A stretch of DNA of 64,000 nt from Bowdeniella nasicola (GTDB taxonomy: Bacteria; Actinomycetota; Actinomycetes; Actinomycetales; Actinomycetaceae): the NCBI RefSeq assembly GCF_900107735.1, contig NZ_FNQV01000011.1, positions 1-64,000 on the forward strand, written 5' to 3'. Numbering within the stretch: the first letter of the stretch is position 1; every line of letters starts with the position of its first letter. This document shows, one piece after another, positions 1-64,000 of this stretch. Below the pieces are notes generated by a model. It worked only from the letters and a program-made list of their open reading frames with translations, did not search any database and was not told the DNA's origin. A program made the translations under genes and the position numbers.

Positions 1-53
1 ATCGGTGGTCTTACTCCATCAGAACGCGTTCACAACCTCACGGGGAACTACAG

Positions 54-659
54 CTAGATGACCGCCGCGATTTGCGTACGCATGGTGATCACCACGACGA
101 GCACCACGGCCATGATGACGGCCAGCGTGTAGAGCCAGCGGTACGTCCACAGGTGGGTGCCGACGCTACGTGGCGGCACGTGTCCGAGCGCCATGGCACG
201 CCCGATGGTGAAGACCGCAATGGGGATAGCGGCCGCCCAGATCACCATGCAGTATGGGCACAGCGCTTTGAAGACGGCGACCGACTGGTAGGTGAAGTAC
301 GCGACGAAGACGAGCGCTCCGATCGATCCCGCCACGAGCGCGACCCACAACCACCGGGGGAAGGAAACCTTGGATAGCTGCAGCAGGGCAATCAGCGCAA
401 TGACGGAAAACGCCATGGCGCCGATCAGCGCGTTCGGCAGGCCCGCGACGAGGTGGGCTTGCGGGCTGAGAAGCGAGACGCCACACCCGATGAGCGTGTT
501 GAGGTCGCAGGCCGGGGCCGCCAGCGGGTTCTTCAGGTATGCGAGCTCGGCAGCGAGCAGGGCCACGCTCGCCCAGATCCCAAAGAGGGAACAAACGAGG
601 AGAACGAGTCCATACTGGGTGGCACCGAAAACGCTGGGGGTCCGGCTCGTGCGAGTCAT
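54..659 (-). CDS. Vitamin K epoxide reductase (VKOR) family membrane protein
   Basis: Integral-membrane thiol oxidoreductase. Bacterial VKOR proteins reoxidise DsbA-like partners so that exported proteins gain disulfide bonds. The 201-residue product has several hydrophobic segments and the two cysteine pairs of the family: Cys51 and Cys59 in the loop ACDLNTLIGCG, and the redox motif CPYC at residues 134-137. Its ATG overlaps the TGA of the phosphoesterase gene upstream (ATGA), which suggests translational coupling. No DsbA partner is present in the window, so the electron-transfer partner is unknown. The family call is firm. Confidence 0.9.
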   Translation of the reverse strand: MTRTSRTPSVFGATQYGLVLLVCSLFGIWASVALLAAELAYLKNPLAAPACDLNTLIGCGVSLLSPQAHLVAGLPNALIGAMAFSVIALIALLQLSKVSFPRWLWVALVAGSIGALVFVAYFTYQSVAVFKALCPYCMVIWAAAIPIAVFTIGRAMALGHVPPRSVGTHLWTYRWLYTLAVIMAVVLVVVITMRTQIAAVI

Positions 660-2269
660 TGCACCAGTGTATCGACAGGTTCGGCCGGAGCCAGCTGGTA
701 GTAGGGCCGCAGCGGCGTGACGTTCACGGAGCCGCTCGAGGTGATCGAGACGACGCGGTAGTCGACCGGAAGCTGGCGGGATTTATCGAAGCGCAGGATC
801 GTTATCTCGGCATCGGAGTTCATTCGACCCATGACGGTGTTTTCCTTCAGGCCGCGACCCGTGGAGGCATTAGTGTAACGGATCTGGGCACCGTCGCTCC
901 CGGCGACGAGATCCGGCCCGACCCGGTGGTGGACGTGACCCGAGATCCACATGGGCGCGCAGCCCGTATTCTCGGCGACGCGCTGAGTGTAGGGGTCGTG
1001 CACGATCATGAGCGCGAGCGGCCCGCGGCACGCGGCCTGCGACAGCCGCGCCGCCATGTCGGGTTTCGACTCCTCGCGTTCGGCGAAGGTTCCTTGCCCA
1101 AGCACGGTGATCGTGGGGTCGATATCGCCCAGGATTGACAGTCCCGCGACGGTGATGCGCTCGCCCGACAGCACGTGCCAGCCGGCCGCACGCTCCTGCG
1201 CCGTCGTCGTTTTCGAATCGTGGTTTCCATCGGAGACGACAACGGGATAGTCCTGCCATGCCGTGGCGTAGGCGTCCACGCAGAACTGCTCGGCGCTCGT
1301 GCCGTTGGTCGTCGTATCGCCGCCATTGATGATGAAATCGGCGTGCACGGCATCCGCGATCCGCGCGATGGGCTCGGCGAGCGAAATATTGCAGTGCAGA
1401 TCGGAGACGAAAACGGCGGTGACGAGATCATCGCCGCTGGCTTCCACGAGCTCACCGCGGCTGCCACCGGAGGCCAGGATCCGGTAGGCGGCGTGCGAGG
1501 GCGAGGGCGCGAGGGTGCGGGCGATCTCCGTGTTCACCCCGTCATAGAAGTCCATCGTCGAGTTGTATTGGGCGACCGCCGCATCGGCTCCGAGGTCAAG
1601 CAGCGGCCCCAGTTGGCCAACGACCTTGATGTCGCGAAGTGGCGTGTTCGCGAGCGCCTCGATGGACCGGGCGCCGGACAGGGGATGCCGGGCGAGCGGC
1701 GCGATCAGCAGCGCGATGCCGGCGATGGCGGTCGCGCCGAGCAGGGGCGCGATTCCCGGGGTGCGAAGGACGCGGGCGGTCACCGCGAGCGCCCGGCCGC
1801 GGGCCGTGAGCCGTACCGCGGTGATCGTGATCAGGCCGATACCAAAGGTGATGGCGGCGCGGCCAAGAATGTCAGCGATGAGGGCGTCGCGGGGACCCCG
1901 GATGGCGGCTTCCGGGTTTTCGGCGAGCTGGAGATAGGCGTTGAGGTTTGCCGTGAGCTGGGAGCCGAGATCCTGTGTGGGATCGGCCGCCGGCACCTCG
2001 TGGACGTCGACCTGGATGCCAAAAGGACGCGGCAGTGGCGAGTCGATCACGACGGCACCGAGCGGCCCCAGCGTGACGCGGATATCGCTGCTCAGGGTGG
2101 TGGTGATAACGGCGTTGTGGGGGCCGATCGCGGTGTCGACCTTCGCGGTTCCCCACCCGATGCCAAGGGACGCCGCCGTGAGCGCGAGGAAGGCGGCAAT
2201 CGCGCCTCCGATGCGCCGCGGCGTGAACCGTGGGGTTACGGGCTCGTGGACGCTAACGAGCCGAGCCAT
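656..2269 (-). CDS. Membrane-anchored metallophosphoesterase
   Basis: Calcineurin-like phosphoesterase of 537 residues. The N-terminal half has hydrophobic segments near residues 20-42, 125-150 and 170-195. The C-terminal half carries the metal-binding motifs VFVSDLHCN, GGDTT, DGNHDS and SGHVHHR in the usual order. Substrate cannot be told from sequence; the layout resembles actinobacterial membrane phosphoesterases with an extracytoplasmic or cytosolic catalytic domain. The start overlaps the preceding small membrane-protein gene by 34 bases and the stop overlaps the VKOR start, so the genes from 2586 down to 54 probably form one transcript. Confidence 0.88.
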   Translation of the reverse strand: MARLVSVHEPVTPRFTPRRIGGAIAAFLALTAASLGIGWGTAKVDTAIGPHNAVITTTLSSDIRVTLGPLGAVVIDSPLPRPFGIQVDVHEVPAADPTQDLGSQLTANLNAYLQLAENPEAAIRGPRDALIADILGRAAITFGIGLITITAVRLTARGRALAVTARVLRTPGIAPLLGATAIAGIALLIAPLARHPLSGARSIEALANTPLRDIKVVGQLGPLLDLGADAAVAQYNSTMDFYDGVNTEIARTLAPSPSHAAYRILASGGSRGELVEASGDDLVTAVFVSDLHCNISLAEPIARIADAVHADFIINGGDTTTNGTSAEQFCVDAYATAWQDYPVVVSDGNHDSKTTTAQERAAGWHVLSGERITVAGLSILGDIDPTITVLGQGTFAEREESKPDMAARLSQAACRGPLALMIVHDPYTQRVAENTGCAPMWISGHVHHRVGPDLVAGSDGAQIRYTNASTGRGLKENTVMGRMNSDAEITILRFDKSRQLPVDYRVVSITSSGSVNVTPLRPYYQLAPAEPVDTLVQ

Positions 2270-2586
2270 GAGGCGATCGAGACAAAGAGCACGTTCGCGC
2301 CGATTCCGAGCGCGATCAAGGTGGCCCAGGTGTTCTTACAGCGTTGGGCGAGCGCGACGACGGCGAGGACGACGACGACCAGGGAGACGATCAACGAGAT
2401 GAACAACAGCACCGAGGCGGCGGTTTGATCGCCGGCCGCGAGGGAGCGTCCCGTGGAGTAGGCGAATGACGCCTGGATCAAGACGACGATGATCGCGAGA
2501 ACGAACGCAATCCACGGCAGCATCGATTCCGTGCGGCTTGCCGAACCAATCCGCGGCTTGTCCGGCTTTTTCTCGGGAGTTGTCAT
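2236..2586 (-). CDS. Small three-helix membrane protein of unknown function
   Basis: A 116-residue protein with a charged 20-residue N-terminus followed by three hydrophobic stretches (about residues 24-43, 60-84 and 90-110). I recognise no named family. It starts 4 bases inside the end of the HAD phosphatase gene (ATGA overlap) and runs 34 bases into the metallophosphoesterase gene, so it is likely co-expressed with both. Expression is supported only by this tight packing. Confidence 0.65.
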   Translation of the reverse strand: MTTPEKKPDKPRIGSASRTESMLPWIAFVLAIIVVLIQASFAYSTGRSLAAGDQTAASVLLFISLIVSLVVVVLAVVALAQRCKNTWATLIALGIGANVLFVSIASWLGSLASTSP

Positions 2587-3395
2587 GCCTTTAGTCTGTC
2601 ATGCGTCGATGACTCGTCAAGACGAATGATGACCTCGGCGATGACGTCGGCGGTCTCCTGCCACGATGAGACTTCGAGACATGGCACGCCGAGCGCCTTG
2701 ACCGGGTAGTCATTGCCATGCGGGTCGAGTCGGTCGCCGATAAAGAGCATGTCGGTGAGCGCGATGCCGGTCGCCGCGGCAAGCTCGCGCATGCCGTAGG
2801 CCTTATCGACGCCGCGCGCGGTGATATCGACCGACGTCGATCCGCCGGAGCGCACCTCCAGATCGGCAAGCTGCGGAGCGAGTTCATCGCGCAGCCGGTT
2901 CTTTTTTTCGCCGCTCGGGTCCCATGCCTTCTTTGCCTCCAGCGGCGCGGCCTGGCCGAGCGCGGAGTAGGTGATTTGGGAGCCTCGGTCCTCGATCGCG
3001 GGCCCCCAGGTCTCGCTCTCCCACAGCCCGAGTTCCTTGGCCGTGGCTTCGACGGCGGCCATTGCGCGGTGGCGCTGGTCCTCGCTGAGGTTGCGCGCGT
3101 AGACCTCGCGGTAGGCCGAGCCGTCGGCAACGAGGTAGCGGGTGCCGCACGTCGGCATGAGGTGGAGCCTGCCGCTGGCCGCCTCGGTGAGGTCCAGGTG
3201 GGGCAGCAGTTGCGTTTCGAACTGCGCAAACTGGCCGCCCGAGATGACGCAGACGGGTACTCGCTCAAGGAGTTCCATGAGGCCACGGGCGACGTCGTTC
3301 GGAACCTGAGACTTCGAGGGCGCGAGGGTGTCGTCGAGATCGAAGGCGACGAGACACGGCGCGGGCCGGGATGCAAGACTGGCGGTATGACTCAC
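2583..3395 (-). CDS. HAD-IIB family hydrolase (sugar-phosphatase/phosphomannomutase-like)
   Basis: Cytosolic haloacid-dehalogenase-type phosphatase of 270 residues. Motif I FDLDDTLAPSK supplies the nucleophile Asp19 and the acid/base Asp21. Motif II is CVISGGQF, and the C-terminal motif IV is GDRLDPHGNDYP. The cap order fits subclass IIB, which acts mostly on sugar phosphates; the exact substrate is open. The reading frame stays open further upstream, but the conserved domain begins right after GTG 3395, so I use that start. This GTG lies 9 bases inside the divergent aldo/keto reductase gene, an unusually tight head-to-head arrangement. Confidence 0.82.
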   Translation of the reverse strand: MSHTASLASRPAPCLVAFDLDDTLAPSKSQVPNDVARGLMELLERVPVCVISGGQFAQFETQLLPHLDLTEAASGRLHLMPTCGTRYLVADGSAYREVYARNLSEDQRHRAMAAVEATAKELGLWESETWGPAIEDRGSQITYSALGQAAPLEAKKAWDPSGEKKNRLRDELAPQLADLEVRSGGSTSVDITARGVDKAYGMRELAAATGIALTDMLFIGDRLDPHGNDYPVKALGVPCLEVSSWQETADVIAEVIIRLDESSTHDRLKA

Positions 3396-4187
3396 GGTGA
3401 TGATGTTATACCGACGATCGGATATGGGACGTATGCGCTCACGGACCCGGCATCCTCGGTGGCAAGCGCGATCGAGCTCGGCTACCGCCTCATCGATACG
3501 GCCTCGAGCTACGGCAATGAGCGCGAGGTCGGATTGGGCGTGCGAGATTCGGCTGTGGCACGCGATCAGGTCGCGGTGAGCTCGAAGCTGCGGGGCGATG
3601 ACCAGGTGGCGGGCGCACGCGCGGGCCTGGAGCGAAGTTTGGACGACCTCGGGCTTAGCTACCTCGACAATTACCTCATCCATTGGCCGCTGCCGAGCCT
3701 TGGGCGCTACCTCGAGGTCTATGGCGAGCTCATGGCCGCGCGCGAGGAGGGCCTGATCCGGCGGCTCGGTGTCTCCAACTTCCTGCCCGAGCACCTCACC
3801 GCGCTTTACGACGCCTATGGCGAATGGCCTGCCATTAACCAGATCGAGCTGCATCCCTACTTCCCGCAGCAGGCGCTTCTTGCTTGGTGCCAGGAGCGCG
3901 GCATCGAGGTGCAGGCGTGGTCTCCGCTCGGCCGAAAGACCGACCTGCTCAGCAACGAGACTGTGACGACGATGGCGCTCGCGCATGCCTGTACTCCGGC
4001 CCAGTTGGTGCTGGCCTGGCACCTGGCTCGGGGCTGCGCCCCGATCCCCAAGACCGACTCGACCGAGCGCGCGGCCGAGAACCTCGCGGCAGGCTCGATC
4101 CGGTTAACCGGGCGTGAGGTCGAGGCCCTGGCGTCGCTCGAGCGCGGCCGAATCGGCGGCGACCCTGCCACCCACGTGGAGATGTAG
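3387..4187 (+). CDS. Aldo/keto reductase (2,5-diketo-D-gluconate reductase-like)
   Basis: NADPH-dependent carbonyl reductase of 266 residues with a TIM-barrel fold. All four catalytic residues are visible: Asp37 and Tyr42 in IDTASSYGNE, Lys67 in VSSKLRG and His99 in LIHWPL. The C-terminal cofactor segment IPKTDSTERAAEN is also present. Physiological substrate is unknown. The ATG at 3387 is chosen because the barrel begins immediately after it; no strong ribosome-binding site is visible and the start overlaps the divergent HAD gene by 9 bases, so one or both genes may be translated from leaderless or nearly leaderless mRNA. Confidence 0.88.
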   Translation: MTHGDDVIPTIGYGTYALTDPASSVASAIELGYRLIDTASSYGNEREVGLGVRDSAVARDQVAVSSKLRGDDQVAGARAGLERSLDDLGLSYLDNYLIHWPLPSLGRYLEVYGELMAAREEGLIRRLGVSNFLPEHLTALYDAYGEWPAINQIELHPYFPQQALLAWCQERGIEVQAWSPLGRKTDLLSNETVTTMALAHACTPAQLVLAWHLARGCAPIPKTDSTERAAENLAAGSIRLTGREVEALASLERGRIGGDPATHVEM

Positions 4188-4267
4188 CCGCCGTCTCACC
4201 GCCAGCTCGGCTGTGGCGCGCGCGGCACCGGTAGGGTTGAGGTCACGACCTGAGTGAAGGAGCTTTC

Positions 4268-4975
4268 ATGGCTACGCCCCATATTTCTGCCGCCCCCGGC
4301 GATTTCGCCCCCGCTGTTCTCATGCCGGGCGATCCGCTGCGCGCCAAGCGCATCGCGGAAAAGGTCTTTGACGAGCCTCGGCTCGTCAATGAGGTGCGCG
4401 GCATGCTCGCCTACACCGGCACCGTCAATGGCAAGCCGCTGTCGGTCATGGGCTCGGGAATGGGCCAGCCCTCGGCGACGATTTATACGACCGAACTGTT
4501 TAAGTTCTACGGCGTCGAACGCATTATTCGCGTCGGCACGACGGGCGGCATCAGCCCGAACGTCTCCGTCGGCGACGTCATCATCGCGATGGGCGCGCAC
4601 ACGGACTCTGCCATGAATCAGCACCGGATCCCGGGCGTCAACTTCTCCGCCGTCGCCTCCTTTAACCTCGCCCAGGCCGCGGTTGCCGCCGCGGGAGACG
4701 CCGATAACGTGCACGTCGGCACGATCATCTCGCGCGATCACTTCTACCTCGTCGTCGACGGCCAGGTCCAAAAGCTTGCCGATTACGGCGTCCTTGGCGT
4801 CGATATGGAGGCCGCCGCCATGTACGGCGTCGCCGCCGAGTTCGGGAAGGAAGCGCTCACCGTGCTGACCGTCTCGGACCACCTGCTCGACGGGTCCAAA
4901 GACATGACTGCTGAGGAGCGCGAATCGAACTTCGATGGCGCCCTGAAGCTGGCGATCGCCGCCGCCCACAGCTGA
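4268..4975 (+). CDS. deoD: Purine-nucleoside phosphorylase, DeoD type
   Basis: Splits purine (deoxy)nucleosides with phosphate into free base and (deoxy)ribose 1-phosphate in the salvage pathway. The 235-residue length fits hexameric DeoD enzymes. Diagnostic segments are the N-terminal VLMPGDPLRAK, the phosphate-site region RVGTTGGI, LGVDMEAAAMYG for ribose/base binding and the C-terminal TVSDHL containing the catalytic Asp. A good Shine-Dalgarno (AAGGAG, about 4257) precedes the ATG. The RNA methyltransferase gene begins three bases after its stop. Confidence 0.95.
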   Translation: MATPHISAAPGDFAPAVLMPGDPLRAKRIAEKVFDEPRLVNEVRGMLAYTGTVNGKPLSVMGSGMGQPSATIYTTELFKFYGVERIIRVGTTGGISPNVSVGDVIIAMGAHTDSAMNQHRIPGVNFSAVASFNLAQAAVAAAGDADNVHVGTIISRDHFYLVVDGQVQKLADYGVLGVDMEAAAMYGVAAEFGKEALTVLTVSDHLLDGSKDMTAEERESNFDGALKLAIAAAHS

Positions 4976-4978
4976 CGC

Positions 4979-5794
4979 GTGATCATCGCCCTACCTCAGG
5001 CCGGTGACCTGGCGGACTACACGGACCTCACCGACGTCGCGCTGCGCAAGAAACTCGAAACCGAGCGCGGCCTGTTCATGGCGGAGTCCTCCACCGTGAT
5101 CTCGCGTGCGGTCGCCGCCGGTTACCGGCCGCGTTCCTTCCTCATGGCCGAGCGTTGGCTGGACTCGATGCGCGAGACGATCAGGCGCGCCACCGGTCAC
5201 GACGACGGCGGCGAGGTGCCGGTCTATATCGGCACCGACGAGGAGCTCCGCCAGCTCACGGGCTTTCACGTCCACCGCGGAGCCCTAGCCGCGATGCACC
5301 GCCGGGAGTTGCCGAGCCTTGCCGAGACTCTCGCGGGCGCTCGCCGCGTCGCGATCCTGGAAGACATCGTCGACCACACCAATGTGGGGGCCGCATTTCG
5401 CTCCGCCGCGGCGCTCGGGGTCGATGCCATCTTGTGCACCCCATCATGCGCGGACCCGCTCTACCGGCGGGCCGTGCGCGTCTCGATGGGGACGGTCTTC
5501 CAGGTGCCATTCACCCGAATCTCGCCGTGGCCGCAGGGCATCGAGCAGCTGCGCGCACTCGGGTTTCGCGTGGCGGCGCTAGCGCTCGCCGAGAAGGCGC
5601 TCACGATCGATGAGCTCGCTGCTCGAAACGATGACAAGCTCGCGGTGGTGCTCGGGACCGAAGGCGATGGCCTCACGCGGCGCACGATCGCCGCCTGCGA
5701 TGACGTCGTGACGATCCCGATGGCACACGGCGTGGATTCGCTGAACGTCGCCGCTGCGGCGGCGGTCGCCTTTTACGCCCTGCGAGCCCGGTAG
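4979..5794 (+). CDS. TrmH-family (SpoU) RNA 2'-O-methyltransferase
   Basis: SAM-dependent RNA ribose methyltransferase of 271 residues. An N-terminal substrate-binding domain (to about residue 105) is followed by the knotted SPOUT domain, with motif 1 at LEDIVDHTNVGAAFRSA, motif 2 at VLGTEGDGL and motif 3 at IPMAHGVDSLNVAAAAAVA. The target (23S rRNA or tRNA) cannot be assigned. GTG 4979 is the start because the deoD stop sits only three bases before it and the two are probably co-transcribed. The 3' end converges on trmL. Confidence 0.88.
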   Translation: MIIALPQAGDLADYTDLTDVALRKKLETERGLFMAESSTVISRAVAAGYRPRSFLMAERWLDSMRETIRRATGHDDGGEVPVYIGTDEELRQLTGFHVHRGALAAMHRRELPSLAETLAGARRVAILEDIVDHTNVGAAFRSAAALGVDAILCTPSCADPLYRRAVRVSMGTVFQVPFTRISPWPQGIEQLRALGFRVAALALAEKALTIDELAARNDDKLAVVLGTEGDGLTRRTIAACDDVVTIPMAHGVDSLNVAAAAAVAFYALRAR

Positions 5795-5797
5795 CCC

Positions 5798-6286
5798 CTA
5801 GACGCCGCCCGCAAAATCGTGTTGCCGCCACGCTTCGTAGACGGCGATCGAGGCGGAATTCGCGAGGTTCAAGCTCCGCCGACCAGGCTGCATCGGGATC
5901 CGCACAATGCCCGCAAGCCGATCATCGGTAAGGACGCTGTCCGGAAGCCCGCTGGGTTCACAGCCAAAGAGCAGCACATCGCCCTCGTCATAGGAAATGT
6001 CAGCGAAGGAACGCTCGGACTTTCCGGAAAACGCCCAGACGCGCTTCGGCGCAAGCGCGGCGAACATGGCGTCAATATCATCGTGGATCACGAGATCAGC
6101 GAGATCGTGATAGTCGAGTCCGGCCCGCTTCAGGTGCGCATCCGAAAAGTCGAAACCGAGCGGTTTGATCAGGTGCAGTGTGGCGCCGGTGCAGGCGGCG
6201 AGCCGGATTGCGGCCCCGGTATTTCCGGGAATCCGCGGCTCGTGGAAAACAATATGGAACACTCCCCCATTAGACATTGGTCCCAC
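5798..6286 (-). CDS. trmL: tRNA (cytidine/uridine-34 2'-O)-methyltransferase
   Basis: Minimal SPOUT methyltransferase of 162 residues that modifies the wobble ribose of certain tRNA-Leu. Motifs are HEPRIPGNTGAAIRLA near the N-terminus, LLFGCEPSGLPDSVL in the middle and RIPMQPGRRSLNLANSASIAVYE at the C-terminal knot. The protein lacks any extra domain, as expected for TrmL/YibK. The start may be the ATG at 6286 or the one at 6277 (MSNGGVF); the latter fits the family better. Confidence 0.9.
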   Translation of the reverse strand: MGPMSNGGVFHIVFHEPRIPGNTGAAIRLAACTGATLHLIKPLGFDFSDAHLKRAGLDYHDLADLVIHDDIDAMFAALAPKRVWAFSGKSERSFADISYDEGDVLLFGCEPSGLPDSVLTDDRLAGIVRIPMQPGRRSLNLANSASIAVYEAWRQHDFAGGV

Positions 6287-6318
6287 CGACGAATCGAAAT
6301 TCGTGACACAATCACGCT

Positions 6319-7293
6319 ATGACCCAGGACACATCTAGCGTGACGACCGGCCATGCGCCGACGCCTGCCCCGGGGCTCCCCGTCGTCCTGGATGTGGACC
6401 TCGAAGGACGTGTGCTCGCGCGCAGCGCGAGCGAGCCACGCCAGCTCCTGGAGATCGGCCGCAAAGGTCAACCTCGCATCCTGACATCACTGGCGACCTC
6501 ATGCACCGGGCTCTACATTCCCGGCCACCGCACGATCGTCGTCGAACACGACTGGGGCGGCGGGACCACGCCGCAACTGTCCCTACTCAATATGGTCGCA
6601 ACCCACATTCCGGCCGGCCTCGAGGGATTTCACCTGCTCGCGCACGGCGCCGGTATCACCCATCGCGTCCTGCACGTCCACCATCAGGGCATCACGTATC
6701 TCTCCGATGACCGAAAGCGCCACACCCTCGACGTCTGGTACCGGGATTGGCGCAGCGCTCCCCAACTCCTGCACCTCGACGTGCCGGCCGATGCTCGCGC
6801 CACGACCTCCAAGGACGGGGCCAGCGTCGCAGTCTTCTCCCCCGACGTCAGCGAGATCACCATCCACCGGTTGCTCACGGGCGAGACCATCACCGTCGAG
6901 CTGCCACCCGGCAATATCGTGACGAGCACACGCCTGGTGCCCGATGGCTCCCGCATGATCACGACGTACCTGCGGCCCGACGGCTCGCGCGGCGCGTGGT
7001 GGTGGGAAGGCGCCGATCACGTGCGCGAAGCACGCCCAACGATCGGCAAAGTGATCCCCGGCGGGGTCTCTCCCGACGGCGCCCATGCCGTCTGCTTGGA
7101 CGAAGCGACAAACACCTTCGTGCTGCTGTCGATCGATGGCGACGAACTCATGCGCTGGCACTGCGCTGATGTCGGGGTGACGACGAGCGCCGCCTGGAAT
7201 ATCGCCGGAGACATGTGCGCCGTGGACTCCGCTGGCGCATCGGGCGCGTGGCGCTGGAGGTTAGCCGACGGCGATATCACTCACCTGTGGTGA
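6319..7293 (+). CDS. Hypothetical protein, possibly beta-propeller
   Basis: A 324-residue protein without signal peptide or membrane segment. I recognise no named family. It has several loosely repeated stretches of the type D-G-x-hydrophobic-hydrophobic (SKDGASVAVFSPD, VPDGSRMITTYLR, SPDGAHAVCLDEA, AGDMCAVDSAGASGAWRW), which resemble the blades of WD40/PD40-type propellers. It starts divergently from trmL and its last 17 bases overlap the convergent flavin reductase gene. Function unknown. Confidence 0.7.
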   Translation: MTQDTSSVTTGHAPTPAPGLPVVLDVDLEGRVLARSASEPRQLLEIGRKGQPRILTSLATSCTGLYIPGHRTIVVEHDWGGGTTPQLSLLNMVATHIPAGLEGFHLLAHGAGITHRVLHVHHQGITYLSDDRKRHTLDVWYRDWRSAPQLLHLDVPADARATTSKDGASVAVFSPDVSEITIHRLLTGETITVELPPGNIVTSTRLVPDGSRMITTYLRPDGSRGAWWWEGADHVREARPTIGKVIPGGVSPDGAHAVCLDEATNTFVLLSIDGDELMRWHCADVGVTTSAAWNIAGDMCAVDSAGASGAWRWRLADGDITHLW

Positions 7294-7771
7294 TGGGAGC
7301 CAGGCGACGATACTGGCGATCGAGATACACGAGCGGCGCAAGCTCTCCTTCGGTCACCTTAATCTCGGTTACTTCGCCGACGATGAGGACCGAATCCGCG
7401 ACGTCGTGGCGCGCCACGATCGACGCCCGCAGCCAGGCGGAGGCGCCCGGGAGGTAGGGCACGCCATCATCGGTGAGGTCGTAGGATCCGGGAAGGAACC
7501 GGTCACCGCCCCGCATCGCGAAGCGCGTCGCTACCTCATCGGAGGCGTCATCAAGGAAATTAATGATCACTTCCGAGGTGCCCGCAACCGCCATTCCTGC
7601 GCCCGATGCACGCGAGACTGCAAAGGCGATGCTCGGCGGTGCTGCCGCAACCGAGATCACCGATGTTGCGGTGAATCCAGCCAGTTCCCCATCAACGGTG
7701 AAGGTCACGACTGTCACGCCAGCGACGTGGCGACGAAAAATTGTTCGGAACATCTCCCGTAGTTCACTCAT
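7277..7771 (-). CDS. Flavin reductase family protein (FMN-binding split barrel)
   Basis: A 164-residue protein of the flavin reductase/HpaC-like family, which uses NAD(P)H to reduce FMN or FAD for a partner monooxygenase. The N-terminal pattern RRHVAGVTVVTFTVDG followed by GFTATSVISVAAAPPSIAFAV and the segment RFLPGSYDLTDDGVPYLPGA are typical. No partner monooxygenase lies nearby, so its role is unspecified. The gene overlaps the convergent propeller-like gene by 17 bases. Confidence 0.85.
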   Translation of the reverse strand: MSELREMFRTIFRRHVAGVTVVTFTVDGELAGFTATSVISVAAAPPSIAFAVSRASGAGMAVAGTSEVIINFLDDASDEVATRFAMRGGDRFLPGSYDLTDDGVPYLPGASAWLRASIVARHDVADSVLIVGEVTEIKVTEGELAPLVYLDRQYRRLAPITTGE

Positions 7772-7838
7772 AGGACAAGTGTCTCATCATCCGACTACTA
7801 TGGAGTGACCGCGTGACGGCACGAAGGAGACGAGATTT

Positions 7839-8594
7839 ATGCACGTCGATCTGAACTCTGATTCGGGAGAGTCCTTCAGCAACTGGCAGATGGGCGACGA
7901 CGCCACCATGATGCAGATCGTGACCTCGGCGAACATCGCCTGCGGTTTCCACGCCGGAGATGCCTCAGTGATGTCGACGACGGTTGGCCTCGCGGCAGAA
8001 AACAACGTCGCGATTGGCGCCCACGTGTCCTACCAAGACCTGGCCAATTTTGGCCGCGTCTTCCACGATGTTGCCCCGAGCGATCTGACGAGCCTCGTTC
8101 TTTATCAACTTGGCGCGCTGCAGGCCCTTGGTGCGCCGCGCGGCGCGAAGATCCGCTACGTCAAGCCGCACGGTGCGCTGTACAACACGATCGTGACCCA
8201 CGAGGCTCATGCCCGCGCGGTCGTTGACGCGCTGGTGGAATTTGATGATGAGCTCCCCATCTTATGCCTGCCCAACTCCGTGATTTACCGAGAGGCTGAG
8301 CGGGCGGGACTGCGGCCCGTGGTGGAAGCATTCGCGGACCGTGCCTATACGCCTGAGGGCACACTCGTCTCGCGTCGCGAGGCCGGTGCCGTCATCACGG
8401 ATCCGCAGGTCGCGGCCGAACGCATGGTGCGTCTCGCCACCGAAGGTGTCCTGGAAGCAATCGATGGCAGCGATGTCAGACTCCAGGCGGAATCGATCTG
8501 CGTGCATGGGGACACGCCCAGCGCCGTTAACCTCGCCCGTACGGTGCGGGAGGCGCTGTCGAACGCCGGGGTTGAGGTGCAGGCATTCGTATGA
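7839..8594 (+). CDS. pxpA: 5-oxoprolinase subunit A (LamB/YcsF family)
   Basis: First subunit of the prokaryotic ATP-dependent 5-oxoprolinase PxpABC, which opens 5-oxoproline (pyroglutamate) to glutamate. Characteristic segments include MHVDLNSDSGESF at the start, ANIACGFHAGD, IGAHVSYQDLANFGR and KPHGALYN. Length (251 residues) matches the family. A clear AAGGAGACGAG ribosome-binding site precedes ATG 7839. Its stop overlaps the pxpBC start by ATGA, giving a coupled three-gene operon with the biotin carboxylase downstream. Confidence 0.94.
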   Translation: MHVDLNSDSGESFSNWQMGDDATMMQIVTSANIACGFHAGDASVMSTTVGLAAENNVAIGAHVSYQDLANFGRVFHDVAPSDLTSLVLYQLGALQALGAPRGAKIRYVKPHGALYNTIVTHEAHARAVVDALVEFDDELPILCLPNSVIYREAERAGLRPVVEAFADRAYTPEGTLVSRREAGAVITDPQVAAERMVRLATEGVLEAIDGSDVRLQAESICVHGDTPSAVNLARTVREALSNAGVEVQAFV

Positions 8595-10195
8595 ACCGCA
8601 CGATTCGCCCCTGCGGAGATCTCGCTTTCCTCGTCGAACTCGACTCACTCGACGACGTCGTGGCGCTGCACCATGCCCTCACATCGACCAAGCCTGCCGG
8701 TTTAGTCGAATGCCTCGCGGCGGCTTCAACCGTCCTCGTCCGAGCGGTCTCGCCGGTCGCGGCGCTAGAACTCGCCAGGTATGTCCGAGGCCTCGATGTC
8801 CACGATCGGATTGAGCGCGATTCAAAGGAAATCGTCATCGATGTGCGTTACGACGGCGAGGATCTCGATGACGTTGCAAAGTTGTTAGGGATGAGCCGCG
8901 AGGCGGTCATCGAGGCGCATACCAGCCAGGCCTGGACTGCCGCTTTTGGCGGGTTTTCGCCAGGCTTTGTCTATTGCATTGGCGAGAACGACTCGCTCAA
9001 CGTTCCCCGCCGGGACTCGCCGCGAACGTCGGTACCTGCTGGGTCGGTCGGATTGGCGGGACATTTTTCGGCCGTCTATCCCCGCTCCACTCCCGGTGGC
9101 TGGCAACTCATTGGCCGCTCGAGCGCACCCATGTGGGACGCGAGCGCCGATCAGCCCGCACTCGTCGCCCCCGGCAACATCGTCCGATACCGAGCTGTAA
9201 ACGAACTCGTCGAGATCTCCACGACGTCCCCCTCAATGCCCACGGGAATCGAGCACGGACTCCGGATCAAATCAACCGGAATCCAGTCTCTCTTGCAGGA
9301 TCAGGGCCGCCCAGGCTTCGCGGACCTCGGTGTCTCCGAATCGGGAGCCATGGACCTGCGTAGCGCTCGCCGAGCTAACCTGCTCGTGGGTAACCCGGTT
9401 GGATATGCCGTCATCGAGTCCCTCATGGGTGGCCTATCGGTGACGGCAATCGGTGACCAGGTCGTCGGCGTCGCGGGAGCCGATGTCGATATCACGGTCA
9501 CGGGAGCTCCCCTGGGCGGCGATGTTCCCGACTACACACCGCCGATCAACCGCCCATTTGCGCTCCTTGATGGCCAGAGCCTGACCCTGGGCTCCCCCAA
9601 GCGCGGGATGCGTTCCTATCTCGCGGTTCGCGGCGGATTCGATGTTCCGACGGTGCTTGACTCGGCTTCCGCTGACCTGTTGTCCCAGGAAGGTCCCGCC
9701 CCACTCGCGCCCGGTGTGGAACTCCCGGTGGCGAGCGCTGCGTGGCCCAGTTTTGTATCCGACCCTAAGCATGCCCCGGCGCTACCCCGAGACGTGGTCT
9801 CGGCCTCCATCATTCTTGGCCCGCGCGATGACTGGTTCGATTCGGACCAGATCGACCTGCTGCTCTCTCAGGAGTGGACGATCACGGAGACATCGAACCG
9901 AATCGGACTGCGCCTGGATGGCATGCCGCTCAAGAGCCGGGATATCGGCGAGCTCCCCTCCGAAGGGACTGTGGCGGGCGCGATCCAGATCCCCCATGAA
10001 GGAAAACCCGTGCTCTTCATGCGCGACCATCCGGTGACCGGCGGCTACCCAGTTATCGGAGTCGTCAACCATCATGACCTTGATGTCCTAGCGCAAATGC
10101 CCCCGGGATCTAAGATCCGATTCCGCCTCTACCACCAACCCTCCGTCGCCGACGACGCCATCGGTGCGCGGGCACCGGAAGGAAACGAGTCATGA
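8591..10195 (+). CDS. Fused 5-oxoprolinase subunits B and C (PxpB-PxpC)
   Basis: One 534-residue polypeptide joins the two subunits that are separate in E. coli and Bacillus. Residues 1 to about 215 are the PxpB/KipI part, with FGGFSPGFVYCIG near 118-130 and a proline-rich PRSTPGGWQLIGR stretch. Residues from about 222 are the PxpC/KipA part (biotin-dependent-carboxyltransferase-like fold), starting IQSLLQDQGRPGFADLG. Together with PxpA it should form the 5-oxoprolinase. It is coupled by ATGA overlaps to pxpA upstream and to the biotin carboxylase gene downstream. Confidence 0.92.
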   Translation: MNRTIRPCGDLAFLVELDSLDDVVALHHALTSTKPAGLVECLAAASTVLVRAVSPVAALELARYVRGLDVHDRIERDSKEIVIDVRYDGEDLDDVAKLLGMSREAVIEAHTSQAWTAAFGGFSPGFVYCIGENDSLNVPRRDSPRTSVPAGSVGLAGHFSAVYPRSTPGGWQLIGRSSAPMWDASADQPALVAPGNIVRYRAVNELVEISTTSPSMPTGIEHGLRIKSTGIQSLLQDQGRPGFADLGVSESGAMDLRSARRANLLVGNPVGYAVIESLMGGLSVTAIGDQVVGVAGADVDITVTGAPLGGDVPDYTPPINRPFALLDGQSLTLGSPKRGMRSYLAVRGGFDVPTVLDSASADLLSQEGPAPLAPGVELPVASAAWPSFVSDPKHAPALPRDVVSASIILGPRDDWFDSDQIDLLLSQEWTITETSNRIGLRLDGMPLKSRDIGELPSEGTVAGAIQIPHEGKPVLFMRDHPVTGGYPVIGVVNHHDLDVLAQMPPGSKIRFRLYHQPSVADDAIGARAPEGNES

Positions 10196-11946
10196 AGAAG
10201 GTCCTCATTGCTAACCGCGGCGAAATCGCGGTCCGCATCGCCCACACGTGCGCGGAAGCGGGTATCGCGTCCGTTGCGATCTTTGCCGACCCGGATGCCG
10301 AGGCCCTGCACGTGCGGGTCGCCGACGAAGCGTATTCGCTGGAGGGCGAAGAAGTAGCGGACACCTACCTAAACGTCGAGAAGATCTTGGATATCGCGCG
10401 CCGCAGCGGCGCCGACGCGCTACACCCCGGATACGGTTTCCTGGCCGAACGCGCCGATGTTGCCCAGGCCGTCATCGATGCGGGCCTAATCTGGATTGGC
10501 CCGGAGCCCCAAACGATTGAGCTGCTTGGAGACAAGGTCGCCGCCAGAAAGATCGCCGAAAAGGTTGGCGCTCCCCTCGTCAAAGGTAGCGATGGCAATG
10601 TGCCCGATTCTCGCAAGGCCCGTGAGGTCGCCGAAGAGCTTGGGCTACCGATCGCTATCAAGGCTGCCTATGGTGGCGGCGGGCGCGGCATGCGCGTCGT
10701 TCACCGCCTGCAGGACGTGGAAGAGGCATTCGAGTCGGCAGTACGCGAATCCGAGGCGGCCTTTGGACGCGGTGAGTGCTACCTCGAGCAGTTCCTAGAA
10801 AAACCCCGCCACGTCGAGGCCCAGGTTATCGCCGACAAGCATGGCAATGTCTTTGTGCTTGGCACCCGCGACTGCTCCTTGCAACGCCGTAACCAAAAAC
10901 TCGTGGAGGAAGCACCCGCACCATTCCTCACGGCTGAACAAAACGACCTCATCGTCAATTCGGCGCGCGACATATGCCGCGAAGCCGGCTACGTCGGCGT
11001 CGGAACGGTGGAATACCTCCTCGGCGCGTCGGGCACGATCTCCTTCCTTGAGGTCAATACCCGCATCCAGGTTGAGCACACGGTCACCGAGGAAGTCACC
11101 GGTCTCGACATGGTCCTCGCCCAGCTGCAGATCGCGGCCGGCGAACGGGTGCCCCTGGACGGCGATGTGCAGCCGACGGGACACGCCTTCCAATTCCGGA
11201 TCAATGCCGAAGACGTCGGCCGCGGGTTCCTGCCCGCCACGGGCACGATCGACGTATTCGACCCACCGACCGGCCCAGGTATTCGGATCGATACCGGAGT
11301 GCACACTGACTCGGTGATCTCCGGGCGCTATGACTCGATGCTCGCCAAGGTGATCATCTCCGGAATCTCGCGCAAGCACGCCATCCGGCGAGCGCGCCGA
11401 GCGCTCAAAGAGCTGCGGATCCGAGGAATTACGACGGTCTTGCCGTTCCATCGCGCAATCTTGGAAGAGGAGGCGTTCGTCTCCGATGAGGGCCTCGGCG
11501 TGTACACCACGTGGATCGAGCAAGAGTTCTCCGACCGCATCAAGGACGATCCCGACTTCCGGCAGGCGGTTCCGAGTCAGGAACGCGTGCGCATGATGAT
11601 CGAGATCGACGGCAAGAACGCGAAGCTCGGTGTTCCCGCGGCCTTCATGCGGGCTTTGGTCGCTGGCGGCGACGGGGGCGCCCTCGATGCGCTCGACGGC
11701 TCGGTGTCGGGACAGGAGCCGGGTGATCAAGCCGAACTCCGCTCCCCTATGGCCGGCACCGTCCTCAAGGTCGTCGCGAGCGAAGGGCAGGACCTCGAAG
11801 AGGGAGATCCCGTCGTGGTCTTGGAGGCCATGAAAACGGAAACGCCAATCCACGCCCACCGTGCCGGAACCCTCGAAGAACTCGCAGTCAGCACCGGTGA
11901 CAAAGTCACGCTCGACGACGTCCTCGCCCGAATCGTTACGGAATGA
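10192..11946 (+). CDS. Biotin carboxylase with C-terminal biotinyl domain
   Basis: ATP-dependent carboxylation of biotin, as in acetyl-CoA-carboxylase-type enzymes. The first 450 residues are an AccC-type biotin carboxylase (KKVLIANRGEIAVRI, ATP-grasp loop YGGGGRGMRV near 160, EVNTRIQVEHTVTE). A short linker leads to a biotinyl carrier domain with the lysine at about 548 in EAMKTETP. No acyl-CoA carboxyltransferase gene is adjacent; the neighbour is PxpBC, whose C half has a carboxyltransferase-like fold. This suggests the enzyme serves 5-oxoproline or lactam metabolism rather than fatty acid synthesis. The family call is firm, the pathway role is inference. Confidence 0.9.
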   Translation: MKKVLIANRGEIAVRIAHTCAEAGIASVAIFADPDAEALHVRVADEAYSLEGEEVADTYLNVEKILDIARRSGADALHPGYGFLAERADVAQAVIDAGLIWIGPEPQTIELLGDKVAARKIAEKVGAPLVKGSDGNVPDSRKAREVAEELGLPIAIKAAYGGGGRGMRVVHRLQDVEEAFESAVRESEAAFGRGECYLEQFLEKPRHVEAQVIADKHGNVFVLGTRDCSLQRRNQKLVEEAPAPFLTAEQNDLIVNSARDICREAGYVGVGTVEYLLGASGTISFLEVNTRIQVEHTVTEEVTGLDMVLAQLQIAAGERVPLDGDVQPTGHAFQFRINAEDVGRGFLPATGTIDVFDPPTGPGIRIDTGVHTDSVISGRYDSMLAKVIISGISRKHAIRRARRALKELRIRGITTVLPFHRAILEEEAFVSDEGLGVYTTWIEQEFSDRIKDDPDFRQAVPSQERVRMMIEIDGKNAKLGVPAAFMRALVAGGDGGALDALDGSVSGQEPGDQAELRSPMAGTVLKVVASEGQDLEEGDPVVVLEAMKTETPIHAHRAGTLEELAVSTGDKVTLDDVLARIVTE

Positions 11947-12739
11947 GGTAGTCCGAGTCCTTGGCGTCCGTAATCAGCATGTAGCCGGGGCCGTGGCCGA
12001 AGGCTAGATCGGGCGCCGATTCCATCACCGCCGCCTGGGGCGTGACGCCGCACGCCCAAAACACCGGGATGCTCCCGTCGGGAATGTTGACCGGAGAACC
12101 AAAATCGGGCCTGGCCAAGTCGGTTATCCCGATCATCGCCGGCTCCCCCACGTGCACCGGAGCACCATGCACCGCGGGATAACGCGAGGTAATCCGCACG
12201 GCATCGGAGACGCGATCGGCAGCGATTGGGCGCATCGAGACCACCAGCGGTCCCGAGATCCGGCCCGCAGTCTCACAGCGGATCGACGTTCGATACATCG
12301 AGACGTTCGTGCCCTGATCGATGTGAGGGATTCGGATCCCGGCCTCCATCAAAGGCGCTTCAAACGTGAAGGAGCAACCCAGGATGAAGGTCACGAGATC
12401 ATCGCGCCAATACGGCGTGAGGTCCGTGACCGTATCGACGAGCTTGCCACGTTCGTAGACGGTATAGGCCGGAAGATCGGTGCGGATATCGCCGCCAGCA
12501 AGCAGCGGTCCGGAGGTCTCCCCCGCATCCAGGACCCCAAGAATGGGGCACGGCTTCGGGTTGCGCTGGGCGAACAGCAAGAAGTCGAAGGCAATATCCT
12601 TCGGCACGATCATGAGGTTTGCTTGCGCATAACCTGCGCACCACCCCGTCGTGGGCACGGTGAGTCCCTGCCGGAACAGTGACCGTGCCGCACGCGGGTG
12701 AAGGTCCCGTGCCTCCTCAAGCGGCGGTGCCGTGACCAT
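11936..12739 (-). CDS. DUF1445 / YcsI-family putative hydro-lyase (D-glutamate cyclase-like)
   Basis: A 267-residue protein of the DUF1445 family, related to the N-terminal part of mammalian D-glutamate cyclase, which makes 5-oxo-D-proline from D-glutamate. Conserved segments are TTGWCAGYAQANLMIVPK, FILGCSFTFE, RNPKPCPILGV and FWACGVTPQAA. In Bacillus the ycsI gene sits with ycsF (pxpA) and ycsG, exactly the company seen here, so a role in feeding or balancing 5-oxoproline is likely. It converges on the biotin carboxylase gene (11-base overlap) and follows the transporter gene by 6 bases. Confidence 0.85.
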   Translation of the reverse strand: MVTAPPLEEARDLHPRAARSLFRQGLTVPTTGWCAGYAQANLMIVPKDIAFDFLLFAQRNPKPCPILGVLDAGETSGPLLAGGDIRTDLPAYTVYERGKLVDTVTDLTPYWRDDLVTFILGCSFTFEAPLMEAGIRIPHIDQGTNVSMYRTSIRCETAGRISGPLVVSMRPIAADRVSDAVRITSRYPAVHGAPVHVGEPAMIGITDLARPDFGSPVNIPDGSIPVFWACGVTPQAAVMESAPDLAFGHGPGYMLITDAKDSDYLIP

Positions 12740-12745
12740 GGGGCC

Positions 12746-14008
12746 TTATCCTCCGCTCCACAGCTGGGCGAGGCCGCCAAGCGATTGCCAGCCAAGGAAG
12801 ATCGTCAGCAGCCACGTCACGACCCCGATCACCAGGAGCCAGGCGGGATACACATAGCCGTTGAGCAGGTCGCGCCGGCGCCACGCCACCCACAAAATGA
12901 GTGCGAAACCAACGGGCAGGATGAGTCCATTGACGGCACCGGCCACGATAAGAATCGTCGTCGGAGCTTGGCCCAGCAGGAGGAAGACGATCGTGGAAAA
13001 CACGATGAAGCACACCGTCACGATGTTCCGCGTCCAGACCGAGGCACCTTGTTTGGTCATGAAGGACACCGAAGTAAAGGCCGCGCCAACCACCGAGGTA
13101 ATGGCCGCGCCCCACAGGATGACGCCGAAAATCCTCATTCCGATCTCGCCAGCGGCAGCGCCGAAGGCGGCCGCGGCCTGATTCTCCACGCCCTCGAGGT
13201 TCACACCCGATGTCACGACACCAAGGATTGCGAGGAACAACAAGAATCGCATGACCCCGGTGACGAGGATCGAAATCACCGATGAACGAGAGATCCGTCG
13301 AACATTTTCCGGACCGACAATTCCCGTGTCGACCATGCGGTGCGCGCCCGAGTACGTGATGTAACCACCCACGGTGCCGCCAATGAGGGTCGTGACAACG
13401 ATGAACTCGAACTTGTCGGGGATGACAGCCTGCTTCAGGGCCTCGCCGTACGGCGGAGCGGATACGACCGTCACGTAGATCATCAGGGCGATCATGACGA
13501 ATCCCAGGATCACGACGATGGAGTCGAGCGCCTTACCGGCGACCTTCCACAAGAACACGCCAATGGCTAGCGTCGCGGTGATGACGCCACCGATCTTGGG
13601 ATCGAGGCCGAGCATGGCGTTCAGTCCGAGTCCACCGCCGGCGACGTTGCCGATATTGAAGACGAGCCCACCGAGGGCCACCATGGCGCCGATGGCCCAT
13701 CCCAATCCGGGAAGGACGAGGTTGCCGAGGGTATTGGATCGCTTACCGGAGACGCCGATTACTCGCCACACATTGAGCTGCACAGCGATGTCAACGATGA
13801 TCGAGATCGTGATGGCAGCCGCGAAAGCGGCTCCCATTCGGATCGTGAAGTTGGTTGTTTGGGTGATAAACCCGGGGCCAATGGCCGATGTGGCCATCAG
13901 GAAGATGGCACCGATCAAGGTGCCCGACGCGGTTGCCGAGGGCGCTTTAGCAGCGCGCGTTTCCGTAGAATCGGGACCGATCGGCCCGGCAGGGTCTGTG
14001 GTCGACAT
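12746..14008 (-). CDS. NRAMP-family transporter (YcsG-like)
   Basis: Multi-spanning membrane protein of 420 residues with about eleven hydrophobic segments. The N-terminal helix reads FLMATSAIGPGFITQTTNF, in the place of the NRAMP DPGN metal motif but not matching it, which argues against a classical Mn/Fe transporter. The Bacillus homologue ycsG lies in the same oxoproline-type cluster, so the substrate may be an organic solute or another cation linked to this pathway. Likely co-transcribed with the DUF1445 gene six bases downstream. Confidence 0.8.
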   Translation of the reverse strand: MSTTDPAGPIGPDSTETRAAKAPSATASGTLIGAIFLMATSAIGPGFITQTTNFTIRMGAAFAAAITISIIVDIAVQLNVWRVIGVSGKRSNTLGNLVLPGLGWAIGAMVALGGLVFNIGNVAGGGLGLNAMLGLDPKIGGVITATLAIGVFLWKVAGKALDSIVVILGFVMIALMIYVTVVSAPPYGEALKQAVIPDKFEFIVVTTLIGGTVGGYITYSGAHRMVDTGIVGPENVRRISRSSVISILVTGVMRFLLFLAILGVVTSGVNLEGVENQAAAAFGAAAGEIGMRIFGVILWGAAITSVVGAAFTSVSFMTKQGASVWTRNIVTVCFIVFSTIVFLLLGQAPTTILIVAGAVNGLILPVGFALILWVAWRRRDLLNGYVYPAWLLVIGVVTWLLTIFLGWQSLGGLAQLWSGG

Positions 14009-14121
14009 GGTGATCTCTTTCGTCGAGGGATCTAGCGCATCACAATGCGAGGGTGGTCACACTCTAGCCGAGTTCCGCAACGCTTATGCCGCCCTGGGCC
14101 GATCTTGACCCAATCGTGACG

Positions 14122-14736
14122 TTAGGGCTGCATGGCTCGCGCTTCTCGCCGTTCGGTAATGATGGCGACGAGACCACCACCGAGAGCCCCAAACAGGTGG
14201 GCTTGCCAACTCATGTTGCCCTGCGGGATGAAACCCGCAAAGAAGGTCGTGCCCCACCACATGAAAAAGACGACAAGAGACACGATCCGAACAGCCTTGT
14301 GGCGCCTATTCTGTTCGACGAACGCAGCGACCAGGATGTAGCCGAAGTACCCGAAGATCACGCCGGACATTCCGACGGTGACACTGCCCGGAGCACTGAG
14401 CATGATGACACCAATGCCGGAGACGATTGCGGCGGTGATCGTGACGGCCCAGAATCTCTTGGGGCCTTCTACCGCTGTCATGATGCCGAGCCAGATCATG
14501 GCGATGGTGTTGTTGATCAGGTGCATGATGCCGCCGTGCAGGAACGGCGCCGTCACGATGGACCAGAGTCGACCCCAGCCGCCGGCCGGAATCCCAAAGC
14601 CCCGCCAAACCTCGGGGCCAACAACCACCTGGATCACGTAACACAGCCACATCATCAGGATCATCACAAGGGGCGGCGCAAGGCGCACCGCCCACGAACG
14701 CTGCTGCCGGTCACGAAACTCCGGGTTGGAAATCAC
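14122..14736 (-). CDS. Rhomboid-family intramembrane serine protease
   Basis: Six-helix membrane protease that cuts transmembrane substrates. With the GTG start at 14736 the protein has 204 residues. The catalytic Ser (about residue 124) lies in GMSGVIFGYFGY and the catalytic His (about residue 180) in SWQAHLFGALGGG; the loop motif HGGIMHLINN is also present. The reading frame stays open to an ATG at 14784, but that codon would overlap the divergent FMN reductase start by two bases, so I prefer GTG 14736. Substrates unknown. Confidence 0.85.
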   Translation of the reverse strand: MISNPEFRDRQQRSWAVRLAPPLVMILMMWLCYVIQVVVGPEVWRGFGIPAGGWGRLWSIVTAPFLHGGIMHLINNTIAMIWLGIMTAVEGPKRFWAVTITAAIVSGIGVIMLSAPGSVTVGMSGVIFGYFGYILVAAFVEQNRRHKAVRIVSLVVFFMWWGTTFFAGFIPQGNMSWQAHLFGALGGGLVAIITERREARAMQP

Positions 14737-14782
14737 GTCACTATTGTGCCCAGATTGCCCATGATCGCGATAGATTGGTGAC

Positions 14783-15349
14783 ATGACAAAGAGAATTCTT
14801 CTGGTGATTGCCTCGACGCGCCCCAGCCGTGTTGGCGGTCACTACGCTTCCTGGTTTGCTGATCGAGTTCGCAGCGATGACCGGTTCGAGGTCGAGATCG
14901 CGGACCTGCGCGAGATGAACCTGCCGATGATGAACGAAGAACGCCACCCGCGTTTTGGCGACTACCGCCTGGAGCACACCAAGGCTTGGGCAGAGACGGT
15001 GCGAAGCGCAGATGCCGTCGTCTTCGTCATGCCGGAATACAACTACGCATTTACGGCTCCGCTGAAGAACGCGATCGACTATCTCTTTGCCGAATGGAAC
15101 GCCAAGCCTATTGGTTTCGTGTCCTATGGCGGCGCCTCGGGTGGCCTGCGAGCCGTCAACTCCCTCGCCCCGGTGATGTTCGCTTTGAACATGAAGGCCG
15201 TTCATCCCCTGGTCGCCGTGCCGTTCGCGCAGCAGTACGTGAAGGACGGCACGCTTGAGCTGCCGGATTCCTTTGGCGAGACCGCCGACGGCCTCCTGGA
15301 CGCGCTCGACAAGGCGATCAGCCCGATCGAAGACCACAGCCAGGCCTGA
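14783..15349 (+). CDS. NAD(P)H-dependent FMN reductase family protein
   Basis: Flavodoxin-like oxidoreductase of 188 residues. The FMN phosphate loop appears as ASTRPSRVG near residues 9-17, and the family segment VFVMPEYNYAFTAPLKNAIDYLF is followed by VSYGGASGGLRAVN. Such enzymes reduce quinones, azo dyes or flavins; the physiological substrate is unclear. The PIG-L gene begins one base after its stop, so the two are probably co-transcribed. Confidence 0.9.
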   Translation: MTKRILLVIASTRPSRVGGHYASWFADRVRSDDRFEVEIADLREMNLPMMNEERHPRFGDYRLEHTKAWAETVRSADAVVFVMPEYNYAFTAPLKNAIDYLFAEWNAKPIGFVSYGGASGGLRAVNSLAPVMFALNMKAVHPLVAVPFAQQYVKDGTLELPDSFGETADGLLDALDKAISPIEDHSQA

Positions 15350-15350
15350 C

Positions 15351-16058
15351 ATGTCGACTCGTTCAGCTCTCGTCATCGTCGCCCACCCCGACGACGCCGA
15401 TTTTGGCGCCGCCGGAACCCTAGCGACGTGGGCGGATGATGGCTGGGATATTACGCTCGTCTGCGTTACCCGAGGGGATGCCGGCGGCGTCGATGCGGTA
15501 GAACGGGACGCCATGCCGCGGATCCGCGAAGCCGAGCAGCGGGCGGCCGCCGACATCGTGGGCGTCTCCCGCGTACTGTTCTTGGAAGGCTACCGCGACG
15601 GACACGTCGAGCCCTCCCGCGATCTGCAACGCGACCTCGTGCGGATCATCCGGCAGGTCCAGCCCGACCGGGTTCTGCTCCAGTCACCGGAGCGCTGGTA
15701 CGACTTCCTGCACGCTTCCCACCCCGATCACCTTGCTGCGGGCGAGGCGGCGATGCGCGCGATCTATCCGGCAGCGGAAAACCCCCATGCCTTCCCCGAA
15801 CTGCTGGAAGAAGGCCTCACCCGCTTCGTCGTACCGGAAATCTGGCTCATGGCACACCCGAGCGCAAACGAATACGTCGACATCACAGACACCTTCGAGC
15901 GCAAAATTGCCGCTCTGAAGGCTCACGAGTCCCAGACTGGGCACCTCGGTGACCGCCTGGAAGCAAATCTGCGCCAGGGTGGCGTGCGCATGGCCACCGA
16001 GGCAGGTTTGCCCGATGGCCAAGTCGCGGAGCGGTTCTATCGCATCAAGATGCTCTAG
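15351..16058 (+). CDS. PIG-L family deacetylase
   Basis: Zinc-dependent N-acetylglucosaminyl-type deacetylase family of 235 residues. The metal-binding motif HPDD is at residues 12-15 (VAHPDDADFGAAG) and the second histidine motif HPDH is near residue 125. The family includes MshB and Mca of mycothiol metabolism, but nothing in the context ties this gene to that pathway. The start ATG follows the FMN reductase stop directly; the stop abuts the convergent SDR stop with no spacer. Confidence 0.87.
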   Translation: MSTRSALVIVAHPDDADFGAAGTLATWADDGWDITLVCVTRGDAGGVDAVERDAMPRIREAEQRAAADIVGVSRVLFLEGYRDGHVEPSRDLQRDLVRIIRQVQPDRVLLQSPERWYDFLHASHPDHLAAGEAAMRAIYPAAENPHAFPELLEEGLTRFVVPEIWLMAHPSANEYVDITDTFERKIAALKAHESQTGHLGDRLEANLRQGGVRMATEAGLPDGQVAERFYRIKML

Positions 16059-16961
16059 CTACGGGGATACCTGTCCCCCGTTGGCGTTCAGCGTCTCACC
16101 CACGACGTAGCTCGATTCCGGCGAGGTCAAAAAGACGTAGCACGGCGCCATCTCCGTAGGCTGACCGGCGCGTCCGAGCGGAGTGTTCTTGCCGAACTCG
16201 GGGAGCTTGTCCTTCGGCTGACCATCGGATACCTGCAGCGGCGTCCACACCGGGCCCGGGGCTACCGCGTTGACGCGGATGCCCTTCGGCGCCAGGGACT
16301 GGGACAGCCCCTTCGTGAAGTTATTAATGGCAGCCTTCGTCGAGGCGTAATCGATGAGGTGGTCCGAGGGCGAGTACGCCTGGATGGACGTCGAGTTCAC
16401 GATGGTCGATCCCGGGGAGAGATGCGGGAGCGCCGCCTGACAGATCCGGAACATCGCGATGATGTTGACGTCGAAGGTCTCCACCACCTGTTCGTCGCTC
16501 AGATCCTCGAAGTTCTCGACCGAAATCTGCTTACCCGCGTTGTTGACGAGGGCATCGAGTCCACCCAGGCCCTCGACGGCTTCGGCCACGAGCTTCTCGC
16601 ATGCGTCCTTCGTCGAGAGGTCTTCGGCGATGAGCACGCAGGTGCGGCCCTCGGCTTCGATGATGCTCTTCACGTGCTGGGCGTCTTCTTCTTCGGCCGG
16701 CAGGTAACCGATCGCGACGTCGGCACCTTCGCGCGCGAAGGCGATCGCGACGGCGGCACCGATTCCGGAGTCACCGCCGGTGATAAGGGCTTTGCGGCCC
16801 TTGAGGCGGCCAGTGCCACGGTAGGTTTCTTCGCCGCGGTCGGCCTTGGGTTTGAGTTCGGCGTCGAGGCCGGGTTCTTCTTGGTGTTGCTTCGGCGGGG
16901 AAATCTCCGCGAAGCGCGTTACGGGGTCTTGGAAGGTCAGCTGGTCATGCGCGGTAGCCAT
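16059..16961 (-). CDS. SDR family oxidoreductase (general-stress GSP39/YghA-like)
   Basis: Short-chain dehydrogenase of about 300 residues with the N-terminal extension seen in stress-type glucose/ribitol dehydrogenase-like SDRs (QLTFQDPVTRFAEISPPKQ). The cofactor loop is ITGGDSGIGAAVA, the structural motif is VNNAGKQ, and the catalytic Ser-Tyr-Lys are in NSTSIQAYSP and DYASTKAAI. NAD(P)-dependent; substrate unknown. ATG 16961 is used. A TTG 12 bases upstream is possible, because the GGAGG sequence lies very close to the ATG. Confidence 0.88.
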   Translation of the reverse strand: MATAHDQLTFQDPVTRFAEISPPKQHQEEPGLDAELKPKADRGEETYRGTGRLKGRKALITGGDSGIGAAVAIAFAREGADVAIGYLPAEEEDAQHVKSIIEAEGRTCVLIAEDLSTKDACEKLVAEAVEGLGGLDALVNNAGKQISVENFEDLSDEQVVETFDVNIIAMFRICQAALPHLSPGSTIVNSTSIQAYSPSDHLIDYASTKAAINNFTKGLSQSLAPKGIRVNAVAPGPVWTPLQVSDGQPKDKLPEFGKNTPLGRAGQPTEMAPCYVFLTSPESSYVVGETLNANGGQVSP

Positions 16962-17026
16962 GCCTCCAGGCAATCACGCTGCGCGATCTCGCGCGCGTTC
17001 GCCACAAGGAGTCCGGCGTGGGTACT

Positions 17027-18022
17027 TTAGCCGCGCCGTAAAAACTCACCTCTCATCTGGTCTCTACTCCTGCCCGCGTGCACCAGCACATGCGTGAGCA
17101 GGCGCGCCTTGCGCGGGCTGAGGCTGCCGGCCCCGATGAGTCCCCGCGAGAGCAGATCGGTTTCACTGCCGGGGTATCCGTAGGTCCCTTCGAGCGTCCG
17201 CCCGGCACCCGTCTTGGTCGCGAAGATCACGGGTAGCCCGCCAGCCACGAGATCCTCGCAGTGGTCGGCTGCGGCCGGCGACATGTGGCCAACCCCCGAG
17301 GCTGCCACGATGAGCGCGTCGATCCCCGTCGCCGCCAGCGCCGGCAGATAGCTGCCACCCTCGGCGAGCCCCACTTCAACGATCGGGATCGAAACGTCCG
17401 AAGGTGGCGGAACTGGCAGCGGATCGAGCCGCTTGGCCGGATTCAGCATGACGGTTACGTATCCTTCGGCAACTCGCGCAATGGGTCCCCAGTCGGGCGA
17501 ACGGAAGGTAGACAGCGACGTCGAATGGGACTTCGTGACGGCTCGGGCCAGGTGGATTTCGTCGTTGAAGGCAACAAGGACGCCGCAGCCACGAAGGTCG
17601 GGGCTGATCGCCGCGCGGATGGCAGCGATGAGGTTGGCGGGGCCGTCGGCGCTGGGCTGACTCGGCGAGCGCATCGCCCCGGTGATCACGAGTGGTTCGG
17701 GCTGGTCCCACAGGAGGTCGAGGAGGAAGGCCGTTTCTTCTAGCGTGTCTGTGCCGTGGGTCAGGACGATTCCGCGAGCGCCATCGGCGATGGCCGCACG
17801 CGCAAAACTAAGCGCGGCAAGGACCTCTGTCATCGTCATGGCCGGCGAGGCGAGGTTGCTGAGTGAGGTGGCGCGAATACTGGCGATATCGGCGAGCCCT
17901 GGAACCGCTGCGATGAGATCCGCCGCCGACATCTGCGGAGTAACTGCCTCGCTCGTGTCCGATGGTGTCATGGCGATGGTGCCACCGAGAGCTCCGAGCG
18001 CCACACTGGGCCGATGCGACAT
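17027..18022 (-). CDS. L-asparaginase
   Basis: Hydrolyses asparagine to aspartate and ammonia. The 331-residue protein shows the first catalytic Thr at about residue 15 (GALGGTIAMT) and the second catalytic block LTHGTDTLEETA near 88-97, followed by TGAMRSPSQPSADGPANL. There is no signal peptide, so it is probably cytosolic. The reading frame is open further upstream, but ATG 18022 has a strong AAGGAGG ribosome-binding site (18026-18034) and matches the family N-terminus. Confidence 0.92.
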   Translation of the reverse strand: MSHRPSVALGALGGTIAMTPSDTSEAVTPQMSAADLIAAVPGLADIASIRATSLSNLASPAMTMTEVLAALSFARAAIADGARGIVLTHGTDTLEETAFLLDLLWDQPEPLVITGAMRSPSQPSADGPANLIAAIRAAISPDLRGCGVLVAFNDEIHLARAVTKSHSTSLSTFRSPDWGPIARVAEGYVTVMLNPAKRLDPLPVPPPSDVSIPIVEVGLAEGGSYLPALAATGIDALIVAASGVGHMSPAAADHCEDLVAGGLPVIFATKTGAGRTLEGTYGYPGSETDLLSRGLIGAGSLSPRKARLLTHVLVHAGRSRDQMRGEFLRRG

Positions 18023-18113
18023 GTCGGCCTCCTTCCGTCTCCAATCTTTATAGCCCACGTGGCTCAGGGAGACGAACCCGCTGCGCGTTCTCACGCTCGG
18101 TAAGCTAGGTGAC

Positions 18114-18743
18114 ATGTCGAGCTCTCGGACGCAGGATCCCCGGATCAACGCGCTGCTTGCTCTCGTCGATTCGATCATGGCCCAGCGTAATCTTCCGATC
18201 GTGCCCGTACCGTTTGCGATGCAGGGCGATCCGGCTCGAGAACACATCATTGCGGCGTCGAATTTTCAGCTCTCCGCATTTGTTCCTGGCTCAGACGGCA
18301 GCTACGACAAAAGCCGCGGCCTGTTCCTCGCGACCGGTAAGATTGGGCTGCTCATCAGCGCGGGCATCATGGCAGGACAGGCGGCGCGTAATGCTCGCCG
18401 GCGCCGCGCCGCCGAGGCTGCTATGACTCCCCGGTGGGTGGCGGGCGAATCCGGAGCGCTGTGCGTCTCCCAGCTCGGGTTCTATTTGGTAACGAGCAGT
18501 GGGATCCACTTTTGGGGCTGGGGTGCGCTCGACTATGTCTCGATTACGGCAGCAGAAGAAATCGAGCTTCTGGGTCGCGCCGAGGCAGGGGCCGTACGCT
18601 GGCGCCTGCGATCCGAGGTCGCCGAACTCGTGTTCTTCCTGTGGGCGATCGTTCGAGCGCCTCACCATCCGCAGCTCACCGGCGAGCAGTGGCACATCGC
18701 GGCCGGCCGCGATTTTCATCGCGACCTGCCCGCGAGCGATTAG
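18114..18743 (+). CDS. Hypothetical protein
   Basis: A 209-residue protein of no family I can name. A mildly hydrophobic stretch lies near residues 76-92 (GKIGLLISAGIMAGQAA), followed by an Arg-rich patch (ARNARRRRAAE), then a C-terminal half with several aromatic residues (GIHFWGWGALDYV) reminiscent of a PH-like domain. It starts divergently from the asparaginase gene and ends in a 4-base convergent overlap with lutC. Function unknown. Confidence 0.65.
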   Translation: MSSSRTQDPRINALLALVDSIMAQRNLPIVPVPFAMQGDPAREHIIAASNFQLSAFVPGSDGSYDKSRGLFLATGKIGLLISAGIMAGQAARNARRRRAAEAAMTPRWVAGESGALCVSQLGFYLVTSSGIHFWGWGALDYVSITAAEEIELLGRAEAGAVRWRLRSEVAELVFFLWAIVRAPHHPQLTGEQWHIAAGRDFHRDLPASD

Positions 18744-19402
18744 TCAGTTTCCGCTACGAGGATGACGTACAGGTTGCGAGGTCCGTGTACACCCTCGACA
18801 CGGGAGAGTTCGATATCGCTCGTGGCACTGGGGCCGCTAATCCAGGTCAGCGGCTGGCCACTGGTCACGGCGGGTTTGACGCGAGCGACGGCTTCGGCGA
18901 CTCCCGAAACCACCTGGCTTGCCCGTACGACGCACACGTGACGGTCGGGCACCAAGGTCAGCGCTCTTCGCCCTTGGTCGGGGCCGTGGTCCATGATGAT
19001 GGTTCCCGTATCCGCGATGCCGACCGCTGCGGCGGTAATGACGCCCGCAATATCGTTGAGGCGCTCGGGGCTCAGCGGCTCATCCTCAGTCACGAGCCGG
19101 ACCTCAGATGGCAACTCCGAGAGCCAGCCGCGTTCGAGTCCGGGAGGGACGAGCATCGAATCCGCCCCCAGATCATCAATGGCGCTAGCCACGCGGTTTG
19201 GCAGGTCTTTCGGGGTGCATCGCACGACCGTTGCGCGATATTCCGCGACCCGTTCGGCGAAGACGTCGAGCAGCTCGCCGTCAAGCTCGACAGCCTCCGC
19301 ATAGCTCCAGTCGATCGGCGCATTCATCTCGGGATCGCCGTCGTGAATGTCGGCAAGTGCGCTGCGCACTCGCGCCAGCATCTCCTCACGTGCGGTGCTC
19401 AC
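18740..19402 (-). CDS. lutC: L-lactate utilization protein LutC/YkgG
   Basis: Third component of the LutABC iron-sulfur complex that oxidises L-lactate to pyruvate. It is a DUF162-type protein (220 residues) with the conserved C-terminal pattern IMDHGPDQGRRALTLVPDRHVCVV and ISGPSATSDIELSRVEGVHGP. GTG 19402 is the start: it overlaps the lutB stop (GTGA) and is preceded by a GGAGGAGG ribosome-binding site. Confidence 0.93.
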   Translation of the reverse strand: MSTAREEMLARVRSALADIHDGDPEMNAPIDWSYAEAVELDGELLDVFAERVAEYRATVVRCTPKDLPNRVASAIDDLGADSMLVPPGLERGWLSELPSEVRLVTEDEPLSPERLNDIAGVITAAAVGIADTGTIIMDHGPDQGRRALTLVPDRHVCVVRASQVVSGVAEAVARVKPAVTSGQPLTWISGPSATSDIELSRVEGVHGPRNLYVILVAETD

Positions 19403-20877
19403 TTGTCTTCCTCCTCCTGCCACCACTGCCGGAAGGACTGTTCGGGTGGCAGTGGCACATCCCGAGCGTTCGTCCACTTAGAGATGGGCCACGGCAACGC
19501 GCCAATGTGGTCGGTGAACCGGCCGAGCGCCTTGCTACTAAGTCCCGAGGCTCGTTGCGCGGCTTCCAGCCGGGCGTGATCTGCCATGACCCAGGAGCCA
19601 GCCTTCATCATGGCTGCCTCGGCACTCGGTGTGCCTCGCTTGGAATCAACCACCTTGCCGCGCAGGTGCACGAGCAGGTCCGCGATCGGGATCTTGACCG
19701 GGCACACGTCGTTGCAGGCACCGCACAGGGAGGAAGCAAACGGCAGCGACTTATCGACCGCGGACTCGGTGCCCCGCAGCTGTGGGTTGAGAATCGCGCC
19801 GATCGGTCCGGGATAGACCGAACCGTAGGCGTGCCCGCCCACCTTTTCGAAGACTGGGCAGATATTCAAGCAAGCCGAGCACCGAATACACCGCAGCGCT
19901 TCCCGCCCGGCGGGATCGGCCAGCGCGTTGGTCCGTCCGTTATCGAGCAGAACGACGTGGACGTTTGTCGGTCCATCGCCCTCGCTCACCCCTGACCACA
20001 CCGAGGTGTAGGGGTTCATTCGTTCTGCCGTCGAGCTTCGCGGCAGCAACTGCATGAAGACTTCGACGTCGTCGAACGTCGGCAGAACCTTCTCGATACC
20101 CACCACCGAGATGAGGGTTTCGGGCAGCGTCAGGCACATTCGGCCGTTGCCTTCCGATTCCACGACGACCAGCGAGCCAGTCTCCGCGATCGCGAAGTTG
20201 GCACCGGAAATCCCTACCGATGCGCGCATGAACTTGTCCCGCAGATGTGTCCTCGCGGCTCCCGCCAGATCGGCCGGGTCATCGCTCAGATCCGGAGGCG
20301 CGGGAGTTCCGTACTGCCCCATCTCCTCAAGGAAGATCTCGCGTACTTCGCTGCGGTTACGGTGAATCGCCGGCACGAGAATGTGGCTGGGCCGGTCGTG
20401 ACCAAGCTGCACGATGAGTTCGGCGAGATCAGTTTCCCAGGCGGCGATGTCTGCCTCCTCGAGCGCTTCGTTAAGCTCGATTTCCTGGGTCGCCATCGAT
20501 TTCACCTTGACGACCTCTTGGGCTTGGGCGGCCTTGACGAGGTCGGTGACGATCGCGTTGGCTTCCGCGGCATCGCGCGCCCAATGAACGGTCGCACCGT
20601 TACGAGTGAGGGACTCTTCCAGTTGCATCAGGTACGTATCGAGGTTTCGCAGCACCCGGTTCTTGATCGCTTCGCCCGCTGCGCGCAGCTCTTGCCAGTT
20701 CGGCACTTCGGCGACGGCGTTCGCCCGCTTGGCGCGGATCGTGTGTGTGGCGTGATAGAGGTTCTTGCGTTGTTGGACGTTACCGATTTCTGCCTTGGCT
20801 GCTGCAGGAAAACGGGGCGAGTCCGTGAGGTCGCCCTCGGGCGGCGCTGGGGTGAGCCGATGCTCCGTCATGGTCAC
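19399..20877 (-). CDS. lutB: L-lactate utilization iron-sulfur protein LutB
   Basis: Large Fe-S subunit of the LutABC lactate dehydrogenase, 492 residues. An N-terminal DUF162-like domain is followed by two 4Fe-4S motifs, CIRCSACLNICP and CGACNDVCPVKIP, in the C-terminal third. GTG 20877 overlaps the lutA stop and has a GAAGGAG site in front of it. It lies centrally in the lutA-lutB-lutC run, which is coupled by GTGA overlaps at both joints. Confidence 0.95.
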   Translation of the reverse strand: MTMTEHRLTPAPPEGDLTDSPRFPAAAKAEIGNVQQRKNLYHATHTIRAKRANAVAEVPNWQELRAAGEAIKNRVLRNLDTYLMQLEESLTRNGATVHWARDAAEANAIVTDLVKAAQAQEVVKVKSMATQEIELNEALEEADIAAWETDLAELIVQLGHDRPSHILVPAIHRNRSEVREIFLEEMGQYGTPAPPDLSDDPADLAGAARTHLRDKFMRASVGISGANFAIAETGSLVVVESEGNGRMCLTLPETLISVVGIEKVLPTFDDVEVFMQLLPRSSTAERMNPYTSVWSGVSEGDGPTNVHVVLLDNGRTNALADPAGREALRCIRCSACLNICPVFEKVGGHAYGSVYPGPIGAILNPQLRGTESAVDKSLPFASSLCGACNDVCPVKIPIADLLVHLRGKVVDSKRGTPSAEAAMMKAGSWVMADHARLEAAQRASGLSSKALGRFTDHIGALPWPISKWTNARDVPLPPEQSFRQWWQEEEDK

Positions 20878-21629
20878 GCATCTCCTTCGGTGTGGGCCAG
20901 GATTTCAGCGAGATGAATGGGCTTGATTCCGGCCTTCGTCCGATCAAGTACTCCCGAAATGTTCATCAGGCACGAGTTGTCGCCGGCCACGAGATACTCG
21001 GCGCCGGTAGCCGCGACGTTTCGCGCTTTATCGGCTGCCATGGCGGTCGAGACATCCGGGTTCTTCACCGAGAAGGTCCCGCCAAACCCGCAGCACCGGT
21101 CCGCATCGGGCAGGTCAACCAAGCTCAGTCCACGAACTGCCTTTAGCAGTTGGTAGGGCCGATCCCCGACCTTCGTAATGCGCAGCGAGTGGCACGTCGG
21201 ATGGTAGGTGACGCGGTGCGGGAAGTAGGAGCCCACATCGCTGACACCGAGGACGTCGATTAGGAACTCGGGAAAGTCGTAGCTCTTCTCTGCGATCTGA
21301 TCGATCCTGTCGACGACGCGCTCCGATATCTCCCCTCGCTCCAGTAGGCGCCGGGCGAGCATCGGATGTTGGTGGCGAATCGCGCCGATGCAGGAACCCG
21401 AGGGGCCTACGACGTAGTCGTATTTTTCGAAGGCCCGTAGATAGGTCTGCACCGAACTGGTCGCCTCATCGAAGTAACCGGTATTTGTGAAAATCTGCCC
21501 ACAGCACGTTTGTTCCCGCGGAAAGTCAACATCGCAGCCAAGGCGACGCAGGACTTTGACGACCGCTTTTGGCGTCGAGGGAAACATCGTGTCATTGATG
21601 CAGGTGGCGAACAGAGCGACGGTGGTCAA
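20874..21629 (-). CDS. lutA: L-lactate utilization protein LutA (CCG-domain protein)
   Basis: A 251-residue protein with two CCG domains that bind an Fe-S cluster or heme-like cofactor in electron transfer; TCCGQ lies in the first half and DRCCGFGGTF in the second. It is the first gene of the lutABC run. The start is TTG 21629, supported by TAGGAG about nine bases upstream and by the conserved beginning TTVALFATCINDTMFP. It lies 10 bases after the lactate permease stop, so permease and dehydrogenase form one lactate operon. Confidence 0.93.
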   Translation of the reverse strand: MTTVALFATCINDTMFPSTPKAVVKVLRRLGCDVDFPREQTCCGQIFTNTGYFDEATSSVQTYLRAFEKYDYVVGPSGSCIGAIRHQHPMLARRLLERGEISERVVDRIDQIAEKSYDFPEFLIDVLGVSDVGSYFPHRVTYHPTCHSLRITKVGDRPYQLLKAVRGLSLVDLPDADRCCGFGGTFSVKNPDVSTAMAADKARNVAATGAEYLVAGDNSCLMNISGVLDRTKAGIKPIHLAEILAHTEGDA

Positions 21630-21639
21630 CGCAAATCTC

Positions 21640-23280
21640 CTAAGGCAGCATCCACGACAGGATGGGGGTTGATTGCAAGCCTACGAGTAGGCACAGCACA
21701 ATGAGCAGGCCAACGGACCAACCGACGACCTTTCGAAGAATGTCAGACTCTCGACCGACCAGGCCGACGGCAGTCGCCGCGATCGCGAGGTTTTGAGGAC
21801 TGATGAGCTTTCCGACGACGCCACCGGAGGTGTTTCCGGCGACGAGGAGCGTCGGATCGATATTGGCATTGATGGCAGCGGTTTGTTGCAACGTGGCAAA
21901 CAGTGCGTTAGCGCTGGTATCTGATCCGGTCACCGCGGTACCAATCCAGCCAAGGATGGGAGAAAGGAAGGCAAAGGCCGCCCCCGTCCCAGCAATCCAG
22001 GTACCGATGGCATGGGTTTGCCCCGAGAAGTTCATGACGTAGGCGAGCGCCAGGACCGAACCAATGGTCATGAAGGTAAACCGAAGTCGGCCAAGCACCT
22101 CGATGAATGTCCGGGCGGCTTGCTTCGCCGATACCCGATACACGAGGGCGACAATGACTCCCGTCAGGATCAAGATCGTGCCAGGAGATGACAGCCAGGA
22201 CAGGGTATAGACCGTTGAGATCGATACCTCGCCCGCAGCAGTCAGGACTCGGCCATCGAGGCCCGGCCACCCGAAGGTGAGGTCGGTTGCAGTCAATGCC
22301 GACGTGACAGGCCGCACGAGCTTGGCGATGCCAAAGACCACGACGACGAGGATGTAGGGCACGAGCGCCATCGCAATCCGCTGGGCAGTGAGTTCGCGGC
22401 GAGCGGTCGGCGCGATAGCCTCGCCGCCGGCTTCTTGCCGCAACCGCTCTTGCGCTTCCTTGGTTCCTCTCGGCCGCCAAACTTGCAGGAAGGCGACACA
22501 TGCGGCCAGCGCCAGCAATGAGGCGATGACATCGGTGAGCTCGACGGAGATGTAATTCGCCGAAATCCATTTGCCGAGCGCGAAGGACACACCCACGACG
22601 AGGGCTACGGGCCAGACGTCGCGCAGTCCGCGCACCCCATCGGTCACGAGCAGCAGGATGAGCGGGATGAACCATGCAAGTGACGCGGTCTGGGCAGCCA
22701 CATACCCGCCGATTTCGTGGTAGTCGATGCCGGTGAGGTTTCCGGCCGTGATGATCGGAATGGCGACGGCGCCAAACGCGACGGGCGCCGTATTAGCGAT
22801 GAGTACCGTGACCGCGGCCCGCATCGGACGGTAGCCGACGGCGACCAGCATGACTCCCGTGATGGCTACCGGTGCACCGAAACCAGCAAGCGCTTCGAGT
22901 AGTCCACCAAAACAAAAGGCAATAAGGATCGCGAGAATCCGAGGATCATCGCTCACCAGGCCAAAGGTCGCCCGCAGGTCTTCAAATCTGCCGGACACAA
23001 CAGTCAGCTCATAGAGCCAGACCGCTGCGAGAACGATGTAGGTAATGGGAAAGATTCCGAAGGCCGCGCCCTGGGTGGCGCTGAGCAATGCCAGGGATGC
23101 GGGCATCTTGAATGCCGCGACCGCCACGATCAGGGCAACGGCCAGCGATGCGAGGCCCGCCAGGTGAGCTTTCCACCGCAGAATACCGAGCGTGACGAAC
23201 ATCGTCACGAGGGGCAAGAGCGCCACGAGGGCGGAAACCGCGAGGCTGCCCAAAGGGGCTATGTCGGGCTGGAACGTCAT
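21640..23280 (-). CDS. lldP: L-lactate permease (LctP family)
   Basis: Lactate/proton symporter of 546 residues with a dozen or more hydrophobic segments. Typical family segments are GGLLEALAGFGAPVAI, LGWIGTAVTGSDTSANALFATLQ and GNTSGGVVGKLISPQ. ATG 23280 (MTFQPDIAPLG) is preferred because CGGAG lies six bases before it; upstream in-frame ATGs at 23298 and 23304 lack such a site. It heads the permease-lutABC operon, with a perfect palindrome 34 bases upstream of the start. Confidence 0.93.
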   Translation of the reverse strand: MTFQPDIAPLGSLAVSALVALLPLVTMFVTLGILRWKAHLAGLASLAVALIVAVAAFKMPASLALLSATQGAAFGIFPITYIVLAAVWLYELTVVSGRFEDLRATFGLVSDDPRILAILIAFCFGGLLEALAGFGAPVAITGVMLVAVGYRPMRAAVTVLIANTAPVAFGAVAIPIITAGNLTGIDYHEIGGYVAAQTASLAWFIPLILLLVTDGVRGLRDVWPVALVVGVSFALGKWISANYISVELTDVIASLLALAACVAFLQVWRPRGTKEAQERLRQEAGGEAIAPTARRELTAQRIAMALVPYILVVVVFGIAKLVRPVTSALTATDLTFGWPGLDGRVLTAAGEVSISTVYTLSWLSSPGTILILTGVIVALVYRVSAKQAARTFIEVLGRLRFTFMTIGSVLALAYVMNFSGQTHAIGTWIAGTGAAFAFLSPILGWIGTAVTGSDTSANALFATLQQTAAINANIDPTLLVAGNTSGGVVGKLISPQNLAIAATAVGLVGRESDILRKVVGWSVGLLIVLCLLVGLQSTPILSWMLP

Positions 23281-23314
23281 CGTCACTCCGGTGATCATGG
23301 CCATTACTAGATAT

Positions 23315-23342
23315 GGTTAGACCATACATGTATGGTCTAACC
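23315..23342. promoter_or_regulatory. LldR/FadR-type operator, 28-bp perfect palindrome
   Basis: The 28 bases read the same on both strands, with arms GGTTAGACCATACA and its complement. Each arm contains a GntR/FadR-type core: positions 23314-23324 fit TNGTNNNACNA, the motif known for LldR of Corynebacterium, and 23333-23343 fit it with one mismatch. The palindrome lies 34 bases from the permease start on one side and 35 bases from the regulator start on the other, so one regulator dimer pair could control both promoters. Confidence 0.8.
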
Positions 23343-23377
23343 TTACAAAATTGGCGCAACCCGACATAATTGGTCTC

Positions 23378-24118
23378 ATGCAGGCGAGTGTCGATGCGGT
23401 GCTGCGTTACATCGACGACGAAATCACGAGCGGCCGCCTGGTCGCCGGGGACCAAGTCATGCCCGAACGCGAACTGGCCTCCCACCTGGGGGTCTCGCGC
23501 ACCGCGGTGCGCGAAGCCATCAGAGTTTTCCAAGCACAGGGCATCATGACCTCGGGGGTCGGTCGCGGTCCTGCGAGTGGAACGAGGATCTCGCCCTCTC
23601 CTGCCGATGCCCTGGCTACGCTGGTCCGACTCCACGTCGAACTCGGCGGTTTTGATCTGTCTTCGATCATGGAAACGCGAATCGCATTAGAGACATCAAG
23701 TGCGAACCTTGCGGCCGATCGCGCCACTGACGAGCAGCTGACGGAAGTTGCCGCACTGGCGAGAAAGATGGCTCGGCCAGACCTTGATCTCGACGGATTC
23801 AACGAACTCGACACGGAATTCCATATCGCGATCGCTCATGTGAGCGGCAATGACCTGGTGGCTGACCTTACCCACGCCGTGCGCGCCTCGGTGGCGGCCC
23901 CCATTTATCGCGCCTCGCGCGAGTTGGAGGACTGGGAAGCGTTTCGTCGCCGGCTAGCCTCGGAGCATCAGGCGCTAGTCGATGCCCTGCGTTCGCGCGA
24001 TGCGAAGCGCGCTGCCGAGATTGCGGAACACCACATCCGCACCGCCTACTCGGAGCTTTTTACTTCTGCGGAAACGACTTCCAAAACGCTCGCCACACCT
24101 CGACATGAGCAGCGCTAG
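23378..24118 (+). CDS. GntR/FadR-family transcriptional regulator of lactate genes (LldR-like)
   Basis: A 246-residue regulator with an N-terminal winged helix (EITSGRLVAGDQVMPERELA, SRTAVREAIRVFQAQG) and a C-terminal FCD ligand-binding domain with metal-ligand-type residues (DTEFHIAIAHVSGN). FadR-type proteins next to lactate permease genes respond to lactate, so it is probably the lactate-sensing regulator. ATG 23378 fits the winged-helix start better than a TTG at 23351. The gene is divergent from lldP across the palindromic operator. Its last 59 bases overlap the convergent neighbouring gene. Confidence 0.9.
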   Translation: MQASVDAVLRYIDDEITSGRLVAGDQVMPERELASHLGVSRTAVREAIRVFQAQGIMTSGVGRGPASGTRISPSPADALATLVRLHVELGGFDLSSIMETRIALETSSANLAADRATDEQLTEVAALARKMARPDLDLDGFNELDTEFHIAIAHVSGNDLVADLTHAVRASVAAPIYRASRELEDWEAFRRRLASEHQALVDALRSRDAKRAAEIAEHHIRTAYSELFTSAETTSKTLATPRHEQR

Positions 24119-24602
24119 CAAGTTTGTCGTGATTGACCGCCAGGGTCGATTTATCGCCGGCAGGTTTGGTCTGGATATTGACACTGACCTTGGAGCCATC
24201 GTCCAGGTCGCAGCGCCAGTAACGCCACTTCTCGGTGGAGCTGACGCGCGGCTCCCCCACGGTCACGGTGCCCGCAAAGTCTTCGCGCCCGGCGGTCATC
24301 GTCTGCCACGTCGACAGCGCCTCGTCCATATCGCCCGCCAGCGTGCGAGATACCGTTACCGAAAAGCTCCCATCGCACGTTTGCCCCACCTGACGCACGC
24401 CAATGGCCTGCTCGAAGGTGACCGCGCATGACTGCGCCCACCACTGCGGACTGCTCGATTTGCCTTCAGCCTCAATGGCGGCGAGCGCCACGCGGGCGAT
24501 CTCAGTGTGAGAAGCATCGGAATGCGGCGTTAAGATTGCCAGCCACCGGTCCCAGGAGATTCCCGACCCCGTCTCGCATGCTTTGATTTCGAGGTCGTTC
24601 AC
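24060..24602 (-). CDS. SRPBCC-like protein (DUF4287-type architecture)
   Basis: A 180-residue protein. The segment SSSPQWWAQSCAVTFEQAIGVRQVGQTCDGSFSV resembles the linker of DUF4287/SRPBCC proteins, where an N-terminal helix bundle precedes a helix-grip (START-like) domain; here the C-terminal part would be the helix-grip domain. No catalytic residues can be named. It overlaps the end of the lactate regulator by 59 bases and starts 4 bases inside the DUF1801 gene (ATGA), so it is probably co-expressed with the latter. Confidence 0.65.
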   Translation of the reverse strand: MNDLEIKACETGSGISWDRWLAILTPHSDASHTEIARVALAAIEAEGKSSSPQWWAQSCAVTFEQAIGVRQVGQTCDGSFSVTVSRTLAGDMDEALSTWQTMTAGREDFAGTVTVGEPRVSSTEKWRYWRCDLDDGSKVSVNIQTKPAGDKSTLAVNHDKLASAAHVEVWRAFWKSFPQK

Positions 24603-25339
24603 GTCAGCTCCTGCACAACCTTGGTGATGAGATCCTCGGGCAGCTCACCATCGAGTTCGAACCATAGACTGCCCTTGCCTCGGATATGCGGAGCAAGTTC
24701 TTTGCGCAGTTCGTCATCGTGCGGCACCGGATAGATTCCCACATGGTCTTTGATTCCAGAGATGAACACGAGGGCCCGCTTCTTCGGGTCCGCCTTGTAG
24801 CCAACGATGCCGTAGCTCAGCACATGATGAAGGTCTGGCACGATCGAGCGTACGAGCGAGCGCAGCGCCAGAAACTGCTCGCGCGCATTGGCCGGCACTT
24901 GAGCTATGTATTCCTCAACGGTTCGGGGCTTGGCGCTCGCGTTGGCGATCGTCCACGACTTCTTCACCATCGCTTCCAACACCGCAGCGTCGATGTCGGC
25001 GAGCTTGTTGACGTAGAGGCAGGACACCGAGCTTCGGTGCTTACCGAGCTCTTTCAGTTCGGTGCCGTAGTGTTCGAAGCCTTCCGAAAAATAGATCGCA
25101 ATGGCGCTCTTTCGCGGACTGAACGAGAGTTGGGGCATATCGCCTTCACGACCGGAGTCGTATCGATATTGCTGGCTACCGAACCCGATGATGGATGGCC
25201 CCCACATCACTGGCTCCTTACCCGAGATCGTCTTCATCATGGTGATGAGCTCTGCTGATTCTGCTTGGCGACGCTCAGGGACCGTCTGAAGAAACTCCGC
25301 GAAGGAGACCTCCGTCGGCATCGTTTTGTTCTCTGCCAT
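24599..25339 (-). CDS. Tandem DUF1801 (YdhG-like) protein
   Basis: A 246-residue protein that seems to hold two DUF1801-type domains. The first spans about residues 8-120 ([49 protein letters not shown]). The second spans about 135-246 ([48 protein letters not shown]). Usually each domain occurs alone. Function of the family is poorly known; no enzyme activity is assigned here. Confidence 0.75.
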
Positions 25340-25404
25340 GGCGTGAGTCTAGTGTGCTGGCCACACCCCCACCACAGATGCGGCAATCTACTAGACTCTC
25401 ATTC

Positions 25405-26901
25405 GTGCTGCCCCACGCCATTGGTTTCGATCGCGAACGATACATCTCTCTCCAGTCGCAACAAATTGATGCCCGACGCCAGCAAATCGGCGGCAAGCTC
25501 TACCTGGAGATGGGCGGCAAACTCTTCGATGACATGCATGCCTCCCGCGTCTTGCCAGGCTTCACGCCCGACAATAAGATCGCGATGCTCCAGACCCTCG
25601 TCGACGAGATCGAGATCGTCGTGGTCGTCAACGCTAAGGATCTGGAACGCCAGAAGGTCCGTGCGGATCTCGGAATTCCGTACGAGGATGACGCCCTGCG
25701 GCTCGTCGATATTTTCCGCGAGCGAGGTTTCCTCGTCGACAATATTGTTTTGACCCAGCTGGATGAAGCCAACGCCGCTGCGCGGTCTTTCAAGAACCGC
25801 CTGGAGCGGCTCGGGCTGAAAGTTAGTCGCCACCGCACAATCAAGGGCTATCCGGCCGATACGCGAACCGTTGTCTCGAAGAACGGTTTTGGACGAAACG
25901 AGTACATCCAAACAACTCGTGACCTTGTCATCGTGACGGCGCCAGGGCCGGGGTCGGGAAAGCTTGCGACGTGTCTGTCGCAGATCTATCACGATCACGA
26001 GCGCGGCATCCAATCGGGCTACGCCAAGTTCGAGACCTTCCCGATCTGGAACCTGCCCATCGATCATCCGGTGAATCTCGCTTACGAGGCTGCAACTGCA
26101 GACCTCGATGATGTCAGCCTGATCGACCCTTTCCATCTCGCCGCCTACGGCGTCCAAGCCGTGAGCTATAACCGCGACGCCGAAGTCTTTCCGCTCCTCA
26201 AAGTCCTGCTCGATGAGATTGCGGGCGGCTGCCCATACCAGTCGCCCACCGACATGGGCGTCAACATGGTCGGCTCGTGCATCTCCGATGACGAGGTATG
26301 TCGCGAAGCCGGCCGGCAAGAGATCATCCGGCGCTACTACAAGGCGCTCGTCGAAGAACGCCGAGATGAACTCGATCCCACGATCTCGCAACGGATTTCG
26401 TTGCTCATGGGCAAACTCGGCATCACGCCCCATGACCGAGCGGTCGTGCGCCCCGCGCTTGAGGTTGCCAAGCGCACGAAAGGTCCGGCCTCAGCGATTG
26501 AGCTCGCCGATGGACAGATCGTCACCGGCAAGACGACTCCCCTGCTCGGCTGCAGTGCGGCAATGCTGCTGAATGCATTAAAGGTACTCGCAGGTATTGA
26601 CGATGAGGTTCAGCTTCTCGCGCCGGCGTCGATTGCTCCGATCCAAACGCTGAAAACTGAGCACCTGGGGAGCCGGAATCCAAGGCTTCACACCGACGAG
26701 GTCCTCATTGCCCTGTCGGTCTCGGCGGATTCTTCGGAGTACGCCAGGCAAGCGCTAGCCCAGTTGAAAAAGTTGCGCGGTTGCGAGGTCCATACGACCA
26801 CGATCCTCGGCTCGGTTGACGAGAGCATCTTCCGAAATCTCGGTATTAACGTCACGAGTGAGCCTCAGTACCAAGTCAAGACCCTCTACCGAAAGCGGTG
26901 A
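25405..26901 (+). CDS. DUF1846 domain-containing protein
   Basis: A 498-residue cytosolic protein of the DUF1846 family, common in Firmicutes and Actinobacteria and of unknown biochemical role. Recognisable segments are [14 protein letters not shown] at the start, [20 protein letters not shown] (a nucleotide-loop-like GPGSGK), [24 protein letters not shown] and [20 protein letters not shown] 25405 is the likely start; nearby TAGACT could be a -10 element for a nearly leaderless transcript. A small gene overlaps its stop by GTGA. Confidence 0.88.
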
Positions 26902-27098
26902 CCGTGGAGTTCCTTAAAGCCCAGAGCCACACGCTATTTGTCTATGACCGCCTGGAGAACCGGGCGGTAGTCCAGCAGGACTTCGGCGTCAACGATGCCG
27001 ATGCCTATGACGCCCTTGATACCGCGCAGGAGCATTACGAAGACACCTCACGCTACGGTGTCTTCCTGCTCGGTCAGCGGGCGCAGACCCGCTATTAG
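26898..27098 (+). CDS. Small hypothetical protein coupled to the DUF1846 gene
   Basis: A 66-residue acidic protein that starts at GTG 26898, overlapping the stop of the DUF1846 gene (GTGA). I recognise no family. The coupling and the lack of any other gene on this strand support it being real and co-expressed. It converges on the CBS protein gene, 4 bases away. Confidence 0.6.
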
Positions 27099-27102
27099 CG
27101 GC

Positions 27103-27522
27103 TTAGCCGTGAACGAAGCCGTGCAGGTGATCGCGCTCGGCTTCCAAGTCATCGAGCCGCGACTTCACGACATCGCCGATCGAGACAATCGCGACAAGTG
27201 TGTCCCCATCCATGACGGGAAGATGACGGATTCGCCGCTCGGTCATCTTTGATGCAAGCGTTTGAATCTCATCGCTGTTCACACACGTCTCGAGATCACT
27301 CGTCATGATCTGGGAAACCTGACCATCCACCGATCCCGTTTCAGCAATGCGTCGCACGACGTCACGCTCTGAGACGATTCCCACGACCTGATCGTTGTCG
27401 ACAACGACGACCGCTCCGATCGAGTGCTTGCTGAGGGTAGACAGCAGCTGCGAAATGGTCGAGTCCGAGGTCAGGGTCACGACATCCGTGCCCTTCTTCT
27501 TCACGATATCTTCTACACGCAT
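27103..27522 (-). CDS. Two-CBS-domain protein
   Basis: A 139-residue protein consisting of two CBS domains (about residues 5-60 and 72-130), which bind adenine nucleotides and act as energy or ionic-strength sensors. The first ends in VVDNDQVVGIVSERDVVRRI and the second in RIRHLPVMDGDTLVAIVSIGDVVKSRL, both classic CBS endings. It has no effector domain, so it probably works as a stand-alone regulator. Resembles the mycobacterial hypoxia-induced CBS protein Hrp1 in layout only. Confidence 0.88.
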   Translation of the reverse strand: MRVEDIVKKKGTDVVTLTSDSTISQLLSTLSKHSIGAVVVVDNDQVVGIVSERDVVRRIAETGSVDGQVSQIMTSDLETCVNSDEIQTLASKMTERRIRHLPVMDGDTLVAIVSIGDVVKSRLDDLEAERDHLHGFVHG

Positions 27523-27545
27523 GTGTCGAAGGTAACACGGAACTG

Positions 27546-27600
27546 ACGTGGCGACGAGGTCTGGGGAACGCAGGCCCCGTCTTTTAGGTCAGCGCCACGT
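27546..27600. other. Possible structured element between CBS and GntR genes
   Basis: ACGTGGCG at 27546-27553 pairs perfectly with CGCCACGT at 27593-27600. The 39 bases between can fold further through GGGG/CCCC pairing. It lies in the short gap downstream of the GntR gene (- strand) and upstream of the CBS gene. No run of T follows, so it is not a standard terminator. It may be a leader of the CBS gene; evidence is weak. Confidence 0.3.
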
Positions 27601-27622
27601 GGGATGCCAGGGATGTTGCTGG

Positions 27623-28276
27623 TTAGTGACCTTGGCCGCTGTGGTGGTGTAACGCGGCCTTCTCGCTGACCATCGCATGGTGGGCGATCGCGTCGGCCAG
27701 CCGGTCAGAATTACCAGAACGGGCGGCTCGCACGATCTCTCGGTGGACATCGAGGAACTGCTGCGGGTCATCGTGCTGCGTCACGATCCACACCAGACGC
27801 GTTTCGATCCGTTCGACGATTTCTTGCAGTATCGAGGAGCCGCAGTGCTTGCGTGCAAGCGCATGGAATTCCGCGTTGAGTCCGATTGCGTCCCCGGTAT
27901 TGCCGGCATCGATCGCTTCCTGGGTGCGACTGAACAGATCCTCAATCTCTGCAAGCGCATCTTGCGTCATCGCGCTGGCGAGTCGGCTAAACAGAATCTG
28001 ATCGAGCGCCGCTGAGACACTGATGAGGTCGTTAAGCTCCTCAATGGAAGTCTCGCGAACGAAAAAACCGCGCCGCGGGCGCCGTTCGATCAGGCCACTC
28101 GTCGCCAATTCTTGCAGTGCTTCACGAACGGGCACACGCGAAATACCGAATTCTTCAGCAAGAGCGGCCTCGCCGAGTCTCTGACCAGGTGCGAATGTCT
28201 GGTCTAAAACCCGTTTCTTGACTTCTGTCGCCACCATTTGCGCAAGGGTTTGATGTGCAACTCCCGGAATTACCAT
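27623..28276 (-). CDS. GntR/FCD-family transcriptional regulator
   Basis: A 217-residue regulator with a winged helix (VLDQTFAPGQRLGEAALAEEFGISRVPVREALQEL) and an FCD effector domain containing NAEFHALARKHCG, which includes the usual metal or acid-binding His. The effector is unknown, because the adjoining upstream region is degenerate and no metabolic gene is coupled to it. The inverted repeat at 28331-28355, 55 bases upstream of its ATG, may be its own operator. Confidence 0.87.
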   Translation of the reverse strand: MVIPGVAHQTLAQMVATEVKKRVLDQTFAPGQRLGEAALAEEFGISRVPVREALQELATSGLIERRPRRGFFVRETSIEELNDLISVSAALDQILFSRLASAMTQDALAEIEDLFSRTQEAIDAGNTGDAIGLNAEFHALARKHCGSSILQEIVERIETRLVWIVTQHDDPQQFLDVHREIVRAARSGNSDRLADAIAHHAMVSEKAALHHHSGQGH

Positions 28277-28330
28277 GCCTCAAGGGTACAGAGACGAGTT
28301 GGTTTTGGGCATCCGTGTCGACAACGCATG

Positions 28331-28355
28331 GATCACAAAAACGGTTAGTGTGATC
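28331..28355. promoter_or_regulatory. Inverted repeat GATCACA-N11-TGTGATC
   Basis: Two perfectly complementary 7-base arms separated by 11 bases, 55 bases upstream of the GntR regulator start. Position and symmetry fit an operator, possibly for autoregulation. The binding protein is unknown. Confidence 0.4.
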
Positions 28356-28629
28356 TGCTTGGAATTCACGTCACCTTGCGTCATTACGACCCGTCCAATG
28401 AGGACCCTCCACCCCCACCAAAACAGCACCGGAAAAATAAAACTGACTATAGATATGAAAAAGAGTAGAGCATTTTTCTACCGGATCGGCGCTGCTGTGA
28501 GCGCGGCTGCATCGGAGATCGCTGCCCGCTGGCACTGACCGTAACCGCATCGCCCCCCGGCCCATGCACCTCCCGCAGCAGGGAAGGCGGGGAGAGTCAC
28601 AATTTAATGTATTCCGCGAAAGCGTTGCC

Positions 28630-28643
28630 CTCAGCATGCTGAG
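28630..28643. promoter_or_regulatory. 14-bp palindrome CTCAGCATGCTGAG
   Basis: A perfect palindrome about 50 bases upstream of the start of the decayed reductase gene, in a position where a repressor would overlap the promoter. It could be a relic of that gene's control. No regulator is identified. Confidence 0.35.
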
Positions 28644-28690
28644 ATTCTTAGATTGGACAGCCTCAGACACTGCCGTCACGGGAGAAGATC

Positions 28691-29064
28691 GTGCCGAGGC
28701 TGCTGCGCTACGCAATTAACCTCACCCTTGACGGTTGCTGTGACCACGAGGCAGGGGTTGCTACGGACGAGGAATTAATGGAGCCTCGGTGACGTGGAAT
28801 GTGCAGCTCTTGCGAGGCGATGTCGAACAAGCAGTCCGCGACCTGAAGGAACAACCGGGCGGCCTCCTCATCGTGGGTGGCGCGAGACTCCCCCAATCCC
28901 TCGCGAAATGGGGCTTGATTGATGAATACGAGTTCGTGATCCACCCGATCGTCGCGGGCCATGGACCGAGATTGCTGACCGGTTTACCTAACAGCTCCGT
29001 CTCGAGCTCCTCAGGCGTCGTACCTTTGCCTCCGGCGCCGTCGCTGCGCTCTACCGACCGGCGA
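28691..29064 (+). pseudogene. Decayed dihydrofolate-reductase-family (RibD C-terminal-like) gene
   Basis: Three pieces of one family are found in three frames. Frame 2 from GTG 28691 reads RYAINLTLDGCCDH, the N-terminus of RibD-C/DHFR-like proteins, and stops at 28792. A second frame from 28789 continues with GGLLIVGGARLPQSL, LIDEYEFVIHPIVAGHGPRLL. A third frame from 28995 carries the C-terminal strand RRRTFASGAVAALY. The middle of the protein (roughly 60-80 residues) is missing, so this is an internal deletion plus a later frameshift. A GGGAGAAG site still precedes the start. It lies just beyond the 3' side of tRNA-Ala. Confidence 0.8.
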
Positions 29065-29082
29065 CAACGCTCTGGAGGATAG

Positions 29083-29110
29083 AAAAAACCCGGAATCGCG
29101 AGCGATTCCG
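29083..29110 (-). terminator. Rho-independent terminator downstream of tRNA-Ala
   Basis: On the - strand an 8-bp stem (CGGAATCG with CGATTCCG, 4-base loop, 29091-29110) is followed by GGTTTTTT. It lies 30 bases past the 3' end of tRNA-Ala and is placed to end that transcript. Confidence 0.8.
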
Positions 29111-29140
29111 AGATAAAATCAGCTAAAGTGACTTACATTG

Positions 29141-29213
29141 TGGAGCTAAGGGGATTCGAACCCCTGACCTCTTCCATGCCATGGAAGCGCGCTACCAACT
29201 GCGCCATAGCCCC
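29141..29213 (-). tRNA. tRNA-Ala (anticodon GGC)
   Basis: A complete 73-base cloverleaf on the - strand. The acceptor stem GGGGCTA pairs with TAGCTCC (one G-U). The D-arm is GCGC-AGTTGGTA-GCGC, the anticodon arm CTTCC-ATGGCAT-GGAAG gives anticodon GGC, and the T-arm has TTCGAAT. The discriminator is A and CCA is not encoded. A terminator follows at 29083-29110. Its place after a phosphatase and rsfS is common in Actinobacteria. Confidence 0.95.
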
Positions 29214-29278
29214 GTGAAGCGAGTTCTACTTTACCTAGCGGGACTCGCCATTGCCAAATCCGCAGACCGTGCCGTAGC

Positions 29279-29908
29279 TCACCACGGCCCCATGTTGTGG
29301 ACTCGCAATCGCCATCCGGGGCGGTCGGCAAAGATGCCAGATTCGATTTCGGTCCAGTGACAGTTATCGAGGCCGCGGAAGACAGGCTGGGCTGTGTCTT
29401 GGACACCCAGCAGGCTGCGCAGCGTCTGGGTGATCGCCGAGCCGTGAGAGACAACGATCAGGGTGCTTCCCCGCTCCCCCTTATCGACATAGTCCATCAC
29501 TCCTTGGGCCATTCGAGTGCCGACGGCGATCTTCTCTTCAAGCCCAAGGCCCTCGGGAGAACCACCAGCGCGCCATAGGGCGTAAGGCTCGGGGTATTTC
29601 TCGGCTAGCTCGGCACCGCTGAGGCCCTCGAATGCACCAAAGCCGCGTTCCCGCAGTCGGATATCGGTCTCGACGATCACATCGAGGCGTTCGGCGATCG
29701 CTTCGGCGGTCGCCAGGGCTCGGGACAGATCCGAGCTGACCATGCGCACAGGCCTGGTATCGAGATATTGGGCGAGCGAGCGGGCAGCGGCAGCGGCTTG
29801 CTGACGCCCGACCTCGTTGAGCGGGATATCGATCTGACCCTGGACTCGTCCGTCGGCGTTGTGATCGGTTTGACCGTGCCGAACGAAAACGACTCGATCA
29901 GTAGTCAC
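29279..29908 (-). CDS. Histidine phosphatase family protein (phosphoglycerate-mutase-like)
   Basis: A 209-residue phosphatase with the catalytic motif FVRHGQTDHNADGRVQG (nucleophile His at about residue 10) and the second histidine in LIVVSHGSAITQTLRSLLG. Substrate unspecified; family members act on phosphosugars or phosphoglycerate. GTG 29908 overlaps the rsfS stop by 11 bases, and the frame further upstream has no family similarity. Co-transcribed with rsfS. Confidence 0.9.
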   Translation of the reverse strand: MTTDRVVFVRHGQTDHNADGRVQGQIDIPLNEVGRQQAAAAARSLAQYLDTRPVRMVSSDLSRALATAEAIAERLDVIVETDIRLRERGFGAFEGLSGAELAEKYPEPYALWRAGGSPEGLGLEEKIAVGTRMAQGVMDYVDKGERGSTLIVVSHGSAITQTLRSLLGVQDTAQPVFRGLDNCHWTEIESGIFADRPGWRLRVHNMGPW

Positions 29909-30305
29909 TGCTGTCCTCGAGCGCGTTTTCGCGCGAAAGCTGGGTAATGTCCTCGGGCAGCGCGATGATGGGGCAATCGTGCCAGAGGCGCTCCAGGGCA
30001 TAGAATTCTCGCTCATCGGCGTGTTGCACGTGGACGACGATGTCGCCGAAATCGAGGAGCACCCAGCGCGCCTCGGCGTAGCCTTCTTCGCGCTTTTGTT
30101 TCACGCCGGCGTTGCGCAGCTGGAGCTGGATTTCCTGGACGATGGCTTGCACTTGGCGTTCATTGGCGCCGGTGGCAAGGACAAAGGCGTCGGTCAGGGG
30201 CAATCGCTCGGAGACATCGAGGGCGACGATATTCGTGGCCTTCTTATTCGCCGCGGCGCGGGCCGCCACGATTGCTAGGTCACGGGACTCTTCGGTTGCA
30301 GGCAC
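29898..30305 (-). CDS. rsfS: Ribosomal silencing factor RsfS
   Basis: Binds ribosomal protein uL14 and keeps the 30S and 50S subunits apart in starvation. The 135-residue protein has the family's DVSERLPLTDAFVLATGANERQVQAI, GYAEARWVLLDFGDIVVHVQ and FYALERLWHDCP. GTG 30305 with GGAG upstream is the start; it overlaps the stop of the repeat-bearing membrane protein gene. The nadD-membrane protein-rsfS order is common in actinobacteria. Confidence 0.95.
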   Translation of the reverse strand: MPATEESRDLAIVAARAAANKKATNIVALDVSERLPLTDAFVLATGANERQVQAIVQEIQLQLRNAGVKQKREEGYAEARWVLLDFGDIVVHVQHADEREFYALERLWHDCPIIALPEDITQLSRENALEDSSDY

Positions 30306-31252
30306 TACGCTCCTATTGGTGAGGCGATAAGCGTGATGATGGACATGGCAAGGGCAGCGGGGTCCCCGTCGCGCACCTGCTGGGCGGCGAGGAAAACCAG
30401 TACCGCAAGGACAACGACGGCGAAGATGATCAGGACGATCTGCAGCCACCGCGGCGTCGTGCGCTCGCCCGCTTCGCTTGCGGGCTCACTTTCCTCGGGA
30501 AAGCCCGCATGCTCGGGTGCGCCCTGGGCTTGCCGTAGGGAGCGGCGCGAGAGTGGAGCGGGGCTTTCCGCTTCCTCCTCCGATTCCTCGGTTTGGGCCT
30601 CGAACAGCGAGACGCGCGGCGGGATTTCCTCCTCCGCCACCTCGTCTTCGGGCTCCGGCTTTCCTGCTGGCGCATCCGGCGGCGCGGGGCTCTGCTCCTC
30701 GGCAGTCTCGGGTTCGGGCGAGTCCGGATCAGGAGCTTCGGGCGCTTCGGGCTCAGGCTCGTCTTCGGCAGGGACGGGCACGGGTTCCTTCGGCGGTTCT
30801 ACCGTGATCTGCTCCGGCGTGCTGGCAGGACTCTGCGCTTCATAGTCCTGCGGCCGGAGCGTCTTGATTTCGCCCGTGGCCTGGTCGACGATGCGAACGC
30901 CTTGCGCCGTCGTCGGTGGGGCGATGGTGCGATACTTCGGCCCGCGCCGGCGCTTGTCCGCGATCTCGTCTTCGTCGAGTCGGTCAACCAGGGCTTCGCG
31001 CAGCGAGCGGCGCGATGGCTCGGGCTCGCCATCGGCGCGCGGCGGCCGGGGCGGGATGAGCTCGCCGTCGATGCCCTCATCGATGGTGAAGGCCTCGGTG
31101 AGCGTAAGCTCACCGGTGGCGATGGCGTTTCGCTTGGCTTCTTCTTCCTCGGCCCGGCGGCGCAATTCGCGGCGGGTGAGAGGAGCGTTTTCCTGCTCGG
31201 CTTCCCAGCGCTTGCGCATTTCCCGGCGCGACAGTGGCGCCTGATCAGCCAT
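30305..31252 (-). CDS. Single-pass membrane protein with SRR-type repeats
   Basis: A 315-residue protein of unknown function lying between nadD and rsfS. Four copies of a short basic motif, roughly L-S/T-R-R-E/S-L/M-R, occur at residues 7-13, 25-31, 80-85 and 234-240 (LSRREMR, LTRRELR, SRRSLR, LSRRSLR). Residues 140-230 are a Pro/Glu-rich, probably disordered acidic stretch. One transmembrane segment (about 269-291) ends in a short tail. ATG 31252 overlaps the nadD stop by eight bases. Confidence 0.8.
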
Positions 31253-31910
31253 CACGCACCTCGTTTCGCACGGAACGCTTGCGCGAATACAGCTCGTATT
31301 TGGCGATGTACTGCACGACGCCGTCGGGCACCAGGTACCACACAGGTTGACCGGCAGCGACGCGTCGGCGGCAATCCGTCGAGGAAATGGCCATCGCAGG
31401 AACCTCCAGCAGGGATACTCCCGCCTCGGGCAGTCCCGCGTCGTCGAGCTCATGGCCCGGCCTGGTCACTCCAACGAAATGCGCGAGCGAGAAAAGCTCA
31501 TCGGCATCCTTCCAGGTAAGGATCTGCGAGAGCGCGTCGGCGCCGGTGATGAAGAAAAGCTCGGCCTCGGGGTAGGTCTGGCGCAGATCGCGCAAGGTGT
31601 CGATCGTGTAGGTGATGCCGGCACGGTCAATATCGACTCGGGAGACGGAGAACCGCGGGTTGGAGGCGGTCGCGATGACCGTCATGAGGTAGCGGTGCTC
31701 GGGTGTTGTGACATCGCGATCGAGCTTGAAGGGCTGGGCGCCCGTCGGCACGAAGATAACCTCGTCGAGATCGAAGATGTCTTGGACCTCGCTCGCTGCG
31801 ACGAGGTGACCGTGGTGGATGGGATCGAAGGTGCCACCCATGACGCCGATCCGCAGACGCGGTCGATCCTGCGGCGGTGTGGTGGACTGTGAAGACGTCG
31901 TTGGGGCCAT
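31245..31910 (-). CDS. nadD: Nicotinate-nucleotide adenylyltransferase
   Basis: Joins ATP and nicotinate mononucleotide in NAD synthesis. The 221-residue protein shows the nucleotidyltransferase motif [18 protein letters not shown], then [24 protein letters not shown] and the C-terminal [13 protein letters not shown]. The first 20 residues are a non-conserved extension, so a shorter start is possible. Followed by the SRR-repeat membrane protein and rsfS. Confidence 0.96.
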
Positions 31911-31916
31911 AGCCGA

Positions 31917-32075
31917 CTAGTGGCGAGTCCACACGCTCCGGAAGGCGTAGACCGTGAGTAGGCCGATCATGAGCAACGCAAACGCGATAATGCCGTACAT
32001 GATGGGCGGCATCGGCAAATCGACGGGCGTGAGGTGTGCAGCTTCAGCGGGCAGCTTCACGAGCGAGCTGGTCAT
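31917..32075 (-). CDS. Small single-helix membrane protein
   Basis: A 52-residue protein: a short N-terminal region and one transmembrane helix (YGIIAFALLMIGLLTVYAF) with a basic C-terminal end. ATG 32075 has CTGGAGG nine bases upstream. It lies 6 bases before nadD on the same strand. No named family. Confidence 0.65.
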   Translation of the reverse strand: MTSSLVKLPAEAAHLTPVDLPMPPIMYGIIAFALLMIGLLTVYAFRSVWTRH

Positions 32076-32165
32076 GGTCTGGCCTCCAGGCAGCATGGGT
32101 ACTTCGACTCCCCCTAGTGTGGCACGAAAGCGCCACGTCATGCCAGGTGTGCCATCGCGCGAGGG

Positions 32166-33002
32166 TTAGGCCTCGGCGTACAGGCGCAGCAGGCGCGCAA
32201 CTTCGGCTTCCTGGGCGGCAGTGGCGGGAGCAAACCAACGCCGGGAGTCAACGACATCGGGATGCTCGGCCAGATATTCGCGCACAGTTCCCGTAAACAC
32301 CTTGTTCAGGTGCGTTGAGACGTTGATCTTCGTCATGCCCGCGCGGATCGCGGCCTGCATGCCATCATCGCTCACGCCCGAGGATCCGTGCAGGACGAGC
32401 GGCACCGGCACGGCGTCGCGCAGGGCGGCAATGAGATCGAAATCAAGTTCGGCGCCCCGCGTCGTCATTGCGTGCGACGAGCCAACCGCGACTGCCAGGA
32501 GGTCGACACCGGTATCTGCGACGAACTGGGCCGCATCACCCGGGTCGGTGCGAGCCGACGGGTCATGTACCCCGTTCTTGCCGCCGACCTCACCGAGCTC
32601 GGCTTCGACGCTCACGCCCGCGGCACGCGCGTATTCAACAATGCGGGCGGTCGCTTCGCGGTTCGCATCGTCGGGCAGGTGGGAGCCGTCGTACATCACC
32701 GAGGTGAAGCCTAGGTCGATCGCGCGGCGGCACAGCTCTTCGTCTTCGGCGTGGTCGAGGTGGACGATAACTGGGACGTCCGCCGCCTTGGCGACCGAGA
32801 GCGTGCCCAGGGCGATCGGCTCGAGCATGCCATCGTGGTACTTGACGGCGTTTTGCGAAATCTGCAGGACGACGGGCCGCTCGGATTCTTCGGCGGCGCG
32901 GGTGAAGGTGCGGGCGTTTTCGAGGTGGATGACGTTAAAGGCGCCAAGGCCAGTGCCATCGGCGGCGCACGACTGGGCGACGGAGTGAAGGTCAGTCAGC
33001 AT
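32166..33002 (-). CDS. Class II fructose/tagatose-bisphosphate aldolase
   Basis: Zinc-dependent aldolase of 278 residues, GatY/KbaY/AgaY-like. Zinc ligands are visible in VIVHLDHAED (His), in AVAVGSSHAM (His) and in VPLVLHGSSGV (His). It should cleave tagatose 1,6-bisphosphate (or fructose 1,6-bisphosphate) to dihydroxyacetone phosphate and glyceraldehyde 3-phosphate, the last step of the proposed GalNAc pathway. It starts one base inside the end of the PfkB kinase gene and is the last gene of the four-gene operon. Confidence 0.9.
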   Translation of the reverse strand: MLTDLHSVAQSCAADGTGLGAFNVIHLENARTFTRAAEESERPVVLQISQNAVKYHDGMLEPIALGTLSVAKAADVPVIVHLDHAEDEELCRRAIDLGFTSVMYDGSHLPDDANREATARIVEYARAAGVSVEAELGEVGGKNGVHDPSARTDPGDAAQFVADTGVDLLAVAVGSSHAMTTRGAELDFDLIAALRDAVPVPLVLHGSSGVSDDGMQAAIRAGMTKINVSTHLNKVFTGTVREYLAEHPDVVDSRRWFAPATAAQEAEVARLLRLYAEA

Positions 33003-33991
33003 CAGAGTTCTTTCGTTATGACTCGTGGGAGGAAGGCCGCGAGGGTTTCGGGGTTGATCCGGCCGGCGACGGGCTCGGCCACCGCCGCCGCGCCGGCTGC
33101 CACAAGGTGGGGCACGTCCGCGTCGGTAAGGAGGGTCTCGGCGACGTCGCAGCTGGTCAGCGGAGCAGCGCCGGGAAGGGCGGCCACCCGCGGGGCCATG
33201 GCGGCGATGGCGGCCGCGACGACCGCGTCGCCGGCGCCAACGGTGTTGCCGCGCACGTCCGCTTCCAGCCAGGCGTGCACCGGTCGGCGGCCGGGCGCGT
33301 GAACCTCCAGGCCCTCGGCGCCGCGCGAGACGATGACGACGCCAGCGCCGGATTCCTGCAACGCGGCCACGCCACGTGAAAGGTCCTCGGTTCCCGTCGC
33401 TGCGGCTAGCTCGAGGTGATTCGGCTTAAGCACGTGCGCTCCCGCCTGAGCTGCCGCCACGAGGAAGGACCCGGAGGTATCGGCGATGACGAGGTGGCCG
33501 TCCTCGCGGGCGCGCGAAATGAGCGAGGTGTAGGCAGCCACGGGGCTACCCGGCGGGATCGAGCCATTGAGCGAGAAGACCGCGCGAGTTCCCGCGGCCG
33601 CAGAAATCTCGCGCAGCGTCGCCAGCGTGTCACTCGTGAGGGCCTGCCAGTCGGACTCATCGACACTCGGGCCGGCCTCGTTGAACGCGGTGGCTCCCGA
33701 GTCATCGACGACTGTCGTCGTCGTGCGTAGCGAGCCTTCGATCAGTGTGAAGCGCGCGTCGAGATGGTCGATTCCGGCAAGGAACTCCTGGGCGAGCGCG
33801 CCGCCAATAAACCCGCCCACGGAGGCGGCAATCCCGAGGTCGGCGAGGACGTTGGCGGCGTTCAGGCCCTTGCCACCAGAGATCCGCACAATGTCTGAGA
33901 CGCGGTTGGCCTCTCCGAGCTGGAGGTTATCGACGCGGTAGGTGACGTCGAGGGCGGGGTTGGGGGTGACGATGTGGATCGGGGCGATCAT
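33002..33991 (-). CDS. PfkB-family hexose kinase (1-phosphofructokinase/tagatose-6-phosphate kinase)
   Basis: A 329-residue sugar kinase. The N-terminal signature is VTPNPALDVTYRV and the C-terminal one is GNTVGAGDAVVAAAIA with the catalytic Asp in GAGD. Members phosphorylate fructose 1-phosphate or tagatose 6-phosphate; the neighbouring AgaS-like protein and class II aldolase favour tagatose 6-phosphate. It overlaps the ROK gene by four bases (ATGA) and the aldolase by one. Confidence 0.88.
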   Translation of the reverse strand: MIAPIHIVTPNPALDVTYRVDNLQLGEANRVSDIVRISGGKGLNAANVLADLGIAASVGGFIGGALAQEFLAGIDHLDARFTLIEGSLRTTTTVVDDSGATAFNEAGPSVDESDWQALTSDTLATLREISAAAGTRAVFSLNGSIPPGSPVAAYTSLISRAREDGHLVIADTSGSFLVAAAQAGAHVLKPNHLELAAATGTEDLSRGVAALQESGAGVVIVSRGAEGLEVHAPGRRPVHAWLEADVRGNTVGAGDAVVAAAIAAMAPRVAALPGAAPLTSCDVAETLLTDADVPHLVAAGAAAVAEPVAGRINPETLAAFLPRVITKEL

Positions 33992-34944
33992 TGCGGCTCT
34001 CCTGGTTCGCGGGCTGTCCCCATCCCATCACAGCCGGCGGGCTCGATCACGATTTCGCCGGCGGCCACGAGGGCGCGATAGCCGGCCCCCAAGCACTGCG
34101 ACCAGCTGCCGAGCTTGGCGGGACGCACCGAGGGCATCGGCGAAATTCGGAGCCGATGCGTCAGCGCCTGCGTGAGCGGCTCGGTGAGATCCGCGCCCGC
34201 TCGCGCGAGCCCGCCGCCGAGCACGATATCCATCGAACCGAGGATCGCCAGCGTCGCGCCAAGCGAACGTGCCAGCAGGGTCACGGCCACCTCGATTGTG
34301 GCGCGCGCGTGATCGTTGCCGGACCTAGCGGCGGCAAAGACCTCTTCGGCACCGTTGATCTCGCGGGCCGGGATCCCGCTGCGGCGCGCATACTGCTCGA
34401 CGATTCCCGATGCCGATGCGTAGTGTTCCAAGACGACGTCCCGGCCGTGCAGGGAGACGAGCGCTTGCCCGAGCTCGCCTGCATAGCCGTGGTTGTTGAA
34501 CGTCGTCCCGGCGAGCACGACGGCGGCCCCGATCCCGGTGCCGATGGCGAGGTAGATCATGGTGGGAGAGCCGGTCCCCCACACCATTTCTGCGAGCGCG
34601 CCGGAGCGAACATCGTGCCCGAAGGCAACCGGGGCGCCGATTGCTTCCTCGAACATCGCCTTCAGCGGCGCATCACGCCACCCGAGGTTCGCGGAGTAGA
34701 CGCCTATCCCGACATCCTCATCGACGATGCCGGGCACGGCGATGCCCACATGATTGACGAGTTGAAGCCCCATCTCAACCGCATGCGCACGCAATTCGCG
34801 GGCGAGGTCGGCCAGTGTGTCGGCCAGCGCCTGCGGCTCTTGCGGGGTCGGCCTCGTGCGCTGCGCCGCGAGCACCCCGCAGGGCGCCACGAGCCCGGCC
34901 TTGATCGTGGTCCCGCCGACGTCGAGCGCAATCGCGTGGGTCAT
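33988..34944 (-). CDS. ROK-family sugar kinase
   Basis: A 318-residue ROK protein without a DNA-binding domain, so a kinase rather than a repressor. ATP and sugar motifs are IALDVGGTTIKAGL, IAVPGIVDEDVG and AIGTGIGAAVVLAG. The ROK zinc motif (CXCGXXGC) is not seen; the corresponding stretch reads ALVSLHGRDVVLEHYASAS, which is an atypical feature. In this operon it is the candidate for phosphorylating GalNAc (AgaK-like role), but that is inference. Confidence 0.82.
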   Translation of the reverse strand: MTHAIALDVGGTTIKAGLVAPCGVLAAQRTRPTPQEPQALADTLADLARELRAHAVEMGLQLVNHVGIAVPGIVDEDVGIGVYSANLGWRDAPLKAMFEEAIGAPVAFGHDVRSGALAEMVWGTGSPTMIYLAIGTGIGAAVVLAGTTFNNHGYAGELGQALVSLHGRDVVLEHYASASGIVEQYARRSGIPAREINGAEEVFAAARSGNDHARATIEVAVTLLARSLGATLAILGSMDIVLGGGLARAGADLTEPLTQALTHRLRISPMPSVRPAKLGSWSQCLGAGYRALVAAGEIVIEPAGCDGMGTAREPGEPQ

Positions 34945-34953
34945 GATGCCCGC

Positions 34954-35844
34954 TTAGTGTTCGTCGTCAGTAAGAATGACCGACCGGGTGAGGTGGCGCG
35001 GCTGATCGGGGTTGAGCCCCTTGGCCTCGGCCCGCGCGACCGCGAGGCGCTGCGCCAACACGAGGTGCGCCATCGGATCGAGGTCGGAGGTCACGAACTC
35101 CGCGCCGGTGGCTGCCACCTGGTCCGCGAGGCCCGCGGGGGCCTTGCCAAAGACCCAGGTCAGTCGACCCGGCTGGGCGATAGAGATCGGGCCGTGGCGG
35201 TATTCCATCGCGGGATAGTTCTCGGTCCATGACTGGGACGCTTCCCGCAGCTTCAGGCCCGCTTCGGCCGCGAGGCCGATGGTCCAGCCGGTGCCGAGGA
35301 AGGTGATCTGGTCCGCCTCAATCCACGAGGCAGGCAGCTCAGCTTCCAGGGCCGTGTGTGCGTCGGCGATCGCTGCCGTGAGATCTTCTCCGAGGCTGGC
35401 GCGGAAGAATGCCAGGGCGGAGGTGGCGAATCGGGTCTGGACGACGGATTCCTCGTCCGCAAAGTCAAGGACCACTTCGTCATCGACGGCGCCGCGAGCC
35501 GGGCCGTCGCCGACCGCCGTCAACAGGACCGTCGGCGCGGTGCCGTGCACGGCCTTCAGGACGTCGATGATCTCAGTCGTCGTGCCCGAGCGGGACAGGC
35601 AAATGATGCGGTCGTAGTCGCGGTCGGTCGGGAACTCCGTCGCGGTATAGGCATCGGAGATACCCTTGCCGGCAGCGGTCCGCGCGGCGCAGTAGGACTG
35701 CGCGATGAACCACGAGGTGCCGCAGCCGATTACAGCTACGGATTCGCCGTCGTGTGGCATGACGGATGCGGACTGCTCGGCGACGGCGACCGCCTGCTCC
35801 CACATCGCTGGTTGGGTAAAGATCTCGGTCTCGGTGATGCTCAC
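34954..35844 (-). CDS. SIS-domain protein, AgaS-like (galactosamine-6-phosphate deaminase/isomerase)
   Basis: A 296-residue protein with two SIS domains. The first phosphosugar-binding loop is CGTSWFIAQSYCAARTAAG, followed by CLSRSGTTTEIIDVL; the second begins TFLGTGWTIGLAAEAGLKLRE. This is the AgaS/GlmS-isomerase-like layout without the glutaminase domain. With a PfkB kinase and class II aldolase it suggests conversion of galactosamine 6-phosphate to tagatose 6-phosphate. It is the first gene of the operon, with decamer repeats about 50-75 bases upstream. Confidence 0.87.
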   Translation of the reverse strand: MSITETEIFTQPAMWEQAVAVAEQSASVMPHDGESVAVIGCGTSWFIAQSYCAARTAAGKGISDAYTATEFPTDRDYDRIICLSRSGTTTEIIDVLKAVHGTAPTVLLTAVGDGPARGAVDDEVVLDFADEESVVQTRFATSALAFFRASLGEDLTAAIADAHTALEAELPASWIEADQITFLGTGWTIGLAAEAGLKLREASQSWTENYPAMEYRHGPISIAQPGRLTWVFGKAPAGLADQVAATGAEFVTSDLDPMAHLVLAQRLAVARAEAKGLNPDQPRHLTRSVILTDDEH

Positions 35845-35893
35845 GTCAGCTCCTATGCGCGCGTCGCATTGTTTTGATCGTTTTCAAACACTT

Positions 35894-35919
35894 CGATCAT
35901 ATTCGATCATCAGATGATC
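35894..35919. promoter_or_regulatory. DeoR-type operator upstream of the aga-like operon
   Basis: On the - strand this region reads two head-to-tail decamers beginning GATCGAATAT and GATCGAAGTG. A perfect palindrome GATCATCAGATGATC occupies 35905-35919. The 16 bases 35894-35909, read on the - strand, match 15 of 16 bases of the site upstream of the GH112 gene (TGATCGATTATGATCG). It lies about 50 bases upstream of the AgaS-like start and suits the DeoR protein nearby. Confidence 0.7.
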
Positions 35920-35924
35920 GGCAA

Positions 35925-36848
35925 CTAGGTGAATAGGAATGCAAAGATGAGGAAGGTTGGGATCACGAGCACCGTCGTTGCCATGACCACTCCCCTGGCG
36001 ATGTCCTGCCCGGCTCCCACGCGATGGGCTGCGAGGTACGCATTTTGGGCGGTCGGCAGGCCCGCCATGCAGGTCACCGCAAAGAGATCACTTCCGCCTA
36101 ATCCCAGGCCGTAGCGAGCAAGAAGGTATCCGATCGCCGGCTGGATCACGAGCTTAATGACCGTTGCGAGCGCAATCGGCGCGGTTGCCGCACGGTAGAG
36201 CTTTGGGGACTGGCCCACAAACGACAGCCCGAACGCAATCAAAATGCAGGGAACGGCTGAAGATGCGACGACGTCGACGACGTCGAGGATAACTGCCGGC
36301 GGACGTAATCCAGCAACCGACAGCGCTGCGCCAGCAACAGCCGCCCACACCAGGGGATTCTTCCCGACCGTGATGGCTACCGACCTCACGGTGGGCCGGC
36401 GATCGGCGGCGAGGATGTCGGCGAGCACGAAGAGCGTGGGAGTTAGAAACCCCACCTGGAACATAATGACCGGAGCAACGTGCACCGAGGAGCCTAAGAC
36501 GTAGGTCGCAAGCGGCACCCCAAGGTATGCGGCATTGGCAAGGGAGGCACCCATAGTGCCGATCAAAGTCCGTTCACCGCTTAGGCGCAGCCCCCAGCGA
36601 CCGATAACAGCAAACATCCCAGCTGCCGCGAGGCCGGAGACCGCCGCGACGATGAGCGGCGCCCCGAGTAGATCGCCCACGTGAGCGTTGAGCAGCGTGA
36701 GGAAGACGAGCGCGGGCAGCCCCACGAGATAGACGAGCCGATTGAGCGCGTCTTGCGCGGACGTCGGCATGAGTTTCGTCCGCCCGAGCAGCCAGCCGAG
36801 GCCGATGACTGCCCACACCACCGCTAACCCGGATACGACGCCGCTCAT
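35925..36848 (-). CDS. AEC-family transporter (auxin efflux carrier-like)
   Basis: A 307-residue permease with ten hydrophobic segments and the family's N-terminal VWAVIGLGWLLGRTKLMPTSAQDALNRLVYLVGLPALVFL. AEC proteins move organic anions such as malate; a sugar substrate is not known for them. It sits between the AgaS operon and the DeoR gene, but a link to sugar use is not shown. No terminator is obvious after it, so it could read through into the AgaS operon. Confidence 0.85.
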   Translation of the reverse strand: MSGVVSGLAVVWAVIGLGWLLGRTKLMPTSAQDALNRLVYLVGLPALVFLTLLNAHVGDLLGAPLIVAAVSGLAAAGMFAVIGRWGLRLSGERTLIGTMGASLANAAYLGVPLATYVLGSSVHVAPVIMFQVGFLTPTLFVLADILAADRRPTVRSVAITVGKNPLVWAAVAGAALSVAGLRPPAVILDVVDVVASSAVPCILIAFGLSFVGQSPKLYRAATAPIALATVIKLVIQPAIGYLLARYGLGLGGSDLFAVTCMAGLPTAQNAYLAAHRVGAGQDIARGVVMATTVLVIPTFLIFAFLFT

Positions 36849-36983
36849 ACGGCGATCGTGTCACGTCAGCGAGCCGCGCGCCCCGAGCGCCAGAGCGTGA
36901 GCGGTACGCACGATCCAGGTGATTGATCCTGTTAAAGTGTGGAGTCAAGGAGTCACTATCAAGCACTGCTGACGGGATCACGG

Positions 36984-37763
36984 ATGAACCGCCATGACCG
37001 CCTTGCCTCGATCGCTAGTCACGTTCAACGCTTAGGCAATATTCGGGTCGATGACGTCGTCGAGACGTACGGCGTCTCGCTTGCCACCGCGAGGCGAGAC
37101 CTCGACCTCTTGGCGGAGCAGCATCTTCTCGTACGAACCCACGGCGGAGCATCGCGCGCGCCGGACTCAGCAACGCTGCCGGTGAACTTCCGCACCGGTC
37201 GCGCGGCCGCCGCAAAGAACCGGATTGCTGCCGCGGCTGCGACGGTCGTCTCCCCCGGTTTCGTCGTGGGCCTTAATGGCGGAACGACGACCACCCAGGT
37301 AGCGCGCGAGTTGGCGGTGGCGAACCTGCCTATGCCGGAGGGCCAGCCACGCCTGACAATCGCGACCAATGCCGTGAATATCGCCTACGAAATGACGGTT
37401 CGAGCCGGTATCCGAGTGGTGGTCTCGGGCGGGGTGGCCCGCGCCCATACCTACGAGCTCACCGGCCCCCTCGCCTCCGATTTCTTTGCTGACCTCTGCC
37501 TGGATGTCTTGTTCCTCGGCGTTGACGCGATCGACGAACGCGGTGGTTACGCCACGGATGATCGCGAGGCAGCGGTAAACCAGTCGCTTGCTGCAGCGGC
37601 CCGCCAGGTCGTCGTCGTGGCTGACGCCGAGAAGCTTGGCCAGCGCGCATTTGCCCGCATTATTCCGGCGCAGCGGATCGACACGCTCATCACCGACGCA
37701 CCGGCGTCCCACCCCACGCTCGTGGCACTCAGCGAGCGCGGCGTGACCATCATGTCGGTGTAA
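36984..37763 (+). CDS. DeoR/GlpR-family transcriptional regulator
   Basis: A 259-residue regulator. The N-terminal DeoR winged helix reads RLASIASHVQRLGNIRVDDVVETYGVSLATARRDLDLL, and the C-terminal sugar-isomerase-like domain shows GLNGGTTTTQVARELA and VVADAEKLGQRAFARI. Ligands are usually phosphosugars. Repeats typical of this class are found before both the AgaS-like gene and the GH112 gene, so it probably represses both until GalNAc-derived phosphosugar accumulates. ATG 36984 is chosen; an earlier GTG at 36939 is possible. Confidence 0.9.
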   Translation: MNRHDRLASIASHVQRLGNIRVDDVVETYGVSLATARRDLDLLAEQHLLVRTHGGASRAPDSATLPVNFRTGRAAAAKNRIAAAAATVVSPGFVVGLNGGTTTTQVARELAVANLPMPEGQPRLTIATNAVNIAYEMTVRAGIRVVVSGGVARAHTYELTGPLASDFFADLCLDVLFLGVDAIDERGGYATDDREAAVNQSLAAAARQVVVVADAEKLGQRAFARIIPAQRIDTLITDAPASHPTLVALSERGVTIMSV

Positions 37764-37779
37764 TTTCCACCATTGTTTC

Positions 37780-37800
37780 TGATCGATTATGATCGGTTAT
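37780..37800. promoter_or_regulatory. DeoR-type operator upstream of the GH112 gene
   Basis: Tandem decamers GATCGATTAT and GATCGGTTAT (9 of 10 identical) run head to tail at 37781-37800. The 16 bases 37780-37795 match the site before the AgaS-like operon in 15 of 16. It lies 64 bases upstream of the GH112 start codon, immediately after the DeoR gene, and fits a shared operator of that regulator. Confidence 0.7.
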
Positions 37801-37863
37801 GCTCCATTGAGTCGTCAGTGAGGACATCTCGCGCCTGTTTCTCCCCGGACCTATACCGCGTCG

Positions 37864-40075
37864 TTGGCCCCAAGCAGTGACGGTGGTCGTCTTACGCTCC
37901 CCATCGAGGAGGGGATGGATGAGGAAATCCGCGCCCTTGTCGAACGTCTCCGGCCCGACGCCGTACGCAATTCCGATGGGACGGAACTTCCAGACATCGC
38001 AGCCGAGCTCGTCGAGAAGGTCTACTCGGCATACTTCCCGGCGCGCGGCAACATGGATTTCGCGCGGGCAAACCCCGAGACCCTGACCCACATGTTCCTC
38101 ATGTCCGCGCCGATCACGGCGCTCGGCGAGAACGCACTATCGATCCGATTGATCGATGGCTACTTCACCGACCAGCTGCGCCCCGATACGAGCGAGGCAG
38201 CGCTCGCCTACCTGCAGGTCATCGACCGCACGAGCGGGAGCGAACTCGATCGCAGCGCCTACCGCATCGAGGGCGAGGGCCACGACGCGACCGTCGTCAT
38301 CACCTCCCCCACGCCCTACCACGTCTACACGGCGGCCTTCCTTGCCGAGCAGGTCTGGGACTCCACCCAGATGTACAACTACATCACCAACGATTGGCAC
38401 CTGGATCCCAGCCGCGAGAGGGTCCGGCCCTACGAGGTGCGCCTGCCCAAGGTCTGGGATTTCATGCGCGATGCCATCAAGGACTGGTGCGAGGCCCACC
38501 CCGAGGTCGACGTCGTTCGGTTCACGACGTTCTTCTACCACTTCACCCTCGTGTTCAACTCCGAGGGCGTCGAAAAGTTCGTCGACTGGTTCGGCTACTC
38601 GGCGTCCGTCTCGCCCGAGGCGCTACAGGAGTTCGCCACTGAATACGGCTATGAGCTGAGCGCGGAGGACTTCGTGGACGCGGGCTACTACAACTGCCCA
38701 TTCCGGGTCCCCACGAGCGCCTACCGCGATTGGATCGCCTTCCAGCACCGCTACGTCACGGGCAAGGTCAAGGTCCTCGTTGACGCCGTCCATGAGGCCG
38801 GCAAAGAAGCCATGATGTTCCTCGGCGATAACTGGATGGGCACCGAGCCCTACGGCGAACTGTTCCCGAGCATCGGGATGGACGCCGTCGTGGGTTCGGT
38901 GGGCTCGGCGGCGACGTGCCGCATGATCAGCGACATTCCCGGCGTGAAGTACACCGAGGGCCGCTTCCTGCCCTATTTCTTTCCCGACGTTTTTAACCCC
39001 GAGGGTGACCCGGTTGGCGAAGCCAACGAATCGTGGTTGACGGCTCGACGAGCCATCGTCCGCTCGCCGCTGACCCGTATCGGCTACGGCGGCTACCTCT
39101 CGCTTGCCACCCAGTTCCCGACTTCATAACCGCATCGAGGAAATCATTACCGAATTCCGCTCGCTGCACGAGATGTCGGGGGGCGAGCGCCCCGCGACCT
39201 CACGCCACAAGGTCGCGATCCTCAATTCCTGGGGCAGCCTGCGAACCTGGCAGACACACATGGTCGCCCACGCCAAGTGGTACAAGCAGATCTACACCTA
39301 CCTCGGCGTGATCGAGTCCCTCGCGGGCCTGCCCTTTGACATCGAATGGCTCTCCTTTGACGACATCCGCGAGGGCGTGCCCGACGATATTGCCGTCCTC
39401 AGCAACGCGGGTGCGGCCGGAACCGCGTTTTCCGGCGGCGATAACTGGGCCGATGAGAAGGTCGTGACGGCCGTGCGGCGCTTCGTCGCCGGCGGTGGCG
39501 GCTTCATCGGTGTGGGTGAGCCCTCGGCCTATACCCCGCCGGCGCGGCAGGGCTATCCGCAGGCAGGAGCGGGAGCGATCCTCCAGCTTGCCGACGTGCT
39601 CGGTGTCGACCGCGAAACCGGATGGTCGCTCTCGACGAATAAGTACCCCCAGGTAAGCGATCACGAGATCGCCTCCAAGCTCGGCGAGGAGTTGTGGGCC
39701 GGGGAACGTCCCGGCGATGTATTCGCTACGACGGCGAGCATTGTGCGGCTGCACGAGGACAGCGTCGATATTGCCGTCAACTCCTATGGCGAGGGACACG
39801 CGGTCTACCTGGCAGGCCTGCCGTACTCGGTGGAAAACGCGAGGCTGTTACACCGCGCGATTATCTGGGCCGCGACCGGCGGCCAGCATGACCTGCGCGA
39901 GGTGTGGTTCACGAGCGATCCCGCGGTGGAAGTCGCTTTCTACCCCGGCGCCGGCCGACTGTTTGTTTATAACTCCAGCCACGAGAGCCGCCAGGCCGTG
40001 CTTTACGGTCCGGCCGGAGAGGGACTGGAGGTCAGCCTGCGCGACCTCCAGTCCACCTGGATCGAGCTCGACTAG
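37864..40075 (+). pseudogene. GH112 galacto-N-biose/lacto-N-biose phosphorylase, frameshifted
   Basis: Phosphorolysis of Gal-beta-1,3-GalNAc or -GlcNAc to galactose 1-phosphate plus N-acetylhexosamine. The N-terminal 421 codons (from TTG 37864) match the bifidobacterial enzyme almost throughout (IRNSDGTELP-like start, DVVRFTTFFYHFTLVFN, FLGDNWMGTEPY containing the likely catalytic acid Asp322, GVKYTEGRFLPYFFPD). The frame stops at 39127-39129, and the rest (HKVAILNSWGSLRTW ... GLPYSVENARLL) continues in the next frame to 40075. Compared with the family, two bases appear to be missing (or one is extra) at 39115-39135. Total length, about 737 codons, is near the usual 750, so either a real inactivation or a sequencing error. 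Confidence 0.9.
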
Positions 40076-41598
40076 CGATCCTCGTCCGGATCGGTCCACA
40101 GGCCCGCGTCGCGCTCGTGCCAGAGCTCTTCGCGGGCTTCGGTCTTGGCGTCCATCCGCTCGCGGTATTCGCGGCGCCGGTCCTTCGTCGTTCGCCGGCT
40201 GCGCTCATCGAGTCGGTTGTCGGTGCCGCGGGCCCCAAGGAGTTCGGCGCCCGTCGTCATCGTCGGCTCCCAGTCGAAGATGACGCCACCGTCCATGGAA
40301 CCGATGACGACTTCATCGCCGGGCGTGGCGCCGGCCTCAAACAGGCCGTCTTCCACGCCGAGCGTCGTGAGGCGATCGGCGAGGTAGCCGACGGCCTCGT
40401 CGTTGGCGAAGTCCGTTTGGCGCACCCAGCGTTCCGGCTTGCTGCCGCGGATCTGGAAGACCGGCTGGCCGCCGCGTTCATGCCGCGTGATGGTGAAGGC
40501 GGGCCCTGCCTCCTCGCGCGTGGCGAGCGGACGTAGCACGACGCGTTCTTCCGGTTGCGGTTCTTTCGCGCGGGCGCGCAGCACGGCCTCGCCGAGCGCG
40601 TATCCGAGTTCCGTGAGGCCCTCGTGGGTGGCCGTCGAGATCTTGATGACCGCGTAGCCCTGCTCGCGCAGATCCCCCTCGACGAACTCGGCGAGTTCGC
40701 GGGCTTCGGGGACATCGATCTTGTTCAGCACGACGATGCGTTCGCGCTCCATCAGCGGGATTGTGCCGCCGGAGATATCGAGATCGGCCGCGTACTGGGA
40801 GAGCTCGGCCTCCAGCGCGTTCAGGTCCGAGATCGGATCGCGGTTGGGCTCCAGTGTGGCGCAATCGAGCACGTGGACGATGACGGCGCATCGCTCGATA
40901 TGGCGCAGAAACTCGAGCCCGAGGCCCTTGCCCTGCGCGGCGCCCGGGATGAGGCCAGGCACGTCGGCGATGGTGTAGCGCTTGTCCCCCGCAACGACGA
41001 CGCCGAGGTTAGGCACGAGGGTCGTGAACGGGTAATCGGCGATCTTCGGGCGCGCCGCACTCATCGCGGCAATGAGCGAGGATTTTCCGGCCGAGGGGAA
41101 GCCCACGAGCGCGACGTCCGCAATCGATTTGAGCTCGAGCACGAGGTCGCGTTCCTCGCCCGGTTCACCGAGCAGCGCGAAACCGGGTGCCTTGCGCTGG
41201 GGCGAGGCGAGGGCCGCATTGCCGAGACCACCCTTGCCGCCGGCGGCGGCAATGTACTGGGTGCCAGCGCCCACGAGGTCGGCAAGGACCTGCCCGTCAC
41301 GTGATTTCACGACGGTGCCATCGGGCACCCGCAAGATGAGGTCCTCCCCGTTGGCACCTACCCGCAGGTCGCCCTTGCCCTGTGTGCCCGAGGTGGCGCG
41401 GCGATGCGGCAAGCGGTGGTAATCGGCCAGGGTGGTGATCTGCGGGTCGACCTCGAGAATGATGTTGCCGCCGTTACCGCCATTAGCGCCGTCGGGTCCA
41501 CCGAGCGGCTTGAACTTTTCTCGGCGCACCGATGAGCAGCCGTTGCCGCCGTCGCCCGCCTTGGCGTGGAGCGTGACGCGGTCGATGAATGTCGCCAT
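40072..41598 (-). CDS. obg: Obg-family GTPase
   Basis: Essential ribosome-assembly and stress GTPase, 508 residues. The glycine-rich Obg domain fills residues 1-160 ([13 protein letters not shown]). G-domain motifs are [23 protein letters not shown] and NKID. The C-terminal OCT domain (about 335-430) ends in [14 protein letters not shown], followed by an Arg-rich tail typical of actinobacteria. It follows rpmA after a hairpin. Its stop shares CTAG with the convergent GH112 gene. Confidence 0.96.
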
Positions 41599-41631
41599 GA
41601 TGGGCCCTCCTAGGGGTCTGGCTTTTCAACA

Positions 41632-41666
41632 CTAACGGGCGGACAGCCAAGCTGCCCGCCCGTTAG
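41632..41666 (-). other. Intercistronic hairpin between rpmA and obg
   Basis: An 11-base stem CTAACGGGCGG (41632-41642) pairs with CCGCCCGTTAG (41656-41666), with a further CAGC/GCTG stem inside. No T-run follows on the - strand, so it is more likely an mRNA-processing or attenuation structure that lowers obg expression relative to the ribosomal proteins than a strict terminator. Confidence 0.6.
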
Positions 41667-41698
41667 GATCTGCGCGACGGAAACCGTGCGCGAGTGTC

Positions 41699-41956
41699 TT
41701 AGGCGTCCTGCAGGACGACGTCCACAACCTTGCGGCCGCGGCGATCCGCGAAGCGAACCGCACCGGCTTCAAGCGCGAACAGCGTGTCGTCGCCGCCCCG
41801 GCCAACGTTCTGGCCGGCATGGAACTTGGTGCCACGCTGACGGACGAGGATCTCGCCAGCCTTGACGATCTGGCCGCCGAAGCGCTTCACGCCGAGGCGC
41901 TGAGCGTTGGAATCGCGGCCGTTGCGAGTAGAGCTCGCACCCTTCTTTGTTGCCAT
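41699..41956 (-). CDS. rpmA: 50S ribosomal protein bL27
   Basis: Large-subunit protein near the peptidyl-transferase centre. The 85-residue sequence begins [20 protein letters not shown], with no cleavable Firmicutes-type leader, and contains [20 protein letters not shown]. It lies 27 bases downstream of rplU and is certainly co-transcribed with it. Confidence 0.97.
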
Positions 41957-41983
41957 GATGTCCCTCTCTGACTTTTCGGCGCG

Positions 41984-42310
41984 TTAGCCGTTGTCGATGC
42001 CGGTGATCTTCAAGCGGGTGAGCTTCTGACGATGGCCCATGCGCTTGCGGTAACCGGACTTGTTCTTGTACTTCACGATGGAGATCTTCGGGCCCTTGTC
42101 GTCGCGGACGATCTCTGCCGTCACGGCGACCTTGGCCAGGTCCTTCGCGCCCGTGGTGATCTTGTCGCCGTCCACGAGCATGAGGGGCGCTAGTTCAACG
42201 GAGTCGCCGATCTCGCCGGCCATCCGGTCAACGACGACAACGTCACCGACGGACACCTTCTCCTGTCGGCCGCCGGCCTTGACGATCGCATACACCACGT
42301 TGCTGCTCAT
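41984..42310 (-). CDS. rplU: 50S ribosomal protein bL21
   Basis: Large-subunit protein of 108 residues with [18 protein letters not shown] at the start and [26 protein letters not shown] at the end. First of the rplU-rpmA-obg run. A long hairpin at 42326-42364 ends 15 bases before its ATG and no strong Shine-Dalgarno is visible, so its translation may depend on that structure. Confidence 0.97.
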
Positions 42311-42325
42311 CTCTGTCGATTCGGG

Positions 42326-42364
42326 CGTAGCTTAGCCGCGATCTGATCGCGGGAGGGCTACGCA
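42326..42364 (-). promoter_or_regulatory. Structured leader of rplU
   Basis: An outer stem GCGTAGC (42326-42332) with GCTACGC (42358-42364) encloses an inner stem CCGCGATC with GATCGCGG (42337-42353). It lies just upstream of the rplU start. It could be an autoregulatory leader for bL21 or an attenuator between rne and rplU; no T-run follows. Confidence 0.55.
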
Positions 42365-42458
42365 ATGTTTCTACGTACGAAGCGCCGATTGGCGCACCGA
42401 GGATCTAGATTACGTTACTTGCCGCCCGGGCGGCAACCTCCAGATCCCGTTGGGTTGG

Positions 42459-44930
42459 CTATTTTGTTGTGTCCTTGGGCACGTCGGGCGCGACCGTCGA
42501 GCTTGTGGCTCGCCGGGAACGCCGTGCGGGCTTGGACGAGCCCTCACCGGCAACGACGCTCGCGGTACCGGCCGCGATCGTCGGGCTCTGCTCGATGACG
42601 ACCGGCTCGCTGATCGCATCGGGGGCCTGCGAGGAGGATGTTGCGCGGCGGCGCTTGCGCGGTTTGGACTCCGGCTGCTTCACTTCCGGCTCCGGCTTTT
42701 CCTCCGGCTCCGGCGTCGCGTCGACCTTGGCGATGGCCTCGCTGACCGCACGCTCCTCGGCCTCCTCCTTGGCGTGGCTGCCCGCGGCTGCCGCGGCAAT
42801 CGTCGCGAGCGTGGCCTTGACGGCCTCGCGGGCTTGCGCTGCGGCGTCGTCGTCATCGGGGATGTCCTCGGAGGCGCCCTTATCAGGTGACGGCGCTGCG
42901 TCGTGATTGTGGGAGCTTGTGGACTTCTTCTTGCGGGACCGGCCCGAGCGCTGCTCGCCGCTGGCCTCCTTTTCGACGGGTTCGTCGTGGACGAGGAAGC
43001 CGCGTCCACCGCAGTGTTCGCATGGCTCCGAGAACGCCTCCACGAGGCCCTGGCCCACACGCTTGCGGGTCATCTGTACGAGCCCGAGGCTCGTGACCTC
43101 GGCGACCTGGTGGCGGGTGCGGTCCCGCCCCAGACACTCAATCAGTCGGCGCAGGACGAGGTCGCGGTTGGATTCGAGCACCATGTCGATGAAGTCAATG
43201 ACGATGATGCCGCCGATGTCGCGCAGCCTCAGCTGGCGAGCGATCTCCTCGGCCGCTTCAATATTGTTCTTCGTGACCGTCTCTTCCAGCGTCCCGCCCT
43301 TGCCGGTGAACCGGCCGGTGTTGACGTCGATCACGGTCATGGCTTCCGTCCGGTCGATGACCAGCGAGCCGCCGGAGGGCAGCCAGACCTTGCGGTCCAT
43401 TCCCTTAGCGAGCTGCTCATCGATCCGCATCGCGGTAAAGACGTCCTCCGACTTGTTCCACTTCTCGATTCGGTCAACGAGATCCGGGGACATGTCCTTG
43501 ACGTAGCTGGAGACCGTTGAATAGGCCTCCTCGCCCGAGATGACAAGCTTGGCAAAGTCCTCGTTGAAGACATCGCGCACGACGCGCACGGCGAGCTCGG
43601 GTTCGCCCTTGAGCAGCACCGGCGCTGACTTGGCCTTCTTCGACTTCTTCTGGATGTCCTTCCAGATCGACATGAGGCGGTCGACGTCGCCGCGCAATTG
43701 CTCTTCGGTCGCGCCCTCGGCCGCGGTACGGACAATAACGCCCGAGCCGTCGGGAACGATGTCCTTCAGCAGCTTCTTCAGCCGAGTCCGCTCCGATTCG
43801 GGCAACTTGCGAGAAATACCGGTCATCGCGCCCGAAGGGACGAGGACGAGGTAGCGTCCGGCAAGCGTGACCTGGCTCGTGAGGCGGGCACCCTTGTGCC
43901 CGATCGGATCCTTGGTGACCTGCACGAGGACAGAGTCTCCGGAGGACAGCGCCTGTTCGATACGACGAGGCTGGCCATCGAGGTTGACGGCATCCCAGTT
44001 CACCTCGCCGGCGTATAGCACGGCATTGCGGCCCTTGCCGAGGTCAACGAAGGCCGCCTCCATAGAGGGCAACACATTTTGTACGCGACCAAGGTAGACG
44101 TTGCCGACCATCGAAGTTTGGGTGCGGCGCGCGACGTAATGCTCGACGAGGATGTCGTCTTCGAGGACGGCGATCTGGTTCAGGCCATCCTTTTCGCGCA
44201 CGACCATGATGCGGTCGACGCTCTCGCGGCGAGCGAGGAACTCGGCTTCGGTGATGACCTGACGGCGCCTGCCTGCTTCCCGGCCTTCCTTGCGGCGCTG
44301 GCGCTTGGCTTCGAGCCGGGTCGAGCCCTTCAGCGGGGTGACTTCGGCACGGGCACGCTCGCCGGCATCGCGGCGCCGACGGCGGCGCGTGCGGCGCGAT
44401 GAGCCCTGCTCATCGCTATCGTCGTCCTCATCGTCATCGTCCGAGGACTCGTTGGGCTGGGAGGTCTCCTTATTATCGGAGTCTTGATCGGTGCCCTCTT
44501 GCGACTTGCGGCCGCGTCCGCCGCGGCCACCGCGGCGGCGGCGCCGAGTGCTTGAGCCACCGGAGCGGTTCTCATCATTGTCCGACTCGTCCTGCTCCTC
44601 CGCTTCATCTGCGCTGTCGTCCGCATCTTCGTCATCGGAGTCATCCTCGGCAGGCTCGTTGCGCGCCGGGCGCGGGTTGCGGGTGATCTCGGGCGGCTGG
44701 AAGAGCAGGGTCGCGGCCGGAATTTCGATGCCAGCCTCGGTCTCGTCCTCTTCGACAGTCTCGTCCTCGTCCGTCACCTCGTCGTCATCGGCCTTGAGTC
44801 CGAGTTCCTGTAAGACGTCGAGTTTTTGATCCTCGGTCCGCTTCTTAGCCGGCGCTTTGCGTCGCGCCGAGGGCGCTGCCGGTGCGGATGAAAAGAGCGG
44901 CAAATCTGCCGCGTCGGGCGTAGTGTCCAC
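42459..44930 (-). CDS. rne: Ribonuclease E/G
   Basis: Endoribonuclease that starts mRNA decay and processes rRNA and tRNA. The 823-residue protein has the actinobacterial layout. Residues 25-230 are acidic and Arg-rich (disordered RNA/partner-binding region), then an S1-like domain, the RNase H-like and DNase I-like catalytic regions with the metal-binding VIDVNTGRFTGKGGTLEETV and IVIDFIDM, and the Zn-link CEHCGGRGF near residue 650, then a C-terminal low-complexity tail. GTG 44930 with AGGAG nine bases upstream is the start. The frame upstream is open but not family-like. Confidence 0.95.
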   Translation of the reverse strand: MDTTPDAADLPLFSSAPAAPSARRKAPAKKRTEDQKLDVLQELGLKADDDEVTDEDETVEEDETEAGIEIPAATLLFQPPEITRNPRPARNEPAEDDSDDEDADDSADEAEEQDESDNDENRSGGSSTRRRRRGGRGGRGRKSQEGTDQDSDNKETSQPNESSDDDDEDDDSDEQGSSRRTRRRRRRDAGERARAEVTPLKGSTRLEAKRQRRKEGREAGRRRQVITEAEFLARRESVDRIMVVREKDGLNQIAVLEDDILVEHYVARRTQTSMVGNVYLGRVQNVLPSMEAAFVDLGKGRNAVLYAGEVNWDAVNLDGQPRRIEQALSSGDSVLVQVTKDPIGHKGARLTSQVTLAGRYLVLVPSGAMTGISRKLPESERTRLKKLLKDIVPDGSGVIVRTAAEGATEEQLRGDVDRLMSIWKDIQKKSKKAKSAPVLLKGEPELAVRVVRDVFNEDFAKLVISGEEAYSTVSSYVKDMSPDLVDRIEKWNKSEDVFTAMRIDEQLAKGMDRKVWLPSGGSLVIDRTEAMTVIDVNTGRFTGKGGTLEETVTKNNIEAAEEIARQLRLRDIGGIIVIDFIDMVLESNRDLVLRRLIECLGRDRTRHQVAEVTSLGLVQMTRKRVGQGLVEAFSEPCEHCGGRGFLVHDEPVEKEASGEQRSGRSRKKKSTSSHNHDAAPSPDKGASEDIPDDDDAAAQAREAVKATLATIAAAAAGSHAKEEAEERAVSEAIAKVDATPEPEEKPEPEVKQPESKPRKRRRATSSSQAPDAISEPVVIEQSPTIAAGTASVVAGEGSSKPARRSRRATSSTVAPDVPKDTTK

Positions 44931-44978
44931 GCTAGTACTCCTGTCGGCAACGCCGCACACCACGCGCCGATTGGCGGG

Positions 44979-44999
44979 GGTGCACCACACAGGTGCACC
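44979..44999 (-). promoter_or_regulatory. GGTGCACC twin repeat/hairpin in the rne leader
   Basis: Two copies of the self-complementary octamer GGTGCACC are separated by five bases about 50 bases upstream of the rne start. As RNA this forms an 8-bp stem with a 5-base loop; as DNA it could be a paired operator. A leader hairpin is the usual seat of RNase E autoregulation in other bacteria, which makes such a role worth testing here. Confidence 0.45.
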
Positions 45000-45298
45000 A
45001 AAAGTCTGACAATCAGCCGTATTTCACCAGGAAACGGGCTGGTTCCGATCTGCTGTCTGCAGCGACGATAACTACGGCGCATCAAGCGGATCGGACAGCC
45101 ACGGCGCAGGTGCGCTACACCGTGGTGCTGGTTGAAAGTATCGCACACTACGGTCCGCTTCTCGCGCTGCGGGACATCGACACGCCGGAGGCGAAAGAAA
45201 AAGGACCCCTCCGTTGAATGCCGCCTTTTCCGAAATGTCCGGTTTGCAGGCCTAACTTTGACACTGTGTCGACATCGATCCGACACCACTGTCAGGAA

Positions 45299-45338
45299 GC
45301 CGGGACCATGGTCCCTAAGTCATGACTTAAGTCCCAAT
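45299..45338. promoter_or_regulatory. Tandem DosR/DevR-type boxes upstream of cydA
   Basis: Two 20-bp segments lie back to back. Box 1 (45299-45318) holds the perfect palindrome GGGACCATGGTCCC followed by TAA. Box 2 (45319-45338) holds GACTTAAGTCCCAA. Compared with the mycobacterial consensus TTSGGGACTWWAGTCCCSAA, each fits at about 15 of 20 positions including the core GGGAC/GTCCC or GACTWWAGTCCC. Box 2 ends 46 bases before the cydA GTG. Tandem spacing of 20 bp places both on the same DNA face. Confidence 0.65.
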
Positions 45339-45384
45339 TACCCTGAGATCACCATCAGCATTCATGCGACCGAAAGGCAGATCG

Positions 45385-46857
45385 GTGGACGCACTCGACC
45401 TCGCACGGTGGCAATTCGGCATCACGACCGTTTACCACTTCATTCTTGTTCCACTGACGATCGGTTTAACACCGCTTGTCGCCCTCATGCAGACCATGTG
45501 GTACAAGACCCAGAAGGACCACTGGCTGCGACTGACCAAGTTCTTTGGCAAGCTCCTCATCATTAACTTCGCGCTCGGTGTCGCCACCGGTATTGTCCAG
45601 GAGTTCCAGTTCGGCATGAACTGGTCCGAATACTCCCGGATGGTCGGCGACATCTTCGGCGCTCCGCTGGCAATTGAGGCACTGGCCGCGTTCTTCCTCG
45701 AGTCCACATTCCTCGGATTGTGGATCTTTGGCTGGAACCGACTAAGCAAGAAGATTCATCTGTGGACGATCTGGCTCGCCGCGATCGGCGTGAACCTATC
45801 GGCCTACTGGATCCTCGTTGCCAACTCCTTCATGCAGCACCCCGTCGGCGCGAAGTTCAATCCCGAGACCGGCCGCGCCGAACTCGATGACTTCATCGCC
45901 GTCATTACCAATAACACGGCGGTGGCAGCCTTCACCCACACCGTCACGGCCTCGTTCCTGACCGCTGGTACCTTCATCGCAGGTATTGCGGCGTGGTGGA
46001 TCGTTCGAGCGGTTCGCCAGGGTAAGGAAGCACAGGCGCGCGAAGTCTGGCGTCCGGCAGCCATCTTCGGCATGATCACGATCATCATATCGGGCATTGG
46101 CGTGGCCATCACCGGCCACTACCAGGGCCAGCTCATGAGCCAGCAACAGCCCATGAAGATGGCCGCGGCCGAAGCGATCTGTGAAACGGAAAACGGCGCA
46201 GGACTCTCGCTGCTGACCATCGGTGACCTGACAAACGACTGCGATCGCTCCAAGCACATCCTGGTCATTCCCGGCCTCGCCTCCTTCATGGCCTCCAACG
46301 ACTTCAACGGGGAGTTCCCCGGCGTGAAGGACGTGCAGGCCGAGATGCAGGAACGCTACGCCGAACAGTTCGGACCGGATCAGGATTACACGCCCAACCT
46401 GTTCGTGACCTACTGGTCCTTCCGACTCATGATCGGGCTCGGAGTCTTCTCCGCGGCCCTTGCCGGCGCGGCCCTCTTCCTCCTGCGCGGCGGCAACGTC
46501 ACGAATAAGAAGTGGTTCGCCACCCTTGGCCTGATCGCCATTCCGATGCCGTTCCTCGCCTCCAACCTCGGCTGGATCTTCACCGAAATGGGTCGCCAGC
46601 CCTGGGTGGTGGCCCCGAACCCGGCAAACCCCGTCGATAACGTGTACATGCTGACTGCCATGGGCGTCTCCCCCTCGGTGACCTGGCTGCACGTCATGAT
46701 CTCGATGGTGCTGTTCACGCTGCTGTACGCAGCCCTGGGCGTCGTGTGGTACAAGCTCATGGCTCGCTACACGAAGGAAGGGATCGACTCCGGTCACACG
46801 CCGGATCACGACCCCGAGGCCGATGATTCCGCTACCCAGATGACCTTCGTCTACTAG
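45385..46857 (+). CDS. cydA: Cytochrome bd ubiquinol/menaquinol oxidase subunit I
   Basis: Large heme-carrying subunit of the high-affinity terminal oxidase that reduces O2 in micro-oxic conditions. The 490-residue protein shows the N-terminal heme ligand His18 in WQFGITTVYHF, the quinol-site segment QQQPMKMAAAE and the conserved GRQPWVV at about 403-409. The loop is of the short-Q-loop type. GTG 45385 with AAAGG upstream is preferred over an ATG 21 bases earlier. Tandem DosR-like boxes lie just upstream. Confidence 0.96.
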   Translation: MDALDLARWQFGITTVYHFILVPLTIGLTPLVALMQTMWYKTQKDHWLRLTKFFGKLLIINFALGVATGIVQEFQFGMNWSEYSRMVGDIFGAPLAIEALAAFFLESTFLGLWIFGWNRLSKKIHLWTIWLAAIGVNLSAYWILVANSFMQHPVGAKFNPETGRAELDDFIAVITNNTAVAAFTHTVTASFLTAGTFIAGIAAWWIVRAVRQGKEAQAREVWRPAAIFGMITIIISGIGVAITGHYQGQLMSQQQPMKMAAAEAICETENGAGLSLLTIGDLTNDCDRSKHILVIPGLASFMASNDFNGEFPGVKDVQAEMQERYAEQFGPDQDYTPNLFVTYWSFRLMIGLGVFSAALAGAALFLLRGGNVTNKKWFATLGLIAIPMPFLASNLGWIFTEMGRQPWVVAPNPANPVDNVYMLTAMGVSPSVTWLHVMISMVLFTLLYAALGVVWYKLMARYTKEGIDSGHTPDHDPEADDSATQMTFVY

Positions 46858-46876
46858 GCCCGAAAGGAGAACGACA

Positions 46877-47995
46877 ATGAGTCACGAATTTCTTCAAATC
46901 CTCTGGTTCATCCTCATCGCGGTCCTGTGGGCCGGGTACCTCGTCTTAGAAGGCTTCGACTTTGGTGTCGGCATGCTGCTGCGGTGGCTGCCGAACAACG
47001 CTAAAGAACGACGTCTCATGCTCAACTCGATCGGCCCGCACTGGGACGGCAACGAAGTATGGCTGCTCACCGCTGGTGGCGCGACCTTCGCCGCCTTCCC
47101 GGAGTGGTACGCCACCATGTTCTCGGGCTTCTATCTTGCCCTGTTCGTCATCCTCGTCGTCCTGATCCTGCGGATCGTCGCCATCGAATGGCGCGGCAAG
47201 ATCTCCGACGTCGTCTGGACCGAGCGTTGGGACTGGATCCACACGGTCTCCGCGTGGGTTGCCACCTTCCTGTGGGGTGTCGCCTTTGCCAACCTCGTCC
47301 AGGGCGTTCGGATGGAGGTCGTCGCCCGCGGCACGTGGGAGGCGATTCCGCCCGCAGAGATCACCCAGGGCACGCTCGCCAATGCCGTGCACGTGATGCC
47401 CGGTGGCTTTAGCGGCTTCTTCTCCCTGCTCACGCCCTACACGATCCTTGGCGGGCTCGTGACCTGCGCACTGTTCCTTACCCACGGCGCGATCTTCCTC
47501 GCGCTGAAGACCGAGGGCGACCTGCAGCAGCGGGCCATCGCGCTGTCGAAGAAGGCCTCCATTGCCTCCCTCGTCATCGCCGGTGTCTTCGCCGTGATCG
47601 CGCAGCTCGTCTACGGGGGCCACTGGCTCGGCTGGATCGGCCTCGTCGTGGCAGCCGTCGCGCTCGTCGGAGTCGTCCTTGCGACGCACGCCGAGCGGGA
47701 GGGCTGGGCCTTCATTGGCAACGCCGTGGCAGCGATCTTCGCCGTCGTGTTGATCTTCTCGACGATGTACCCGAACGCGCTGAAGTCCTCGATCGATCCG
47801 GCCTACAACCTGACGATCTGGGATGCCTCGAGCTCGGAAAAGACGCTGCCGGTCATGACGATCGTCGCGCTGACCCTCGTTCCCGTGGTCCTGGCCTACA
47901 TCGCCTGGTCCTACTGGATCTTTAGGAAGCGGCTCACGGTCGATCACATTCCCGATGAGAATGCTGGTCTGCCCATGAGCTTCCTGTCGAACTAA
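46877..47995 (+). CDS. cydB: Cytochrome bd oxidase subunit II
   Basis: Second integral subunit of the bd oxidase, 372 residues and about nine hydrophobic segments. The start LQILWFILIAVLWAGYLVLEGFDFGVGM and the motif SIGPHWDGNEVWLLTAGG are diagnostic. A good Shine-Dalgarno (AAAGGAGAA) precedes ATG 46877, 19 bases after cydA. A strong hairpin follows before cydD. Confidence 0.96.
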   Translation: MSHEFLQILWFILIAVLWAGYLVLEGFDFGVGMLLRWLPNNAKERRLMLNSIGPHWDGNEVWLLTAGGATFAAFPEWYATMFSGFYLALFVILVVLILRIVAIEWRGKISDVVWTERWDWIHTVSAWVATFLWGVAFANLVQGVRMEVVARGTWEAIPPAEITQGTLANAVHVMPGGFSGFFSLLTPYTILGGLVTCALFLTHGAIFLALKTEGDLQQRAIALSKKASIASLVIAGVFAVIAQLVYGGHWLGWIGLVVAAVALVGVVLATHAEREGWAFIGNAVAAIFAVVLIFSTMYPNALKSSIDPAYNLTIWDASSSEKTLPVMTIVALTLVPVVLAYIAWSYWIFRKRLTVDHIPDENAGLPMSFLSN

Positions 47996-48001
47996 CACCG
48001 A

Positions 48002-48045
48002 AGCAAGGCGCGGCGGCTGGGATCTCCTGGCCGCCGCGCTTTGCT
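48002..48045 (+). terminator. Strong hairpin between cydB and cydD (partial terminator or attenuator)
   Basis: GCGCGGCGGC (48008-48017) pairs with GCCGCCGCGC (48030-48039), extended by AGCAA/TTGCT outside. There is no clear T-run, so complete termination is doubtful. It may reduce cydDC expression relative to cydAB or stabilise the cydAB message. Confidence 0.5.
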
Positions 48046-48073
48046 ATGGAACTGTTTGGGATAATGGTGAACT

Positions 48074-49789
48074 GTGACGCCCCTTGATCCTCGCTTGCTC
48101 TCCCACGTGCGGGCCGCGCGACGCTACATCATCTTCACCGCGGTAACCGGCTTTGTGCAGGCGGGGCTCATCATTGCCCAGGTCCTGCTCATCGCCCACG
48201 CGATCGCCCCCGTCATCACCGATGGCGTTTCCCTGGCCTCCCGGCTGCCCTTCGTTTGGGCGCTCGCCGGCGTCGTGCTCGCCCGCGTGGTGACGACAAT
48301 CGCGCACGAGCGCTACGCCCACCGCGCCGCCGATGACGTCGTCGCCGAACTGCGCGGCGCGGTGCTGCGCCACGCGATCGCGATGGGGCCGCGCGCGGGC
48401 ACCGAACGTGGCAGCGAAGTCGTCACGCTCATCACGCAGGGCCTGGAAGACCTCCGCCCCTACTTCGTGAGGTACGTCCCGCAGCTCATCCTCGCGGCGA
48501 CCGTCACGCCAGCCACGCTCATCGTCGTCTTCCTCTACGACTGGGTGGCGGGCCTGACGATCCTGTTCACGATCCCGCTGATTCCGCTGTTTATGGCGCT
48601 CGTGGGGTGGATGACGCAGTCGTATTCGACGACGCGGCTGGCCAAAATGCGCCGGCTCAACGCCGAGGTCATCGACCTGCTGACGGGCCTGCCGACGCTG
48701 CGCGGCTTTGGCCGGGAGCTCGGGCCGATCGCGCGCGTGAAAGTCATCGCGCAGGCCTACACCAGGGTGACGATGCAGACCTTGAAGGTCGCCTTCCTTT
48801 CCGGCGCGGTGCTCGAATTCCTCGCGACGCTCTCCGTCGCGCTCGTCGCCGTCGGCGTCGGCATGCGGCTCGTGAGCGCGCTCATCGCGCTGCTGCCGGG
48901 CCTCGTCGTCATCATGCTCGCGCCGGAGTGCTTCCAGCCGCTGCGCCAGGTCGGCGCACACTTCCACGCCTCGGCCGATGGCATCGCTGCGGCCGACGCC
49001 GCCTTCGAGCTGCTAGCCCAGCCCGTGCTCGCCGATGGCACGCGCGAGGCACCGGCACCCGATGGGCGCGCCCCCGCGATCGAGTTTTCCGCCCTCAGCG
49101 TCGCGGCGCCCGGGCGCGACCTCCTCGCCCCCGCGCGCCTGAACGGACGCGCCGAGCCGGGCACGCTCACCGCCCTCGTGGGAGCCTCGGGCAGCGGCAA
49201 GACGACGGCGATTATGGCGGTGCTCGGGCTCGTGCGGCCGGCCGCCGGCGCGGTGCGTGTCGAATTCGCCAGCGGCGAGCACGCCGACGTCGCGGACCTG
49301 GCGCGCGAATCCTGGCACCGCTGGTGCACCTGGGTGCCGCAGCGCCCCTCGATCATCCCGGGGCGAGTCATCGACCAGTTCGCCGCGAGCGAGACCTCCG
49401 AGGCTCCGCTGCTCGCGGGCGCCGAACTGCCCTCGGCGCGGCTGGAGGATGCGGCCGCGATGACGGGCTTCGACGAAGTCATCGCCGAGCTGCCGGCGGG
49501 CTGGGATACCGTCATCGGGCACGGCGGCTATGGCCTGTCCGTCGGGCAGGCGCAGCGCCTGGCGCTCACGCGCGCACTCGTGGAGCCGACGCCCGTCATG
49601 CTGCTGGACGAACCGAGCGCGCACCTGGACGCCGCCGCGGAGCGGCACGTCCTGGCGAGCCTTACCGCGCTGAAGGATCAGGGCGCGACCGTCATCGTCG
49701 TCGCCCACCGTCCCACGCTCATTCACCTGGCCGACGTCGTCATCGATGTGCGAAGCGAAAGCGCCTCGACGCTAGCGAGGACCTCATGA
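48074..49789 (+). CDS. cydD: Cysteine/glutathione ABC exporter subunit CydD
   Basis: One half of the CydDC heterodimer that exports thiols or binds heme and is needed for bd oxidase assembly. The 571-residue protein has six membrane helices in the first 300 residues and an ATPase with Walker A VGASGSGKTTA, signature LSVGQAQRLALTRA and Walker B VMLLDEPSAHLD. Starts at GTG 48074. Its stop overlaps the cydC ATG (ATGA), as usual for the pair. Confidence 0.93.
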   Translation: MTPLDPRLLSHVRAARRYIIFTAVTGFVQAGLIIAQVLLIAHAIAPVITDGVSLASRLPFVWALAGVVLARVVTTIAHERYAHRAADDVVAELRGAVLRHAIAMGPRAGTERGSEVVTLITQGLEDLRPYFVRYVPQLILAATVTPATLIVVFLYDWVAGLTILFTIPLIPLFMALVGWMTQSYSTTRLAKMRRLNAEVIDLLTGLPTLRGFGRELGPIARVKVIAQAYTRVTMQTLKVAFLSGAVLEFLATLSVALVAVGVGMRLVSALIALLPGLVVIMLAPECFQPLRQVGAHFHASADGIAAADAAFELLAQPVLADGTREAPAPDGRAPAIEFSALSVAAPGRDLLAPARLNGRAEPGTLTALVGASGSGKTTAIMAVLGLVRPAAGAVRVEFASGEHADVADLARESWHRWCTWVPQRPSIIPGRVIDQFAASETSEAPLLAGAELPSARLEDAAAMTGFDEVIAELPAGWDTVIGHGGYGLSVGQAQRLALTRALVEPTPVMLLDEPSAHLDAAAERHVLASLTALKDQGATVIVVAHRPTLIHLADVVIDVRSESASTLARTS

Positions 49790-51558
49790 TTGCTGATCTG
49801 CGCCGCGCGCTTCCCCTGCTTCGGCTGCGCCCCGGCGGCTTTGCGCTCTCCGTCCTGTTTGGCTCGCTCGGGCTCGGCTCGGCGATCGCGCTGTCGGCGG
49901 TAGCCGCGTGGCTCATCGCGCGCGCCTCCCAGATGCCGCCCGTGCTCTCCCTGACCGTCGCCGCCGTGGCGGTGCGAACCTTCGGCGTCTCACGCCCCGT
50001 GCTGCGCTACCTGGAGCGGCTCGCCTCCCACCAGGTCGCACTCGAGGGCATGGCGGCGCTACGCGTCCAGCTCTACCGGATCATCTCGCGCGGCAAGGTC
50101 TCGGCGCTCGCCGGCGTGCGGCGCGGGGATCTGCAGGCGCGGGTCTCCACCGACGTCGAGCAGTTGGCCAACGTCGTCGTCCTCACGCTGCTGCCCGCTG
50201 CCGTCGCGGCCGTCGTCGGTATAGGGGTCGTCGTCTTCCTCGCGTTCCTCTCCCCCCTCATCGCGTTGATCGTCGCGCTGTGCCAGATCGCTGCCGGGCT
50301 CATCGGGCCCTACCTGACGATGCGGGCGGCGCGGATTTCTGAGATCGAACGCCGGCAAAGCGAAGTCGAGCTCGGTGCCGATGCCTTGAGCGCGCTGACG
50401 GATGCGACCGAGCTGCAGGTCTCCGGCCGCCTGGGCGAGGTGTTGCAGCGCATTGAGGGGCACGAGGCCGCCCTGACGCGGGCCTCCGACCGTGCAGCGC
50501 TGCCCGCCGCGCTCGGCTTCGGGTTCGACACCCTCGCCCTTGGTATCGCCGTCATTGGCGCGATCCTCGTCGGGATTAGCGAGGTCGCGACGGGGGCGCT
50601 GACCGAGGTCGAGCTCGCCGTCGTCGTCCTCACCCCGCTCGCCGCTTTCGAGGGCATTAGCCTGCTCGGGCCGGCCGCCGTGCAACTGGTGCGCTCGGCC
50701 GCCGCGGCATCCCGCATCCTCGCGCTGCTCGATACCGCGGCCGGTGAGCCCGTCACCGCTCCCCTCGGTGACGACGTCGACCCCACGCCCGGCGCGCGGC
50801 CGCCCGCCACCCGCGAGGGCGCGCACCTGCGCCTGACTGGCGCATCGCTCGCCTGGCCTGATCATCCGATCATCGCCCGCGACATCGACCTCGACATGCC
50901 CGAGGGCGCGGCCATCGCCGTGGTGGGACCCTCCGGCGTCGGCAAGACGACGCTGCTGGCGACGCTGGCCGGCTATATCCCGGTGGCCGACGGCGAGCTA
51001 AGCCTCGATTCCCGCCCCGCCGAGCGCGAACGGCTCGCGGAGACGGTTGCCGTCACCGCAGAAGACGCCCACATCTTCCACGCGAGCCTGCTGGAAAACC
51101 TGCGCGTGGGCAACGGCCAGCTGACGCCCGCAGATGCCAGGGAGCTGCTGGAGCGAGCGGGCCTTGGGCCGTGGCTCGCCTCGCTGCCCGAGGGCCTCGA
51201 AACCATGATGGGCTCGGACGGCCACACGGTCTCGGGCGGCGAGCGGCGGCGCATTCTGCTCGCGCGCGCGCTCGGTTCGGGCGCGCCCATCCTGCTCATG
51301 GACGAAACGGCCGAACACCTCGATGGCGAAACGGCCGACCGGCTCATCGCCGATCTGCTCGCCTCGGCACGCAGCGCGGGCCGCTCCGTCGTCCTCGTGA
51401 CCCATCGACTCTCGGCGCTTGCCGGGGCGGACGAGGTCATCATGCTCGGGCGCGCCGGATCTGACGCTCGTATCCTTGATCGAGGGAGCCACGAGCACCT
51501 GCTCGATACCAACGAGCACTACCGCTGGCTGCTAGCGCAAGAACAGGAGCAAGCATGA
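49786..51558 (+). CDS. cydC: Cysteine/glutathione ABC exporter subunit CydC
   Basis: Second half of the CydDC exporter, 590 residues. The membrane domain starts LRRALPLLRLRPGGFALSV, and the ATPase has VGPSGVGKTTLLATLAG, VSGGERRRILLARALG and ILLMDETAEHLD. ATG 49786 overlaps the cydD stop. The frame is open further upstream inside cydD, but that part is only a shadow. Its own stop overlaps the sensor kinase ATG, linking oxidase assembly and sensing in one transcript. Confidence 0.93.
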   Translation: MIADLRRALPLLRLRPGGFALSVLFGSLGLGSAIALSAVAAWLIARASQMPPVLSLTVAAVAVRTFGVSRPVLRYLERLASHQVALEGMAALRVQLYRIISRGKVSALAGVRRGDLQARVSTDVEQLANVVVLTLLPAAVAAVVGIGVVVFLAFLSPLIALIVALCQIAAGLIGPYLTMRAARISEIERRQSEVELGADALSALTDATELQVSGRLGEVLQRIEGHEAALTRASDRAALPAALGFGFDTLALGIAVIGAILVGISEVATGALTEVELAVVVLTPLAAFEGISLLGPAAVQLVRSAAAASRILALLDTAAGEPVTAPLGDDVDPTPGARPPATREGAHLRLTGASLAWPDHPIIARDIDLDMPEGAAIAVVGPSGVGKTTLLATLAGYIPVADGELSLDSRPAERERLAETVAVTAEDAHIFHASLLENLRVGNGQLTPADARELLERAGLGPWLASLPEGLETMMGSDGHTVSGGERRRILLARALGSGAPILLMDETAEHLDGETADRLIADLLASARSAGRSVVLVTHRLSALAGADEVIMLGRAGSDARILDRGSHEHLLDTNEHYRWLLAQEQEQA

Positions 51559-53219
51559 GCGAGCATCCGCACACCCCGGCCCTTTACGGGGCCGCCCTCG
51601 ACCTCGCGGCGACGCTGGAAACCCCCGAGCTGCTACAACGCTTCGTCGATCTCGCCGCCGAACTCTCCGGCGCGCGCTACGCCGCCCTCGGGGTCCTCGC
51701 CGCCGACGGGACGACCGTCCAGTTCGTCCACCACGGCATGAGCGAGCAGGATGCGCGGGCGCTCGGCCATCCGCCCGCGGGCACCGGCGTGCTCGGCGCG
51801 ATTCCGGCCAATGGTGCGCTCGTCCTCGAGGACCTCACGACCCACCCGGACTTCGGCGGCTTTCCGGACCACCACCCGCCGATGCGCACCTTCCTCGGGG
51901 TTCCGGTCACGATCCGCTCCCAGGTCTATGGCCGGCTCTACCTGGCAGAAAAGCCGGGCGGGTTCACCGACCACGACGTCAGCCAGATCCAGTCGCTGGC
52001 CGCGGCGGCCGGCGTCGCCGTGGAAAACTCCCGGCTCTATGGGCACGCGCGGGCGCGCGAACGCTGGATCCAGGTCTCCCAGGAGATCACGACGACGCTG
52101 CTGGAGGGCACCGAGGAGGAAGAGGCCCTCGAGATGATCGCTGATCGGGTGCGCGAAGTCTCGGGCGCCGATACCTCGTGCATCGTGCTACCGAGCCTCG
52201 GCCAATCCTGGGCGTGCGAAATCTCCAATGGTTACCGCGCGCGCGACCTGCTCGGCACGGTCTTCCCGCCCGACGGGCGCGCCCTGACGGTGCTGGCCGA
52301 CGGCACGGGACTCATCGTCGATTCGCTGCAGCGTGCCTCCAGCGTCAAGGTCGAGGCGCTGCTGCACTTCGGCTCCGCCCTGTATGCCCCGATGATCGTG
52401 CGCGGCGCGCGGATGGGCGTGCTGATTCTGCTGCGTAAGCCCGGGCGTCCCCCCTTTGAGGGCGCGGACCTGCTCATGGCCGAATCCGTCGCCCAGCAGG
52501 CGGCCCTCGCCCTGGAGCTGGCCAGCGCCCGCCACGCCCAGGACCTCGCCAACCTCGGTGATGAGCGCGCCCGCATCGGCCGCGACCTCCACGACCTCGC
52601 GATCCAGCAGCTGTTTGCCACCGGCATGCAGCTGGAATCAGCCCGGGAGCAGGCCCGAGATGCGGGCCGCGCAGACCTCGTGGAAATCCTCGAGTACTCG
52701 CTGTCCTCCGTTGACGAATCGGTGCGCCAGATCCGCTCGATCGTCCACCGGCTGCGCGAGCCCGATGAGGCCCTCATCATCGTCGAACGCCTCCGCCGCG
52801 AGGCATCACTTGGCCGCACCGCGCTCGGCTATGCCCCCTCCCTCGTCATCTCCGTCGACGGCGTTGACGTCGACGATACGGCCGACGACGGTGAACTCGT
52901 CGACCAACTCGATGCGCGCGTCGATCCGGATATCGCCGATGACGTCGTCGCGGTCGTTCGTGAGGGGCTGTCCAATGCGGCGCGGCATGCGCGCGCCCAC
53001 TCCGTGCAGGTGCAGGTCGCGGTCAAGGGCCGGGGGCCGACGGGCCGGATCGAGATCCAGGTGGAAGACGACGGCCTCGGGCTCGACCCGCACTCCTCGC
53101 GCCGCTCGGGGCTCGATAATTTGGCGGCGCGCGCTCGCCGCCACGGCGGCACGTTCTCGCTCGGGCGGCCCGAGCGCGGCCGGGGCACGCTGCTCAGCTG
53201 GCAGGCCCCGCTGACCTGA
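51555..53219 (+). CDS. DevS/DosT-like two-GAF sensor histidine kinase
   Basis: A 554-residue cytosolic kinase. GAF 1 (about 22-160) holds FPDHHPPMRTFLGVPV, where His107 aligns with the heme-ligand histidine of mycobacterial DevS/DosT. GAF 2 spans about 178-325. A HisKA_3 dimerisation helix has the phospho-acceptor His346 in GRDLHDLAIQQLFATG. The ATPase part shows NAARHARAHSVQVQV and DDGLGL. Such kinases sense O2, NO, CO or redox state. Coupled by ATGA to cydC, and facing a DevR-like gene on the other strand two bases from its end. Confidence 0.9.
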   Translation: MSEHPHTPALYGAALDLAATLETPELLQRFVDLAAELSGARYAALGVLAADGTTVQFVHHGMSEQDARALGHPPAGTGVLGAIPANGALVLEDLTTHPDFGGFPDHHPPMRTFLGVPVTIRSQVYGRLYLAEKPGGFTDHDVSQIQSLAAAAGVAVENSRLYGHARARERWIQVSQEITTTLLEGTEEEEALEMIADRVREVSGADTSCIVLPSLGQSWACEISNGYRARDLLGTVFPPDGRALTVLADGTGLIVDSLQRASSVKVEALLHFGSALYAPMIVRGARMGVLILLRKPGRPPFEGADLLMAESVAQQAALALELASARHAQDLANLGDERARIGRDLHDLAIQQLFATGMQLESAREQARDAGRADLVEILEYSLSSVDESVRQIRSIVHRLREPDEALIIVERLRREASLGRTALGYAPSLVISVDGVDVDDTADDGELVDQLDARVDPDIADDVVAVVREGLSNAARHARAHSVQVQVAVKGRGPTGRIEIQVEDDGLGLDPHSSRRSGLDNLAARARRHGGTFSLGRPERGRGTLLSWQAPLT

Positions 53220-53221
53220 GG

Positions 53222-53872
53222 CTACTGGCGCCAGCCGGCGGCGCGCTGGCCGGCGACCCAGGCCGCGACCTGGGTGCGGCGCTGCAAGCCCATCTTGGCC
53301 AGCAGTGCGGTGATGTGGTTCTTGACCGTCTTTTCCGCAACACCCAGCTTCTCGCCAATTTCCCGGTTGGACAGGCCATCGCCGATGAGCTCGAGCACCT
53401 TGCGCTCCGAGGGCGTGAGGTTGGCCGTCGGATCTTCGTGATCGGCGCGCCGGCGCGTCACGGTCCGCTCATCGAGCAGGATCCGGCCATCGGCCACGGC
53501 CTTGACGACGTCGGAGATCTCCACGCCGCGCACGGTTTTCAGCAGGTAGGCCTTCGCGCCCGCGTGCAGCGCCTGGGCGAGGGCGTCATCGTCGTCGAAG
53601 GAGGTCAGGACTACGGCCTTGGCGTCGGGTACCTGCTCGGTGAGCGCGTTGATGATGTCGATGCCGGTGCCGTCGGGCAGCTGGAGGTCAACGAGGACGA
53701 CCTCGGGACGCACGAGGGTGGCGCGGCGCACGGCCTCGGCGACCGATCCGGCTTCCGCGACGACCATGAGGCCGTCGGCGCGGTCAACAATTTCGGCGAT
53801 TCCCCGGCGCACGATCTCGTGATCGTCGACGATCATGACGCGGATATCACGGGGAGCAGATGAGGTGGTCAC
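53222..53872 (-). CDS. DevR/DosR-like response regulator (LuxR/NarL family)
   Basis: A 216-residue regulator. The receiver has the acidic pair in MIVDDHE, phospho-acceptor Asp62 in VLVDLQLPDGTG and Lys112 in AYLLKTVRG. The C-terminal LuxR-type domain reads LTPSERKVLELIGDGLSNREIGEKLG and then AEKTVKNHITALLAKMGLQR. The recognition-helix residues Lys181, Lys184 and Asn185 equal those of DosR. GTG 53872 is the start. It is convergent with the kinase gene, an unusual separation of partners; its probable sites lie upstream of cydA. Confidence 0.92.
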   Translation of the reverse strand: MTTSSAPRDIRVMIVDDHEIVRRGIAEIVDRADGLMVVAEAGSVAEAVRRATLVRPEVVLVDLQLPDGTGIDIINALTEQVPDAKAVVLTSFDDDDALAQALHAGAKAYLLKTVRGVEISDVVKAVADGRILLDERTVTRRRADHEDPTANLTPSERKVLELIGDGLSNREIGEKLGVAEKTVKNHITALLAKMGLQRRTQVAAWVAGQRAAGWRQ

Positions 53873-53882
53873 GTCCAAAACC

Positions 53883-54785
53883 CTAGCACTTTGCCAGGTG
53901 GGCGGGAGCCGGAAGCCGCTGGCAGGAAGGGCAGCGGTGCGAGGAGCGGTTGGCGAAGGACTCGCGCACGATCGGGCGGCCGCAGCGCGGGCACGGCGCA
54001 CCGGTGCGGCCGTAGGCGTTGAGCTCGCGCGCGAAGTAGCCCGAGCGCCCCGAGGTGTCGACGTACAGCGCGTCGAAGGAGGTGCCGCCGGCCGCGAGCG
54101 CCTCGGCAAGGACATCGCGGACGTGGCCGAGCAGGCCAAGCACTGCGCGCTGGGTCATGGTGGCGGTCGCGCGGCCCGGGTGGATGCGAGCGCGCCACAG
54201 CGCTTCGTCGGCGTAGATATTGCCGATCCCGGCGATGAGGCTCTGATCGAGCAGGGCGCGTTTGATGGAGGTCGTGCGGCCGCGGATCGCACGCGCGGTG
54301 GCGGCGGGCTCGTAGTGGTCATCGAGGGGGTCGCGCGCGATGTGAGAGACGACCTCGGGAATAAGCGCGGCGCTGCTCCCCCAGCCGGCGCTCTTGGAAT
54401 CGCTCGTGGGCACGAGCGGGCTGACGAGCAGGTGGCCGAAGGTGCGCTGGTCGACGAACCAGACGTCGTGCTCGCCGATGTGAAAGCGCGCGCGCCGATG
54501 GTGGGTGGGCATTCCGGGGCGCGGGTCGATGAGGATCTGGCCGCTCATGCCGAGGTGGATGACGAGCGCTTCGGCGCGCTCGGACAGCTCCCACCACAGG
54601 TACTTGCCGCGCCGCACGACGCCCTCAAGGCGCGTGCCGGCAAGGACGTCGAGGATATGGTCCTCGCCGCCCGGAGAGCGCCGGGTGGCGCAGGGGTGGA
54701 AGAATTCGGCGTCGATGACGGGCTGAGTTAACAGGTGGCGGGCGAGGCCCGCGCGGACCGTTTCGACTTCGGGCAGCTCAGGCAT
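53883..54785 (-). CDS. mutM: Formamidopyrimidine-DNA glycosylase
   Basis: Base-excision repair enzyme removing 8-oxoguanine, with AP-lyase activity. The 300-residue protein has the catalytic Pro2-Glu3 in MPELPEVETVR, Lys58-like GKYLWWEL, the helix-two-turn-helix GIGNIYADEALWRARIHP and a zinc finger CPRCGRP...HRCPSCQ at the end. ATG 54785 lies inside the end of rnc (8-base overlap), as in other actinobacteria. Confidence 0.96.
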   Translation of the reverse strand: MPELPEVETVRAGLARHLLTQPVIDAEFFHPCATRRSPGGEDHILDVLAGTRLEGVVRRGKYLWWELSERAEALVIHLGMSGQILIDPRPGMPTHHRRARFHIGEHDVWFVDQRTFGHLLVSPLVPTSDSKSAGWGSSAALIPEVVSHIARDPLDDHYEPAATARAIRGRTTSIKRALLDQSLIAGIGNIYADEALWRARIHPGRATATMTQRAVLGLLGHVRDVLAEALAAGGTSFDALYVDTSGRSGYFARELNAYGRTGAPCPRCGRPIVRESFANRSSHRCPSCQRLPAPAHLAKC

Positions 54786-55455
54786 CGCTCAACAGGACCA
54801 TGGCCTTTTCGCATGCGTCGCGCAGCGCCACTCGTTTGGAGGGCGCTTGGGCCTGGGTCGTCACCTCGCCGACGGTGACGATCGCGGTGAAGCGCCGGTC
54901 GTGATCGGGGCCGCTGGTTTCGATCTCGTAGTGCGGTTCGCCGAGGTCGAGTTCGGCGGCGCGCAGCGCGAGCTGGGTGCGCCAATCCACGCCCTGGCGG
55001 CCGGAAAGGACGCGCTGGAGTTGCCCCTGGATGAGGCGCAGGACCATCATTCGCGTCGTCTCGAGACCGCCGGTGAGGTAGGCGGCTCCGATGAGTGCTT
55101 CCATCGCGTCGCACAGGATCGAATCGCGATTGCTGCCGCCGGTTTTCACCTCGCCTTTGCCCAGCAGGACATAGCTGCCGAGGTCGATATCGCGCGCGAT
55201 ATGCGCGAGGGATTCTTGGGAGATGACGCCGGCGCGCAGTTTGGAGAGTTCGGATTCGCTGTGGCGCGGGAACTTGTGAAACAGGTAGTCCGTCACGATG
55301 ATGTCGAGCACGGCGTCGCCGAGGAACTCGAGACGCTCGTTATCGGGCAGGCCACCGGCCTCGTGGGCGAAGGAGCGGTGCGTGAGCGCTTGGACCAGCA
55401 GGTCCTCATCGACCGCGGCGCCAAGGCTTTGGAGCAGCGGGGCGCTTGCTGTCAT
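54778..55455 (-). CDS. rnc: Ribonuclease III
   Basis: Double-strand-specific endoribonuclease, 225 residues: nuclease domain with NERLEFLGDAVLDIIVTDYL and a C-terminal double-strand-binding domain (about 150-225, YEIETSGPDHDRRFTAIVTV). ATG 55455 overlaps the DUF177 stop (ATGA) and the stop overlaps mutM, so three genes are coupled. Confidence 0.96.
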   Translation of the reverse strand: MTASAPLLQSLGAAVDEDLLVQALTHRSFAHEAGGLPDNERLEFLGDAVLDIIVTDYLFHKFPRHSESELSKLRAGVISQESLAHIARDIDLGSYVLLGKGEVKTGGSNRDSILCDAMEALIGAAYLTGGLETTRMMVLRLIQGQLQRVLSGRQGVDWRTQLALRAAELDLGEPHYEIETSGPDHDRRFTAIVTVGEVTTQAQAPSKRVALRDACEKAMVLLSDA

Positions 55456-56039
55456 GACTCCTCGTCGTCTCGCGGGCTCGCCAGCCCGGACAGTGCTGAC
55501 CAGCGGGGATCGAAGTTTTCGTGGTGGTGGTCCGCCGGGGCGTCGCGCAGGGCGATTCCGCAATCGGGGCACAGCCCTTCGCAGTCCTCACGGCACAGCG
55601 GTGAGAACGGCAGGTCACCGAGGATCGCGTCGCGCACGACCTGTTCGATATCGATGTAGTTATCGCTGACGCGCGGAAGTTCTTCGGCTTCCTCATCGCC
55701 GTCATCCTTGGCCCGAGTCACGGCTTCGGTGTAGAGGAACAGCTCATCGATGCGGGTATCGACGGGGATGGTGACGGCATCGAGGCAGCGTACGCATTCG
55801 GCTTCGACCTGGGCGCGCGCGGCTGCCGAGAGGAAGACGCCGTCGAGCACCGAGTCGAGGGTGCCGGTCAGGCTCACGTGGCGCCCGGCCTCGATGCGCG
55901 CGACGTCGCTGCCCCAATTCTCGGCGAGGGTGACGTCGAGATCGATAGGGCGTTCGCTTCCCGGTGAGCGGGGCAGGTCGGCAAGGTCGAGGACCCAATC
56001 GCTCGAGGGGTCAAGGTGCGGAGTTTTCTTAGGATTCAT
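55452..56039 (-). CDS. YceD/DUF177 family protein
   Basis: A 195-residue member of the DUF177 family, whose bacterial and plastid relatives affect 23S rRNA accumulation. The C-terminal metal-like motif CREDCEGLCPDCG and the earlier CVRCLDAV are typical. Starting at ATG 56039 it overlaps the SepIVA-like gene by 11 bases. Position before rnc supports a link to rRNA metabolism. Absence of rpmF next to it is normal for actinobacteria. Confidence 0.9.
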   Translation of the reverse strand: MNPKKTPHLDPSSDWVLDLADLPRSPGSERPIDLDVTLAENWGSDVARIEAGRHVSLTGTLDSVLDGVFLSAAARAQVEAECVRCLDAVTIPVDTRIDELFLYTEAVTRAKDDGDEEAEELPRVSDNYIDIEQVVRDAILGDLPFSPLCREDCEGLCPDCGIALRDAPADHHHENFDPRWSALSGLASPRDDEES

Positions 56040-56547
56040 CGCTCGGGTGATCTTCCTCGTTGTAGGCGGCCAGTTGTTCTCCCAGGACGCGCCGGCCACC
56101 GGAGACCTCGCGCAGCGCACGGTTGAGGTTGACTTCCAGCTGGGCGAGGGTTCGGTCGCAGTAGTCCTGCGCATCGCGAGTGAGTTTCGCGGCGCGAGCC
56201 TCGGCTTCTGCCTCAATGGTCTGGGCGTGCTTGGTGGCGGCTTCGACGACCTCTTGGTCGGCGAGGATCGCTTCGGCTTCTTTGCGGGCCTGCGCGCGGA
56301 TGCGGTCCGCCTGCTCGCGGGCGGAGGCGATCGTGACGTCGGCGCCGCGCAGCGTCGCATCGGCGCGCGCGATCTCCGTCGGCACGAGTTCGCGCGCCGT
56401 ATCGATCATCTCCAGGAGTTCTGCTCGCGAGACGATAACCGAGGCACTCATGGGCATGGCACGCGCACCGCGCACGTAGTCGGCAAGCGTGTCGAGGATT
56501 TCGGTAAGAGAGTCGCCGCGGGAGTTATTCTCCGATGACGTCGCCAC
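56029..56547 (-). CDS. SepIVA-like DivIVA-family coiled-coil protein
   Basis: A 172-residue, highly charged, predominantly coiled-coil protein (about residues 60-160, EQADRIRAQARKEAEAILAD). Position next to DUF177, rnc and mutM equals that of mycobacterial SepIVA, a DivIVA-type septation factor. The similarity is mainly of place and composition, so the role in division is inferred. Its ATG overlaps the coaD stop by one base. Confidence 0.75.
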   Translation of the reverse strand: MATSSENNSRGDSLTEILDTLADYVRGARAMPMSASVIVSRAELLEMIDTARELVPTEIARADATLRGADVTIASAREQADRIRAQARKEAEAILADQEVVEAATKHAQTIEAEAEARAAKLTRDAQDYCDRTLAQLEVNLNRALREVSGGRRVLGEQLAAYNEEDHPSDES

Positions 56548-57035
56548 TAGTCCCTCCGGCCGAAGATACCCGACAGGGCTCGCTCAACGGCGGGCGCAAC
56601 GAAACCGGAGACATCGCCACCGTGGCGGGCAACGTCCTTCACGATCGAGGAGGCGATGTGGTTGAGGCCGGGCGCTCCCATGATGAAGACGGTCTCGACG
56701 CCGGACAGCTCGCGGTTCATGAGACTCATGGCGAGTTCAGCGTCGAAATCGGCCGAGCCGCGCAGGCCCTTAATGATGGCCGTGGCTTTTTGTTCGCGGC
56801 AGAAGTCCGCGAGCAGGCCTGGCACCGGCAGCACCTCGACGTTGTCGATGTGCTGACAGGAGGCGCGTGCCAGCTCGACCCGCATATCCAGGTCGAACAG
56901 TGAGTTCTTGGAGGCGTTGTAGGCGACGGCAACGATGATCTTGTCAAACATCGTGCGCGCGCGCTCGATCACATCGACGTGTCCGAGCGTCATCGGGTCA
57001 TAGGAGCCGGGGCAAACAGCAATGGAGGAAGTCAT
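56547..57035 (-). CDS. coaD: Phosphopantetheine adenylyltransferase
   Basis: Fourth step of coenzyme A synthesis: transfers AMP to 4'-phosphopantetheine. The 162-residue protein shows the nucleotidyltransferase motif CPGSYDPMTLGHVDVIERA, then KGLRGSADFDAELAMSLMNREL and SSIVKDVARHGGDVSGFVAP. Next to rsmD, a near-universal pairing. Confidence 0.97.
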   Translation of the reverse strand: MTSSIAVCPGSYDPMTLGHVDVIERARTMFDKIIVAVAYNASKNSLFDLDMRVELARASCQHIDNVEVLPVPGLLADFCREQKATAIIKGLRGSADFDAELAMSLMNRELSGVETVFIMGAPGLNHIASSIVKDVARHGGDVSGFVAPAVERALSGIFGRRD

Positions 57036-57045
57036 ACCCTCTAGC

Positions 57046-57609
57046 CTACTGCGCTAGTTCCAGATACGTGAGGCGAGTTTCGCCGTAGGCTTTCTCGCGC
57101 CACACCTGCCAACCGGCTGGTGGATCCAGCTCGCTGCGGGTGGCAGATTCGGCGATGACGAGGCCGTCGGCAACGAGCAACTGGCGATCCTCGATCGTCA
57201 CCAGGCACTGGTCGATGAGTTCAGGCGCGATGTCGTAGGGCGGATCGATGAAGACGAGGTCGTAGGCGACGGTCGTCGCCTCGTCGGCGACAAACGTCCG
57301 AGCGTCGCGCGCATGGACCGCGATCCGGGTACTGGCCAGGTTCAAGCCGGCGATGTTCTTCTTAATGATCGCCGCGCTCTTGTGGTGGGACTCGACGAGG
57401 TCTGCGAACTGCGCACCGCGCGAGAGCGCCTCGATGCCGAGCGCTCCCGAACCCGCGCACAGGTCGAGGACCCGCGCACCGTCAAGCAGGCCGGTTGTTT
57501 CGAGGGAGGAAAACAGCGCCTCTCTCACCCGATCGGAGGTCGGGCGGGTGCCGGAACTTGGGACCGCGAGGCGCTGACCGGCGAGATCGCCCGCGATAAT
57601 CCTCGTCAT
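57046..57609 (-). CDS. rsmD: 16S rRNA (guanine-966 N2)-methyltransferase
   Basis: Methylates G966 in the 30S head. The 187-residue protein shows RIIAGDLAGQRLAVP, RPTSDRVREALFSSLE, the SAM site VLDLCAGSGALGIEALSRGA and the catalytic FIDPPYD. ATG 57609 overlaps the recG stop by four bases (ATGA). Confidence 0.95.
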   Translation of the reverse strand: MTRIIAGDLAGQRLAVPSSGTRPTSDRVREALFSSLETTGLLDGARVLDLCAGSGALGIEALSRGAQFADLVESHHKSAAIIKKNIAGLNLASTRIAVHARDARTFVADEATTVAYDLVFIDPPYDIAPELIDQCLVTIEDRQLLVADGLVIAESATRSELDPPAGWQVWREKAYGETRLTYLELAQ

Positions 57610-59810
57610 GTCCGCTCCAGGTATTCGCCTTCGTCGGCCAGGTTCATGACGGCCCACAACAGGGCACGATGCTCACTCAGGTCGGGATCGCCTGCCAGGG
57701 TGTGGGCTGCCGCGTCGCGAGCGTCCTCGATAATCCGCCGGTCCTTGATCGCCGACAGGACGCGCAGTCCGCTACGGCCGCCGGTCTGGATCCGGCCGAG
57801 GACGTCTCCCTCGCGCCGGGTAGCGAGGTCGATTTCGGCCAGAGCGAAGCCGTCGGTGGTGGCGGTGAATTCGCTGAGCCGGTCGATCCCTTGGCCTTCG
57901 CGGGCCTGGTCGACGATGAAGCAGACACCGGGTTTGCTGCCGCGTCCGATGCGGCCGCGCAACTGGTGGAGCTGGGCGAGGCCAAAGCGGTCAGCATCGA
58001 GAATGATCATGACCGTCGCATCGGGAACGTCGACGCCGACCTCGATGACCGTTGTTGACACGAGTAGCGGGGTCCGGCCAGAGGCAAAGTCTGCCATGGC
58101 CCGGTCCTTGTCCTCCGCCGACATCCGGCCGTGCAGCTGCCCAATTCCAATCCCCTGCAGGGCCGGATCCTCGGCGAGCTGCGTAGCTACCTTTGTCACG
58201 GCAGCCAATGCGCGCGGCGCCTCGTCGTCGTCGCTGGCGATCTCGGCGCCGTCTTCGCCCGCTGCGCCGTCATCATCGATCCGGGGACACACGACGTAGA
58301 CGCGCCCACCCGCGGCGATTTCTTCGGCGGCGCGCTGCCACATCCGGCGCACCCAGCGCTCGTTATCGGAGGGGATCCGATAGGTTTCGACCGCCGCCCG
58401 TCCGGCCGGTAGTTCGTCCAAGGTCGAGGTCTCCAGATCACCGAAGACGGTCAGCGCGATCGTGCGCGGGATCGGAGTGGCCGTCATATGCAGCACGTGG
58501 ATGGGGCCTGATGGGCCCTGGCGGAGCCGATCGCGCTGTTCGACTCCGAAGCGATGCTGTTCATCAACGACGACGAATCCCAGATTTGCGAACTGCACGT
58601 CATCGGAAAACAGTGCGTGCGTCCCAACGACAATGCCCGCTGCACCACTTGCGACCTCGGCGCGCGAGGTTCGTCGTTCGGCGGCCTTCTGGCTTCCGGT
58701 CACGAGCGCGACTCCGACGCGGTCCTCCCCGCCGAGGAGCCCGCTGCCGCTGAGCTCGCCGAGCAGGTCGAGGATGGTGCGGTAGTGCTGATAGGCCAGC
58801 ACCTCCGTTGGGGCGAGCAGCGCGGCCTGGCCCCCGCCCTCAACCACCTGGAGCATCGCGCGCAGCGCCACGATGGTCTTACCGGAGCCGACATCACCCT
58901 GGAGCAGGCGCATCATCGGCGCGGTGCCGTTCAGCGCGTGCGAAATCTCCTCACCGATGCGCTGCTGCCCGGCCGTCAAGGCGAACGGGAGTCGCTCATC
59001 AAAGCGCGCCAGAATGCCGTCCTCGCTCGGCGGCCAGGCGCGCGTCGTCGAGCGTTGCGCGATGAATCGGCGCCGCTGCAATAACACCTGCAGGACGAAG
59101 GCCTCGGTGAATTTCAGCTCCGCGAGCGCACGTTTGTAGTCAGCGTTTTCGGCCACCAGGTGGGCATGGCGGAGAGCGTCCACGAGATGGCCCATGCCGC
59201 GTTGGGCGCGCACCATATCCGGCACGATGTCCGGGATATCACGCTGATCGGCGGCTCCGAGCACCGTCTGGATCGCTTTGCCGATGGCGCGAGAACTGAT
59301 GGCCGAGCTCGCGTGGTAGACCGGCTGAATCCTGGTGGCTTCCTGCCCGAGCGCATCGACGTCGCTGAACTCGTCATAGAAGTCGGCCTTGGGTTGGGTC
59401 AGTGAGAGCTCCCCGCGATACTCACGCACCTTGCCCGAGAAAAAGGCTCGGACGCCGGGACGAAACTTTGAGCGATAGAAGGACTCCATCCGCCGGGAAC
59501 GGATGAAGTAAGGCAGTTCAATGAGGCGCGAGCCATCGGTTGCCATGACCTTCATCAACGTCATCCCCGGACGACCGGTCGTGCGCGTGGTGACGTCAAC
59601 GACTTCCAGATTGAGCACGACCTGGGCACCGGGTGTCAAGCCGGAGATCGGGGTGAGGTCGCCCGGATCCTGGAGCCGGAACGGGACGTACCACAGGAGG
59701 TCCTCGACGGTGTGGAGCCCGAGTTTGGCGAGTTTCTTCGCGCTCGTCGTACCCAGGTGACGGGCGAGGTCCTGCGACAGATAGGGCAGCCGGCCGGCGA
59801 TGTCAGCCAT
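57606..59810 (-). CDS. recG: ATP-dependent DNA helicase RecG
   Basis: Branch-migrating helicase of replication-fork repair, 734 residues. Order: N-terminal helix-hairpin region, OB wedge domain (about 75-160), helicase motif I LLQGDVGSGKTIVALRAM, motif II VVDEQHRFGVEQR, motif III HMTATPIPRTI and motif VI HQLRGRIGRGSKPGVCF. ATG 59810 fits the family N-terminus and overlaps the DAK2 gene by eight bases. Confidence 0.96.
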   Translation of the reverse strand: MADIAGRLPYLSQDLARHLGTTSAKKLAKLGLHTVEDLLWYVPFRLQDPGDLTPISGLTPGAQVVLNLEVVDVTTRTTGRPGMTLMKVMATDGSRLIELPYFIRSRRMESFYRSKFRPGVRAFFSGKVREYRGELSLTQPKADFYDEFSDVDALGQEATRIQPVYHASSAISSRAIGKAIQTVLGAADQRDIPDIVPDMVRAQRGMGHLVDALRHAHLVAENADYKRALAELKFTEAFVLQVLLQRRRFIAQRSTTRAWPPSEDGILARFDERLPFALTAGQQRIGEEISHALNGTAPMMRLLQGDVGSGKTIVALRAMLQVVEGGGQAALLAPTEVLAYQHYRTILDLLGELSGSGLLGGEDRVGVALVTGSQKAAERRTSRAEVASGAAGIVVGTHALFSDDVQFANLGFVVVDEQHRFGVEQRDRLRQGPSGPIHVLHMTATPIPRTIALTVFGDLETSTLDELPAGRAAVETYRIPSDNERWVRRMWQRAAEEIAAGGRVYVVCPRIDDDGAAGEDGAEIASDDDEAPRALAAVTKVATQLAEDPALQGIGIGQLHGRMSAEDKDRAMADFASGRTPLLVSTTVIEVGVDVPDATVMIILDADRFGLAQLHQLRGRIGRGSKPGVCFIVDQAREGQGIDRLSEFTATTDGFALAEIDLATRREGDVLGRIQTGGRSGLRVLSAIKDRRIIEDARDAAAHTLAGDPDLSEHRALLWAVMNLADEGEYLERT

Positions 59811-61293
59811 GGTTGAGCACCCACACGTCGGGCCGCGGCTGACCGGCCGCACATTCGTAGACCTCGATGCCGAGTGCGGCGAGGGCTCGTGCCATCGAGC
59901 GAGCCAGTCGCGATGCGGCGATGGATTCGCCAACGAAGAGCGTGACGACTTCTCCCTCGGCACTGGAAAAGGTTTGGAGTGCGCGCTGGACTAGGCGTTC
60001 CGGATCCGCGCTGGCTGAGGCCGTGATCTCGTGGATTTCGACTTCGGCGTCGCAGGCTTGGGCGAGATCAAGCGGATGCACGTCACTATTCATGAGGCGC
60101 GCGATCCCCCATTCGGTACACACGGCGAACACGAGCGGATCGCAATCCGTGGGGGCGACCGAGACCTCGATTCCTTCGGAGCTCACTTCCGGGTCGGTGG
60201 CGACTAGGCGCGCAAGCTCGGCGAGCTGTTCGGAAGCGGGCAGGATCGTGACGTCAGTGGCACCCGTATCGATGACGGCCTTGATAAGGGCTGCCCTGGA
60301 CGGGTTGAGTGCCGTGACTGCCCCGCATCGCGCTAACTCATCGAGCAGGCCAACGCCCGTCGTCGTGGCGACGAGGCCAAAGCGCGTCGCCGGTGCCTGC
60401 AGGTGGCGAACCAGGACCTGCTCGACGGGAGAGGTGGGGAGAGCCTGGGTTGGTTCATCGAGGTGGACGTGGACGTGCCAATAATCGTCCTGCCCTGCCA
60501 CTACCGCGACCGAGTATCCGACGGCTCGGAGTTTGGACCGCAGTTCTTGCGCGTAGCGGCGATCGGTCTTCGTCACGTACATGACTTCAAACTCGCCCTC
60601 GCCGGCTGGCGCCTCGTGCGGCGCGCTCGCATCATCGGCAAGGTTCCACGGAATCGGATCGCGATCGCTCGCGCCGAGGGCCTCGGCGAGCGTGTCGAGC
60701 AGAACGACGTAGGAGGCGGCGCCGGCGTCAATGGAGACCGCGGTGCCGATTTCCTTTCCGAGCAGTTGCCCCGTTCGGGACAGCGAGTCGATACCTGCAG
60801 CATGGGCCGTCGCGGCGACATCGCGCAGCGTGGCGTCAATAGGCAGGTTCACGACAGCTTCGGCTACGTCGCGGGCGACGGTAATGATCGTGCCTTCCAC
60901 GGGGTCAGCGACAGCGTCGTGGGCGGCAATGGCGATCGCATCCAGGGCCCGGATGAGGTCGGTCGGGCCGGCTGTGCTCAGGCCGGCAAAAGTCCTGGCC
61001 AGGGCCTGGAAGGCCTGCGAAAGGATGATCCCGGAGTTGCCGCGAGCGCCCCACAGCGCTCCCTTCGCCATGGCGGTGGTCAGAGTCGACAGATCAGCGT
61101 CGTCACCAACTCGTTGCGCGGCACGAGCCCCCGCCGTCACGGTGAGGACCACGTTGGTGCCCGTGTCGGCATCGGGGACTGGAAAGACATTGAGCGCATC
61201 AACTTTGGTTCGGACAGCAGCCAGCGCGCGCAGGGCTTCAGCGAGCCAGGCACGGGCGTGGTCGGCGTCCAGGGTGAGCGGTGCGGTGTCCAT
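59803..61293 (-). CDS. DAK2-domain protein (FakA/YloV-like)
   Basis: A 496-residue protein. The N-terminal DAK2 kinase domain (about 10-195) has the ATP/metal motif VFPVPDADTGTNVVLTV and RGNSGIILSQAFQALAR; the middle and C-terminal parts are the FakA-type DUF1949-like domains. In Firmicutes FakA phosphorylates fatty acids held by FakB, but no FakB gene is visible here. Its place before recG and opposite rpmB is conserved in Actinobacteria. Confidence 0.88.
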   Translation of the reverse strand: MDTAPLTLDADHARAWLAEALRALAAVRTKVDALNVFPVPDADTGTNVVLTVTAGARAAQRVGDDADLSTLTTAMAKGALWGARGNSGIILSQAFQALARTFAGLSTAGPTDLIRALDAIAIAAHDAVADPVEGTIITVARDVAEAVVNLPIDATLRDVAATAHAAGIDSLSRTGQLLGKEIGTAVSIDAGAASYVVLLDTLAEALGASDRDPIPWNLADDASAPHEAPAGEGEFEVMYVTKTDRRYAQELRSKLRAVGYSVAVVAGQDDYWHVHVHLDEPTQALPTSPVEQVLVRHLQAPATRFGLVATTTGVGLLDELARCGAVTALNPSRAALIKAVIDTGATDVTILPASEQLAELARLVATDPEVSSEGIEVSVAPTDCDPLVFAVCTEWGIARLMNSDVHPLDLAQACDAEVEIHEITASASADPERLVQRALQTFSSAEGEVVTLFVGESIAASRLARSMARALAALGIEVYECAAGQPRPDVWVLNHG

Positions 61294-61359
61294 GTGATAG
61301 GCAGGTTACCGCCGATGGCCGACACAATCACATCTGTGTCCTACGGCACCAGCGACAAA

Positions 61360-61380
61360 GTTTGGGTTTTGAGCCCAAAC
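61360..61380. promoter_or_regulatory. Inverted repeat in the rpmB promoter
   Basis: GTTTGGG (61360-61366) and CCCAAAC (61374-61380) are perfect arms around 7 bases. A possible -10 element TATTCT lies at 61386-61391, so a protein bound here would overlap the -35 region of rpmB. Regulator unknown. Confidence 0.4.
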
Positions 61381-61481
61381 CTGTGTATTCTTGACCGGTT
61401 GCCCCATGTCGGTCACTCCGATAAGGGCGCCTAAAAGACCACCCGCGATGCGGGAACTCAAGTGATCCGAGGAGAAGAACC

Positions 61482-61676
61482 GTGGCTGCCACCTGCGACG
61501 TCTGCGGCAAGGGCCCCAGCTTCGGCAAGAGCGTCTCGCACTCGCACGTGCGCACCTCGCGCCGTTGGAATCCGAACATCCAGCGCGTGCGCGCCCTCGT
61601 CGACGGCACCCCCAAGCGCCTGAACGTGTGCACCTCCTGCCTGAAGGCTGGAAAGGTCGCGCGCAACGCTAAGTAA
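61482..61676 (+). CDS. rpmB: 50S ribosomal protein bL28 (zinc-binding C+ form)
   Basis: A 64-residue large-subunit protein. It keeps two CXXC pairs, CDVCG near the N-terminus and CTSC near residue 51, so it is the zinc-binding form. Starts at GTG 61482 with GAGGAGAAG in front. Zinc-binding paralogues are often paired with zinc-free ones under Zur control; only this copy is seen in the window. Confidence 0.95.
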
Positions 61677-61688
61677 GCGCACCTGCGC

Positions 61689-61724
61689 AAAAAAAAGAGG
61701 ACGGATTTCCGTCCTCTTTTTTGT
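61689..61724. terminator. Bidirectional Rho-independent terminator
   Basis: An 8-bp stem GAGGACGG/CCGTCCTC with a 4-base loop is flanked by A-run and T-run on either side (61690-61696 and 61717-61722). It serves rpmB on the + strand and the VOC genes on the - strand. Confidence 0.9.
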
Positions 61725-61734
61725 TGCCCTGCTG

Positions 61735-62157
61735 CTAGCTGGCCGGCAGATTGACCATCCAGGTATTGCCGTACTTGTCGGTTGCGCAACCAAAGAGGTC
61801 ACCCCATGGCTGTACCGAGACCGGGCAGACCATCGTGCCCTCGGCTGCAATGGCCTCGATGACACCGGTGAGGTGGTCGACGGAGCCGTGATCATCGCTC
61901 ACGAGGGCGACATCAGTGCGCGAGGATCCGATGTTTTCATCGCTCCCGCCGGTCATGCAGTCGTCGGAGGCATAGATCGTGACGCCGCACTCGCTGGTGA
62001 GAACAGCGTGCGCGACAAGGTCTGGAGCGGCACTCGTGGGGTCGAGGTCCTTCAGGTACGTAAAGGACACCTCCCCACCCAGAATCGTGGCGTAGTAGGT
62101 CATCGCTTCTTTCGCGTTCGTCGTGAACGCAAGCTGAGGGATCGCGGTGATGGTCAT
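61735..62157 (-). CDS. VOC family protein (PhnB-like), copy 2
   Basis: A 140-residue metal-dependent VOC/glyoxalase-fold protein of the PhnB-like subgroup with the family ending PWGDLFGCATDKYGNTWMVNL. It resembles its upstream neighbour along the whole length, so the pair arose by tandem duplication. Substrate unknown. Coupled to the first copy by an ATGA overlap. Confidence 0.88.
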   Translation of the reverse strand: MTITAIPQLAFTTNAKEAMTYYATILGGEVSFTYLKDLDPTSAAPDLVAHAVLTSECGVTIYASDDCMTGGSDENIGSSRTDVALVSDDHGSVDHLTGVIEAIAAEGTMVCPVSVQPWGDLFGCATDKYGNTWMVNLPAS

Positions 62158-62585
62158 GAGGTTTCTCCCGTGGGTGTGCAGTTGATGTTCCAGGTGTTGC
62201 CATATTTGTCGGTGACGGCACCGAAGTTGTCTCCCCAGGGTTGTGCCCCGTACTCGCAGATGACCTCGCCCTCGGTGCTAAGCGCCGCAAAGAATGCCAT
62301 CAGGTATGCCTCGTCCTCGGCGCGGCCTGCCAGTGTGATCGAGGTTCGCGACTCCCCTTGGTTGCCACTCTTTCCGCCAGTCATGCAGTCGTCGCAGGCT
62401 TCGAAGGCGATGCCGCGGGAGTTGCGCAGGACGCTGCGTGCGACGAGATCAGGCCGCGTCGCTTGTGGGAAGACGTCCCCCATTCGCGTCACGATAAGTT
62501 CCCCGCCGAGCAGCGAGTGATAGTAATCCATGGCCTCGCCGGCATTCGTGGAAAACGCCAATTGCGGAAGAGTCGTGATCGCCAT
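62154..62585 (-). CDS. VOC family protein (PhnB-like), copy 1
   Basis: A 143-residue PhnB-like VOC protein with PQLAFSTNAGEAMDYYHSLLGG at the start and PWGDNFGAVTDKYGNTWNIN at the end. ATG 62585, with AGGAGG five bases upstream, is preferred over a GTG two codons earlier that overlaps that site. Function unknown. Confidence 0.88.
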   Translation of the reverse strand: MAITTLPQLAFSTNAGEAMDYYHSLLGGELIVTRMGDVFPQATRPDLVARSVLRNSRGIAFEACDDCMTGGKSGNQGESRTSITLAGRAEDEAYLMAFFAALSTEGEVICEYGAQPWGDNFGAVTDKYGNTWNINCTPTGETS

Positions 62586-62669
62586 CTGCACCTCCTCGAG
62601 AGTCAGTGGCTCAACTCTAGGTCCGCCGCCTCATCGTGACTTGTCCGAAGTTGCGCACCTCAACGCGCG

Positions 62670-63713
62670 CTAGGAGAAGTGATCCCAGCCGGGTGCTTCC
62701 TCACCCAGGTGGTCAGGTGTCGTGACCTCGCCACCTGCGCCGGTGACCTGCCCAATGCGGGAAAACCCCTGGGGCAAATCCACGTGTGGCGGGAACGTTG
62801 CTACAAGGGCGTGGTCCTCTCCGCCGGTCAGCCACCAGGCTGCCGCTCGCGATGCGGCATCCTCGTCCTTACCGAGCAGCGACGCGATCAACTCCAGGTT
62901 CGACAGGTCGGGAAGCGAATCGAGCACGATTCCAACGTCGCTGGTCCGTGCCAGCCGGCCGAGGTCACGTAGGAGGCCATCGGAGATGTCCATGGCTGTG
63001 CTGGCCCCGGCGAGGCCGGCGCGGCGGCCCGCGGCGAGCGGCGGCTGGGGCCGGCGGTAGATGTGCCAGGCGTACTTCGCCAGCTCTGCGGCATCACCCT
63101 CTGCGTCGGCGAGATCCTGCCAGTGATCCGAAAGCCGATCTGGAATGCGCTGCGCCTGCCCAAGCGCCAATCCGGCGGCCGAATAGCCAAGCGTCCCGGC
63201 GACAGCGACGATGTCTCCGTCACGAGCCCCGGCCCGGGTTAGCGGTTCGCGACCCTCTAAATCTCCCAGCGCCGTGATACTGGCCATGATCATCTCGCCG
63301 CCAGATAGATCGCCTCCCGCGACGCCCACGGGCTTCATCCACTGCGATACCGCGTGTTCGCAGGCCTGCGCAATTCCGCGCGCGAAATCATCGATCCACG
63401 CCACCGGGGTCTGGGCCGGTAACACGAGACCAATGAGCATCTGTGTTCCGACCGCCCCCATCGCCGAGACATCAGAGAGATTTTGCATCGCGACGCGCCA
63501 CCCGACATCTGATCCCGTGGACCATTCGCGACGAAAATGCCGATCCTCGACAATCACGTCCGTGCAAGCGACGATGCGGCCATTGCGAGCTGGGAGTACC
63601 GCCGCATCATCGCCGTTATCGATCACGCTCTCGCCCGCCGGCATGAGCGGAATGATGCGCGAAAGGAGCTCATCCTCGCCAAGATCGGCGAGCGAAGGTT
63701 TCAGATCTGCCAC
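62670..63713 (-). CDS. thiL: Thiamine-monophosphate kinase
   Basis: Last step of thiamine diphosphate synthesis. The 347-residue protein shows the N-terminal DDAAVLPARNGRIVACTDVIVEDRHF, NLSDVSAMGA, GVAGGDLSGGEMI and AMDISDGLLRDLGRL, plus the C-terminal GGEDHALVATFP. It is divergent from the DUF3515 gene, 22 bases away, a common actinobacterial pairing. Confidence 0.95.
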   Translation of the reverse strand: MADLKPSLADLGEDELLSRIIPLMPAGESVIDNGDDAAVLPARNGRIVACTDVIVEDRHFRREWSTGSDVGWRVAMQNLSDVSAMGAVGTQMLIGLVLPAQTPVAWIDDFARGIAQACEHAVSQWMKPVGVAGGDLSGGEMIMASITALGDLEGREPLTRAGARDGDIVAVAGTLGYSAAGLALGQAQRIPDRLSDHWQDLADAEGDAAELAKYAWHIYRRPQPPLAAGRRAGLAGASTAMDISDGLLRDLGRLARTSDVGIVLDSLPDLSNLELIASLLGKDEDAASRAAAWWLTGGEDHALVATFPPHVDLPQGFSRIGQVTGAGGEVTTPDHLGEEAPGWDHFS

Positions 63714-63735
63714 GATTCGACCGTACAGTGGAAGG

Positions 63736-64000
63736 GTGATCCCTTCCCGCTCCCTCGCCCGCCTGGGCGCAATCAGCGTGGCCGCTGCGGCCGCGTTATC
63801 GGGCTGCGCTGCCCCGGTTCACCTCTCCCCCGCGCCCTACGCGCCGGACCCGGTATGCGCGCGAGTCTTTCAGAAGATGCCGCGCACGATCGCGGGCATG
63901 AAACAGATCTCGACCGACGCGCAGGCCTCCATGGCCTATGGGGATCCCCAGGCCCCGGTCACGATCCGGTGCGGACTCAATCCGCCCCCGCCAACGACCG
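63736..64000 (+). CDS. DUF3515-family lipoprotein (partial, runs off the window)
   Basis: The first 88 codons of a gene cut by the window end. A basic start and hydrophobic segment end in the lipobox LSGC (Cys at about residue 24), so a lipoprotein. The following part has AYGDPQAPVTIRCGLNPP, the typical DUF3515 signature. Function of the family is unknown. GTG 63736 with GGAAG upstream is the probable start. Confidence 0.8.
   Translation, partial: MIPSRSLARLGAISVAAAAALSGCAAPVHLSPAPYAPDPVCARVFQKMPRTIAGMKQISTDAQASMAYGDPQAPVTIRCGLNPPPPTT

Follow-up and report, generated by a model that had tools for sequence, protein, structure and literature searches.

The question raised by this locus is whether a bacterial lactamase related to 5-oxoprolinase activates its substrate by phosphate or by CO2. 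In the stretch of 64,000 nucleotides of Bowdeniella nasicola DNA analysed here (NZ_FNQV01000011.1, denoted the window), homologues of the oxoprolinase genes pxpA, pxpB and pxpC are followed directly by the gene of a biotin carboxylase having its own biotinyl domain (BC-BCCP, or BC for short). Comparison with other bacteria, together with one solved complex, suggests that the lactam ring is activated by CO2 on biotin rather than by phosphate.

Gene organization of the locus

According to the ORF list, three genes are consecutive on the forward strand, namely pxpA (7839..8594, 251 aa, LamB_YcsF family), a pxpB-pxpC fusion (8591..10195, 534 aa, hereafter PxpBC) and the BC-BCCP of AccA3 type (10192..11946, 584 aa). 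Convergent to them on the reverse strand are genes for a DUF1445 protein of the D-glutamate cyclase family ('putative hydro-lyase'; 11936..12739, 267 aa), whose 3' end overlaps that of the BC tail to tail by 11 bases, and for an NRAMP-family transporter (12746..14008, 420 aa). An earlier note on this DNA had read ATGA stop-start overlaps at both joints and a PxpB-PxpC fusion. The overlaps are seen at 8591..8594 (pxpA/pxpBC) and 10192..10195 (pxpBC/BC), and Pfam places CT_C_D (PF02682) and then CT_A_B (PF02626) on a single chain. The note's statement that the stretch has no acyl-CoA carboxyltransferase gene also holds, as the single PF01039 match of the genome is on contig 14. A second Biotin_carb_C match is on that contig as well, so the window BC is not the only one in the genome, and the note's refuting condition of a sole BC does not apply. 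One of the genome's two BPL_LplA_LipB matches adjoins the PF01039 match. With no PF01039 partner at the locus, and with contig 14 having both PF01039 and the other BC, we rejected the view that the window BC is an additional subunit for acetyl-CoA carboxylation.

Proteins of the cluster

PxpA matches PF03746 with 326.7 bits and passes the NCBIfam subfamily model NF003814 (352.6 bits, cut-off 226), while scoring under the cut-offs of the three NCBIfam PxpA equivalog models; its relatives of solved structure are 1v6t, 2dfa, 2xu2 and 1xw8. For PxpBC, the AlphaFold model (pLDDT 91.8) matches 3opf, 3mml, 5dud, 9yx5 and the urea carboxylase of K. lactis (3va7/5i8i). The carboxyltransferase fold of the UCT type is present (5i8i_A: Z 34.7, rmsd 3.9 over 307; 3va7: Z 26.3, rmsd 3.9 over 308), and VIA-align rows ranking under those of KipI, KipA and the urea carboxylases were treated as common folds. 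The broader PxpC model TIGR00724 is passed with 253.5 over 230.2. PxpBC nevertheless scores under the equivalog cut-offs of both PxpB (TIGR00370, 127.1 bits versus 145.55) and PxpC (NF045499, 174.4 versus 500), and the substrate is therefore not secured.

The BC has the Pfam domains Biotin_carb_N, CPSase_L_D2, Biotin_carb_C and Biotin_lipoyl, its closest solved relative is 5mlk with AccA3 next, and its biotinyl lysine is residue 548, within EAMKT. It thus combines BC and biotinyl domain with retained catalytic residues, as an AccA3-type alpha subunit does. In order to check residues we used 14 positions that we take to be the catalytic ones of AccC. Thirteen are unchanged in 74 to 77 of the 77 linked BC rows, and the remaining one, H236, is N in 58 of the 77. 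The biotinyl motif was found by script in 70 of these 77 BCs and by eye in 3 further ones; the carrier domain is missing from the linked BCs of two Frigoribacterium loci. In the tree, the linked BCs and AccA3-type subunits form one clade (SH-aLRT 100, with the exception of L059), apart from AccC, PCC/MCC, PC and urea carboxylase. The BC of a Mesorhizobium locus (L246; 562 aa, 468 bits) has a score lower than the AccA3 type but higher than the other BCs, and is placed outside this clade (support 88).

Core carboxyltransferase residues of PxpBC are common to urea carboxylases. R412, E458 and H480 occur jointly in 80 of the 81 rows with a linked AccA3-type BC, in 23 of the 26 Actinomycetota rows lacking a linked BC and in 0 of the 27 others. 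This signature and the linkage to a BC largely reflect the common ancestry of one clade.

Linkage of the biotin carboxylase across genomes

For the main survey of loci, a profile from the alignment of the fusion was used as the query and, of 589 relatives, we retained the best 80; the survey is for this reason biased to fused and similar PxpBC. The earlier note had proposed co-occurrence of fusion and BC as a check, and the pairing turned out to be conserved in two phyla: among these best 80 of 589, a BC is near the fusion in 69 named loci, 35/35 in Pseudomonadota and 34/45 in Actinomycetota. Spacing was measured at 66 loci: at 60 of them the BC start overlaps the PxpBC stop or trails it by at most 50 bases, and 19 of the 66 have the 4-base overlap; starts were chosen by script, and of the 31 overlaps one of -470 is surely a wrong start. 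Because of the recurrence in other genomes and the tight spacing, the gene pairing is not due to chance, and the operon joining oxoprolinase-like genes to a BC is confirmed as real. The genes are also carried on plasmids, as GntR-NRAMP-PxpA-DUF1445-PxpBC-BC in Klebsiella and as PxpA-PxpBC-BC in Paracoccus.

In order to correct the bias of the survey, we added a sample of 20 Pseudomonadota PxpBC loci that were not selected by the fusion. No BC was found within 7 to 8 kb in 11 of the 20, and in 4 an AccC-type BC is in the cluster, two of them with a small biotinyl protein. Among relatives of the window genome, 15 of 24 loci have no nearby BC. We then consider the Actinomycetota without a linked gene: in 14 of the 15 genomes searched an AccA3-type BC-BCCP is encoded elsewhere, near full-length and 52-57% identical, and the sole genome in which the search found none is G075 (L122). 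Seven genomes of Pseudomonadota have 32 BC matches, of which 31 could be placed in trees; the AccA3 clade holds the pxp-linked ones only, and a second BC of that clade was not found in these seven. This would explain why Pseudomonadota keep a dedicated BC.

The adjoining DUF1445 and NRAMP genes

The DUF1445 protein matches PF07286 (D-Glu_cyclase, 214.4 bits) and NF003969 (395.4, cut-off 324), with 2pif and 3db9 as relatives of solved structure. It has a parallel in B. subtilis ycsI, which is presumably a DUF1445 gene. The earlier suggestion that it supplies 5-oxo-D-proline is weak, since it came from the family name alone, and the product of opening such a lactam would just be D-glutamate again. 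The NRAMP protein matches PF01566 (71.8 bits) and no NCBIfam model. The note suggested that it could be the linked transporter, and such a role for 5-oxoproline is disputed: PxpT is needed for growth on 5-oxoproline (PMC13274462), and its homologue YcsG is described as a manganese importer (PMC10448178). The window protein may carry either Mn2+ or 5-oxoproline. DUF1445 is found in 37/78 loci with a BC versus 0/26 without, and NRAMP in 36/78 versus 0/26. L034 duplicates L063 and does not enter these counts. Four loci of urea carboxylases were treated separately, and two fragments in G049 and one cut-off match in G084 were left out. Tree-based independent-pairs tests of BC against each neighbour were not significant (median p 0.25), and we therefore do not use the raw counts as proof.

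Proposed mechanism

We consider it probable that PxpBC is a urea-carboxylase-like carboxyltransferase, that CO2 from AccA3-type carboxybiotin would N-carboxylate the lactam and that PxpA, the proposed hydrolase, would open the activated ring. The cluster would then encode a lactam amidohydrolase that depends on biotin and resembles a urea amidolyase divided into separate proteins. A BC-BCCP forms carboxybiotin from ATP and bicarbonate, which would be the first step. Carboxybiotin would next dock on PxpBC and pass CO2 to the nitrogen of the lactam, most likely 5-oxo-L-proline, giving an N-carboxylated, activated amide; after hydrolysis by PxpA, the resulting N-carboxyglutamate would lose CO2 to give glutamate. 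DUF1445 and NRAMP would be accessory. In Actinomycetota without the linked gene, their own AccA3-type BC-BCCP would serve, as suggested by PDB 9yx5. This entry, entitled as the long-chain acyl-CoA carboxylase complex of M. smegmatis with MSMEG_0435-0436 bound, contains AccA3 together with these PxpC-PxpB homologues. It is a physical association, that is, binding and not catalysis. Our literature search found no publication behind it, and the parts of PMC11001197 and PMC4347857 available have nothing on PxpBC with AccA3.

The note's central proposal, a supply of carboxybiotin to PxpBC, thus gains strong circumstantial support from the conserved linkage, the dedicated BC clade, the AccC-type pairing and 9yx5, while the chemistry is deduced. 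Its novelty is smaller than the note supposed: Lombard and Moreira had already raised in 2011 the question of other BCs as partners of these carboxyltransferase homologues (PMC3199775), and the mum operon of A. baumannii has been read as a urea carboxylase (see below). No paper treating both oxoproline or oxoprolinase and carboxybiotin was found in the search. It is possible, although on balance doubtful, that PxpABC is fundamentally a carboxylase-hydrolase that depends on biotin, with most or all PxpBC N-carboxylating the lactam by borrowing carboxybiotin from any BC at hand, be it a dedicated AccA3 type, a dedicated AccC type or a housekeeping BC.

The BC-linked subfamily in two phyla and 9yx5 turn the choice between phosphate and CO2 into a simple test with avidin and bicarbonate. 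If activation by CO2 is true, it explains why a lactamase contains a carboxyltransferase of the urea carboxylase type, it ties amino-acid salvage to a biotin carboxylase of lipid synthesis, and the Acinetobacter mum operon deserves a new look. If the general borrowing is true, a single BC serves both the synthesis of fatty acids and the recycling of glutamate in many bacteria.

Alternative explanations

In the classical scheme, PxpBC phosphorylates 5-oxoproline with ATP, PxpA opens the ring and the BC, although regulated together with them, acts in another task, for example acyl-CoA carboxylase control by nitrogen supply. PxpABC, present in the majority of 984 genomes of an earlier analysis, allows C. 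glutamicum and B. subtilis to use 5-oxoproline, with no operon BC described in the available part of that account (PMC13274462), and 11 of the 20 unselected Pseudomonadota loci have no BC nearby. Two reports also count against activation by CO2: published models have PxpBC phosphorylate 5-oxoproline, although the same account presents the chemistry of activation as an assumption (PMC13274462), and ATP hydrolysis is reported for PxpB-PxpC (PMC8453981). However, the scheme leaves unaccounted for a BC lacking its own carboxyltransferase gene beside the fusion in all Pseudomonadota among the best 80 of 589 relatives, its travel with the fusion on plasmids, the pairing of PxpBC with two BC types and the binding of PxpBC homologues to the AccA3 complex. 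We regard it as unlikely.

A second explanation has urea or a related amide as substrate. BC and PxpBC would together make up a urea carboxylase divided between two proteins, and PxpA would do the work of allophanate hydrolase, which is similar to the published proposal for the mum operon. The carboxyltransferase fold is common to urea carboxylase, and the order NRAMP-PxpA-DUF1445-PxpBC-BC of an Acinetobacter locus (L138) matches mumTLUHC. Although mumC is needed for urea use in A. baumannii and its deletion impairs growth with urea, mumH, in the PxpBC position, is dispensable (PMC5050338). The L138 BC has BC and biotinyl domains with no carboxyltransferase domain, urea carboxylases fall into a clade of their own (100), and of 13 genomes inspected, 3 (G059, G064, G066) have them in addition to the pxp-BC cluster. 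The full-length urea carboxylase model TIGR02712 (BC-CT-BCCP in a single chain) needs 1303.85, versus 131.1 for PxpBC and 503.8 for the BC. The allophanate hydrolase C-terminal domain AH_C (PF21986) has 0 matches in the window genome, where an allophanate hydrolase without that domain is conceivable. The urea explanation is very unlikely. The mum phenotypes also bear on activation by CO2: the calprotectin phenotype is common to mumH and mumC and absent for mumL and mumU (PMC5050338), so the PxpA position behaves unlike the other two, which counts against that reading.

Finally, a biotin-dependent hydrolase of another lactam or cyclic imide would fit the low PxpB and PxpC scores of PxpBC, but seems very unlikely given that PxpA passes its subfamily model and that GntR and NRAMP of the Klebsiella operon belong to the families of the regulator PxpR and the transporter PxpT of C. 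glutamicum (PMC13274462).

Comparison to known systems

The prokaryotic 5-oxoprolinase PxpABC (YcsF/KipI/KipA; YbgLJK) has homologues of PxpA, PxpB and PxpC as in the window and, in B. subtilis, the NRAMP neighbour ycsG (PMC10448178). The window differs in its fused PxpB-PxpC, linked AccA3-type BC-BCCP, residue signature and scores under the PxpB and PxpC equivalog cut-offs. As a side observation, the 5-oxoprolinase of P. putida has a component A of 64 and 51 kDa (quoted in PMC8453981), and the predicted masses at Pseudomonas loci are 61-62 kDa for the BC and 54-57 kDa for PxpBC (3 of 7 loci with a plausible start); that component A consists of BC and PxpBC is a suggestive but not convincing idea, and it was left out of the case.

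The mumTLUHC operon of A. baumannii looks like the same operon as the window type, having the gene families and order of L138 (the mum sequences themselves were not compared), and differs in its published reading as manganese import, urea carboxylase and allophanate hydrolase (PMC5050338). The 9yx5 complex likewise joins an AccA3-type BC-BCCP to PxpC and PxpB homologues, and MSMEG_0435 carries all of R412, E458 and H480 in the alignment; in M. smegmatis the BC is an acyl-CoA carboxylase subunit, whereas in the window it is an operon gene of its own. Urea carboxylase/urea amidolyase (K. lactis 3va7, 5i8i) shares BC, BCCP and carboxyltransferase fold with the window proteins, and its sequence of N-carboxylation and then hydrolysis is the parallel that we propose, although in the window the parts are split over two genes, PxpA replaces allophanate hydrolase and the proteins belong to separate clades.

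The locus and the rest of its genome

In the Bowdeniella nasicola genome (2.53 Mb in 29 contigs, with the window on contig 11), open reading frames and Pfam domains place pxpA (7839-8594), the pxpB-pxpC fusion PxpBC (8591-10195) and a biotin carboxylase (BC) with its own biotinyl domain (10192-11946) on the forward strand. ATGA was read in the sequence at both joints, confirming the overlaps described in an earlier note. A DUF1445 gene (11936-12739) and an NRAMP gene (12746-14008), also assigned from reading frame and Pfam, are convergent to the BC. About 3 kb past the NRAMP gene, on the reverse strand, lies an asparaginase gene (17027-18250; PF00710, PF17763), another nitrogen-salvage enzyme. 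The name 5-oxoprolinase is based on PxpA and synteny, as PxpBC scores below the NCBIfam equivalog cut-offs for PxpB and PxpC. In a whole-genome search, the sole Biotin_carb_C match besides the window BC was on contig 14, together with the genome's single match to the acyl-CoA carboxyltransferase domain PF01039 and one of its two BPL-family matches; therefore lipid synthesis has its own BC.

Linkage of PxpBC and biotin carboxylase

We scanned contigs of other genomes with 15 aligned PxpBC proteins as query and kept the best 80 of 589 relatives, among which the nearest named one is a Bowdeniella nasicola MAG (L063; PxpBC 65% identical). The earlier note had offered co-occurrence of fusion and BC as a check on its proposal; in 69 of these best 80 loci the fetched stretch contains a BC downstream of PxpBC and on its strand. 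The 11 loci lacking it are all from Actinomycetota and include L122, whose contig ends just past PxpBC. All 35 Pseudomonadota loci among the 80 have it, including those of Pseudomonas, Acinetobacter, Photorhabdus, Rhizobium, Variovorax and Cupriavidus. In 66 of the 69 loci the distance between the PxpBC stop and the BC start could be measured; the genes overlap in 31 (by exactly 4 bases in 19) and lie within 50 bases without overlap in 29 more. The linkage is wide and tight. DUF1445 was seen near 37 of 78 BC-bearing loci versus 0 of 26 others, and NRAMP near 36 of 78 versus 0 of 26.

Closer to the window genome, 26 of 59 genomes (itself counted) have a CT_A_B domain. Four of the 28 loci of near relatives are urea carboxylases and 24 are of PxpABC type, nine with a BC (eight like AccA3, the actinobacterial acyl-CoA carboxylase alpha subunit, plus L059) and 15 without. 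PxpBC also matched 204 plasmid records, 95 of them Klebsiella; gene neighbours were taken from two annotated records of the 204. The one Klebsiella record examined, an IncFIB plasmid of Klebsiella pneumoniae (L239; NZ_CP114376.1, 27024-40604), carries GntR, NRAMP, PxpA, DUF1445, PxpBC and BC in a compact run.

Type of the linked carboxylase

A dedicated BC clade goes with PxpBC. We built a tree of 113 BC domains by quick search with SH-aLRT support, in which rows L034 and L063 are copies. It groups 77 of 78 linked BCs in a single clade (support 100) with AccA3-type subunits of Actinomycetota, including the contig-14 BC of the window genome and the Mycobacterium one, and separates them from the AccC, PCC/MCC, pyruvate carboxylase and urea carboxylase rows. 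L059 is the sole linked BC outside it. The 35 Pseudomonadota rows form a clade (95) with one Cryobacterium MAG, the other rows there being only second copies of those loci.

Residues of the linked BC are conserved. We compared 14 positions of the AccC active site; at 13 of them the AccC residue is conserved in 74 to 77 of the 77 linked rows, and H236 is N in 58. The biotinyl motif was found by script in 70 of 77 rows and by eye in L036, L136 and L093. The carrier domain is absent from the L059 chain, and the L071 chain stops before it. Two Frigoribacterium BCs (L090, L104) have neither this domain nor the ANRGE start motif; they may have degenerated or may rely on another BCCP.

An even draw of 80 Pseudomonadota genomes gave CT_A_B in 21 (32 matches, 11 of urea-carboxylase length). 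Among 20 loci examined (19 fetched plus L097; a cut-off G084 match was excluded), five have an AccA3-type BC and four have one of AccC type within the cluster; at the other 11 the stretch shows no BC. Across all samples, the PxpABC clusters with an AccC-type BC were L215, L214, L217, L221, L233 and L059, and at L214 and L215 a small biotinyl protein lies within the run. Measured along the tree, L215, L217 and L059 have BCs that are mutual nearest rows, and the BCs of L214, L221 and L233 (read as L147) are nearest to AccC. L215, L217 and L059 have YGYRNDAAVG in common at ten compared PxpC positions. PxpBC is thus paired with a second BC type as well. Fusion of PxpB and PxpC is not needed, as the two are separate at L220, which has an AccA3-type BC.

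Loci without a linked carboxylase

In a PxpC tree of 115 rows, a clade of 91 (97) holds 77 of 78 rows with a linked BC and 14 of 26 without; the latter are all Actinomycetota and scattered, and 35 of 35 Pseudomonadota rows have the BC. Of 15 BC-less genomes searched (from the 26), 14 encode a BC with biotinyl domain elsewhere (52-57% identity, from residue 1-3 to 575-582); none was found elsewhere in the remaining one, G075, the genome of L122. Genomes without the linked gene thus nearly always have a close substitute.

Seven Pseudomonadota genomes with the cluster gave 32 BC matches. Among the 31 placed in trees, the AccA3-clade BCs are the pxp-linked ones; the unplaced match (G064:C31) is a urea carboxylase, judged from its length and its CT domain. 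At L246 (G065:C16, Mesorhizobium sp. Root102), frame 1033-2718 encodes a 562-aa BC with 468 bits against the window BC, which is outside the AccA3 clade yet scores above the other non-linked BCs of this set.

Residues, structure and mechanism

The carboxyltransferase (CT) core (D237, G239, R240, G252, D255, E276, R437, R441, D479, G484, G485, Q502) is present in nearly all rows, both PxpC groups and urea carboxylases. The trio R412, E458 and H480 occurs in 80 of 81 rows with a linked AccA3-type BC and 23 of 26 BC-less Actinomycetota rows, versus 0/6 with AccC-type BC, 0/7 urea carboxylases and 0/14 Pseudomonadota loci without BC (three of these 14, and L233 of the six, are extra copies outside the even sample). 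As the trio largely reflects shared ancestry, it marks a subfamily and is by itself no proof of mechanism.

The predicted PxpBC structure (54 sequences, pLDDT 91.8) matches M. smegmatis 3mml (Z 40.2, rmsd 1.6 over 285), TTHA0988 (3opf; Z 39.3), E. coli YbgJK (Z 36.5) and K. lactis urea amidolyase (Z 34.7). PxpBC homologues are found in complex with AccA3 in PDB entry 9yx5, released 2025-11-26 under the title 'Structure of the long chain acyl-CoA carboxylase complex from Mycobacterium smegmatis with MSMEG_0435-MSMEG_0436 bound'. By sequence matches, chain V is the PxpC homologue and chain W the PxpB homologue, and AccA3 is also among the sequences of the entry. In one species at least, then, PxpBC homologues bind an AccA3 complex. 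R412, E458 and H480 are all present in aligned MSMEG_0435. A search of structure entries gave no match to PxpA in 9yx5, and a literature search found no publication on it.

We lean towards a carboxybiotin mechanism for PxpBC, as the earlier note proposed. Carboxybiotin would feed PxpBC, the lactam nitrogen would be carboxylated, and PxpA would hydrolyse the carboxylated lactam, with 5-oxo-L-proline as the probable substrate.

Comparison with known systems

Lombard and Moreira (2011) describe the CT of urea carboxylase as more widely distributed than its BC and suggest that this CT may cooperate with other BCs (PMC3199775). The C. glutamicum pxpTABC genes are required for growth on 5-oxo-L-proline, phosphorylation being described in the passage concerned as assumed (PMC13274462). 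B. subtilis YcsG was shown to be a Mn2+ importer (PMC10448178).

In A. baumannii, mumTLUHC was shown in 2016 to be one operon, with MumC named a urea carboxylase (PMC5050338). The Acinetobacter locus L138 (NRAMP, LamB_YcsF, DUF1445, CT fusion, BC) matches its order, the families being equated by order only; the BC of L138 has no CT domain. According to passages of the same report, urea use survives deletion of mumH, in the place of the CT fusion, and is lost with mumC; mumH and mumC mutants are sensitive to calprotectin and mumL and mumU mutants are not. A one-chain urea carboxylase and a PxpBC-BC cluster were seen in one genome in Acinetobacter tjernbergiae (G066:C18 and G066:C14), G059 and G064, and this coexistence argues for different substrates.
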